From positions 1 to 41,990 of the forward strand of contig JAEEIT010000123.1 in assembly GCA_016281535.1 (NCBI GenBank): a DNA stretch of 41,990 bases, given 5' to 3'. This document shows positions 1 through 41,990 of the stretch, piece after piece; within the stretch, counting starts at the first letter, position 1, and the number at the start of each line of letters is the position of its first letter. Made by a program: the position numbers and the translations under genes. The stretch comes from Clostridia bacterium. GTDB taxonomy: Bacteria; Bacillota; Clostridia; Saccharofermentanales; Saccharofermentanaceae. The notes under the pieces are model-generated. The model searched no databases. It saw only the letters and a program-made list of their open reading frames with translations, and had not been told where the DNA came from.

Positions 1-43
1 CGATCACAAGAAGATCACAGATTCTCCCATCTTCATGGCTCAT
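1..43 (-). CDS. start of an unidentified gene, cut by window edge
   Basis: An open frame starts at an ATG whose last bases form an ATGA overlap with the TGA stop of the CYTH gene, with AGG-type purines about 7 bases upstream, and stays open to the window edge. Only 14 residues are visible (MSHEDGRICDLLVI), too few to assign a family. The overlap suggests translational coupling, so this would be the last visible gene of the Gld-type operon. A competing ATG nearby in another frame stops after a few codons. Confidence 0.4.
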   Translation of the reverse strand, partial: MSHEDGRICDLLVI

Positions 44-714
44 ACTCTTTCCTCATTCATAAGCAGAAGACATCTTGCATATTTCGACAGGCTTCCTCCC
101 CGGCAAGGGAATCTGCTCGTAATGATCGTTCCGAGAGTCTCGACGTCTTCCGTCTTCCCGGCGATCAGTTCGATTTCCATCTCACAGATCGGAAGGCTTC
201 TCCCGTTTCCTTGGCATTCCCCCACATCGAAACAGACTTCCATTTGGCTTTCACGGAACTGCACCACAAGGATTCGTCTCGTGAATACAGTACTGCAGAC
301 GATCTGAAGCCTCTTTCCCATGATTGGACGAAGAGTCATCTCCAGAAGATCGATCGGATCTTCTCCGGACGACGCTTCAGAAAGGAAACGCTCCGGATCG
401 AATTCCGCACTGTCACTTGGCACATTCCACTCGCAGCGGCTCGACAAACCGGCACGGACCTCCTCCGTCATCTCTCCTTCCAGAACTACAGGAGATGTTT
501 TGACCGTATGGATATAGTTCTGCCTGTTTACATGACGGACCCGAAGAGATGTCCGACTCTTATGAAGGACACGTGCCTCCGTATCGAGATAGTCATTCTC
601 ATATTCTTCCGTCTTCTCTTCCAGAACAGTAAACAGCTCGCGAAGGGCATTCGAGGCAAAACAGGAATCCAGCTCTTCTTCAGAAGGAAAGGCTAACTTG
701 AGTTCCGTCTCCAT
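40..714 (-). CDS. CYTH domain (triphosphate tunnel metalloenzyme) protein
   Basis: 224 residues. The N-terminus carries the CYTH signature ExExK (residues 2-6, ETELK), followed by alternating charged strands (RVRHVNRQNY, HTVKTS, EGEMTEEV, CEMEIELIAG) and a C-terminal SLSKYARCLLL segment, the usual ending of stand-alone CYTH proteins. These enzymes form an eight-stranded tunnel that binds metal and triphosphate and usually hydrolyse inorganic triphosphate or nucleoside triphosphates; the substrate here is unknown. The start has AGGAGG 7 bases upstream. It lies 19 bases downstream of the DUF5711-like gene and is probably co-transcribed with the exporter genes, an association without an obvious functional reason. 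Confidence 0.8.
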   Translation of the reverse strand: METELKLAFPSEEELDSCFASNALRELFTVLEEKTEEYENDYLDTEARVLHKSRTSLRVRHVNRQNYIHTVKTSPVVLEGEMTEEVRAGLSSRCEWNVPSDSAEFDPERFLSEASSGEDPIDLLEMTLRPIMGKRLQIVCSTVFTRRILVVQFRESQMEVCFDVGECQGNGRSLPICEMEIELIAGKTEDVETLGTIITSRFPCRGGSLSKYARCLLLMNEERV

Positions 715-733
715 GAATCAACCTCCTAAGGGA

Positions 734-1972
734 TCAAAGGGCGATCTCACGAACACCGGCATTTGTGACGACACAAACATTCTTCGTGCCGAAGAATGAC
801 ACTCGCAAGACAGGCTCATCTACATTGATCGTAGAACTGATCCGGCAGGAAGAAAGATCGACAAGAAGGATCGTTTCATCCACGGCGATCAGCGCCTTTG
901 ACCCGGAAACCGCGAAACTCAGGACCTCATTTCCAAGCGCAACATCACCGATTTTACTTCCATTAGACCGGAAGGTAGAAAGCTGCAACGGCTGGTCGAT
1001 GCCGTCCGAATAAATAACTGCATATCCTCCGTCGTAAGAGAAAATACTGGTTACGCAGTCAAATGGCGGCTGAACCAGTTCACAAGTACCATTTCCGACC
1101 ACCGCTACATCACTGATTCCTGCCACAGCCACCTTATCAGACCCCATGTAGGCCAGAAGCGGCATGACATCAAAGACGACGGGAGAATAGAATGCAAATT
1201 CAGAAGGACGTGCAGTCGTCCGGTCCTTCGGGATGGAGAATTGCTTCACATGTGGAATCATCTGGGATCCATCCGTATCCACCAAAGAAATGCTGAGTGT
1301 ACTCTCATCCGGCGCGAACGCCAGCGAAAGAGGATAACCGGATTCATAGGATGACCACTTCGCCAGGAACGTTCCGTCCTTTTCCATCATATAGACGCAG
1401 CCGAACGAATCCCCTTCATCAATGATCAACGCGGAAAGCCCGGACGGAGCCAGCGCGAAACCACCGATCTTACCGGTCATGTGCGATTTAAAGACAAGCC
1501 CGTTTTCAGAGAACAGGGCGCAAAGGAAACCTTCCGTATCGGCAACCATAGCATAAGGACCACACTGGATACAGACAGGACTGCTCATCTCGAGATCCTC
1601 GCCGAATACTTCATTTCCGGAAATAGACAGATACGCCACACGTTTCGTCGTCACTTTAAGAAGACCATTCTGAAACGGATACAGCTGCTGTGCTTCCGTA
1701 TATTCACAGTCAAATCCGGCAATTGCGGACAGACGCAGCTGTTCTCTTACACCCTTCTTCGCATCGAAATGATTACGGATCATATAAACAAGAATAATCG
1801 TGACAGCCGCAAGCAGAACACAAAGAATGACCAGGAACGGTGTAGCATACCGCTGGCTTATCTTTACCTTTGTGTCTTTCTGCAGAACCGTCTCCTCATT
1901 CACCTCAGGTTTCTTCCTGTTCTGAACCGGACGCTGCCTGTTCTCGTCGTTTCTGTTTATATTTTCCGGCAT
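734..1972 (-). CDS. membrane-anchored beta-propeller-like protein, DUF5711-like
   Basis: 412 residues. A charged, disordered 40-residue N-terminus precedes one membrane span (about 44-65) and a long extracytoplasmic part built of repeating short beta segments (for example GFALAPSGLSALIID, LSLAFAPDESTLSISLVD, SFAVSGSKALIAVDE), which reads like WD/PQQ-type propeller blades. This matches my memory of DUF5711 proteins of Clostridia, whose function is unknown. It sits 14 bases after the DUF4340 gene and 19 before the CYTH gene, within one operon with the ABC exporter, so an extracytoplasmic accessory role is possible but only inferred. Confidence 0.65.
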   Translation of the reverse strand: MPENINRNDENRQRPVQNRKKPEVNEETVLQKDTKVKISQRYATPFLVILCVLLAAVTIILVYMIRNHFDAKKGVREQLRLSAIAGFDCEYTEAQQLYPFQNGLLKVTTKRVAYLSISGNEVFGEDLEMSSPVCIQCGPYAMVADTEGFLCALFSENGLVFKSHMTGKIGGFALAPSGLSALIIDEGDSFGCVYMMEKDGTFLAKWSSYESGYPLSLAFAPDESTLSISLVDTDGSQMIPHVKQFSIPKDRTTARPSEFAFYSPVVFDVMPLLAYMGSDKVAVAGISDVAVVGNGTCELVQPPFDCVTSIFSYDGGYAVIYSDGIDQPLQLSTFRSNGSKIGDVALGNEVLSFAVSGSKALIAVDETILLVDLSSCRISSTINVDEPVLRVSFFGTKNVCVVTNAGVREIAL

Positions 1973-1986
1973 ACGCTCAAACTTTC

Positions 1987-3465
1987 TTACGGTCTATTAT
2001 ACACATCATTCGTGTTCTTATTGTCGATCGCCTCATTGGCAAGAAGATATGCATCCCATACGCCGAACCCCGACATATTGTGACCGTTATCTTTATATAA
2101 TACGCTTCTATCTACAATAAATCCACTATAAGAGTCATTGAGGAAGCAATAGTATTCCGAATCTCCACATGGAACCAGCTTCAGGACTATACTCTCACTG
2201 TTGGTCTTCACCACCGAGATCGTCGCTTCCACATCGGCAAGTGCCGGCTTCACGTCATAGTCGACACGGCTGACAGGCATATTGAAGATCGATCCGAACA
2301 GCAAAAGCCCGTAGCAGTCGCCCTCAGATGTGTACACCTTTGCATTACGCTTATCAAGCGTGAAGACCGTATCATCAAGAGCAAAATCAGTTCCCATCAT
2401 GATCTCGATCGTAAAGGTCTTCTCCTTCATCGTCACATTTACCGAACGGACATCATTTAGATACCCGTGGATCACATACGAATCGATCATATCAAATGGT
2501 GAACGGTTCAGCCCCGGAAGAACACCCGGATTGACACAGAAAGTATAGGGGTTATTCGAGCTGTATCCATAGTAATAGCCGCCGAATTCAGCAGAAAGAT
2601 ACAGTTTGACCTCTTCTCCGTTCTTCATCCTGATCGTAAAAGTATACTCCGGATCATCCAATCCGTAAGATGCGTAATCCTCCTGCGAAATCGGAATATA
2701 CTGAGCCACATTCAGATTCAGAATCGTATTTCCTAATGAGATCAGTTCACTGTTCGGTTCTCTTTCCATCGGATAGGTCACCTTATAACGCTGTTCAAGG
2801 AAATACCCGTTATCATAGTCCTCCAGAAATACAAGCGTCCATGCATCCCCGTTCGATTTTCTGTAAAAATCGATCTTGTCCACATCGGTACGGTTCAGAT
2901 TCAGGACCATACGGCTGATATACGTCTCGAAATCAGAAGAGACACGCTTGTACATGGAATACTCCGCCATCATAACATGTGTCTGTCCCGCTTCACAGAT
3001 ATACACGCTATTTCTATTCGAATTCAGATTTCCGACCAGAAGAGTCTTCTGCGTGCCATCAGAGAGCGCAACAGTAACAGTATACTGTGCCGGTGAAAGG
3101 CCATAACTTCCAAGCTCTGAAGAAGAAACATCAAATTGGTTTCCCAGAGACACCGTCGTGACATGGTACAGAAGATCAAAGATCTCAGAAGATTCCAGCT
3201 GTCCCGAAATGAAATCCTTACCATCATGGGAAGCGGATTCCACCCCACTCGTTGTACCGAACCGGAATACAGTCTCCTCACCACTGCTTTCCTTGATGGA
3301 CAGCATACGGACATTCTCTGTTGCACAGAGTGTAAAAGTATTGTTCTCCTCTTCCTCTCTCAGGCGCTTACGATCGACACACCGGGATACCAGCACCACG
3401 ATCAATGCCACAAGCAGAACAAGAAGTATAGCAGAAAGAAAGCCGATCTTGCGAAGGTTCTTCAT
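1987..3465 (-). CDS. DUF4340 domain-containing anchored protein
   Basis: About 492 residues with one N-terminal membrane span (about 6-28, rich in L/V/I) and a long extracytoplasmic region in two similar halves, each with the 'LxxYGLxxPxYTVTV' type segment (SSELGSYGLSPAQYTVTVAL and DYASYGLDDPEYTFTIRM). That repeat is typical of DUF4340, which regularly sits beside GldF/GldG-type ABC genes. The ATG at 3465 is chosen over one 45 bases upstream because it has GGAGG just upstream and does not overlap the preceding gene; the spacing of 4 bases is short. Likely a subunit or partner of the exporter encoded upstream; substrate unknown. Confidence 0.75.
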   Translation of the reverse strand: MKNLRKIGFLSAILLVLLVALIVVLVSRCVDRKRLREEEENNTFTLCATENVRMLSIKESSGEETVFRFGTTSGVESASHDGKDFISGQLESSEIFDLLYHVTTVSLGNQFDVSSSELGSYGLSPAQYTVTVALSDGTQKTLLVGNLNSNRNSVYICEAGQTHVMMAEYSMYKRVSSDFETYISRMVLNLNRTDVDKIDFYRKSNGDAWTLVFLEDYDNGYFLEQRYKVTYPMEREPNSELISLGNTILNLNVAQYIPISQEDYASYGLDDPEYTFTIRMKNGEEVKLYLSAEFGGYYYGYSSNNPYTFCVNPGVLPGLNRSPFDMIDSYVIHGYLNDVRSVNVTMKEKTFTIEIMMGTDFALDDTVFTLDKRNAKVYTSEGDCYGLLLFGSIFNMPVSRVDYDVKPALADVEATISVVKTNSESIVLKLVPCGDSEYYCFLNDSYSGFIVDRSVLYKDNGHNMSGFGVWDAYLLANEAIDNKNTNDVYNRP

Positions 3466-3475
3466 ACAGCCTCCA

Positions 3476-4990
3476 TCACAAATGACGTCTTCTGCGATAG
3501 ATGTAGACACCGCAGATCAGCGTTCCGAGAGGAATGACCGTCATGACGACGATAGACCACATCGTCGCCGATGAAGACGACAGTGGCTTATTAAGAATAT
3601 AACTAGGCACCGTTTTCGAAGGCACAAGAACCGAGTTCGGAATCGGACAGATATCCTGAAGCATGGTCTTCATAAAGACAGCATTATTATTCTCCAGCGT
3701 ATTATCCAGATAATACGCATCCGAAGTAAACGTGGCAGTCGATATCACGATCAGGCAGGATGGCTCATTCTTCGAAGTATCCACGCTCTGAAGCACGATC
3801 GGATAGGTTCCGGAAGAAGCCGATGCGTCTACAGATTGATCCGCCATGTCAACAGAAGCAATACTCGAAGTAACAACCAGCGGAGAAACATAAACATTTT
3901 CCGGAAGATCCGGCTCGATCCTTAAGAAACGGCAGGATTCCACAGAATACGTCGCCGGAACGGAGATATACGACGCATAGGAGGAGTCCGCCACAGCAAT
4001 CGAAGAATACGGATCGTCGGGCGTATACAGGTAATTGATATCATTCTCATGAATCGTTCCGCTTTCAAGTGTGATCCCCATTTTCTGCGTCACTTCATTC
4101 AGATTGGTATACTGAACATTCTTGTTCTTATCATAATTGATAGACAGAAGGACTTTACCGGAATTATCCAGATAAGACTTGATCAGTTCTTTCTCTGTAA
4201 GCGAAAGATCTGTCGTCGGCTCCATGATCACCAGAAGCTCACAGTCATCCGGAATCTTTGCGGTCTCACCCTTGAGGATCAGATCAGAACTGGCAAATCC
4301 GAGGGTCTTCAGAATAATATCCATAGATGCATGCCCCAGAAGGTCATGTCCCTGCAGGAAATAGGCGTGCAGCTGACGGTCTGAAGTGACATATACGATA
4401 TCTCCGGTGAAAATCTGTTCAATATAATTCGTGATCGGCATCAGAAGGCCGTAATACTGGTATACATTCGTATCATATTTGAAGCAGGAATACGGATCCT
4501 CACTGACCAGGATATCACCACAGCGGATCACATAAGTATACTTCTGAAGGTTATAGATTCCGTCAGGATCCAATCTGGAGATAATAAACGGATCCACATC
4601 CGGATCGATATACTTCAGATCGATCTTCCCACCGGCTTTCGACTCATAGTCATCCAGGATCGGCAGAAAGTAGTCTCGCCATTCAAATGAAGTATCGTTC
4701 TTATCGAACAGTCCGATGATCTCCACCTGCTTATCCAGATTCTTTATATACGTTTTGGACAGTGGCGTAATCGTATTGGACTGCACCGACGAAGTATCGA
4801 ATGTCAGCGTATCATCCAGCGTGAGAGAAAGCAGAATATTCGCCACGATACAGATCGCGATGACCAGAACGACAGAAATGATCGACATGGAACGAAGGGA
4901 TTTGAACCGGCTATCTGTCCTTACCTTCACCTTCGCCTGTTTTACGGTCTTCTCCCGAAGGATACTTTCAGTTGCGGTTTTCTTAGCCAT
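3476..4990 (-). CDS. GldG-like ABC transporter auxiliary protein
   Basis: 504 residues. A basic N-terminus, a membrane span at about 36-57, a large extracytoplasmic domain and a second span near the C-terminus (about 478-498) followed by RRRR. The domain starts with the pattern of the ABC_transp_aux/GldG family: a threonine/serine-rich opening, 'ITPLSKTYIKNLDKQVEIIG', then a 'DYFLPILDDYESKAGGKIDL' helix and a GATase-like fold containing QGHDLLGHAS. In gliding bacteroidetes GldG works with GldA and GldF; in Clostridia the homologous set is an ABC exporter of unknown substrate. It lies 16 bases after the permease gene. The 'Gld' name indicates family resemblance only. Confidence 0.8.
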   Translation of the reverse strand: MAKKTATESILREKTVKQAKVKVRTDSRFKSLRSMSIISVVLVIAICIVANILLSLTLDDTLTFDTSSVQSNTITPLSKTYIKNLDKQVEIIGLFDKNDTSFEWRDYFLPILDDYESKAGGKIDLKYIDPDVDPFIISRLDPDGIYNLQKYTYVIRCGDILVSEDPYSCFKYDTNVYQYYGLLMPITNYIEQIFTGDIVYVTSDRQLHAYFLQGHDLLGHASMDIILKTLGFASSDLILKGETAKIPDDCELLVIMEPTTDLSLTEKELIKSYLDNSGKVLLSINYDKNKNVQYTNLNEVTQKMGITLESGTIHENDINYLYTPDDPYSSIAVADSSYASYISVPATYSVESCRFLRIEPDLPENVYVSPLVVTSSIASVDMADQSVDASASSGTYPIVLQSVDTSKNEPSCLIVISTATFTSDAYYLDNTLENNNAVFMKTMLQDICPIPNSVLVPSKTVPSYILNKPLSSSSATMWSIVVMTVIPLGTLICGVYIYRRRRHL

Positions 4991-5006
4991 ACCGGTATCC
5001 TCCTTC

Positions 5007-5789
5007 TTAAGACTGACTCCAGCGCTTCTTCTCGAGAACGCGGAAAGTGATATAGATAAAGACAGCAGCGAAGCTCAGACAGAAAATGAGCGGCACGATC
5101 TTGAAAACATCGGAAGTATAGCATTTCGTCCGTTCATAGGGATCGAACCAGGCGATCGCAGACCGAATATTCTCGCCAATCGAATAGATAGTCGAATCCG
5201 ATAAAGAGAAGAGTTTCGTGAACTTAAGGAAAGCTTTGACTATACCCGCAATCGAAGATGCGATCTGAGACAACATACTGAGGAAGAGCATGATCACGAA
5301 GCAGAATACTGCAGACATGATCTGGTTCTCGGTAAGAGCCGAGGCCAGCATTCCGATTGAGATAAAGAGCGCCGCCAATACCAGATATCCGAAGATCGCC
5401 CCCCATGTCGCGGAACTGACATATCCGGAAAGGATCACCGTAATGATCATATGAAACAGGATGCTGACCAGCATCAGAGCCTGAAGTGCGAGAGCCGCTA
5501 AGAATTTTCCGATTACGGCAACTTTAATGGAAAACGGCATTGTATAAAGAAGCACATCCGTGCCGTTTCTCTTCTCCTCTGCAAACAGACGCATCGTAAT
5601 AATCGGAATAAGAATAATAAAGAAAGACCGGAGATAGGCAACTTCCGCAGAGACATTCACGTAGGAAATACTGGAAGTGAGCATACTCGAATAATAATAC
5701 CCTCCGATCACACTAATAAGACAGATCGCGATCCAGCCGACAGGGGTTCTGAAATAGGAAAGAAATTCACGTTTAAAAACTGCAAACAT
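5007..5789 (-). CDS. ABC-2 type transporter permease, GldF-like
   Basis: 260 residues with about six membrane spans. It opens with FAVFKREFLSYFRTPVGWIA, the cytoplasmic entry helix typical of ABC-2 permeases that precedes the first span, and contains the 'RLFAEEKRNGTDVLLYTMPF' loop between spans 2 and 3, a hallmark of this family. It sits 11 bases downstream of the ATPase gene and 16 upstream of the GldG-like gene, so it is almost surely the membrane channel of the same transporter. Substrate not predictable from sequence. Confidence 0.88.
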   Translation of the reverse strand: MFAVFKREFLSYFRTPVGWIAICLISVIGGYYYSSMLTSSISYVNVSAEVAYLRSFFIILIPIITMRLFAEEKRNGTDVLLYTMPFSIKVAVIGKFLAALALQALMLVSILFHMIITVILSGYVSSATWGAIFGYLVLAALFISIGMLASALTENQIMSAVFCFVIMLFLSMLSQIASSIAGIVKAFLKFTKLFSLSDSTIYSIGENIRSAIAWFDPYERTKCYTSDVFKIVPLIFCLSFAAVFIYITFRVLEKKRWSQS

Positions 5790-5800
5790 ACTGATTCTCC

Positions 5801-6736
5801 TTACTTCTTCGGCGCAGTGATACTTGTAAACACATCTTCAAGAGAAGGCGCCATGGAACGGAATTCAATGATCGGGATATGAAGCTTCGCCATGGTAAAG
5901 AAGATGGATTTGCGGACATCCATTTCTCCGTTGGTCATAAGATCAAGCTGAAGATATCCGTTCTTATCCTGAAGGACCGTTACCGCGTTCACACCCGGAA
6001 TCGCACGCAGCGGCATCTGAACCGCAGATGCAGCCCCCTCTACCGTAACCAGATAGTGGGTATTCCCCTCCATCCTGGACGACAGTTCCATCGTAGGCGC
6101 GTCGGCCACGATCTTACCATGATTAATAATGATAATGCGGTCACATACAGCCTGCACTTCCGAAAGGATATGAGAACTGAAGATGATCGTGTGTCTCTTA
6201 GACAAAGAAGCAATCAATTTTCGGGTCTCAATGACCTGATTCGGGTCAAGACCGACCGTCGGTTCGTCAAGAATAATGACCTCAGGATTCCCGATCAGCG
6301 TCTGGGCGATTCCGACACGCTGACGATAGCCCTTAGAAAGATTATGAATAAGCCTTCCGGAAACATTTCCGATGTGGACCATCTGCATGATCTCCGCGAT
6401 ATGCTTCTTCTTGATTGCCTTGGGCACCTTCTTGAGTTCACTGACATACTCGAGATACTCGTATACCGTCATATCCAGGAACAGCGGCGGCAGCTCCGGC
6501 AGATATCCGACATTCTTCTTCGCCAGTTCCGGCTGCTCGAGGATATCGTATCCATTGATCGTGACTTTTCCGCTCGTGGCAGAAAGGAATCCGGTAATAA
6601 TATTCATAGTCGTCGTTTTACCGGCACCGTTCGGACCGAGAAGTCCCAGGATCTCACCCTGGTTCACCGTAAAAGAGATGCCTCCGAGCGCTCTTTTGTC
6701 GCCGTAAAACTTCACAAGATTAGAGACTTCAATCAT
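5801..6736 (-). CDS. ABC transporter ATP-binding protein, GldA-like
   Basis: 311 residues. Walker A GPNGAGKTT (about 34-42), Q-loop LPELPPLFLDMTVYEYL, signature LSKGYRQRVGIAQTL, Walker B VIILDEPTVGLDP and switch histidine in IIFSSHIL are all present, so it is an intact ATPase of the ABC-2 exporter type. About 90 residues after the ATPase core form the usual C-terminal extension ending 'SLEDVFTSIT'. The start has GGAGG 8 bases upstream. First gene of the exporter operon; a weak promoter candidate lies just upstream. Confidence 0.92.
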   Translation of the reverse strand: MIEVSNLVKFYGDKRALGGISFTVNQGEILGLLGPNGAGKTTTMNIITGFLSATSGKVTINGYDILEQPELAKKNVGYLPELPPLFLDMTVYEYLEYVSELKKVPKAIKKKHIAEIMQMVHIGNVSGRLIHNLSKGYRQRVGIAQTLIGNPEVIILDEPTVGLDPNQVIETRKLIASLSKRHTIIFSSHILSEVQAVCDRIIIINHGKIVADAPTMELSSRMEGNTHYLVTVEGAASAVQMPLRAIPGVNAVTVLQDKNGYLQLDLMTNGEMDVRKSIFFTMAKLHIPIIEFRSMAPSLEDVFTSITAPKK

Positions 6737-6768
6737 TCACATGCCCTCCGAATCAATTCGCGATGATT

Positions 6769-6797
6769 ATTTTACCGCAAAAAACAGAATCCTTAAA
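6769..6797 (-). promoter_or_regulatory. candidate promoter of the Gld-type operon
   Basis: On the minus strand TTTAAG, 17 bases, TAAAAT: a good -10 (5 of 6) but weak -35 (3 of 6). It lies about 30 bases upstream of the ATPase start codon. Confidence 0.4.
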
Positions 6798-6832
6798 CCC
6801 TTTCGTCCCATCAAGAAAAATAAACACAGTAA

Positions 6833-7576
6833 CTAAGACAGAAGCGCAGAGAAAACATGTCGGCCGGAAACCGCTTCGAAACCATCGACCTGCATCTTCC
6901 CTTCCTTAGGGATACTGTAAAGATGCACTTCTTCTCCGGGATGAACCTCTGACGAATAGTTGATCGTAAGCTCCGTAACCGGCTCTTCATGGGAATGAAC
7001 GGAATAGTAGGCATCCGTACTCCACGCCAGATATCTCGTGTTATTGACATGCATATTCCTGTCGATCTCACTGTAGTCCGCATATCTTGTAAGCTTGTGT
7101 AGACCGGCTCTTTCTTCTTCCGAAGTCGGGAAAAGCTTCTCAGCTTTACGGTCTGAGGGCTCATAGCTGGCATATACTTCCATGCCGGGAATCGATTGAG
7201 GTCGCATCGGGCGATGATCACCCTGATGAGCAACCAGCCAGACAGACGTCGCCTTTCCGATCCGGTTCATATCCTGATCGAAAATATCAAAATCACGATT
7301 AAAAAGCACTTTATCGAATCCGCACGACCAGGTCTTAATGTAGATGACATCTTTCCATTTCGGGATCTTCTCCATAGCTACCTTCATACGAAGCAGCAGC
7401 CAGCATGCCGGAATCTTATCCATTACATCGGCTCCGAATCCATTATGGTCCGCATCCAGGCAGGCTGCTTCCTGAAGCATGGCAAACAGCGAATGATAGA
7501 AAAGACGGTCATGGATATCGGTCTGCGGTCCGATGATCGTAAATTGAAACAGGTTCTTCTCGGGCAAATACTGCAT
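6833..7576 (-). CDS. acyl-ACP thioesterase (FatA-like)
   Basis: 247 residues forming a double hot-dog thioesterase. The second half has the family motif DRNMHVNNTRYL (about 172-183), with the Asn and His used in catalysis; the first half has the entry helix LFAMLQEAACLDADHNGFG and the WLLLRMKVAMEKIPKW strand typical of bacterial FatA/FatB-like enzymes. It would release free fatty acids from acyl-ACP in the cytoplasm. It starts one base after the stop of the upstream small membrane protein, so the two are co-transcribed. Length matches bacterial members of the family. Confidence 0.88.
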   Translation of the reverse strand: MQYLPEKNLFQFTIIGPQTDIHDRLFYHSLFAMLQEAACLDADHNGFGADVMDKIPACWLLLRMKVAMEKIPKWKDVIYIKTWSCGFDKVLFNRDFDIFDQDMNRIGKATSVWLVAHQGDHRPMRPQSIPGMEVYASYEPSDRKAEKLFPTSEEERAGLHKLTRYADYSEIDRNMHVNNTRYLAWSTDAYYSVHSHEEPVTELTINYSSEVHPGEEVHLYSIPKEGKMQVDGFEAVSGRHVFSALLS

Positions 7577-7577
7577 C

Positions 7578-8153
7578 TTAGGACTCTTCCTTACCTTTTA
7601 CTTTCGCCGCCGGACGATACATGGTATTTCTCGGATTCAGCCGGAAAAAGATATTCAGCATCTTCTCATCCGGTTCGATAAACAGAATCACCTTCTGCTT
7701 TCCGATCTTCGTGGAGATATACCATTCTTCAGACGGGTTATCTCCGGAAACACAATAACCATGCACGGTATCGCCTTTATCGAATTCAGAGAGCGGATGT
7801 CTGGAGTCATCTTTCTTCGCAACCATTTCGAACTGCCGGATCGAACCGGAGTAGAGCTGCGAACGGCGGGATTTCGCACGTATAACATCAATGGAAAAAT
7901 CATCATTTACAATACTGTACTCATATTCTTTCTCCATTCCGGTGATAAAGTAATAACAGGCAAATGCTATTCCGAAGGCAATGGCACCGGACAGAAGGAA
8001 AAGGTACGTGATTCCGAAAAGAAGCGGAAGAACGATAACGAAAGCGATGCCGATCACCGCGAGAATGATCAGAAGCACCTTACAGATCTTCTCTTTCGTT
8101 GTGATCTTCTTCTTGACGATACGCTCGGTTACCGAATCATTGTATAATTGCAT
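7578..8153 (-). CDS. small membrane protein of unknown function (DUF6106-like)
   Basis: 191 residues. A short basic N-terminus (RIVKKKITTKEKI) leads into two adjacent membrane spans (about 25-68), followed by a cytoplasmic domain of beta strands (EYEYSIVNDDFSIDVI, EWYISTKIGKQKVILFIEP) and a basic tail. It resembles the DUF6106 type of small Firmicutes membrane proteins, but that is from memory. The start has AGGAGA 8 bases upstream. The groEL terminator stands immediately upstream, so transcription comes either from read-through or from a promoter inside the groEL end; I see no clear promoter boxes in the 20 bases available. Confidence 0.6.
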   Translation of the reverse strand: MQLYNDSVTERIVKKKITTKEKICKVLLIILAVIGIAFVIVLPLLFGITYLFLLSGAIAFGIAFACYYFITGMEKEYEYSIVNDDFSIDVIRAKSRRSQLYSGSIRQFEMVAKKDDSRHPLSEFDKGDTVHGYCVSGDNPSEEWYISTKIGKQKVILFIEPDEKMLNIFFRLNPRNTMYRPAAKVKGKEES

Positions 8154-8170
8154 ATTTCATCTCTCCTAAC

Positions 8171-8206
8171 AAAAACAGGGGTCATGGCTTTCTGCCATGA
8201 CCCCTC
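8171..8206 (-). terminator. intrinsic terminator of groES-groEL
   Basis: A stem of 12 base pairs (arms 8177-8188 and 8194-8205, loop of 5) followed on the minus strand by GTTTTTGTT. It stands 24 bases after the groEL stop. Confidence 0.85.
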
Positions 8207-8229
8207 TATTTTATCAGAAATACTGACGA

Positions 8230-10162
<1,933 letters not shown>

Positions 10163-10181
10163 TCACCTCCAGTAAATTTGT

Positions 10182-10208
10182 TTAGCACTCATTAACGCCG
10201 AGTGCTAA
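10182..10208 (-). promoter_or_regulatory. CIRCE operator (HrcA binding site)
   Basis: A perfect inverted repeat TTAGCACTC, 9 bases, GAGTGCTAA, matching the CIRCE consensus. It sits between the promoter and groES. CIRCE is bound by the heat-shock repressor HrcA; hrcA itself is not in the window. Confidence 0.97.
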
Positions 10209-10220
10209 AAACCAATTACT

Positions 10221-10248
10221 ACTATACCATTTTGTTTTAAGATGTCAA
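10221..10248 (-). promoter_or_regulatory. sigma-A promoter of groES-groEL
   Basis: Minus strand TTGACA, 16 bases, TATAGT. The -10 box ends about 12 bases before the CIRCE element, so HrcA binding would cover the transcription start region. Confidence 0.85.
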
Positions 10249-10261
10249 TATCAAAGAAAGA

Positions 10262-10296
10262 CAAAAACAAAAAAGGAAGTGCATGCACTCCCTTTC
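10262..10296 (-). terminator. intrinsic terminator of the LCP gene
   Basis: A stem with arms AAGGAAGTGC and GCACTCCCTT (10273-10294) followed on the minus strand by a T-rich run (TTTTTTGTTTTTG). It lies about 35 bases after the LCP stop codon and separates it from groES. Confidence 0.85.
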
Positions 10297-10330
10297 TGTT
10301 TGCTATTCATTTTCATACAATGATACACAA

Positions 10331-11611
10331 TCAGGAATCGTCTGATGTCTCTATCGTATGTTTCGGTGCTCTCGGGATCTCCGGAACAGGATCGAAAGGA
10401 TACGTCTCCCCATAGAAGAACTCCTGCACAAGCGGCACCATACCATTCCAGTCACAGCGGATGCTCCAGTCTCCTGGACGGATGTCATCATCGAATTCGC
10501 CTTCCACAGAATACCCTTCGACCGGAATCCCCATTGTCTGAAGCTGGAGATTTCTGGCATTCGGCAGGAAATCGAATGCATATTTCTCAATATCATCACG
10601 AGAAATATTGGTCGCGATCATTCTCAGGATATCATCAAGAGCGGATAGTTTAGATGTGGTACTCAACTCCGTATATTTTTTCAGGAGCTCATTTAATACC
10701 TTGACCTGTCTTTCCGAACGGCCGTAAATACCATTACCGACCATACGGATACGGCTGTATGCGACTGCCTGCCTGCCGTTCAGATGCTGAAAACCGGACT
10801 CGGAGAGTGAATACTTATCATCCGGATCACCGGTAAGTCTGTTCAGATCACGCAGGTTATCATTCAATCCGCCCGGATTATGGAATACTTCACTCTTCGT
10901 CACTTCAAGGTCGATACCACCGACCGCATCGATTACCTTCTCCATATTATAGAAGTTTACATACGCATAACCATCCAGCGTGACACGCAGATGATTCTCA
11001 ATAACAAGAGAAAGAAGCTCCGGCCCGCCATAAGTCATGGCCGCATTGATCTTCTGCAGTTTTTTATGACCGGGGATACTTACATAACAGTCTCTCTGAA
11101 TCGTAAGAAGTTTTACGGTTCCCGCCTTATCATCCACGCTCATGACCATGATCACATCCGCAAGACTTCCGGAACCATCTTCGGAATAGTTTCTGTCGCG
11201 GCTGTCGATACCGATCAGAAGGAAATTATGAATATGTTCCTCTTCGACAAGCTCAAACGATGTCTCCGACGTATAATGCGAAAGCGTCACCACGGAACCT
11301 TCTTCGTCGATAAACGTAGGATTCTCCACTCTCGGAATATACTCGATCTGGTCGAGCAGATGATCCTTATACTTCATAATACCGATATAGACGCCACCGA
11401 CAATGATCGCAAGGACCAGTACGATCGGCAGAACGATACGTAACATAACACGTTTAAACGTCCATGGCTTCTTGGTTTTCTTGGGTTTCTTGGGGCTCTT
11501 ATCTGTTGATGCGGGAACTTTTCTGCCTTTTCCATCTATATGAGAAATATGGTACTTCTCCGCATCCGATACCTTTCTCGCGCCCGAAGGCTGTTCAGAA
11601 TGATGTTTCAC
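10331..11611 (-). CDS. LytR-CpsA-Psr (LCP) family cell wall protein
   Basis: 426 residues. A basic cytoplasmic N-terminus (KKPKKTKKPWTFKR) precedes one membrane span (about 56-77) and an extracytoplasmic LCP domain. Family segments are visible: FLLIGIDSRD, SLADVIMVMSVD with the conserved Asp, RDCYVSIPG with the conserved Arg, INAAMTYGGPELL, GGIDLEV and AVAYSRIRM. LCP enzymes move undecaprenyl-linked glycopolymers such as teichoic acid or capsule onto peptidoglycan outside the membrane. It has its own terminator; the upstream 108-base gap holds a TATAAT box (11669-11674) without a convincing -35. The tail after residue 400 is proline-rich and acidic. Confidence 0.9.
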   Translation of the reverse strand: MKHHSEQPSGARKVSDAEKYHISHIDGKGRKVPASTDKSPKKPKKTKKPWTFKRVMLRIVLPIVLVLAIIVGGVYIGIMKYKDHLLDQIEYIPRVENPTFIDEEGSVVTLSHYTSETSFELVEEEHIHNFLLIGIDSRDRNYSEDGSGSLADVIMVMSVDDKAGTVKLLTIQRDCYVSIPGHKKLQKINAAMTYGGPELLSLVIENHLRVTLDGYAYVNFYNMEKVIDAVGGIDLEVTKSEVFHNPGGLNDNLRDLNRLTGDPDDKYSLSESGFQHLNGRQAVAYSRIRMVGNGIYGRSERQVKVLNELLKKYTELSTTSKLSALDDILRMIATNISRDDIEKYAFDFLPNARNLQLQTMGIPVEGYSVEGEFDDDIRPGDWSIRCDWNGMVPLVQEFFYGETYPFDPVPEIPRAPKHTIETSDDS

Positions 11612-11719
11612 TTTCTTTTTCTTCTTTCTTCTTTCTTTTTCCTATATAAATTATTCAATCGCGACTCATTATATCGCATCTGATTTCGCATAAAATAACA
11701 ATTTTGTTATAAACAGTAC

Positions 11720-12451
11720 TTATCCTGGAGTAGCGGATGGTTCAGAAGACATCTCTGATTCAGAAGAATTTTCCTGGGATTGCAAAGACTCTTCTTCCGC
11801 AGACGTAGAAACCGGATCCGCAGCGACCGTATCCCCCTTACCATTGATCGAGACAGGAAGATAGTCGAGCACGCTGACGATATGCTCTTCCAGCTTTGTC
11901 GTGCCCTTCTGTGTCGAACTTAATATATCCTCATTCGCGTGAAAAAGCGTCACCGCTCCGAAATACGTCGTAGCGGCTATCACCAGCAACAGGATCACCA
12001 GTTTGATCAGGAGAATGACAGTAATGCCCGAATTCTGGAAGAAGTCCGCAAGCGGTGTTCTTCTTCTCATCTTATTGTCTGGAGTGGAAGCCATGAACTC
12101 GGCGATACGGAATCTGGGAGAATCGATCTTCTCGAGGATCGTGCTCTTCATCGTCGAAGCCGTGTACTCATCCAAATTCTTCTCAAGTGGTGCCGCATCA
12201 TTGATTACAGGATAACGGGCAGCCAGTTCATTGATATGGTACTGCAGGGAATCCGAGAAGAAGAAGATCACACGGTCTTCAGCAAGCTTGGCCCGCTTAT
12301 GATAGGTGTCAATAAAAGCATCGACTACGCACATTTCGGCACGTGTCGTGTCACGAAGATTCTTATACGCACAACGGTATGCGAAAGAAGCATACATATC
12401 ATAGAATGCTTCGATATTCTCTCGAGTCAGTTTTTCATTCCACATATCCAT
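11720..12451 (-). CDS. sigma-region-2-like membrane protein of unknown function
   Basis: 243 residues. Residues 8-50 (for example AFYDMYASFAYRCAYKNLRD followed by AEMCVVDAFIDTYHKR) have the spacing and hydrophobic pattern of sigma-70 region 2 of ECF sigma factors, but no region 4 helix-turn-helix follows. Instead a linker with FMASTPDNKMRRRTP leads to one membrane span (about 145-168) and an acidic, Ser/Glu-rich extracytoplasmic tail. I do not recognise it as a named family. It is the last gene of a three-gene operon, 11 bases after the MFS fusion gene, and the start has GAGG 9 bases upstream. It may be a degenerate sigma factor turned membrane anchor; the resemblance could also be by chance. 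Confidence 0.55.
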   Translation of the reverse strand: MDMWNEKLTRENIEAFYDMYASFAYRCAYKNLRDTTRAEMCVVDAFIDTYHKRAKLAEDRVIFFFSDSLQYHINELAARYPVINDAAPLEKNLDEYTASTMKSTILEKIDSPRFRIAEFMASTPDNKMRRRTPLADFFQNSGITVILLIKLVILLLVIAATTYFGAVTLFHANEDILSSTQKGTTKLEEHIVSVLDYLPVSINGKGDTVAADPVSTSAEEESLQSQENSSESEMSSEPSATPG

Positions 12452-12462
12452 AGCAAGTTACC

Positions 12463-14385
12463 TCAATACTGCTGTCTCGGCGGAGCCGGACGCTGTGTCC
12501 TTGCAGCTGGTGGTCTTCTCTGGGCGGAAGAATTGTCCATCAGCATCAGAAGCGGATACGATGCTGAAATCAGGAAGATCATAATAGCTTCAGCAATTAA
12601 AGGAACACGAACACTTGAGAAAGCATTCGCAATACCGAATACGATCGTTCCGATCATCGTACCACAAGTAAATGTACGCATCAGAATGACTCTTGCAATC
12701 GGATGCTTATCCTGTCTGATCAGGGATTTATAGTAATCGAGATAACCAAACTGGTGGAGTCCCTGAGAAAGACCAAGGAACGCAACTCCGATAACCAGCA
12801 CCTTCGCCGAAGGAGAAAGGGCAAATACCAGATAGCCGACAGAACTCAGCACGGCAGCTAATGTGATTCTGGTCTTATGGGAGAAGAAGTCTTCAAACCA
12901 GATGCACAGAAGACGGATGACAAGTTCTCCGCAAACCACCGCAAGCATGTAATAGAATGCCACCGTCGCCAGCGAAATATTCACCTTCCCGAGATAATCA
13001 GGAATGAACACCAGGAAGAAAGCGAACTGTAACCCCAGCGGGAACACAGCACTCCAGGCAAAGGTTCCGGACTTGGAATTCTTAAGAGCATAGAAATAGT
13101 TCGGAAGACGGATCATCGGCTCATTAGACGGCGGACAATGGCGAACAAAATACAGCACCTGGATTGCATCTACAAACAGGAAGAAAGACGCAACCATAAG
13201 AACCGTAAACAATCCGAACCGTTCATACAGGATCCCGCAGATAACCGCGCCGACGGAAACACCAAGTAGATTTCCCGTGTATTGGCACTGATGGACCTTC
13301 CTCTCGCTGAACTCTGCCTGGCCCGTATGGGAAGCCTGGAGCCGGTACTCTCTTTGGAACTGGAAAAGCATGCCCAGGAAGAAGCCGATCGGCAGCTGCA
13401 TAAATACCACAAGGAACGGGAAATCCACGAGGCCACAGATAAGCAGAAGAACGAAGGCACTGACAACCGATACGATAACGGCAAGCCGTGAAGTCAGTTT
13501 ACGGATCATCAGATCACGCATATGCACGAATCTCCAGAAACCGAAAAGGAATAAGAGACATGCCAGTATGATCCACACATGAAGCAGCGCTGTATTCTCA
13601 AAATAGTCGCTCATAGAATCTTTAAGATACGTGGACAGCACGATCAGCGGCATCGAGCAGCCTACACTCGAGAAGAAAGAAATCAGACGGAATGTAGACA
13701 TTCCATACATGACCGCTCTCGGGACGTTCTTGTCCGGCTTCGCGATCAAAGTATCGAAGAGCCTTCTCATCTCACCGTAAATGATCGCGATCGCCACCGC
13801 AATCGAAATCATGGTAAAGACCCAGGACAACGACATACCGTTCTCGGTAAATTCGAAATCCCGTTGAGGCTGCATAACCTCCACAATTCCGGATGGTGTT
13901 CCGTCAGCACCGATGATCGGAGCCACAGAAGTAACATAAAGAATGTTTTCATATCTTCTATGTGTAACGATAAGCTGCTGCTGTTCATATGCTTCCGTAT
14001 ACTCCTCACCCGCTCCGGAAAGCACATACTGTTTCCCCTCATCATGTGTCCTGTCGGATGTATAAACACGAAGGAAAGAATTGCCCGCTTTTACGAAGAC
14101 ATTTACCATATACTGATTATTCGTATCGTAATGCGGTATATCCATCGGAAATGACATACCTTCCGCAAGATCCCGATAGGAAAGAGCAACCGATGCCGCT
14201 CCCGCAAAGGAAGATATCGCCGTCTTTCTCTGAGACTGAAGCGCAGATACATAGACATTGGTAACTACAGAAGAGATCATAAAAAGAATCACAATAGCGG
14301 TTACGAAACAGAAACCGATCTGGCTGGCAATCGCCTTCTTCCCTTTAGGCGCCTTTGTAAAATTCTCTATAAGATAATCGTTCAT
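12463..14385 (-). CDS. MFS-type transporter fused to an extracytoplasmic sensor domain
   Basis: 640 residues. One membrane span (about 22-48) is followed by a roughly 130-residue extracytoplasmic domain (about 50-180, with YRDLAEGMSFPMD, YMVNVFVKAG, YVTSVAPIIGADGTPSGIVE), which looks like a Cache/PAS-like ligand sensor. A second span and a cytoplasmic loop then lead into about 12 spans resembling a major facilitator core (for example LGVSVGAVICGILYERFGLF). The C-terminus is a Pro/Arg-rich tail. It overlaps the upstream gene by 4 bases (ATGA). No substrate can be read from the sequence. Close relatives may be signalling receptors rather than transporters. Confidence 0.65.
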   Translation of the reverse strand: MNDYLIENFTKAPKGKKAIASQIGFCFVTAIVILFMISSVVTNVYVSALQSQRKTAISSFAGAASVALSYRDLAEGMSFPMDIPHYDTNNQYMVNVFVKAGNSFLRVYTSDRTHDEGKQYVLSGAGEEYTEAYEQQQLIVTHRRYENILYVTSVAPIIGADGTPSGIVEVMQPQRDFEFTENGMSLSWVFTMISIAVAIAIIYGEMRRLFDTLIAKPDKNVPRAVMYGMSTFRLISFFSSVGCSMPLIVLSTYLKDSMSDYFENTALLHVWIILACLLFLFGFWRFVHMRDLMIRKLTSRLAVIVSVVSAFVLLLICGLVDFPFLVVFMQLPIGFFLGMLFQFQREYRLQASHTGQAEFSERKVHQCQYTGNLLGVSVGAVICGILYERFGLFTVLMVASFFLFVDAIQVLYFVRHCPPSNEPMIRLPNYFYALKNSKSGTFAWSAVFPLGLQFAFFLVFIPDYLGKVNISLATVAFYYMLAVVCGELVIRLLCIWFEDFFSHKTRITLAAVLSSVGYLVFALSPSAKVLVIGVAFLGLSQGLHQFGYLDYYKSLIRQDKHPIARVILMRTFTCGTMIGTIVFGIANAFSSVRVPLIAEAIMIFLISASYPLLMLMDNSSAQRRPPAARTQRPAPPRQQY

Positions 14386-15065
14386 AATACCGCCTCCGAA
14401 TTCTTCTTCGAAACGATCCGGATGATCGGAGGAATAATATACTGGAGTGCAAATACGCCTAACGCAACGATTACAGCAAGAATAACCGTACTTAAGATCT
14501 TCCCTTCCAGCTTATCTCCCATCTCATCGATAGGACGGTATTGCGAAGATAGTTCAAGAAGGGCTACTACCTTCCCCTCCTGATCCTTAACGGGTACCAT
14601 GTAATGATACACATCATCTTCTTTCTGCTCATAGGGAACGATTTCCGATGTAAGCCATTCAGAGACAGGGATCTTCATCGCAATCAGAAGATCCGAATCA
14701 TTTCCCGTAAGCATATTTAATGATCCGTTATTATATTCATAAAGGCCAAAAGCCTGCGTCGAGTAATCATTCTCATTCGTATCCATGAGCATATACGGAA
14801 GAACGGAACTGTACTTCTGGGCTGCTCTCGAAGAATCGGCTTTGATCTCCTCACCCGAAACCGCCGAGGCAGCATTACCGGCATCCGTTTTGATCCGCGT
14901 AATCAGAGTCTTCTGATATTCCCTTTCAAAACCGACACGCATATGATGGACAGCAAAAGAAACAGATACCACGACGAGAACAAGAGCAAACAGAGAAAGG
15001 AAAACGACCTTTGCTACATTGCCGGCGGCATTAGATGCGGTATTCGAATTATCTGAAGCAGGCAT
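14382..15065 (-). CDS. two-span membrane protein with extracytoplasmic sensor-like domain
   Basis: 227 residues. One span near residues 20-42, an extracytoplasmic domain (about 45-185) with Cache-like features (RVGFEREYQKTLITRI, FGLYEYNNGSLNMLTG, YHYMVPVKDQEGKVVALLEL), and a second span near the C-terminus. No kinase, methyl-accepting or cyclase output domain follows. The ATG at 15065 is chosen because AGGTGG precedes it and because a strong promoter (-10 at 15097-15102) lies between it and the next upstream ATG. It heads the operon 14382, 12463, 11720. The downstream gene has a comparable sensor domain, suggesting the two work together; that is inference. Confidence 0.6.
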   Translation of the reverse strand: MPASDNSNTASNAAGNVAKVVFLSLFALVLVVVSVSFAVHHMRVGFEREYQKTLITRIKTDAGNAASAVSGEEIKADSSRAAQKYSSVLPYMLMDTNENDYSTQAFGLYEYNNGSLNMLTGNDSDLLIAMKIPVSEWLTSEIVPYEQKEDDVYHYMVPVKDQEGKVVALLELSSQYRPIDEMGDKLEGKILSTVILAVIVALGVFALQYIIPPIIRIVSKKNSEAVL

Positions 15066-15096
15066 TGTTCCACCTCGTGCATAATGATTCATGGTA

Positions 15097-15124
15097 ATTA
15101 TATCGCAACTATAAAGAATTGCAA
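15097..15124 (-). promoter_or_regulatory. sigma-A promoter of the sensor/MFS operon
   Basis: Minus strand TTGCAA, 16 bases, TATAAT. Transcription would start near 15090, about 25 bases before the chosen start codon. Confidence 0.75.
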
Positions 15125-15183
15125 AACTTATTAAATATATACATTTCACAACAAAATGTGTGAAATCCGGTTTCTCTTAGGAA

Positions 15184-15212
15184 TAAAAAAATCGTCCCGC
15201 ATTCGGGACGAT
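15184..15212 (-). terminator. intrinsic terminator of the tRNA operon
   Basis: Arms ATCGTCCCG and CGGGACGAT (15191-15212) with a 4-base loop, followed on the minus strand by TTTTTTATTC. It stands 10 bases after the CCA end of the initiator tRNA. Confidence 0.9.
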
Positions 15213-15222
15213 CTTTCATTCA

Positions 15223-15299
15223 TGGTTGCGGAGGCGGGACTCGAACCTCGCGACCTTCGGGTTATGAGCCCGACAAGCTACCAACTGCTCCACTCCGCG
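15223..15299 (-). tRNA. initiator tRNA-fMet (CAT anticodon)
   Basis: 77 bases including an encoded CCA. The anticodon loop is CTCATAA. Two initiator marks are present: a C-A mismatch at the end of the acceptor stem (first base C against A72) and three consecutive G-C pairs in the anticodon stem (GGG/CCC). It is the second gene of a two-tRNA transcript. Confidence 0.96.
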
Positions 15300-15321
15300 A
15301 TATGTACTTCTTGCATTCAGG

Positions 15322-15408
15322 TGGTGCTCGTGACCGGACTTGAACCGGTACGGGTTTTACCCCGACGGATTTTAAGTCCGTTGCGTCTGCCTATTCCGCC
15401 ACACGAGC
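15322..15408 (-). tRNA. tRNA-Leu (TAA anticodon)
   Basis: 87 bases including an encoded CCA. The anticodon loop is CTTAAAA (anticodon TAA), and a long variable arm (CGGGGTAAAACCCG) marks it as class II. The acceptor stem GCTCGTG/CACGAGC is perfect. It lies 22 bases upstream of the initiator tRNA. Confidence 0.96.
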
Positions 15409-15430
15409 AAGTCACTCTTAATGCTAGTAA

Positions 15431-15459
15431 ATACTAACATTGATATTTCCATATGTCAA
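15431..15459 (-). promoter_or_regulatory. sigma-A promoter of the tRNA-Leu/tRNA-fMet operon
   Basis: Minus strand TTGACA, 17 bases, TAGTAT. The -10 box ends about 22 bases before the tRNA-Leu 5' end. The rest of the 359-base space between 15150 and 15508 is filled by the two tRNAs and their terminator. Confidence 0.85.
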
Positions 15460-15508
15460 ACCCTTTTTTACCACAAGGCTAATTTCCTTCTCAAATCTTC
15501 CGGCCTGT

Positions 15509-16132
15509 TCAGACACAAATTTCTGTTTTTATCATTTCATATTTACTTTCTCCTATTCCGGGCACATTCTTGATTTCTTCAATCGATTGAAAAGGCCCAT
15601 GCTCCTCCCTATACGAGACGATCTTCTCTGCAGTCTTCTCCCCTATTCCTGGAAGCGTGGTCAGAATATCCGAGCCGGCCTTATTGATATTGACCCGCCG
15701 AACCGAGGAGGTTCCAGTACCCGCTTTAGGAGTCCATTTCTCCTCTCCCACAGACAGCATACCGTTCTCACTTTCTGACTTGGCAGGAATATAGATACTT
15801 TGGGAAGTATCGATTATGTACACCATATCTATGTTTACAGTATCCGCTGCCTGGGTCATGCCGCCCGCCCTTCCGATCAATTCATAAAGATACGCCTGTC
15901 CAGTCACCTCATATACTCCCGGATGATTCACTTCACCACAAATGTAGACAGGATACGTCTTCTCTTCCGGAGCGGATGTTTCAGACACATCTGTCTCCGG
16001 CTCGGGATCCGCCACTTTCTCCACCTTCTCGACAGCAACCGTCTTCTTCCCCGAGAAAACCGATGTAGACAGGAACACACCCGTTCCCAGTATAAGCATG
16101 AAAACCATAATGAATAACCGGCGTCTCTCCAT
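15509..16132 (-). CDS. comEA: ComEA-type DNA-binding competence protein
   Basis: 207 residues. An N-terminal membrane anchor (about 7-26) is followed by an acidic linker, an SLBB domain (about 58-117, with YPVYICGEVNHPGVYEV) and a C-terminal pair of helix-hairpin-helix motifs (about 145-207: VNINKAGSDILTTLPGIG and EEIKNVPGIGESKYEMI). This is the standard Gram-positive ComEA layout; the protein binds incoming DNA at the outer face of the membrane during transformation. AGGAGG lies about 8 bases upstream of the start. The usual partners comEB and comEC are not adjacent, so its use in competence here is not proven. Confidence 0.9.
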   Translation of the reverse strand: MERRRLFIMVFMLILGTGVFLSTSVFSGKKTVAVEKVEKVADPEPETDVSETSAPEEKTYPVYICGEVNHPGVYEVTGQAYLYELIGRAGGMTQAADTVNIDMVYIIDTSQSIYIPAKSESENGMLSVGEEKWTPKAGTGTSSVRRVNINKAGSDILTTLPGIGEKTAEKIVSYREEHGPFQSIEEIKNVPGIGESKYEMIKTEICV

Positions 16133-16334
16133 CGTGCCTTCCTCCTTTTATTCAGGTACACTCATCATACTTTCAAAAAACAGTTTTGTATTAGACAAAT
16201 ATCCGCAATTTTAGTCTTTTTGTCGATTTTCGAGAAAGAAACAGCATCCTCTTTGTTGATTTTTTGTTGCGGATTCTCCATATTTGAAATAAGATATTAG
16301 AAGAACTTACTAAAGCATAACGGAGGATTTGCCC

Positions 16335-19300
16335 ATGCTTCGTAATCAGGATAATGACGGTAAAGATAACGAGCGGCTTCTTCACGCCCCTTCCGATGAC
16401 AGTTCGGATCCGGAAGAAGCTTCTGTTTTCGGTACTTTTCGCCATTCTCAGGAAGGAAGTCTTCTTTCCGGAGCCTCAGTTTCACCCGATCAGAGTTCAT
16501 CTGCCGACCCGGAATTCATGCTTCGGCACGAAGATGATAGCGCATCCGGCACACCGGAAGGAGATGATGCGGTCCGAGGACCACTTTTCCTTTCGTTTAA
16601 AGCCAACGACCCTGCCTCTGAAGTATCAGAAGCGTTAAGAGAACAGAATAAGGCCGCCTCTCTTTACCAGACCGACCCGATCGACGATCCGGAAATGGCT
16701 TTCGGTCAGGATGATGTATTCTCTCAGGAAGAGGGATATATGGATGCCTTTCCTCAGGATAGTGATCCACAAGCCCCGGATCTCCCGGAGGATCCTTTTG
16801 CTTCCGGTTTTGAAGAAGAGATTCAGCCTAAAGAGCCTCCGAAACCATCCATAATGGACACGATGTATGCCAAGGAAGATTACCGGAGCACGATGCCGAA
16901 ATATGAGATCGATAGTTCTCTTGAGGACGAGATCAACGCCAGCCTGGGAGACGCAAGCTTCTCTCCCTTCAGTCCTTTTGCCGCATTTAAGCCGGCAGAG
17001 CCGGAAACGCCTGCAGAAACGGAAACGCCTGCAGAAACGGAGGAGTCTTCTTCCGCATCTTCTTCGGCCGAATCTGCCGAACCTGCTCCTGTTGTTAACG
17101 ATTCGGCTGTACCCGAGCCTGTCGCAAGCGAAACTTCTGAACCCGCACCTGTCGTAACTGAATCGGCGCCAGAAACCAAACCTGTTTCGCCGTTCCGGTT
17201 ACCAGAAGTGGAAACGCCGGTCGCAGATAAGAAAGCGGAGGAAGTTCTCAATGAGGAAACACCTGCAGCAGAACCGGTTGCTTCCGATATGACCTCTTCC
17301 GAAGAATCTGTTTCGGAAGCAGGTACGGAAACCGGCCCTTCCGAACCTGAAGAAATCACCGAACCTGAAGAAATCACCGAACCGGAAGAAATCACCGAAC
17401 CTGAAGAAATCACCGAACCGGAAGAAATCACCGAACCTGAAGAAATCACTGAACCGGAAGAAATCACCGAACCGGAAGCTTTGGAGACTTCTGTTTCGGA
17501 AGAAGCGAATGCGCAAGATACCGAAACAACACCTGAGGACGCAATCCCGGCTTCCGAGGAACCGGCCCAGGAAGCTACGGTTCCGGCCACTGCGGTCGAG
17601 GAAGTGCCCTCCTCAGAGGTCTCTCCCGCAAATGATGCAACCGAAGAGTCTTCTTCTGTTGAGGCCGAGACTGAAACGGAATCCACTGAAGAACGCCCGG
17701 CAGAACAGCCCAAGGTACCAGCGGCTTCCTATGCGGCTGCTCTTTGGCACCCGAACACACCCGTGAAGCCTGTTCCTGCAGAAGATCCTGTTAATCCGGA
17801 ATCCGTGAATGACTCAGATCTTGCTTCTGTTGCTACCTACGCGGGGCAGCCTGATGCAGAAGACGAGAGTGCTTTTGCCTCTTCAAGATCCGAAGATGAG
17901 AAACCACTCACTCCCGAATCCTTATTAAGCGACTCTTCTGACTCCTCTGAAGATCAGGAACCTGACATCAAATCAGAGTCCCCGACTGTTCTGGATACGG
18001 AATCTCTTTATGATACGGCTCCGATTGAGGATCCTTCAATGGCGGATGATTTCCCGGATGATCTTGAATCGATCTACCGCGAGCATGATGTGAAAGCAGA
18101 CGAGCCTGCCACGTATTCTGCACCGGCCGTCCATCCTCATGTATCGATCGCCGCTACGAATCTTGATCCGATCGACAGCGTGTATAACACGACCCCTCCT
18201 CAAGCGGAGGATACCAAGGCTGAACCGGAAGAAGAACCGTTTAAGAACCATCTTCTTTTCGGAGACGAAGATGAGCAGACCTTTAACGAGGCCGCCATGC
18301 GTGAAGCCGAAGAGAAAAAGAAGGCGGCCGCAGCAGCCGCCGCAGCCGCTGCCGCGGCAACTGCTCAGGCAGCAAACAGTGCATCTGATGCTTCCGACTC
18401 AGCGAAGCTTCGTCCGGGTTCTTCCTTAGGCGGTTCCCGCACGGCTTCTGATTCTAAGCCTGAGGAGAAAGCCGAGCGCAACGGTTCCAGACCGGGTGGT
18501 ACGATTAACCGTCCGGCAGCAGCGCCAAGCATGAGCACGAGTGCACAGATCGTGAAGGCCCAGCACCATCGCTATACGGCTGCCGCCCAGAGAGGCTCCA
18601 TCACTCCTGTCGAGCAGCAGGATCACATTGTGGACAAAAAGAAGAGTTTCATCAAACCTCTCGTCTTCATCGGACTGGGACTGCTTTGTCTCGGTGGTCT
18701 TGTCTTCTGCTGGCAGTATTTCGACCTCGGTAAAGCTTTCTCTGCCGGAACAACGAAAGCGACTCGCGAGACCACATACCAGTCGAAGACGACTTCTGTG
18801 ATCGATGTCTCTTCTGATAGTGATACAGAAGATCCGACCACGACAGAAGCACCGGCTACGACCACAACGGAAGCGCCTGCTACGACCACAACGACGGAGT
18901 CTCCGACCACGACCACTGAAGCCCCGACAACCACTACCGAGGCGCCGACTACGACCACGGAAGCACCGACGACGACAACCGAGGCTCCGACAACCACTAC
19001 TGAGGCACCGACCACAACAACGAAGGCTCCGACCGAGACGACTAAGGCACCTTCTTCTTCGGATCTGCCTGTTACGTCCTTTAATACTAAGATCACGAAT
19101 GCGACCGCATCCGGAAGTGAGTGTTCTTTCGACATTAAGTTCACCAACAGCGGTTCGAAGACCTCTTCCCTGAATGCTTCGATCGAGTATGTGACCTTTA
19201 CATTTGTTACAGACGCAACGATCACAGACATTTCCTGCACGAATTTCACAGTCGTACAGAAAGAAGGCAGCAAGAACACATTCTACCTGTATCCGAACAG

Positions 19301-19412
19301 TGACGAAGAAATTGCCAAGAGCGGAACGATCGTAGCTACCATCGAAGCGTCAGGAAGCTCCAGCTTCGGAAGCTACAAGATCAAGAACCTCTACGTCGAA
19401 TACAAGAAGTAA
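16335..19412 (+). CDS. giant acidic, repeat-bearing membrane-anchored protein
   Basis: 1025 residues; I recognise no named family. Residues 1-770 are acidic, low-complexity and probably cytoplasmic; they contain seven EPEEIT repeats (about 337-378), a run of 12 alanines (about 664-675) after a KKK/EE stretch and several recurring tyrosine motifs (see findings). One membrane span follows DKKKSF (about 776-795). Outside comes a Thr/Pro linker of TTTTEAP repeats (about 834-906), then a C-terminal beta-rich domain (about 909-1025, starting PVTSFNTKITNATASGSECS) resembling a cohesin or carbohydrate-binding-like sandwich. The ATG at 16335 has GGAGG 8 bases upstream. It is a lone plus-strand gene. 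A role linking cell surface and cytoplasm is inference only. Confidence 0.75.
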   Translation: MLRNQDNDGKDNERLLHAPSDDSSDPEEASVFGTFRHSQEGSLLSGASVSPDQSSSADPEFMLRHEDDSASGTPEGDDAVRGPLFLSFKANDPASEVSEALREQNKAASLYQTDPIDDPEMAFGQDDVFSQEEGYMDAFPQDSDPQAPDLPEDPFASGFEEEIQPKEPPKPSIMDTMYAKEDYRSTMPKYEIDSSLEDEINASLGDASFSPFSPFAAFKPAEPETPAETETPAETEESSSASSSAESAEPAPVVNDSAVPEPVASETSEPAPVVTESAPETKPVSPFRLPEVETPVADKKAEEVLNEETPAAEPVASDMTSSEESVSEAGTETGPSEPEEITEPEEITEPEEITEPEEITEPEEITEPEEITEPEEITEPEALETSVSEEANAQDTETTPEDAIPASEEPAQEATVPATAVEEVPSSEVSPANDATEESSSVEAETETESTEERPAEQPKVPAASYAAALWHPNTPVKPVPAEDPVNPESVNDSDLASVATYAGQPDAEDESAFASSRSEDEKPLTPESLLSDSSDSSEDQEPDIKSESPTVLDTESLYDTAPIEDPSMADDFPDDLESIYREHDVKADEPATYSAPAVHPHVSIAATNLDPIDSVYNTTPPQAEDTKAEPEEEPFKNHLLFGDEDEQTFNEAAMREAEEKKKAAAAAAAAAAAATAQAANSASDASDSAKLRPGSSLGGSRTASDSKPEEKAERNGSRPGGTINRPAAAPSMSTSAQIVKAQHHRYTAAAQRGSITPVEQQDHIVDKKKSFIKPLVFIGLGLLCLGGLVFCWQYFDLGKAFSAGTTKATRETTYQSKTTSVIDVSSDSDTEDPTTTEAPATTTTEAPATTTTTESPTTTTEAPTTTTEAPTTTTEAPTTTTEAPTTTTEAPTTTTKAPTETTKAPSSSDLPVTSFNTKITNATASGSECSFDIKFTNSGSKTSSLNASIEYVTFTFVTDATITDISCTNFTVVQKEGSKNTFYLYPNSDEEIAKSGTIVATIEASGSSSFGSYKIKNLYVEYKK
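17343..17468 (+). repeat. 18-base tandem repeat, seven copies, inside the giant protein gene
   Basis: Seven consecutive copies of an 18-base unit encoding EPEEIT. Copies differ mostly by T or G at the third base of the proline codon (GAACCT or GAACCG) and once ACT for ACC. The near-identity points to recent slippage or unequal crossing over, so copy number may vary between strains. Confidence 0.95.
18834..19052 (+). repeat. Thr/Pro-rich repeat region (TTTTEAP units)
   Basis: About ten units of the PTTTTEA type encode a threonine- and proline-rich stalk directly after the membrane span. DNA copies are diverged in third positions (ACC, ACG, ACA, ACT), unlike the upstream 18-base repeat, so the amino acid pattern seems selected. 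Such stalks are often O-glycosylated wall-spanning linkers. Confidence 0.9.
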
Positions 19413-19449
19413 CACGTGTCGCCGAAAGGCTTGTATGAATGCAGAAACA

Positions 19450-19484
19450 AAATGGGCTGACTCCTTCTAAGAAGTCAGCCCATT
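19450..19484. terminator. bidirectional terminator between the giant protein gene and prfB
   Basis: Long inverted repeat with arms AATGGGCTGACT and AGTCAGCCCATT between two convergent genes. The T-tract is better on the minus strand (TTTTGTTTC), so it mainly serves prfB. Confidence 0.75.
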
Positions 19485-19508
19485 TACATTCCTGATATAC
19501 TAACAGTT

Positions 19509-20618
19509 TTACTTTTCGATCTTCATGCCGGAAAGGAACGCATTAATGAAACCATCCAGATTTCCGTTCATTACGGCGTCCACGTTTACTTCCTCATATC
19601 CCGTGCGGTGGTCTTTCACCAATGTATACGGGCAGAAAACATACGAACGGATCTGACTTCCCCAGGCGATATCCATCTGTACACCCTTAAGGTCCTCGAT
19701 CTTCTCCATGTGTGCTGCCATCGCCAGAGCGTAAAGTTTCGCCTTCAGCATATTCATCGCCGTTTCACGGTTCTGGATCTGAGAACGTTCCGCCTGGCAG
19801 GCCACGACACATCCTGTCGGAATATGGGTAAGACGGACAGCCGAGTCAGTACGGTTTACGTGCTGACCACCTTTACCGGTAGCACGATATGTATCCACAC
19901 GCACATCCGCCATATCGATCTTGATCTCAATGGAATCATCAAGTTCCGGCATAACTTCACAGGAAGCAAACGATGTATGTCTTCTGGCCGATGAGTCGAA
20001 AGGCGAGATACGAACCAGACGATGTACACCGATCTCCGAACGCAGGAATCCATAGGCATTCTCACCGATGATCATCATAGAAACACTCTTGATCCCGGCT
20101 TCATCACCATCGAGATATTCGAGTTCCTTGATCTCGAACTCATGATCCTGCGCCCAGTGCGTATACATTCTATACAGCATACTCACCCAGTCCTGCGCCT
20201 CGGTTCCGCCGGCACCGGCGTGGAGCGTCAGGATCGCGTTATTCTTGTCATACTCACCGGTAAGGAGTGTCTCGAGACGCATCTTCTCATAATCGGAAGT
20301 GAACTTCTTCACCCCTTCCGTGGCTTCCTCCAGAACAGCTGTATCTTCCGCCTCGTTTCCAAGCTCACACAGAACCAGAAGATCCTCTCGCATGGAAGCA
20401 AGGTCTTCGAAAGACTTGATCCGCTTCTGAAGTCTCTTCATCTTCGTCTGCTCTTTCTGCGCTCGTTCCACATCGTTCCAGTAATCCGGTTCCTGGGATC
20501 TGGCCTCAAGCTCGGAGACCTGATCACTGACCTGCTTGATATGCAGGGCATCTCTGAGAAGTTCGATCTTCTCTTCATATCCTTCCAGTTCCAGACGCAA
20601 ATTGTCGAATTCAAGCAT
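19509..20618 (-). CDS. prfB: peptide chain release factor 2
   Basis: 369 residues, full length. The stop-codon reading tripeptide SPF (205-207) identifies RF2 (UGA/UAA) rather than RF1, and GGQ (250-252) is the peptidyl-transfer motif. The frame is continuous from MLEFDNLRLELEG; there is no in-frame TGA near codon 25, so the usual autoregulatory +1 frameshift is absent. The start overlaps the aminotransferase stop by one base (TAATG), so it depends on translation of that gene. It terminates at the hairpin 19450-19484. Confidence 0.96.
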   Translation of the reverse strand: MLEFDNLRLELEGYEEKIELLRDALHIKQVSDQVSELEARSQEPDYWNDVERAQKEQTKMKRLQKRIKSFEDLASMREDLLVLCELGNEAEDTAVLEEATEGVKKFTSDYEKMRLETLLTGEYDKNNAILTLHAGAGGTEAQDWVSMLYRMYTHWAQDHEFEIKELEYLDGDEAGIKSVSMMIIGENAYGFLRSEIGVHRLVRISPFDSSARRHTSFASCEVMPELDDSIEIKIDMADVRVDTYRATGKGGQHVNRTDSAVRLTHIPTGCVVACQAERSQIQNRETAMNMLKAKLYALAMAAHMEKIEDLKGVQMDIAWGSQIRSYVFCPYTLVKDHRTGYEEVNVDAVMNGNLDGFINAFLSGMKIEK

Positions 20619-21814
20619 TATTCCTTACTCCCGTTCTTTAATTCATTCACAAACTCTTTCAATCTTCGCATCGCTTCCTGGATATTCTCCATGGAAGCCG
20701 CATAACTGATTCGTACATGACCTTCTCCGCACTTGCCGAAAGCACTACCCGGAACGATGGCGACTCGTTTCTCCATGAGGAATTTCTCACAGAACTCCTC
20801 GCATGAAAGACCCAGCCCTTCGATACAAGGGAAAGCGTAGAAAGCACCGGTCGGTTCGAAGCAGGTAAGCCCGGCCTCGCGAAGACCTTTCACGATTACT
20901 CTTCTTCTCCGGTTATACTCATCGCGCATCTCTTCCACTTCTTTATCCCCGTTTCTGCAGGCTTCGATCACTGCATACTGAGCCGTTGTCGGAGAACACA
21001 TGATGCAGTACTGGTGCACTTTATTCATCGCAGCAATCAGCGGCGCCGGTCCGGCCATATAGCCGATACGCCAGCCTGTCATCGCAAAAGACTTGGAAAA
21101 GCCGTTGATGACGATCGTTCTGTCGTACATTTCCGGGAAGTTGGCGATCGATGCCGGCTTCTCTCCTGTATAACTCAATTCGGAATACAGTTCATCCGAA
21201 ACGACGAATACATCCGGATGACGTAGAAGGACGTCCTTGATCCGGGAAAGATCACTATATGTCATGGTCGCACCGGTCGGATTTCCCGGGTAACCGAGGA
21301 TGATATACTTCGTCTTATCTGTAATCGCCGCTTCCAGTGCTTCCGGAGTCAGCTTATACTGGTCTTCCTCTTTCGTCTCGATTACGACCGGAACACCGTG
21401 GGCCAGTGTAACTGTGGCTTTATAGGCTACGAAGCAGGGTTCCAGGATAATGACCTCATCACCCGGATCGATCAGGGATCTGGCAATCAGATCAAGTGCT
21501 TCACTTCCGCCAACCGTGACCAGAATCTGTTTCTTCGGATCATACTTCAGTTCGAATCTTCTCTCGAGATACTCAGAGATCGCTTTACGGACTTCCATGT
21601 ATCCCTGATTCGGAGAATAGTGCGTGCATCCATCTTCCAGCGAGAAAATGCCGGTTTCCCGGATATTCCAGGGAGTGACAAAATCCGGTTCGCCGATAGA
21701 AAGAGAAATGACTTCACCCTTCATCTCGTTCGCCAGGTCAAAGAAACGACGGATCGCCGAAGGTGCGATACTGTTAACAACTGTCGATATTTTGCTCTGA
21801 TAATCGATTTCCAT
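20618..21814 (-). CDS. PLP-dependent class I/II aminotransferase
   Basis: 398 residues. Fold-type I aminotransferase with the PLP lysine in NGFSKSFAMTGWRIGY (Lys241), substrate Arg near the C-terminus (HVRISYA), NPTG motif (GYPGNPTGA), and the aspartate of VVSDELYSE. The family resembles PatA/AspC-type enzymes acting on aspartate or aromatic amino acids; substrate not certain. It lies 26 bases downstream of an Lrp-type regulator and overlaps prfB by one base. Lrp regulators often control adjacent amino acid genes. Confidence 0.93.
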   Translation of the reverse strand: MEIDYQSKISTVVNSIAPSAIRRFFDLANEMKGEVISLSIGEPDFVTPWNIRETGIFSLEDGCTHYSPNQGYMEVRKAISEYLERRFELKYDPKKQILVTVGGSEALDLIARSLIDPGDEVIILEPCFVAYKATVTLAHGVPVVIETKEEDQYKLTPEALEAAITDKTKYIILGYPGNPTGATMTYSDLSRIKDVLLRHPDVFVVSDELYSELSYTGEKPASIANFPEMYDRTIVINGFSKSFAMTGWRIGYMAGPAPLIAAMNKVHQYCIMCSPTTAQYAVIEACRNGDKEVEEMRDEYNRRRRVIVKGLREAGLTCFEPTGAFYAFPCIEGLGLSCEEFCEKFLMEKRVAIVPGSAFGKCGEGHVRISYAASMENIQEAMRRLKEFVNELKNGSKE

Positions 21815-21840
21815 GGTTTTTCTTACCTCTCAGCTACATC

Positions 21841-22329
21841 TCATAGAACGATCGCTTCTCGGTCATCTTTCTGTTTCTGAGTGAACAGAGTGCCATTGCT
21901 CTTATACTTCTTCAGGATGAAGTGTGTAGAGGTCGAGAGCACACCCTCCAGCGGTGCGATCTTCTCTGATACGAAGTTAGCGACTTCTCTCAGCGTGGAG
22001 TCTTCAATGATCAGCATCAGATCGAACCCACCGGACATAAGGTAACAGGAAGAAACCTGCGGATAGCGGTAGAACTGACTGGCTATCTTATCAAAACCCT
22101 GATTTCTCTGGGGGGTGATACGGACTTCGATCAATGCCGTTACTTCTTCCCGATCCGTTTTCTCCCAGTTGATCATGGTGTTATACCCAAGGATCACATT
22201 CTCTTTCTTACAAGCTTCGAGTTCAGCAACGATCTCCTCCGCTGAGGTGTTCAGCATCACGGCCAGATCTTCAACCTTGACCCTTGCATTATGTTCCACC
22301 AGTTTTAATAATTCGATTCGGTTCACCAT
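21841..22329 (-). CDS. Lrp/AsnC family transcriptional regulator
   Basis: 162 residues. An N-terminal helix-turn-helix (about 5-55: LLKLVEHNARVKVEDLAVML, then EIVAELEACKKENVILGYN) is followed by a RAM/ligand domain (about 65-145, with EVRITPQRNQGFDKIA and CYLMSGGFDLMLIIEDSTLREVANFV). Such proteins sense amino acids and act as octamers. It is the first gene of the operon with the aminotransferase and prfB and likely controls it and itself. GGAGGG lies about 7 bases upstream of the start. Confidence 0.9.
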   Translation of the reverse strand: MVNRIELLKLVEHNARVKVEDLAVMLNTSAEEIVAELEACKKENVILGYNTMINWEKTDREEVTALIEVRITPQRNQGFDKIASQFYRYPQVSSCYLMSGGFDLMLIIEDSTLREVANFVSEKIAPLEGVLSTSTHFILKKYKSNGTLFTQKQKDDREAIVL

Positions 22330-22422
22330 ATTTCCGCCCTCCGAGCAAAATCACTTATGCTATTCTACCATAACAGCTATGAATGTGTGTACAGTCTGTG
22401 CCAACGGCATTAGAAAATACAG

Positions 22423-22456
22423 AAGATGGGTCACCTTAAGAAAGATGGCCCATCTT
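22423..22456 (-). terminator. possible terminator of malic enzyme gene
   Basis: A hairpin with arms AAGATGGG and CCCATCTT about 20 bases after the malic enzyme stop. The T-tract is poor (TTCTGTATTTTC), so it is a weak candidate. Confidence 0.45.
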
Positions 22457-22475
22457 TGGATCTTTAATTTCGTAT

Positions 22476-23648
22476 TCAGATACGAGCTACGCCGCTCTTT
22501 CTTGCAGCCTCAGCAACTGCAGCAGCAACAGCCTTACCAACGCGCGGATCAAATGCATCCGGGAGAATGTACTCAGGATTGAGTTCTTCGTCAGAAACAA
22601 CACCTGCGATAGCGTTCGCCGCAGCGATCTTCATCTCATCGTTGATATCGGAAGCACGTACATCAAGGGCACCACGGAAGATACCCGGGAAAGCAAGTAC
22701 GTTGTTTACCTGGTTCGGGAAGTCGGAACGGCCTGTAGCCATAACCGCAACGCCGGCCTTCTTTGCCTCATCCGGCAGGATCTCCGGTACAGGGTTCGCG
22801 CAAGCAAATACGATCGGATCCTTCGCCATGGTAGCTACCATCTCAGCAGTCAGTACGCCCGGAGCAGAAACACCGATGAATACGTCTGCGCCAACGATGA
22901 CATCCTTGAGGGAACCCTTCTTCATCTTCTGGTTGGTGATGGCAGCGATCTCTTCCTTAGCAGAGTTGAGCTTCTCACGTCCCTGGTAGATCGCACCTGT
23001 TCTGTCGCAGAGGACTACGTCCTTCAGACCACGGGAAATAAGGAGCTTCGTGATAGCCGTAGCTGCAGCACCGGCACCGTTAACAACAACAGAGATCTCT
23101 TCGATCTTCTTGCCAACGATCTTCAGAGCGTTGGTAAGACCAGCCAGAGTGATAACAGCTGTACCGTGCTGGTCATCGTGGAAAATCGGGATATCACATC
23201 TTTCCTTCAACTTCTTCTCGATTTCGAAACATCTCGGAGCGGAGATATCCTCCAGGTTTACGCCGCCAAAGGAACCGGCCAGGAGTGCGACGGTGTTCAC
23301 GATGTCATCCACTTCCTTGGAACGGATGCACAGCGGGAAAGCATCTACATCGCCGAAAGCCTTAAACAGCGCGCACTTACCTTCCATAACCGGCATACCT
23401 GCTTCCGGTCCGATATCACCCAGACCAAGAACAGCCGTCCCGTCTGTGACAACAGCTACGAGGTTATGACGACGTGTATATTTGTAGGAGAGATCGACAT
23501 CTTTGGAGATCTCGAGACACGGCTCAGCAACACCCGGTGTATATGCAACAGAAAGATCGTGCTTGGAAGCTACAGGAGCACGTGTGATGACTTCGATTTT
23601 ACCCTGCCATTCGGTATGCTTAAGAATGGCTTCTTCTTTAATATCCAT
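22476..23648 (-). CDS. malic enzyme (oxaloacetate-decarboxylating malate dehydrogenase)
   Basis: 390 residues, the short prokaryotic MaeB-type without a phosphotransacetylase tail. It has the signature SVAYTPGVAEPCLEI, the metal/substrate segment GLGDIGPEAGMPVMEGK, FHDDQHGTAVI with the catalytic Asp pair and the NAD(P) motif NGAGAAATA. It converts malate to pyruvate and CO2 while reducing NAD(P). Start has GGAGG 9 bases upstream and a clear promoter above. It is monocistronic. Confidence 0.95.
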   Translation of the reverse strand: MDIKEEAILKHTEWQGKIEVITRAPVASKHDLSVAYTPGVAEPCLEISKDVDLSYKYTRRHNLVAVVTDGTAVLGLGDIGPEAGMPVMEGKCALFKAFGDVDAFPLCIRSKEVDDIVNTVALLAGSFGGVNLEDISAPRCFEIEKKLKERCDIPIFHDDQHGTAVITLAGLTNALKIVGKKIEEISVVVNGAGAAATAITKLLISRGLKDVVLCDRTGAIYQGREKLNSAKEEIAAITNQKMKKGSLKDVIVGADVFIGVSAPGVLTAEMVATMAKDPIVFACANPVPEILPDEAKKAGVAVMATGRSDFPNQVNNVLAFPGIFRGALDVRASDINDEMKIAAANAIAGVVSDEELNPEYILPDAFDPRVGKAVAAAVAEAARKSGVARI

Positions 23649-23691
23649 AAGTTCAATCCTCCACAGTATGTTTTAATAATTAAACATAACA

Positions 23692-23720
23692 ATAATAGGC
23701 AAACCGATGGGAAATTTCAA
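23692..23720 (-). promoter_or_regulatory. sigma-A promoter of malic enzyme
   Basis: Minus strand TTGAAA, 17 bases, TATTAT (each 5 of 6), about 45 bases upstream of the start codon. Confidence 0.75.
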
Positions 23721-23797
23721 TTCATGAAATAACCAAAGATACCTATTAAATAAATCAGAATGAATGCATATTGCCAAATGAAGGCGGAAAATGAAAA

Positions 23798-24544
23798 TTA
23801 TTCGTTCTCAAGAACCGTAACCATATGATAGCGGGCGCCCATATTACGGAAAGCAACCAGAACGAAATATGCGCGTAGGAAACCTTCCACCAGATACAGC
23901 CCGACTGACCCTTCGCTTAATACGAACATAACCAGAAGATGCAGAAGGACATAGATCAGGAGTATTCCGGACAATTCCACGAAAATGGATAAGCGGTGTC
24001 CTCGGGTCCGAAGAGAACTCAGCAGAGTCGATGTATAGGCATCCTTCTTCTCGAAAAAGACAAGACCCGGGCGTAAGTAGAAAGACGGGATAAAGAACAG
24101 AAATGCGAAGGGCAGGAAGCCGATCAACAGCAGGGCCGGAATACATATCGACGCTGAATACAGGACCAGCCACCAGATCCTGGTGAAGAAGATCCCGGGA
24201 GCCTTAGAAATTGATACATTTCGGAGATCACAGCCATACATCGTAAAATAAAACAGGCCGATCAGGTACATGACCGAAATATATACGCCAACAGAAAGCA
24301 TATAGACCATATTATCGATCGTGAAGGCCTTCTCGAAAGGATTTGCCTCAACGAACGAAATATAATCCTCAGCCTCCATCATATCCTCATACCAGTACAT
24401 GAACTGTGAGAAGTCAGGATCTCCGGGAGGATACTTCAGGAACCAAAAAGAAACTCCCCATGCAAAAAGGAGGAGCAGCACGGCTGCCCACCTTTTGCTG
24501 AGAGAGTCAATTTGAAACGATTGAAATGGTTTCGAGAGGATCAT
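23798..24544 (-). CDS. polytopic membrane protein of unknown function
   Basis: 248 residues with about five or six hydrophobic spans (for example VLLLLFAWGVSFWFL, YISVMYLIGLFYFTMYG, FLPFAFLFFIPSFYL, ILLIYVLLHLLVMFVL) and a helix with LLSSLRTRGHR near the middle. It resembles DUF975-like membrane proteins only in general shape. It starts 21 bases downstream of the 2Fe-2S ferredoxin gene with GAGGT before the ATG, so it may be the last gene of the redox cluster, although its relation to it is unclear. Confidence 0.55.
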   Translation of the reverse strand: MILSKPFQSFQIDSLSKRWAAVLLLLFAWGVSFWFLKYPPGDPDFSQFMYWYEDMMEAEDYISFVEANPFEKAFTIDNMVYMLSVGVYISVMYLIGLFYFTMYGCDLRNVSISKAPGIFFTRIWWLVLYSASICIPALLLIGFLPFAFLFFIPSFYLRPGLVFFEKKDAYTSTLLSSLRTRGHRLSIFVELSGILLIYVLLHLLVMFVLSEGSVGLYLVEGFLRAYFVLVAFRNMGARYHMVTVLENE

Positions 24545-24565
24545 GATTACCTCTGCGACCCGATA

Positions 24566-24931
24566 TTAAAGATTCGCTGTAGCGATCGTCAGATCTTCGC
24601 AAACCTGACCATTGACGATGTGCTCGGCAACCATACGCTTCGCCTTATTCGGATCCATCTTAATATATGTTACCTTGGAGCCATCCGCATCGATTACTTC
24701 TACGATCGGCTCATACTTGCAAAGGCCGATGCAGCCTGTCATCGTAACAGCAACATCCTCGATACCGCGGGTCTTCAGTTCTTCAACGATCGCAGTCATG
24801 ACCGGACGTGCACCGGCTGCGATACCGCAGGTAGCCATACCGACTACGATACGCTTACCGGCTTCGGATCTTGCGGACATGTCGGACTTTGCCTTGTTCT
24901 TGATTGCTTCGAGTTCTGCTAATGATTTCAT
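24566..24931 (-). CDS. (2Fe-2S) ferredoxin-like protein, NuoE/thioredoxin fold
   Basis: 121 residues starting MKSLAELEAIKNKAKS. The start at 24931 has GGAGG 9 bases upstream. It has the thioredoxin-like ferredoxin pattern: Cys35 in GMATCGIAAGA and Cys67/Cys71 in TGCIGLC; Cys111 near the end is not in a typical place. Canonical four-cysteine ferredoxins of this fold have a second Cys in the first pair, which I do not see here. In Clostridia such genes lie beside the histidine-kinase-like gene and hydrogenase genes hydB/hydA. Here it starts 2 bases after the ATPase stop, but no hydB/hydA follows. Confidence 0.85.
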   Translation of the reverse strand: MKSLAELEAIKNKAKSDMSARSEAGKRIVVGMATCGIAAGARPVMTAIVEELKTRGIEDVAVTMTGCIGLCKYEPIVEVIDADGSKVTYIKMDPNKAKRMVAEHIVNGQVCEDLTIATANL

Positions 24932-24933
24932 AC

Positions 24934-25500
24934 TTATAAACCTCCAAGTATTAATTCTTGTTGTTCGCGATAATAGTCGCACAAGAACAGATAGATCTCC
25001 GGTTCCTGTAGTGACATGCCATCGAGCTTCTCCTTGATCTCTCTGGTATCGATCACAGCCTTTCCCTTCACATCGTGCTCGAAGATCACCACGAAATCGC
25101 AGGTCTTCTCACAAGAGCCGACAAGTGCTGCCAGTGATTCTCCGACGTCTCCCAACGGAAGACAATCGATTGATGAAGGCACCAGCTCTGCAATGACCTT
25201 CGTCCCTTCACCGAGTTTACTCTGGATCTCCAGGCTGCCGCCTGTCAATTCACAAAGCTCCTTCAGAAGCGGAAGACCCAGTCCGACCTTGCGGGTACTT
25301 CTTGTCGTTGCGAAGGGATCTGTCACCCGTGAAACGAATTCCTCACTCATCCCGCATCCGTTATCGATAAACTCGATAATCAGCCGGTCTTCTTTCGATA
25401 TCATGTTGATCCGAAGAGTAACCAGTGATGCTCCGGCTCTCGTCGAGTTCGTCAGGATATCCAGAATATGAAGTGATAATTCTCTCAAGCAACTCCCCAT
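24934..25500 (-). CDS. histidine-kinase-type (GHKL) ATP-binding protein
   Basis: 188 residues with only the ATP-binding domain of a histidine kinase: N-box HILDILTNSTRAGA, G1 box DNGCGM, G2 box VGLGLPLLKELCELTGG, then a C-terminal part (about 110-188) of unclear fold. There is no dimerisation/phosphoacceptor domain. Relatives sit in hydrogenase gene clusters of Clostridia. The start is uncertain: the ATG at 25500 has GGAG only one base upstream; a TTG four codons later (25488) has GGGGAG at better spacing and is close to the usual 'RELSLHILDI' start of relatives. Confidence 0.82.
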   Translation of the reverse strand: MGSCLRELSLHILDILTNSTRAGASLVTLRINMISKEDRLIIEFIDNGCGMSEEFVSRVTDPFATTRSTRKVGLGLPLLKELCELTGGSLEIQSKLGEGTKVIAELVPSSIDCLPLGDVGESLAALVGSCEKTCDFVVIFEHDVKGKAVIDTREIKEKLDGMSLQEPEIYLFLCDYYREQQELILGGL

Positions 25501-25562
25501 TCTCCGGTCACATACGGCCGGAAAAGCACTTCAGATCTCTATTTGTTATTGTCAACTCGTAT

Positions 25563-25592
25563 ATTATATCACTTTCTCATCAGATCCCGCAA
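25563..25592 (-). promoter_or_regulatory. internal promoter before the GHKL ATPase and ferredoxin genes
   Basis: Minus strand TTGCGG, 18 bases, TATAAT, with the -35 inside the end of the PHP gene. It would allow separate expression of the distal genes of the redox cluster. Confidence 0.5.
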
Positions 25593-26327
25593 TGCATTTA
25601 CGAAGCACTCCGCATCAAGATCCGGACTTTTTTCCAAAGGAAGCTTCAGTGAGTAACCCGGATCAGCGATATCCGGAAGCTGATGGGCATCCGAGTCAAC
25701 GATATAATGATAGGAAGAAAGCTCCGGATGCTTATCCCAGAAATCCGGGAGATTGCATCTGCGGCTCACTTCAAGAAGCCTACCCTTCCACTCCGGGGGA
25801 ACAGTGCCAAGAGATGCCACCATGCTGTATGAATCCTTATCGATATGTGCAGGGATCGCCGCCGCCCCCATACTGTCGAGTTTCTCGAACAGTTCGATCA
25901 TAGACACATCCGAGCCCGTAGAAAGCAGATATTCCAATTCCTCCACAACCTCATCATCGTCATTCATGACATACTGATTTCCGAAGATCTCCACACGGTT
26001 CTTGATCTTCGGGCGGTGAGCTGTCCAGAACTCCTCGAATTCCAGTGCTTTTTCCAAAGAGGGAAAAAGACCGAGTACATGGAAACCTTCGGCCACTTCG
26101 ACCTCCATACCGGGAATAACGAGCGGAGCCTTCCCATGTTCTTTCTTAAGGAATTCGGCACATTTCATCGCAGCGCCACAATTCCTCGCCGAACAGTGAT
26201 CCGTGATTGCGATCACATCCAGACCATTCAGAAGCGCCATCGAAACCATATTACCCGGCGTCATATCGTTCTCGGCACAGGGCGATACGGCAGAATGCAT
26301 ATGCAGATCACATACGAAAATGGACAT
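25569..26327 (-). CDS. PHP domain metal-dependent phosphoesterase
   Basis: 252 residues. The metal-binding motifs of the PHP fold are present in order: DLHMHS (7-12), ITDHCSARN, PGMEVEV, AIPAHIDKDS and VDSDAHQLPD. PHP enzymes hydrolyse phosphoesters (nucleotides or histidinol phosphate); the substrate here is unknown. This one lies 11 bases after the second DRTGG gene in the hydrogenase-like cluster, a neighbourhood common in Clostridia. A signalling nucleotide or phosphate could be its substrate; this is inference. Confidence 0.88.
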   Translation of the reverse strand: MSIFVCDLHMHSAVSPCAENDMTPGNMVSMALLNGLDVIAITDHCSARNCGAAMKCAEFLKKEHGKAPLVIPGMEVEVAEGFHVLGLFPSLEKALEFEEFWTAHRPKIKNRVEIFGNQYVMNDDDEVVEELEYLLSTGSDVSMIELFEKLDSMGAAAIPAHIDKDSYSMVASLGTVPPEWKGRLLEVSRRCNLPDFWDKHPELSSYHYIVDSDAHQLPDIADPGYSLKLPLEKSPDLDAECFVNALRDLMRK

Positions 26328-26338
26328 ATCCGGTTCGA

Positions 26339-26695
26339 TCAGGCCTCCATCGTTTCCAGGATCCCGCTAAGCACAGCACAGGCAGCGTATGTATCCAGTT
26401 CGGTGCTGCACACGCAGATCTCTTCGGACTTTGCTCTCTCAAGGACCGATTCCTGCAGCGACACGCCTTCCGTCAGGATGACGAGAGGGCACTCGTTTAA
26501 TGACGCAACCGCAATAACGTTTACGCTGTTCAGGATCGTAAACCAGCATTCATTATTCTGAAGATGGGCCATGACATGACTTAACATATCACCTGCATAT
26601 CCCTTCGAAATCACGGCATCCGGCTGAAACACTTCAGTCAGCACGCTAAGTCCCATTGCTTCAATTATCTCAGAAACTGTCTTCATATCCTTCAT
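26339..26695 (-). CDS. DRTGG domain protein (copy 2)
   Basis: 118 residues, a single DRTGG-type domain (MKTVSEIIEAMGLSVLTEV, KGYAGDMLSHVMAHLQNNEC, VNVIAVASLNECPLVIL). The domain is related to the N-terminus of HPr-kinase-like and CBS-linked regulators and its ligand is unknown. The ATG overlaps the hydrogenase-like stop as ATGA, with a second ATG three codons later that has AAGGA 9 bases upstream and may be the real start. A paralogue lies at 28447-28803. Confidence 0.82.
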   Translation of the reverse strand: MKDMKTVSEIIEAMGLSVLTEVFQPDAVISKGYAGDMLSHVMAHLQNNECWFTILNSVNVIAVASLNECPLVILTEGVSLQESVLERAKSEEICVCSTELDTYAACAVLSGILETMEA

Positions 26696-28017
26696 TCCTT
26701 ACTGATTCTTTTCTGGCGGATAATACAATTATTGATACTCGCTCTTCCCTGCACGATGTCCTCGGCCATGGCGGCGCAGGAAGGCGCCCCGCAGGCACCA
26801 CAGTCAAGCTGCGGAAGTGTCGCAAGGATCTCATCGATCTGCTCATATTTCGTCATCGCCTCACCGATGTTCTCAGAAAGCCGCATCGCATGGTTCTCCG
26901 GAAGCGGGAGTTCCCAGACCTGCGGGATGATATCCTCTTCATGTACGATCAGCTGCGGGAAAAGCTGCTTCTCCAGATAGAAATCGTGGACATGCTCACG
27001 CAGTTTCGCATGCGCCGCGAAACGGTTCATTACCGTAAGAGGACCACCTATACATCCTCCGAAGCAGCATGTCGCCTCAACATAATCGATCTTCTTGATA
27101 TTGTCGCGATCCAGTTCCTCAAGAATGTCGATAACATTCTCGATACCGTCCACAGAAAGGAAATTCTCGATCCTCATACCGGTCGTCTCCCCTCCGATCG
27201 CGGCACAGCGGAGTCCATCCGGATCCGAGATACGAATCGCGCGTTCCTCTTCATGCGTCAGCGTATCGTGATGCTTGATCTTGTCAAGGAGCTTACGAAG
27301 CTGCGGGTACACATCGTGGGTACCCACACATGTCGAGATCAGGGATTGTTTCTTCCATAGCGGGTTGATCACCGAGGTAACCTTCGCCGGGCACGGAGAA
27401 ATGTAGCACAGATAAATGAGTGATTTACGGATCTGAAGCTTCTGACAGAGATAATCGATGGCATACTGTGCAGTAAGTTCCATCGGTGAATCCAGTGTCA
27501 CAAGGTGTGAGATCAGCGCACGATACTTCATCTGTATCAGACGCACCACAACCGGACAGGTGGTGCTGATCATCGGAAAGATCTCGCTTCGTTCATCTTC
27601 CGTCATTTCCTCAGCCGCATCATGTTTCTCACGTAACATCTGTCTTGCCGCCGACACATATCCTGAATAACCGATCGATTCGTCGAAAACATAATCAAAA
27701 CCCATCTCACGGACACATTTCATGACATCGATACGGGTCGCACTGTTCTCAAACTGAGAGAAGATGGCAGGGCTTACGATCGCGACCTTCACCTTACCGC
27801 TCGCTGCCGCAAGCCGTTCTTCGAGCGTGTCGGTCACAGCGATCTTCGCGTGATACGGGCAGATTCGGATACATTGTGCACAGTCGATACAGCGGATATC
27901 ATAGATCGTAGCCTTACCGCCGCGCACACGGATCGCCTGCGTCGGACAGCCCTTACTGCAGGTGGTACATCCGACACACAGATCTCCTATCAATGAAACA
28001 CTGTGTAGCTTTTTCAC
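26692..28017 (-). CDS. sensory [FeFe]-hydrogenase-like Fe-S protein
   Basis: 441 residues. Two [4Fe-4S] motifs at the N-terminus (Cys14/17/20/24 and Cys43/46/49/53), an H-cluster domain (about 75-365), and a C-terminal Fe-S motif LDCGACGAPSCAAMAEDIVQ with a later Cys431. The H-cluster cysteines are in place: Cys154 in STTCPVVVRL, Cys209 in SPCPAKV, Cys318/322 in CCFGGC. The first cysteine of the catalytic TSCCP motif, which relays protons, is Thr153, and the Glu of PCxxKxxE is Ser215. That, together with its neighbours, suggests a redox or H2 sensor rather than a hydrogenase producing H2. It starts 10 bases after the RsbW-like gene and is coupled to DRTGG copy 2. Confidence 0.88.
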   Translation of the reverse strand: MKKLHSVSLIGDLCVGCTTCSKGCPTQAIRVRGGKATIYDIRCIDCAQCIRICPYHAKIAVTDTLEERLAAASGKVKVAIVSPAIFSQFENSATRIDVMKCVREMGFDYVFDESIGYSGYVSAARQMLREKHDAAEEMTEDERSEIFPMISTTCPVVVRLIQMKYRALISHLVTLDSPMELTAQYAIDYLCQKLQIRKSLIYLCYISPCPAKVTSVINPLWKKQSLISTCVGTHDVYPQLRKLLDKIKHHDTLTHEEERAIRISDPDGLRCAAIGGETTGMRIENFLSVDGIENVIDILEELDRDNIKKIDYVEATCCFGGCIGGPLTVMNRFAAHAKLREHVHDFYLEKQLFPQLIVHEEDIIPQVWELPLPENHAMRLSENIGEAMTKYEQIDEILATLPQLDCGACGAPSCAAMAEDIVQGRASINNCIIRQKRISKE

Positions 28018-28027
28018 GTTATTCCTC

Positions 28028-28450
28028 TCATGTAAAGTTTACTATCATCGTGACCTTGGTGCCTTCTCCCACCTTCGTGTCGATCCTAAGGTCATCGCAG
28101 TTCTTCTTAATATTCGGAAGACCCATACCGGCGCCGAAACCCATCTCACGGGCAATATCCGGAGCTGTCGACCAGCCTGCCGTCATCGCCTGATCCAGAT
28201 CGGGAATACCGGGACCGTGGTCCTCGATCACGATCACGACTTTATCCGGGTGGACAGTCACCTCTGCCATTCCTCCATGACCATGGATCACGGCATTGAT
28301 CTCTGCCTCATACATAGCGATCGAAGCACGCTTAATGTCTTCTGCCTTCACGCCGAGGCGGGAAAGAGACTTCTTCATCGAGCTGCTCGCTTCCCCCGCA
28401 TGGGTAAAGTCGTTATCTCTTATCTCATATTGGCGTACTAACGGTTCTAT
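28028..28450 (-). CDS. RsbW-like GHKL kinase/anti-sigma regulator, likely ATA start
   Basis: About 140 residues from the ATA at 28450, or 116 from the first ATG at 28378. N-box AMYEAEINAVIHGHGG, G1 box EDHGPGIP and G2 box FGAGMGLPNIKK identify an RsbW/SpoIIAB-type ATP-binding regulator. Between the in-frame TGA and 28378 no ATG, GTG or TTG occurs, but the frame encodes a segment (QYEIRDNDFTHAGEASSS) that I recall as conserved in this family. An ATA at 28450 has AAGGAGG 7 bases upstream and overlaps the previous TAG stop as ATAG. I therefore think translation starts there. Partner anti-anti-sigma and sigma genes are not visible. It is the second gene of the redox cluster. Confidence 0.78.
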   Translation of the reverse strand: MEPLVRQYEIRDNDFTHAGEASSSMKKSLSRLGVKAEDIKRASIAMYEAEINAVIHGHGGMAEVTVHPDKVVIVIEDHGPGIPDLDQAMTAGWSTAPDIAREMGFGAGMGLPNIKKNCDDLRIDTKVGEGTKVTMIVNFT

Positions 28451-28803
28451 AAGGCAGCCTCCTTCCCGCGGAGACCGGCTTCATAAAGAAGTCCGCAGCA
28501 GGTAAACATGGAAAGAGGCGACGTCATCAGACCGATTCCCTTCTCTTCAGCAAGTTTCTGCATCGTCTCGTCCGGAACTTTTCCCCTTACGAAGATGATT
28601 ACTCTTACGTCCAGCATTTCAGCAGTGCGGATCGTCTGAGGATTCACAAGACCTGTAATCATGATCTGGCTGTCATCCGAACTAAATGCCATGACATCAC
28701 TCATAAGATCGGATCCACACGCGATCTTCAGATCTTCCTCAAAACCGTCTGTCTTAACCAGGATCTCGGCGTTCAGAAGTTCTGCACAATCACAAACTTT
28801 CAT
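28447..28803 (-). CDS. DRTGG domain protein (copy 1)
   Basis: 118 residues, start at 28803 with AGGAGG 7 bases upstream. A single DRTGG-type domain: AELLNAEILVKTDGFEEDL, CGSDLMSDVMAFSSDD, MITGLVNPQTIRTAEMLDV, ending with TSPLSMFTCCGLLYEAGL. Ligand unknown. It heads the redox cluster and its TAG stop overlaps the probable ATA start of the RsbW-like gene. Two diverged DRTGG copies within one operon suggest a heterodimer or separate inputs. Confidence 0.82.
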   Translation of the reverse strand: MKVCDCAELLNAEILVKTDGFEEDLKIACGSDLMSDVMAFSSDDSQIMITGLVNPQTIRTAEMLDVRVIIFVRGKVPDETMQKLAEEKGIGLMTSPLSMFTCCGLLYEAGLRGKEAAL

Positions 28804-28919
28804 ATAAAGACCTCCTAAAACATGCGCTATCAGCCACTTAACCACGTCTCATACGTGTCATGACGGATGCGCATCTTACGAACTGTTATGTTAATTATAT
28901 TATTATATAGACAATTACG

Positions 28920-28935
28920 CCACAGAATTTCGTGG
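28920..28935. promoter_or_regulatory. dyad in the divergent promoter region (possible operator)
   Basis: A 16-base interrupted palindrome, CCACnnAATTnnGTGG in form, between the redox cluster and glutamine synthetase. It covers the expected -35 position of a minus-strand TATAAT box at 28902-28907 and lies about 45 bases upstream of the plus-strand -10 box. No known regulator is inferred. Confidence 0.35.
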
Positions 28936-28978
28936 AAATTCTCTATAACACGGCTTAGGTCATATTCGGAAATAATGG

Positions 28979-28984
28979 TATAAT
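28979..28984 (+). promoter_or_regulatory. -10 box of the glutamine synthetase gene
   Basis: TATAAT on the plus strand, about 33 bases before the chosen start codon; no good -35 (TTAGGT at 28955-28960 is the nearest match at 18-base spacing). The position favours the start at 29017 over the ATG at 28999, which would be almost leaderless. Confidence 0.5.
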
Positions 28985-29016
28985 AACGCTGATTTTAGAT
29001 GAAAGGGCCAACTACT

Positions 29017-30927
29017 ATGACCAATTTTCACATTTATCCGAATCTCCTCTACCTTTTACCGCCCAAGACTCATAACATCACCGACCTCGAGCGCACCCTC
29101 GGAGAACACCCCGAGATCAAGTTCGTTTCTTTCGTCGGCATTGATCTGGCCGGTAACGATACAGACGAGAAGATCCCGATCGGGAACTTCATCGACAACC
29201 TTCAGGGCTATCTGAGCGGCTGCGTCGTCCAGACCGACGGTTCATCGGTTGAACTTCCCGGCATCGCCACACTGAATGACGGCCGTGTTGATTTCGAACC
29301 GGACCTGAACGTAATGTGGTTCATCGACTATAACTATGAACACCTCGATCCGGAGAACGGCCTTCCGATCGGTACTCTGAGGATCCCCTCTTTCTTGATT
29401 CATAACGGAGATAAGGTCTGCTCCCGTTCGATCCTGAAGCGCTGCGCTGACCGTTTCGCTTCCGAACTAGAGCGGTATCTCCGCGAGTATCCTTCCCTCT
29501 GTGATGAGCTTGGATTCTCCCTTGAAGATCTCGACCGGATCGAGCTTACCACGGCAACCGAGCTGGAATTCTGGGTCAGTTCTCCGGAAGAAAAGATCAA
29601 CACCCGTGTTCTTTCCACTTCCCAGAGCCTGAAGGAACAATATTGGAAAAGAACGAAAGGCGTCGTCCGTACTGCTCTTGAGCAGGCAGTGATGCTTCTT
29701 GACCTCTATGGTTTTGAGCCGGAAATGGGTCATAAAGAAGTCGGCGGCGTGAAAGCCCATCTTTCGGATGCCGGTGATTTCCATAACATCATGGAACAGC
29801 TCGAGATCGACTGGCATTACTCGAATGCCCTGCAGGCCGCGGACTACGAGCTTCTCGCCCGCATTTTCATTAAAGAGATCTTCCGTATGCACGGTCTCGA
29901 GGTCAGCTTCTGTGCGAAGCCGCTTCCGGGTGTTGCCGGTTCCGGCGAACATACCCATGTCAATGCGGTGGCTTTCCTGAAAGACGGACACAAAGTCAAC
30001 CTCTTCAGCCCGAAGGATATGACTAAGGATTTCCTCGGCACCATCGGCTGGGGTGCACTCATGGGCTTCATGAAGCACTACGAGCTGATCAACCCGTTCA
30101 TTTCCGTAACGACCGATGCATTCCTTCGTCTGCAGCCCGGATACGAAGCGCCGACTCATGCCGTCGCTTCTTTAGGTAAAGATATTCATACACCATCCCG
30201 TAACCGCTCTGTTCTTCTCGGATTGATCCGCAATTCCGACAGTGCCGTACAGACCCGTTTCGAGATCCGTTCCCCTAACCCGCACACTAACACCTACCTG
30301 TGTCTGTCTGCCGCTTACCAGTGCATGCTCGATGGAATTGAGTACGCCGTTACTTCCGGCCATACGACACAGGAACTCGAGAAAGAATTCTGCAAGAACT
30401 ACGGTGAAGATGCCGACTATATGGAGAAAGACCGTATGTATCGCTGCGAGGAAGACATCTTCATCCACTACTCGATCGAAGAAAGAGATAAGCTCTTCGG
30501 AACACCGCCGGCGACAGTCTATGACTCTCTCCGATGCCTGCTGCATGCGGACGACATGATTCCGATCCTCTGTGCGGGTGACGTCTTCTCAGATCAGCTC
30601 ATCTCCTCGTATGCTCACGCCATGCTTGACCGCTGGCAGATGGAACTGTCCGAGAGGATCATCCCTACGAATCTTTCGCTGATCAGAAACATCGTCCCTT
30701 TCCATGACCCGTCCAATAACTACGACGTGGCACTCTGGAAGGAGATCGACTCCATCCGCAACCACCTGGCCAAAGACACTTCCGAATACGTCTCGATCTT
30801 CAAGGAGATCCGTCTGGCCATCGATGCGAAGAATCTTAAGGAACTCAGCAAGCTCCAGCAGAAGATGAATTCGCTCATGAACGAGATGAACAGGCTGTAC
30901 GCGGATTACGGCGCCAACCAGATCTGA
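29017..30927 (+). CDS. large glutamine synthetase family protein
   Basis: 636 residues from the ATG at 29017 (AAAGGG 9 bases upstream). Glutamine synthetase catalytic-domain elements are present: ELTTATELEFWV with the metal-binding glutamates, GSGEHTHVNAVAFLKDG (about 307-323), PTHAVASLGKD, NRSVLLGLIRN and TRFEIRSPNPHTNTYLCLSA. A helical C-terminal extension of about 150 residues follows, ending with a leucine/lysine coiled segment. It is longer than type I enzymes (about 440-470) and differs from type III (about 700). It would make glutamine from glutamate, ammonia and ATP, or act on another amine; family membership is firm, substrate less so. It diverges from the redox cluster and ends at a strong hairpin. 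Confidence 0.88.
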   Translation: MTNFHIYPNLLYLLPPKTHNITDLERTLGEHPEIKFVSFVGIDLAGNDTDEKIPIGNFIDNLQGYLSGCVVQTDGSSVELPGIATLNDGRVDFEPDLNVMWFIDYNYEHLDPENGLPIGTLRIPSFLIHNGDKVCSRSILKRCADRFASELERYLREYPSLCDELGFSLEDLDRIELTTATELEFWVSSPEEKINTRVLSTSQSLKEQYWKRTKGVVRTALEQAVMLLDLYGFEPEMGHKEVGGVKAHLSDAGDFHNIMEQLEIDWHYSNALQAADYELLARIFIKEIFRMHGLEVSFCAKPLPGVAGSGEHTHVNAVAFLKDGHKVNLFSPKDMTKDFLGTIGWGALMGFMKHYELINPFISVTTDAFLRLQPGYEAPTHAVASLGKDIHTPSRNRSVLLGLIRNSDSAVQTRFEIRSPNPHTNTYLCLSAAYQCMLDGIEYAVTSGHTTQELEKEFCKNYGEDADYMEKDRMYRCEEDIFIHYSIEERDKLFGTPPATVYDSLRCLLHADDMIPILCAGDVFSDQLISSYAHAMLDRWQMELSERIIPTNLSLIRNIVPFHDPSNNYDVALWKEIDSIRNHLAKDTSEYVSIFKEIRLAIDAKNLKELSKLQQKMNSLMNEMNRLYADYGANQI

Positions 30928-30966
30928 TACCGAATCCTGCTCTTACGTTCACAAATAAACAGAATG

Positions 30967-31006
30967 AAAAATCCACCTTCCATAAATTGTACGGAAGGTG
31001 GATTTA
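30967..31006. terminator. bidirectional terminator after glutamine synthetase
   Basis: Thirteen-base arms AAATCCACCTTCC and GGAAGGTGGATTT with an 11-base loop, between convergent genes. T-rich sequence follows on both strands (TTTATTATA on plus, TTTTTCATT on minus). Confidence 0.88.
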
Positions 31007-31029
31007 TTATACTTCTAATAAACTATCTC

Positions 31030-31587
31030 TTATTGTGCGGAAGTAGCGTTATCGACTCTCTCCACTGCGCCGGGAAGATTCGCGTTCACCAGCGTCTCGA
31101 TTTCCTTGGAATATCCATAGAAGATACCCGGACGGACGGTATCCATCACACTCTTCATCTTCTGAATCACCTCATCAGCAGGGCTCTCTTTCTTGAAAGG
31201 TCCTGTGTTTTTATCACAGACCAGGTATCTTTCGCCTTCTCTCGTAACGACCCATACCTGATGTGCCTTGCCTGTAGGAATAAAGTTCGTGCTCTCCTTA
31301 ACAACACGCACATATACCCAAATAACGTTCTTTACCGGAATCACGTAGAAGCAACCAAGGCTGTTATAGCAGATCGCCGTAGGCGTGCAGTACGCTTTCT
31401 TAAAGTGAAGCTCCGCATTCGCGATCTCCTCATTAAGCTTAGATAATTCTTCCGGGAATAGCTGATTCCACTGTTCGTCTGCCCTGGCAAACAGTTTCTT
31501 CGTAAGCAGGCTCGGCTTGATCTTTCCGGTCTCCCCGGCTTTAGATGCGATGGCTGGATAACTAGCGAATACTTCTTGAAGGTTCAT
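31030..31587 (-). CDS. protein of unknown function
   Basis: 185 residues; I recognise no family with confidence. No signal peptide or membrane span. The first half is helical (KIKPSLLTKKLFARADEQWN, PEELSKLNEEIANAELHFK), followed by beta strands (CYNSLGCFYVIPVKNVIWVY, AHQVWVVTREGERYLVCDK) and a helix KKESPADEVIQKMKS. The strands and loop resemble a PH-like or bacterial DUF domain in layout only. AAGGAGG lies about 9 bases before the start. It stands alone between homoserine dehydrogenase and the shared terminator. Confidence 0.6.
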   Translation of the reverse strand: MNLQEVFASYPAIASKAGETGKIKPSLLTKKLFARADEQWNQLFPEELSKLNEEIANAELHFKKAYCTPTAICYNSLGCFYVIPVKNVIWVYVRVVKESTNFIPTGKAHQVWVVTREGERYLVCDKNTGPFKKESPADEVIQKMKSVMDTVRPGIFYGYSKEIETLVNANLPGAVERVDNATSAQ

Positions 31588-31647
31588 GACAACTTTCCTC
31601 CTTGCAAAAGATAGATCCAGTATATCATATACCTTCTTGATACTGCA

Positions 31648-32877
31648 TCAGAATATTCTGATCACGCTGATCACATTCTCGAAGTTCTCCAGACCTACTG
31701 CCAGTTTCGCCTCATTCAGATCCCCGTCTTTACCCAGAATAACAGCCTTTTCTCCCTCTGCCTCATAGACGCAGGGCTGGCAGGAGATCTCCGGGAACGC
31801 CTCTGAGATCGCATCATCCGTTACAGAATCCGGGAAACGGAGCAGAACGCTGATCCGATGCTCTTCAATAGGATCAAGTACCGGCTTATCCGATTCGAAC
31901 CATTCGTACACATGCGCATTACGGCTCTGGTGCTCCGCCGCATCCATAATATCTCCTACCACGGCAGAGGCAGTCGCCATCTTTCCGGCTCCCTGCCCGT
32001 AGAACATTGCATCGCCCAGCGCATTACCAGTTACCATGATGGCGTTAAAGACCCCGTTAGCGCAGGCGAGCGGATGGTCCTTCGAAACAAGATGCGGTGC
32101 TACATAGGCATACGTTCCGTCTTCACCATTCTCAAAAACAGCGAGAAGCTTAATGTATGCATTCATCTCCCGGGCATATTCCATATCCTTAGTCGTAATC
32201 GCAGAGATGCCGACGGTAAAGAGCCTGGTCGGATCGACATACGCGCCATCCATCGCGATCGTACTTAAGATCGCGATCTTTCTCTGGGCATCGATCCCAT
32301 CGATATCCGCAGACGGATTCTGTTCGGCATATCCCTTGGTCTGCGCTTCCTTAAGTGCAGCATCGAAATCCGAACCATTCTCGCCCATCTGTGTCAGGAT
32401 ATAGTTGGTTGTACCATTCACGATACCGACGATCCTCTCGATCTTATTCGCCGCCAGGCAGCGGTGCAGCGGACGGATGATCGGGATACCACCTCCGACA
32501 GAAGCCTCGAAGATATAGTTGCAGTCATGAGCATGTGCCAGCTGCATCAGTTCCACACCATGAGTCGAAACCAGCTCTTTATTCGAGGTAACGACTGTCT
32601 TACCGGCAGACAATGCCTTCTTCGTATATTCATAGGCGACCCGTGCTCCACCGATCGTCTCGACGACGATCGAGATCTCCGGGTCCTCGAAGACCTCTTC
32701 CTGCTTCGTGGTTACAAGATCGGCAAAAGGACTATCCGGAAATTCGCGGATATCCAGTATTTTCTTCACTTTCAGATCCTCACCGAGGCGTTTGGCGATG
32801 CGGTCTTCATTCATGGCGATCACCTCGGCCACACCGCATCCAACGACGCCAAAACCCAGAATTGCTATATATTTCAT
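31648..32877 (-). CDS. hom: homoserine dehydrogenase
   Basis: 409 residues. The NAD(P) motif GFGVVGCGVAE at the N-terminus, the substrate-domain signature VGIVNGTTNYIL, and PSADIDGIDAQRKIAIL are all intact, followed by a C-terminal ACT domain (about 330-409) for feedback by threonine. It reduces aspartate semialdehyde to homoserine in threonine and methionine synthesis. The ATG at 32877 has GGGAG 8 bases upstream; a GTG 9 bases earlier overlaps the pheB stop and lacks spacing for a ribosome site. Adjacent to the ACT-domain gene pheB, as is common in Clostridia. Confidence 0.95.
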   Translation of the reverse strand: MKYIAILGFGVVGCGVAEVIAMNEDRIAKRLGEDLKVKKILDIREFPDSPFADLVTTKQEEVFEDPEISIVVETIGGARVAYEYTKKALSAGKTVVTSNKELVSTHGVELMQLAHAHDCNYIFEASVGGGIPIIRPLHRCLAANKIERIVGIVNGTTNYILTQMGENGSDFDAALKEAQTKGYAEQNPSADIDGIDAQRKIAILSTIAMDGAYVDPTRLFTVGISAITTKDMEYAREMNAYIKLLAVFENGEDGTYAYVAPHLVSKDHPLACANGVFNAIMVTGNALGDAMFYGQGAGKMATASAVVGDIMDAAEHQSRNAHVYEWFESDKPVLDPIEEHRISVLLRFPDSVTDDAISEAFPEISCQPCVYEAEGEKAVILGKDGDLNEAKLAVGLENFENVISVIRIF

Positions 32878-32882
32878 TTGAA

Positions 32883-33326
32883 TCACTCCCTAGCCATTAT
32901 TCTGCAGGATCTTACTCCCGGTATTTTCTCCACTTCACGGATCAGCATATCGATAGAATCCGTCATTCTGTCGGTCTCCAGCGATACAGAAACATCCGCC
33001 AGTCCGTTAATGGGGATGTTCTGGTTGATCGTCAGGATATTTCCCTTGGCGAAAGCGATGCACTGGATGATTCCGGCAAGGATACCCGGGAAATTCTCCA
33101 CTGCTACGATCAAGGTTACGATCTTACCTGCACTGGTCTCATAGAAAGGCATGACCGCATCCTTATACTTGTAATAGGCACTTCTGGAAAGGTTCACCAT
33201 CTTTACGGCCTCATTCACCGAGACAGCCTTACCTGAATTAAGGAGCCTCTTGGCATCCATCACCTTTACAAACACTTCCGGGAGCACGTCTGCCTTGACT
33301 AGTAAATACTCGTTGTTATCAGACAT
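32883..33326 (-). CDS. pheB: UPF0735 ACT domain protein (PheB-like)
   Basis: 147 residues from the ATG at 33326, the length of UPF0735/PheB proteins. The opening YLLVKADVLPEVFVKVMDAK, a helix-turn-helix-like region VNEAVKMVNLSRSAYYKYKD, and a C-terminal ACT domain (about 70-145, IVTLIVAVENFPGILAGIIQ) match the family. It probably binds an amino acid and regulates homoserine or aromatic amino acid genes; direct function is unproven. It lies 5 bases before hom and is expressed with it from the promoter at 33400-33428. Confidence 0.85.
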   Translation of the reverse strand: MSDNNEYLLVKADVLPEVFVKVMDAKRLLNSGKAVSVNEAVKMVNLSRSAYYKYKDAVMPFYETSAGKIVTLIVAVENFPGILAGIIQCIAFAKGNILTINQNIPINGLADVSVSLETDRMTDSIDMLIREVEKIPGVRSCRIMARE

Positions 33327-33399
33327 ATCCGACCTCATCTTGAAGTAGTTCTTCTGCGCATATGTGTCCGCGGTGCGCGAACACTTGTACACGCAGGAA

Positions 33400-33428
33400 A
33401 GTATATCACGATTCCTTCAAGATGGCAA
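33400..33428 (-). promoter_or_regulatory. sigma-A promoter of pheB-hom
   Basis: Minus strand TTGCCA, 17 bases, TATACT. The -35 lies in the end of the rdgB gene. About 70 bases separate the -10 from the pheB start, a long enough leader for regulation, though I see no clear attenuator. Confidence 0.65.
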
Positions 33429-33996
33429 GCATCGAACGGAGGGCTTTTCCCCTGTGGCTGATCGCATTCTTTTCCTCATCGGAGATCTCTGCCGTGGTCT
33501 TACCGATTTCCGGAACGTAGAAGATCGGATCATAGCCGAAACCGTTTTCACCCCTGGGTTCACTGAGAAGGACACCATCGCACTGCTCTTTTACCACGAA
33601 GTGGGAGCCGTCCGGCCGCACCACGGCAATCGCACATACGAAGTGGGCCGTCCACTTCTCCTTCGGCACATCCTTAAGCATATCCCAGATCATCCGGAAT
33701 TTCTCGGGATAGGTAGAATCGACTCCGCAGAAACGTGAAGAATAAATACCGGGCGCACCATCGAGCGCATCGATGCACAGGCCGGAATCATCAGCCATAA
33801 CATATCCACCGACCTGATTCTGGATCGTCTTCGCCTTAATGAGTGCATTTCCCTCGAACGAATCTGCATCCTCGACAATATCGGTATGGATACCGATACT
33901 CTCCATCCCTACGATCTCGAAAGGAAACCCGTCAAGGATCTCTTTGATCTCATGAATCTTATCCTTATTCTTACTTGCAACCAGAAATCTCTCCAT
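33406..33996 (-). CDS. rdgB: XTP/dITP diphosphatase (RdgB/HAM1)
   Basis: 196 residues, normal length. It starts with FLVASKNKDKIHEIKEIL, the (S/T)xNxxK substrate-binding element, and has VMADDSGLCIDALDGAPGIYSSRF with the catalytic Asp pair, GFGYDPIFYVP and SHRGKAL near the end. It hydrolyses inosine/xanthosine triphosphates to keep them out of nucleic acids. AGGAGA lies 10 bases before the start. It follows the RsmF-like gene by 53 bases. Confidence 0.95.
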   Translation of the reverse strand: MERFLVASKNKDKIHEIKEILDGFPFEIVGMESIGIHTDIVEDADSFEGNALIKAKTIQNQVGGYVMADDSGLCIDALDGAPGIYSSRFCGVDSTYPEKFRMIWDMLKDVPKEKWTAHFVCAIAVVRPDGSHFVVKEQCDGVLLSEPRGENGFGYDPIFYVPEIGKTTAEISDEEKNAISHRGKALRSMLAILKES

Positions 33997-34049
33997 TTTC
34001 TATATCTCTCCTTTTCCGAAATATCGATTACGTCTCACGAATATAGTGT

Positions 34050-35486
34050 TCAGACCAGTCTCCAGGCCTTAGGGTACATGTTTTTCAGAACACTTCCGCT
34101 CACTTTCGCAAATCCTAGCGGAAGATCCTCGCAAGCCACCACGATATTGCCTCCGCTTTCCAGCTTCCCGGTCTCTTCATCGGTCAGCATGATCGTCTCA
34201 CATCGTAGGTAGCGGAGAAGTCTCTCATCCTCCCTCGAAAGCGAAAGGAATCGGGAATCACGGATCTGCTCCTTACGAAGCTCCAGCGCCAGTGCCTGAG
34301 ACGGAAGGAATGTCCTCCCCTTTGCCGTCTCCTTGACCTCTCCCGGAAAATCGCCCATTTTCACGACTTTCAACCCCTTAAAGAGATCCTCGGACACAGG
34401 AAGCAGATGTACCTTATCTTTATGGAGCACGAAATCCGTTCGTATTCTCGCCTGATAGGAAGCGAAAACCTCCGGAACCAGAAGCTCTTCCATAAATGCC
34501 TCGAAACATTCTCTGGCCTTTACGAAAGTGAAGTTCTTCGACATCGCGTTCTTTCCGGTCTTTCGAAGATCGTCTTCCACCCGCATCTCCCCGCCTTTAC
34601 GAAGATGAACACAGAAATGGCCCTCGCCTTTACTCTTGTGCGGCCAGATCCGCATCATACCATCCTTATCGTGGGATATATCAGAAAGTTCGGGATGCGG
34701 AACGATCTCATAGTCCGGATGCTCAAGAAGAAATGCCCGGATCTGCTCCTCATTTTCCGCCTCACCGAAAGTACAGGTCGAATATACAAGTGTTCCTCCT
34801 GGAACGAGCATCTCGTCCGCTGCCCCGAGGATCGACTTCTGGATCGGGACACAACTGTCGGGACCGAACCTCTCCCAGCTCTTCGGTGCGAAGGGATCTC
34901 TTCGGAACATGCCCTCACCGGAACAGGGCGCATCGATAATGATCCTATCGAAGAAAGAACGGAAAGTCCTGACCATATTCTTCGGATCTTCGTTCAATAT
35001 CACGACATTCCCGGCACCGCAGCGTTCAAGATTCCGAAGCAGCGCCCGGGATCTCTCTGTGTTGATCTCATTTGCGATCAGGAGCCCTTCCCCCTTCAGA
35101 TCCTCGGCGATTCTCGTCGCCTTCCCACCCGGTGCCGCACACATATCCAGAACAAACTCTCCGGGCAGAGTCCCGAGGACCGAAGCCGGAAGCATGGCCG
35201 ATGGCTCCTGAATATAGTAGGCTCCGGCGTGATAGTACGGATCCTTACCTAAAGAGATATCCGGAGTATAGTATCCACCCGGACACCACGTCACGTCATC
35301 ACTACTCAGTCCAAGTGCCTGCATATGGGAAACATATGATTCCGGCAACACTTTCAGACGGTTCCATCGGATTCCGTGATAAGGCGCCTCGTCATAAGAC
35401 GCACGGAAAAGAGGGGCTTCTTCTGTACGCCCCTTCTCCTCGAAATACTGATTCATGCGGTTTTCAAATGCTTGTGGCAGTTTCAT
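34050..35486 (-). CDS. RsmF-type 16S rRNA (cytosine-C5) methyltransferase
   Basis: 478 residues. An NOL1/NOP2/Sun methyltransferase: SAM motif VLDMCAAPGGKATRIAEDL, DAPCSGEGMFRRDP with the release cysteine, and the nucleophile cysteine in STCTFGEAENEEQI. The C-terminal third (about 300-478) carries an RsmF-type RNA-binding/PUA-like part. It would methylate C5 of a cytosine in 16S rRNA. The start overlaps the M3 peptidase stop as ATGA and lacks its own ribosome site, so translation is coupled. Confidence 0.9.
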   Translation of the reverse strand: MKLPQAFENRMNQYFEEKGRTEEAPLFRASYDEAPYHGIRWNRLKVLPESYVSHMQALGLSSDDVTWCPGGYYTPDISLGKDPYYHAGAYYIQEPSAMLPASVLGTLPGEFVLDMCAAPGGKATRIAEDLKGEGLLIANEINTERSRALLRNLERCGAGNVVILNEDPKNMVRTFRSFFDRIIIDAPCSGEGMFRRDPFAPKSWERFGPDSCVPIQKSILGAADEMLVPGGTLVYSTCTFGEAENEEQIRAFLLEHPDYEIVPHPELSDISHDKDGMMRIWPHKSKGEGHFCVHLRKGGEMRVEDDLRKTGKNAMSKNFTFVKARECFEAFMEELLVPEVFASYQARIRTDFVLHKDKVHLLPVSEDLFKGLKVVKMGDFPGEVKETAKGRTFLPSQALALELRKEQIRDSRFLSLSREDERLLRYLRCETIMLTDEETGKLESGGNIVVACEDLPLGFAKVSGSVLKNMYPKAWRLV

Positions 35487-37231
35487 AAGTTCAAATAATC
35501 ACACACCTGATATGCCAGTTTCTTCATCACGTCCAGAGAGAACGGCGATTCAAGACCTGCCGACTCCACCAGATCGATCAGCGTCCTCGTCCCTCCGGCC
35601 GCACAAAGGTGCTCATAGATCGTCATCGCTTTCTTTCTGTTCTTTCTGGAGATATCCCAGATCTGAAGCGCACAGACCTGTGCCAGGCAATAGTCGATAT
35701 AGTAGAACGGAGATGTAAAGATATGTTCCTTCTTCATCCAGGCGCCGCCTGCTTCATAGAAAGGATCTCCATCATAGTCGATATCCGGCTGATACTTCTT
35801 CTCCAGTTCACGCCAGGCTGCGTGCCTTTCTTCCTTCGTCATCTCAGGATTACTGTAGACAACGTGCTGGAACTCATCCACCAGACATCCATACGGCAGG
35901 AAAAGAAGCGCGAGCGTCATATGCTGCTGTCTATATGCATCTGCATACTTTTCGAAGAACATCTCCATATACGGGTACGTCAGATACTCCATCGCAGTAG
36001 AATGGATCTCACATGCCTCGAGCGTAGGAGACAGGCACTCGATAAACTGGGACGAATCGATGCTCCGTAACGCGGCATATGCGTGACCGGACTCGTGCAC
36101 CATCGTCGCTACGTCGTCAGCGGTGTGATTGGCATTCATCAGGATGAACGGGATCCCGTAGTCAAGAAGGCTTGCACAATACCCACCGGTTGCTTTATTC
36201 TGGCGCGAGAACAGATCCATAAAATCATGTTCGCCCAGCACTTCGAAGAAACTCGGATCCCTGTCGAACATCGCTCCGAACATCTTGCTTCCCGTCTCGA
36301 AGTATTTCTCCTTCGGGATCTGCGGAACCGGATTTCCATGAACAAAAAGGCACGGCAGATCGTAATACTTGAGTGCATCCAAATCAAGCCGGTTCTTCTG
36401 CAGACGTCGGATCTCGGATGTGATCGGGACAATATACTTCACCACACTGTCCCGGAAAGCCTTCACCTTCTCCGGATCGTAGTCATAGCGCTCCATCCGC
36501 TTATAACCGAGTTCCACAAAATCCTTGAAACCCAGCTTATGTGCGATCTCCGTACGGATCTTCACCATCTCGTCGTAGATCTCATCGAACTTCTCCTTCT
36601 GGGCGGTATAGTAATCGGAAACCGCCTTATGCGCCTTCTTCCTGACTTCACGGTCCGTCGACTCCAGATACGGAGTCATGGTCGACAACGTCTGATGTTT
36701 CCCCTTAAATACGATATCCGCTTCCGAGAGGATCTGACTGTAATCGTTCTCGAGGGAACTTTCCTTCGCAAGATCCTCCAGGACTTCTGAACTCACGATC
36801 TCACGCTGATTCTGGACCTTTCTGAAGATCATGGTACCGAATCTTTCCTCGAGTTCCTCACGGATCTCGGAGTGAAGCATCGCCGCATACACACCGGCCG
36901 ACAGATCGGAAACGATCGGATAATTCTCATCGAAGAAATCCATCTCATCGTTCCAGAAAGGATCCACGGTATCCAGGTCGTGGCGGATCATGCAGATAGT
37001 AAATGCCGTGTCAAAAGCACTCATCTCCCGCTGGAAAGCCATCACCGCAGTCTCTACGACATCCGGGTCACGGGCCGCCATCAGTTTCAGTCTGGTGCTC
37101 ATCGCACATTCCCGGAACTTCTCGACAGAAGGCCGCTTATACTCGATCTCCGAGAACTTCGGCATCTTCATGTTATCGTCCGGCTTCTTATCCTGTTGCT
37201 TCATCCCGTCGGTTCTGATTTCTTCCGGCAT
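35483..37231 (-). CDS. M3 family oligoendopeptidase (PepF-like)
   Basis: 582 residues from the ATG at 37231 (AAGGAA 9 bases upstream; a TTG six bases earlier is less likely). The zinc-binding HExxH appears in MVHESGHAYAALRSID (about 378), followed by the downstream glutamate in ECLSPTLEACEIHSTAMEYL. No signal peptide, so a cytoplasmic peptidase that cuts short peptides. It lies 19 bases after argS and is coupled to the rRNA methyltransferase. Confidence 0.92.
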   Translation of the reverse strand: MPEEIRTDGMKQQDKKPDDNMKMPKFSEIEYKRPSVEKFRECAMSTRLKLMAARDPDVVETAVMAFQREMSAFDTAFTICMIRHDLDTVDPFWNDEMDFFDENYPIVSDLSAGVYAAMLHSEIREELEERFGTMIFRKVQNQREIVSSEVLEDLAKESSLENDYSQILSEADIVFKGKHQTLSTMTPYLESTDREVRKKAHKAVSDYYTAQKEKFDEIYDEMVKIRTEIAHKLGFKDFVELGYKRMERYDYDPEKVKAFRDSVVKYIVPITSEIRRLQKNRLDLDALKYYDLPCLFVHGNPVPQIPKEKYFETGSKMFGAMFDRDPSFFEVLGEHDFMDLFSRQNKATGGYCASLLDYGIPFILMNANHTADDVATMVHESGHAYAALRSIDSSQFIECLSPTLEACEIHSTAMEYLTYPYMEMFFEKYADAYRQQHMTLALLFLPYGCLVDEFQHVVYSNPEMTKEERHAAWRELEKKYQPDIDYDGDPFYEAGGAWMKKEHIFTSPFYYIDYCLAQVCALQIWDISRKNRKKAMTIYEHLCAAGGTRTLIDLVESAGLESPFSLDVMKKLAYQVCDYLNL

Positions 37232-37250
37232 ATCCAATACTTCCTTCGTC

Positions 37251-38984
37251 TTACATCTGTTCCACTACCGAGATACCGAGCAGATATGTACCTGTCTCGA
37301 TGGCATCACATACCGCTTCGCACATGGCAAGTCTGGCATTTTTCAGTTCTGCGTCATCCCCACCGAGGATCGAGCAGTTGTTATAGAAACGGTTAAACGC
37401 ACGAGCAATACCGGCTACGGCACGTGAAACCATGAACGGTTCATTACTGGCTGCCGCTTTGCGGATCGCCTCCGGAAGATCGGCAAGAGCCTTCACACAC
37501 GCGAACTCTTCATCACCATTCAGTTTTCTGAGAAGGTCATCCTTGGCGCCGACCGGACGGAAGCCCTGCTGCTCCGCTTTTCTCAGAATCGAACGGGTAC
37601 GTGCATATGTGTAGATAAGGTACGGCGCAGTATCCCCCTCGAAATCAAGCATCGTATCCCAGGAGAATACGATATCTCTTTCTCTTCCTGCCTTCACATA
37701 TGTATAGATCACCGCGCCTAAACCGACTTTCTCGGCGATCTCACGGAGTTCCTCATCGGACATATCCGAATTTCTCTGCTCAGCATTCGCCTTAATGAGT
37801 TCATATGTCTTGGCGACACTCTCATTAAGAAGATCCTCGAGAAGAACGATATTTCCATCACGGGTACTGAACTTCATGTTCTGGAATTTGACCAGGCCGA
37901 ATCCCACATGCTCGCACTTATCGGCACACGCATAACCGGCTTTCTTCAGGACAGAGAAAACCTGCTTGAAATGAAGTGCCTGGGGAATACCGACCACATA
38001 GATATTCTTATCAAAGTGGTATGTCTCGTCACGATACAGGATCGCCGCGATATCACGGGTACCATAGATCGTAGTGCCATCGCTCTTCAGGATGATGCAG
38101 GGCGGAACACCGAATTCTTCGAGATCCACGACCTGTGCGCCCTCGCTCTCGACGAGGAGATTCTTCTCCTTCAGCATGGAGACCACTTCATCGGCCATCT
38201 TGGCATAGTACGATTCTCCATTATAGTTATCGAAGGTGACACCCATTCTCTTATAGAGGGCTTCAAAGACAACCAGTGACATATCACGGAACTTCTGCCA
38301 CAGCGCCACTTCTTCAGGGCAGCCTTCTTCCAGCTTCTTGAAATTCTCACGGGCCGATGTCGTCAGATCCGGATCATTCTTCTCTTCTTCATGGAACTTC
38401 ACGTAGATACGCAGAAGCTCGGTGATCGGATCCTTCTCCAGTGCTTCCTCGTCGCCCCAGAGGCGATAGGCGGTGATCAGCTTACCGAACTGTGTCCCGT
38501 AGTCGCCAAGATGGTTCATACGGACGACTTTATAACCCAGTTTCTCATAGATCCTGGCCAGAGAATGACCCAGGATCGTTGTAAATGCATGTCCTACGTG
38601 GAAAGGCTTGGCAATATTCGGAGAGGAATACTCGACGATGACAGTCTTTCCCGCACCTTCCTCAGACCGGCCATAGTCGGTTCCCGCTTCCAGGACCTCG
38701 GAAAGAATCTCTCTGGCATACGCACCACGATCGACAAAGAAATTCAGGTACGGCCCTTTCGCCTCGACCTTGGAGAGCCAGTCTGCTGCGAGCTTATCCG
38801 AACCGGAAAGTTCGGATGCGATCATGTTCGGTGCCTTGTGCATCGTCTTGGCAAGTGTAAAACACGGGAAAGCAAAATCTCCCATATCCTCCTGGGGCGG
38901 GATCTCCACAAGGCGGCTCACATCCGCCACATCCAGCCCGGTTGCTTCTGCTACTTTCATTGCCACGGCATTTTTAAAATCCAT
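37251..38984 (-). CDS. argS: arginyl-tRNA synthetase
   Basis: 577 residues from the ATG at 38984, which has GGAG 8 bases upstream. It has the N-terminal additional domain, the HIGH signature as HVGH in SSPNIAKPFHVGHAFTTILG, and the ArgRS anticodon-binding DALR C-terminus (FNRFYNNCSILGGDDAELK). The KMSKS loop is replaced by KFSTRDGN, usual in many ArgRS. It charges tRNA-Arg. First gene of a minus-strand operon with the M3 peptidase, rRNA methyltransferase and rdgB. Confidence 0.96.
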   Translation of the reverse strand: MDFKNAVAMKVAEATGLDVADVSRLVEIPPQEDMGDFAFPCFTLAKTMHKAPNMIASELSGSDKLAADWLSKVEAKGPYLNFFVDRGAYAREILSEVLEAGTDYGRSEEGAGKTVIVEYSSPNIAKPFHVGHAFTTILGHSLARIYEKLGYKVVRMNHLGDYGTQFGKLITAYRLWGDEEALEKDPITELLRIYVKFHEEEKNDPDLTTSARENFKKLEEGCPEEVALWQKFRDMSLVVFEALYKRMGVTFDNYNGESYYAKMADEVVSMLKEKNLLVESEGAQVVDLEEFGVPPCIILKSDGTTIYGTRDIAAILYRDETYHFDKNIYVVGIPQALHFKQVFSVLKKAGYACADKCEHVGFGLVKFQNMKFSTRDGNIVLLEDLLNESVAKTYELIKANAEQRNSDMSDEELREIAEKVGLGAVIYTYVKAGRERDIVFSWDTMLDFEGDTAPYLIYTYARTRSILRKAEQQGFRPVGAKDDLLRKLNGDEEFACVKALADLPEAIRKAAASNEPFMVSRAVAGIARAFNRFYNNCSILGGDDAELKNARLAMCEAVCDAIETGTYLLGISVVEQM

Positions 38985-39115
38985 GCTAATACTCCTATCG
39001 CTATACGTTTCTTTTCTTTTCAGTGACATTCGTCCGTATATTATACTATATAATTACGAATTGTGATATCATAGGTGCTACTTTGAAGACAAGAATCGTG
39101 GAGGAGGGCACAGAC

Positions 39116-40078
39116 TTGTTTGCTTATCTTTTTCCAACCAGATATATTTACCTGATCGGGCCTTTTGTCACTTTGATCCTGACATTTATCTCGATCAGTC
39201 ACCAGAATAAGAAGCTTCCATCTGACGGCGGGCGCGCTTTCGCCGTGGACGGTGCCTCGGCGAAAGGGAAACCGACTTCAGCCGGCGTGATCTTTATCTC
39301 CTGCCTGTTCGTTGGCGTCGGACTCTTCTCCCACGTTACCTGGCAGTACGCGCTTCTGTATCTATGTGCCTTAGCCGCGATGATCTGCGGATATTTAGAC
39401 GACAAGAATCCCTGGTCCGCTACGAAGAAAGGCCTGACCGACATACTGATCGCAGTCGGCTCCGGTGTTCTGGCCTCATATCTGTTCCCTCTCGAGATCG
39501 ATATCTTCATCTTACGGATGACACTTACGATCCCTCAGCCCCTCTATATCGTTCTGGCTTCGGTCCTGGTCTGGGTTTCGATCAACTTCGCTAACGCTTC
39601 AGACGGTGTAGACGGACTGTGCGGAAATCTGACCATGATCTCTACAGTTACATTCTTCGTTATGACGATCTTCACCAAGCGGTTCTCCATGATGAACAAC
39701 GTCATGCTCTATCTGGTCGTCGTTCTTCTCGTCTATCTGTGGTATAACTGCCACCCCAGCACCCTTCTCATGGGCGACTCCGGATCACAGGCAATAGGCG
39801 TATTTCTCGCCTTCTTCGCCATGTCATCTGGAAATCCCTTCTCCTATGTGATCATCTGCCTGCCGATGGTCCTCGACGGCGGTTCTTCCCTCTTTAAGCT
39901 TGCCTTCATCCGGGTTACGAAAAAGAAGAATTTCATGAAGGGCATCCGCACGCCGCTTCATGACCACTGCCGTAAGGAATGGTCCTGGGCGAATCAGATG
40001 GTTACAGAAAGATTCACCCTCATTCATTTAATGATTGAGGGCGCGTATCTTCTGCTTCTATATTTCTCGATTTACTAA
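39116..40078 (+). CDS. MraY-like UDP-MurNAc-pentapeptide phosphotransferase
   Basis: 320 residues from a TTG at 39116, with GGAGGAGGG 7 bases upstream; ATG codons further up lack a ribosome site. About ten membrane spans and the family loops: AKGKPTSAGVIF, YLDDKN, NFANASDGVDGL with the catalytic Asp, GDSGSQAIGVFLAF, and TPLHDHCRKEWSW where classical MraY has PIHHHFE. Family membership is clear; the altered His loop raises the question whether it is the main MraY or a paralogue/WecA-like enzyme. It lies apart from a division/cell-wall cluster and converges with the gene after it. Confidence 0.8.
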   Translation: MFAYLFPTRYIYLIGPFVTLILTFISISHQNKKLPSDGGRAFAVDGASAKGKPTSAGVIFISCLFVGVGLFSHVTWQYALLYLCALAAMICGYLDDKNPWSATKKGLTDILIAVGSGVLASYLFPLEIDIFILRMTLTIPQPLYIVLASVLVWVSINFANASDGVDGLCGNLTMISTVTFFVMTIFTKRFSMMNNVMLYLVVVLLVYLWYNCHPSTLLMGDSGSQAIGVFLAFFAMSSGNPFSYVIICLPMVLDGGSSLFKLAFIRVTKKKNFMKGIRTPLHDHCRKEWSWANQMVTERFTLIHLMIEGAYLLLLYFSIY

Positions 40079-40084
40079 TGAAAC

Positions 40085-40885
40085 TCAGAAATCCAGAAAG
40101 TCGTCATCGACAGACTCGGAAGTATCCTCACGGAGATCCATCTCTTCCTTATAGTCATCTTCAAGAACCGTTTCTTTAAACTCCGTCTTCTCTTTCGGCT
40201 TTGAATCCTTCGGTTTACTGTCGAACGGGTTCTCGGCAATATCGGAAGAAACCTTCTCTTCCGGAGATGCCGATGTCTCTTCACTTACTTCGGCCGCCTC
40301 TTTCTTCGCCGATTCGGCCTCTTCCATTTCTTTCAATTTCGCCGCGAAGATCGGTGGCAGCTCTACCTGCTCAGGAATCGCTATATCATCGAGATTCAGT
40401 TCCATCCCGGCATGGTCATCCTTCGCCTGCTGGGTAGCCAGTTCACGGGCCGCTGCAGCCGCTTCGGCTTCTTTCCTGGCATTGGCTTTCTCACGTGCCG
40501 CCTCGATGGCTTTTCTTCTCTCTTCTTCGGCCACTTTTCTCTCCTCATTGGCCTTCTTCTGCGCTTCCTCCTCACGCTCTTTACAAAGCCGGCGAAGTTC
40601 TTCCGCACGCTGTCTTTCCTTCTCTTTCGCACGGCGGATCTCTGCATCCGCTACGGCATCGCCCAGTTTCTGCAATTCCGCCTGCTCCGGAGACATCGAC
40701 ACCTGCTTGGTCAGTTCCTTGATATCGAGTTTCTTCGATCCGGAAGAAGCCACATCCTTCGCCACATCAAGTTTCTTATCCGAAGGCGGAGTAAAATCCG
40801 AGGCCGCATCCAGGATCTCCTGCAAATTCGGCAGTTTCACTTTCGAATCAAACTGGTATTTCTTCTCTTTCGGTGTGTCGCTCAT
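40085..40885 (-). CDS. charged coiled-coil protein of unknown function
   Basis: 266 residues from the ATG at 40885 (GGGGGAG 6 bases upstream). Residues about 70-150 are an Ala/Glu/Lys/Arg-rich coiled coil (for example REEEAQKKANEERKVAEEER); the ends are acidic and low-complexity. No membrane span and no named domain recognised. It starts one base after the stop of the PP2C gene, so the two are almost certainly co-expressed; it could be a substrate or partner of the phosphatase. Confidence 0.6.
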   Translation of the reverse strand: MSDTPKEKKYQFDSKVKLPNLQEILDAASDFTPPSDKKLDVAKDVASSGSKKLDIKELTKQVSMSPEQAELQKLGDAVADAEIRRAKEKERQRAEELRRLCKEREEEAQKKANEERKVAEEERRKAIEAAREKANARKEAEAAAAARELATQQAKDDHAGMELNLDDIAIPEQVELPPIFAAKLKEMEEAESAKKEAAEVSEETSASPEEKVSSDIAENPFDSKPKDSKPKEKTEFKETVLEDDYKEEMDLREDTSESVDDDFLDF

Positions 40886-40901
40886 GATTCTCTCCCCCAA
40901 A

Positions 40902-41990
40902 TCAGATCAACGTCAGGATCAATGCAATAGCCGTCACGATAAAAGCACCGCTCATCAGCAGGAAAGCCCATAACGGAACCGTTTTCATTGCTTTTGCCGT
41001 CGGAACAGAAAGCTCGGAACCATTCTCTTCCGGCGTTTCCTGATCATTGCCGTCCTTATTCTCTGTCTTATTCCTCTCCGAATCTTCAGAGCCGGCAGGC
41101 TTCTCATCTGCCTTATCCCCGTCAGATTTCTTCTCTTCAAGATGCTCTTCAGCCTCGACAGACTTCGTCTCGTCTTCAGACGGAGAAGCTTCCGTCACAT
41201 TCTCGATCGGCTTTCCATCGCGAAGGCTGTTTAATATCTCCTGGGCACGCTTGACCTTCGGGATCCACTCCATCTGTACGCTACGGAGCGTATCCTCGTG
41301 ATTTCTCTCCAGACGGTCTTTCCTGTCAGATAACGAAGAGAAATCCGGAGCCTGTGTTTCCGGAAGATATAGGATACCCACCGAGGCATCGTCCGTATTA
41401 CTGCCGGCATCCACGACAAACTCCTGGATCGTAGAGGCGAGTTCTTTCTCAGCCTCTTCTTTTCCTTTCGCCGCAAGCTCGGCCAGTCGGGCGACAACCG
41501 GGCGGATCAGCTGGGATCCGGTGTCAAAGACCATCTCCTCGACGCCATCTGTCATCAGAACGAAAGCATGCGTGTCGTCCGTTGTTGTCCGGATGAAACG
41601 AAGATATTCCTGCGCATTCGGGAAGGTAATGAAATAGGTCGACGAGGCGTTCTCCCCGTTCGACGGAAGCGTCAGAGGGGAAATGCCTGAAGAGGAAACA
41701 CGGCAGATCAAGCCATCACCGATATGCCCCGCCAGGACCAGATCTCCCTTCACTGCTACGAACAGAAGCGTACAGGAGAGCCTTTCCAGACCATCAAGCT
41801 CATGGGTGACCAGAAGCTCTGCCATAGAGGAATGCACGGCCGTAACCAGCATACTCCTCGAAATGCTTTCACGGTTCTCGAAATAGAAAGCATCGAAATG
41901 ACTGCATAGGAGTTCCGAAATAGTCTCCACCGCACATTTCGCTCCGAAGCGGGCATGCGTATATTTCGCTCCACCGGCACCGTCTGCCAC
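40902..41990 (-). CDS. membrane-tethered PP2C-type Ser/Thr phosphatase, 5' end cut
   Basis: At least 362 residues; the N-terminus lies outside the window. Metal-binding PP2C motifs remain: ADGAGG, AGHIGDG, MTDGVEEM and NTDDASVGILY. After the catalytic domain (to about 210) come a coiled helix, an acidic low-complexity linker (SEDETKSVEAEEHLEEKKSD) and a C-terminal membrane span (last 25 residues, VPLWAFLLMSGAFIVTAIAL). It therefore sits at the membrane with a cytoplasmic phosphatase. The GDG in place of GDSR places it near bacterial PP2C_2 proteins. A partner kinase gene, if present, is outside the window. Confidence 0.8.
   Translation of the reverse strand: MADGAGGAKYTHARFGAKCAVETISELLCSHFDAFYFENRESISRSMLVTAVHSSMAELLVTHELDGLERLSCTLLFVAVKGDLVLAGHIGDGLICRVSSSGISPLTLPSNGENASSTYFITFPNAQEYLRFIRTTTDDTHAFVLMTDGVEEMVFDTGSQLIRPVVARLAELAAKGKEEAEKELASTIQEFVVDAGSNTDDASVGILYLPETQAPDFSSLSDRKDRLERNHEDTLRSVQMEWIPKVKRAQEILNSLRDGKPIENVTEASPSEDETKSVEAEEHLEEKKSDGDKADEKPAGSEDSERNKTENKDGNDQETPEENGSELSVPTAKAMKTVPLWAFLLMSGAFIVTAIALILTLI

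Follow-up and report, generated by a model that had tools for sequence, protein, structure and literature searches.

Gene content and order of the locus

The window analysed here is a 41,990-nt stretch of DNA from a Clostridia bacterium (contig JAEEIT010000123.1). Its ORF list and a Pfam scan revealed all seven genes that a preliminary description of this DNA had named as a cluster, with the same content, strand (minus) and order, followed by a gene for a membrane protein:

28447..28803, minus strand: DRTGG1, a stand-alone DRTGG-domain protein of 118 aa with which the core begins
28028..28450, minus strand: RsbW/SpoIIAB-like GHKL kinase, probable ATA start (PF13581, 1.1e-12)
26692..28017, minus strand: HydS, 441 aa, group D (M2e)-type putative sensory [FeFe]-hydrogenase
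26339..26695, minus strand: DRTGG2, second DRTGG protein, overlapping HydS by 4 nt
25569..26327, minus strand: PHP-family metal-dependent phosphoesterase (PF02811, 2.3e-7)
24934..25500, minus strand: GHKL ATPase (PF02518, 9.5e-17), of the kind preceding hydBA in many related loci
24566..24931, minus strand: small thioredoxin-fold [2Fe-2S]-ferredoxin-like protein (weak PF01257 and NF041612)
23798..24544, minus strand: membrane protein with about six hydrophobic segments by hydropathy, standing where hydB would be

Pfam matches above the cut-offs were obtained for the RsbW-like protein (HATPase_c_2), HydS (Fe_hyd_lg_C, FeS and Fer4), DRTGG2 (DRTGG), the phosphoesterase (PHP) and the ATPase (HATPase_c). 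The earlier statement that the cluster runs into a membrane protein gene and not into hydB or hydA is true of the cluster and its immediate flanks: neither gene lies in the module's own gene run, and the membrane protein gene is followed downstream by a gene for a malic enzyme.

The start of the RsbW-like kinase is probably located upstream of its first ATG, at the ATA codon at 28450; all 41 loci compared have ATAGAA here, with 23 distinct sequences from three genera among them. Since this ATA overlaps the DRTGG1 stop codon as ATAG, the DRTGG1/RsbW junction would be a 4-nt overlap rather than a 68-nt gap. The ferredoxin probably starts at a conserved Met18 (at about 24931, 2 nt past the ATPase stop codon), which is present in 89% of the 64 alignment rows. 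A promoter scan of positions 23500-29100 yielded two sites, versus 7.5 expected in shuffled sequences, and none upstream of DRTGG1. Candidate Rex operators were rejected: the motif TTGTTAANNNNTTAACAA, which we take to be the Rex operator, has two matches in the window at up to three mismatches, both away from the operon and at chance level.

The hydrogenase-like protein HydS

HydS matches PF02906 (2.9e-28), PF04060 and Fer4. Its alignment, in which the 107 rows include four short duplicates (L062, L063, L065 and L066), as do the residue counts for its neighbours, revealed several characteristic features: (i) 15 ligand-type cysteines are present in 107/107 rows and a 16th, C431, in 106/107; (ii) two N-terminal [4Fe-4S] motifs (C14, C17, C20, C24, C43, C46, C49 and C53, in 107/107 rows) accompany the Fer4 matches; (iii) the four H-cluster cysteines C154, C209, C318 and C322 are retained in 107/107 rows, in loops that align with SCCP, PC..K and CxxxC of solved hydrogenases; (iv) a C-terminal Cx2Cx4Cx16C motif is formed by C406, C409 and C414 (107/107 rows) with C431, and its spacing matches the published one (PMC8163306); and (v) both Cys299 and Met353 are lost, the window protein having T153 and S207 at these positions. 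The proton-transfer position Cys299 is occupied by Ala in 82 and by Thr in 12 of the 107 rows, and the Met353 position by Ser or Thr in 105.

No PAS domain was detected in HydS by Pfam at 0.001, and the chain stops 10 residues past the last cysteine of the FeS motifs. The structural model has a pLDDT of 91.4, and the 50 PDB matches listed for it are all [FeFe]-hydrogenases. The reading of HydS as a decayed hydrogenase was dropped, as the cofactor cysteines are conserved. Judged by its residues, the 441-aa protein carries the hallmarks of group D (M2e), TamHydS having been compared by its published description, and is probably a sensor of hydrogen or redox state. These hallmarks support the earlier view of a sensing-type cluster around a HydS-like protein.

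Neighbours of HydS in the operon

The window DRTGG1 sequence taken alone scores below the Pfam cut-off (18.3 versus 25.2 bits) and gave no Pfam match at 0.001 in the first scan. Its identity is secured by three observations: 24 of 25 aligned orthologues match PF07085 at E <= 0.01; its profile also matches DRTGG2 (E 2.9e-23), which makes the two a homologous pair; and the predicted fold matches the solved DRTGG structures AF1212 (2ioj, TMq 0.82) and 3l2b. Residues D46, S49, D50 and G118 of DRTGG1 (numbering of the 132-aa ORF) are conserved at 100% after rounding in 104 rows. DRTGG2 itself exceeds the cut-off (PF07085, 2.9e-8), and 21 of 23 orthologues match this family; its comparison with PDB sequences gave two matches with E about 0.5 and nothing useful.

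Catalytic residues are conserved in the kinase, the phosphoesterase and the ATPase alike. In the RsbW-like protein, E24, N28, D53, G55, G57 and T107 (numbered from the first ATG) are conserved at 100% after rounding in 105 rows and presumably belong to the N, G1 and G2 boxes, by which the protein qualifies as a GHKL kinase; its top NCBIfam score, 63.8 bits, is to SpoIIAB, for which the cut-off is 135. In the PHP protein, the same level of conservation (101 rows) applies to D7 and to H9, H11, D43, H44, E75, H83, H161, D213 and H215, the latter nine being, as we assume, metal ligands; a comparison with PDB sequences gave no match at 0.01. The ATPase retains N18, D46, G48 and G50 (100% after rounding, 75 rows).

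The window ferredoxin taken alone is below the Pfam cut-off (PF01257, 19.4 versus 24.8 bits), and three cysteines are invariant over 64 rows. The ferredoxin profile matches 29 HydB-like ORFs (about 600 aa each) at their N-terminus; on sequence grounds, the small ferredoxin and the N-terminal domain of HydB-like proteins are homologues. The membrane protein has no family match in Pfam or NCBIfam. It occupies the corresponding position in 19 of the 103 loci; all 19 are from the taxonomic order of the window, and none of these has hydB or hydA within 9 kb.

Conservation of the module and location of hydrogenase genes

For the analysis of gene order, removal of the four short duplicates left 103 loci from distinct genomes, in which HydB, HydA and HydS neighbours were told apart by trimmed models; Fer4 domains are common to all three. 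In 96 of the 103 loci the core DRTGG1-RsbW-HydS-DRTGG2-PHP forms an uninterrupted run on one strand; a second count gave a contiguous core in 69/80. This five-gene arrangement is beyond chance. Conserved order in relatives, which the preliminary description had proposed to check, thus holds and extends beyond the order of the window. Within that order, the PHP gene was found at E <= 1e-15 in 42 of 43 HydS genomes versus 0 of 145 others, although 21 of the 43 belong to one genus and the relatives are not independent.

Natural fusions and one rearrangement bear on the relations within the core. DRTGG1 is fused to the RsbW-like kinase in one genome (L219) and HydS to DRTGG2 in another (L060), and these two single-genome fusions suggest a chain HydS-DRTGG2/DRTGG1-RsbW. 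In two Anaerosolibacter genomes the operon is broken: RsbW-DRTGG2-PHP-ATPase remain neighbours, with rnfC about 300 nt downstream of them, and DRTGG1-HydS are located elsewhere. A single operon is therefore not required.

The preliminary description had called the cluster stand-alone. Locally this stands, as no hydBA lies just outside the cluster, but at the genome level it is wrong, because the proposed genome search found hydA and a partial hydB on another contig (C157) and the HydF maturase is also present. An artefact of the contig edge was rejected as the reason for the missing hydBA: the contig has no other PF02906 match and extends more than 23 kb beyond the operon, and in four relatives hydA and hydS lie on one long contig, 231-270 kb apart. 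In the genus of the window, hydA is far off or on another contig, and 3 of 10 tested genomes, which are drafts, gave no HydA match at E <= 1e-80. Over all loci, hydB/hydA are found within 9 kb downstream of the module in 48 of 103, and rnfC comes after it in two others.

In a class sample of 393 genomes (requested completeness >= 90%), HydS was found in 177. Group A HydA is present in 169 of these versus 160 of the 216 HydS-negative genomes (Fisher p 2.6e-9, uncorrected for kinship). Since 160 genomes have HydA without HydS, the module is not needed for HydA. Eight of the 177 HydS genomes, again drafts, have no HydA match at E <= 1e-80, and the HydS-HydA link may not be obligate.

Proposed function and alternative explanations

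We consider it reasonably likely that the locus is an operon in which a group D HydS is encoded with dedicated signalling partners, HydS being a hydrogenase of low turnover retained for sensing H2 or a low-potential redox state. We infer the signal, every signalling step and the output as follows: (i) H2 or reductant would change HydS; (ii) DRTGG2 would contact HydS and pair with its homologue DRTGG1; (iii) DRTGG1 would contact and control the RsbW-like kinase; (iv) the PHP enzyme would reset the switch, either by dephosphorylation or by breaking down a small ligand; and (v) the output would tune ferredoxin/NAD(H)-linked enzymes, namely the electron-bifurcating hydrogenase and occasionally the Rnf complex. 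About half of the genomes examined have the genes of the bifurcating hydrogenase adjacent to the module; in the window genome they are in trans. A fuller version, possible though somewhat doubtful, is a hitherto unrecognised H2-sensing relay in which the DRTGG hetero-pair replaces STAS, with DRTGG2 on HydS and DRTGG1 on the RsbW-like kinase, PHP as the resetting enzyme, and reuse of the relay for the bifurcating hydrogenase, Rnf or unlinked targets.

The preliminary description had instead routed the signal through an RsbW-type partner switch, in which the RsbW-like protein would sequester a sigma factor until a STAS anti-anti-sigma factor freed RsbW upon a HydS signal. The complete N, G1 and G2 boxes and the best NCBIfam score to SpoIIAB agree with such a switch, and published accounts describe a Ser/Thr phosphatase in related group C systems (PMC11837493, PMC6776011). 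However, a scan of 10 window proteins (22476-30927) gave no STAS match, and the sole STAS match in the genome is encoded next to a SpoIIE-type phosphatase with its own C-terminal HATPase_c_2, that is, beside another kinase. The two sigma matches (145 and 115 bits) are below the SigBFG cut-off of 234. The genome is 81% complete, so these absences are not proof, yet the classical switch appears quite improbable. Alternatively, the kinase/ATPase and small Fe-S proteins of the module could control HydABC or Rnf post-translationally, at the level of activity or of assembly, with no transcriptional output. The core has no DNA-binding gene, hydrogenase genes often and Rnf genes rarely adjoin it, and the N-terminal part of HydB-like proteins is similar to the small ferredoxin; against this, hydA is distant or on another contig in the window's genus, a few drafts have the module without a HydA match, and published models for related group C systems favour control of expression (PMC6776011, PMC10055695). 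We regard this direct action as unlikely. That HydS is a metabolic hydrogenase with incidental neighbours is the least credible explanation and highly improbable: it would fit the retained H-cluster cysteines and the reported interconversion of H+ and H2 by TamHydS (PMC8163306), but the reported TamHydS rates are low, the Cys299 position is mostly Ala or Thr, and the neighbours are conserved in both order and residues over the class sample.

For the favoured sensor operon, the constant neighbours are good candidates for partners passing the signal of HydS: four constant candidates can be named, and the natural fusions point to two specific contacts. In the window lineage the module is apart from hydBA, which makes the sensor separable from the enzyme for genetic tests. 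The nearest named relatives of the window come from rumen samples, and rumen H2 feeds methane formation.

Comparison with known systems

The closest described protein is TamHydS of Thermoanaerobacter mathranii, reported to have low rates and an H2-induced structural change, with the genes of a bifurcating hydrogenase downstream of its own (PMC8163306, PMC13104023). HydS shares with its published description the two [4Fe-4S] motifs, the loss of Cys299, Met353 replaced by Ser/Thr, the Cx2Cx4Cx16C motif and the lack of PAS. Unlike the TamHydS locus, the window module is not followed by hydBA; no DRTGG or PHP genes were seen under these names in the TamHydS description, and the other flank is given as an AraC-family regulator, not a DRTGG gene (PMC8163306). 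TamHydS has also been assigned to group C, in one review (PMC8924675). Group D HydS has already been published as a putative H2 sensor with partners called unidentified, in a 2026 study that regards identifying these partners as critical (PMC13104023). A full-text search of CC-licensed PMC papers found, among the titles and passages considered, none joining DRTGG, RsbW or PHP with HydS, a result that applies to that material and is no claim of absence from print.

The group C sensors (TmHydS, R. albus HydS and HfsB) have the same Fe-S/H-domain layout, a proposed H2-sensing role and hydrogenase genes nearby. They possess PAS, and the R. albus and Thermoanaerobacterium cases also a Ser/Thr phosphatase neighbour, whereas the window type lacks PAS and has a kinase with DRTGG and PHP proteins instead of the phosphatase. 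The RsbW/SpoIIAB partner-switching kinases are likewise small GHKL kinases with intact catalytic boxes, but the locus has no STAS or sigma partner, and its kinase overlaps, and once is fused to, a DRTGG protein. The DRTGG1 predicted fold is that of the regulatory regions of CBS/DRTGG pyrophosphatases (3l2b) and of AF1212 (2ioj); in contrast to these, the two DRTGG proteins of each operon stand alone, being about 118 aa long and having neither CBS nor pyrophosphatase domains. Electron-bifurcating HydABC operons share the GHKL ATPase-ferredoxin pair, placed before hydBA in many related loci, whereas the window module is followed by a membrane protein and has hydB/hydA elsewhere in the genome. 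Relative to these systems, in which HydS was already known as a putative sensor, the new elements are the candidate partner set for HydS and its arrangement unlinked from the hydrogenase genes.

Gene content and conservation of the cluster

The seven genes of the preliminary description are present on the minus strand from 28803 to 24566, in the order DRTGG1, RsbW-like kinase, HydS (the hydrogenase-like protein), DRTGG2, PHP, GHKL ATPase and ferredoxin-like protein. As described, the next gene encodes a membrane protein. It has no family match and is itself followed by malic enzyme:

23798-24544, minus strand, membrane protein after the ferredoxin gene, no family match

Gene order was compared across relatives in two sets of loci: (i) set A, 103 loci selected by flank length and genus spread (the window, 20 genomes of its order and 82 other class matches), and (ii) set B, the best 80 named loci among the matches listed, whose genomes are possibly shared with set A. 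The core of DRTGG1, RsbW, HydS, DRTGG2 and PHP is contiguous in 96 of 103 loci in set A and in 69 of these best 80 listed loci in set B. The cluster is real and widely conserved. An uncharacterised membrane protein follows the ferredoxin gene in 19/103 loci, every one in the window's order.

In set A, hydB/hydA lie downstream on the same strand within 9 kb in 48 of 103 loci (in 46 of the 48, HydS and the centre of HydB are 3.6-4.9 kb apart) and elsewhere within 9 kb in five; none was found within 9 kb in 50, some of which end at contig edges. HydA or HydB accompanies 44 of the best 80 listed loci of set B. Twenty-nine loci have a member of a HydC-like family of thioredoxin-fold ferredoxins, which often separates PHP from the ATPase (one member checked: PF01257, 5.5e-54); the window has none at this position.

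The exceptions to the core order are informative. Only DRTGG1 and HydS stay paired in two Anaerosolibacter genomes, where the rest is found elsewhere, about 300 nt upstream of rnfC (RnfC_N and Complex1_51K domains):

L254:2186-5925, RsbW-DRTGG2-PHP-GHKL ATPase block upstream of rnfC, first Anaerosolibacter genome
L255:4517-8240, the same block upstream of rnfC, second Anaerosolibacter genome

At locus L222 HydS is solitary, and the same genome has a further module at L256, complete and accompanied by hydBA. An rnfC-like ORF was observed in 6/107 rows of set A and in one of the best 80 listed loci of set B; it follows the module in L098 and L108 and lies at a greater distance downstream in L140 and L142. 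In L078 and L124 it sits close to where the retrieved sequence ends, and in L153 it is far upstream.

Gene starts

With the listed starts, the intergenic gaps are 68, 10, -4, 11, 68 and -49 nt in order, and two of the six are start-codon artefacts, at the RsbW-like and ferredoxin genes. Ferredoxin Met18 is kept in 89% of 64 rows, which places this start 2 nt past the ATPase stop. No in-frame ATG, GTG or TTG precedes the conserved N-terminus of the RsbW-like protein. An in-frame ATA stands there, read as ATAG across the DRTGG1 stop, in 41/41 loci (window 28447-28450, minus strand, and L013-L036, L042-L052 and L148-L152; 23 distinct sequences, three genera), with GGAGG close upstream in 39 of 41. 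AUA start codons are rare. The overlap suggests a conserved ATA initiation codon and termination-reinitiation limiting kinase dosage; the DRTGG1 stop codon itself may account for part of the constraint. TAA immediately precedes the ATA site in one of the sequences compared.

Identity of HydS

HydS contains Fer4, Fe_hyd_lg_C and PF04060 FeS domains, and a profile scan of the protein found no PAS domain. In the alignment of 107 rows (103 genomes and four short duplicates), the eight ferredoxin and four H-cluster cysteines are invariant, as are three of the four C-terminal cysteines, the last being kept in 106. With positions matched through alignment to solved hydrogenases and the PMC8163306 numbering, Cys299 is replaced by Ala in 82/107 rows and by Thr in 12/107, and Met353 by Ser or Thr in 105/107. 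The predicted model is confident (pLDDT 91.4), and all 50 PDB matches listed are [FeFe]-hydrogenases. Judged by sequence, HydS bears the published marks of group D/M2e, which has TamHydS as its characterised member (PMC8163306, PMC6984386, PMC13104023); one review places TamHydS in group C (PMC8924675). HydS is likely a sensor.

Residue 271 of the window's HydS is Cys (Trp in 96/107 rows, Cys in 10/107), and its Cys317, found in 11/107 rows, adjoins the H-cluster ligand Cys318; both extra cysteines are possibly near the cofactor.

Co-occurrence with the catalytic hydrogenase

The preliminary description of a cluster without hydrogenase enzyme holds for the seven-gene run, which lacks hydBA, and not for the genome (80.75% complete). 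Its one PF02906 protein besides HydS is a group A hydA; it lies on contig C157 together with an incomplete hydB that has the NADH_4Fe-4S domain. HydF is also present. In the four relatives from the genus whose hydS and hydA share a contig, the two genes are about 236 (G144), 270 (G147), 245 (G148) and 231 kb (G149) apart; the distance is 86 kb in a family member (G053), and three further genus members carry them on different contigs. Group A HydA was matched in 13 of 16 genomes tested from the order, and not in three of ten tested genus members (G154, 92% complete; G155, 84%; G156, 94%).

Among 393 sampled class genomes (completeness of at least 90% asked for, own genome included), HydS was found in 177 (E <= 1e-40) and group A HydA in 329 (E <= 1e-80): 169 have both, 8 HydS alone, 160 HydA alone and 56 neither (Fisher p 2.6e-9, a value that ignores kinship among genomes). 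In the window's order, 43 of 188 genomes have HydS (E <= 1e-99), 21 of them from one genus; the best match of the next genome is 8.5e-25. A PHP orthologue (E <= 1e-15) occurs in 42 of the 188, all HydS-positive, and the sole HydS genome without it is 59% complete (G179).

Proposed signalling

The catalytic residues of the RsbW-like, PHP and GHKL proteins are kept at 100% after rounding, which makes a kinase and a phosphohydrolase in the cluster plausible. The STAS/sigma route expected of an RsbW-type switch is unsupported, since no STAS gene was found in the cluster and the single STAS match in the genome precedes a 675-aa protein that carries SpoIIE and HATPase_c_2 domains, although the draft genome leaves room for such a route. 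This pair, at L003/L244 on the genome's own contig C150, is a separate, self-contained switch, its second protein being a SpoIIE-type phosphatase with HATPase_c_2 at the C-terminus.

Two natural fusions were observed, each a single case that could be a sequencing artefact:

L219:8016-8957, plus strand, DRTGG1-RsbW in one frame, Tepidanaerobacter sp. GT38
L060:1140-3128, plus strand, HydS-DRTGG2 in one frame, draft genome of the window's order

DRTGG domains may pair with each other. Taken with the homology of DRTGG1 and DRTGG2, the fusions suggest HydS-DRTGG2 and DRTGG1-RsbW contacts that would be bridged by a DRTGG pair. We hypothesize a relay through the core proteins, with testable contacts.

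Comparison with known systems

The full-text literature searched, with most subscription journals outside its scope, yielded no mention of the DRTGG-RsbW-HydS-DRTGG-PHP core or its co-occurrence, nor of the fusions, of the Rnf genes linked to it in some loci, or of its separation from hydBA. Sensory hydrogenases of groups C and D are already known. In two group C systems HydS has a PAS domain and is paired with a Ser/Thr phosphatase (PMC11837493, PMC6776011). In group D, a kinase-like ATPase on one flank and a bifurcating hydrogenase downstream have been reported (PMC8163306, PMC3608648), the other flank in PMC8163306 being an AraC-family regulator.
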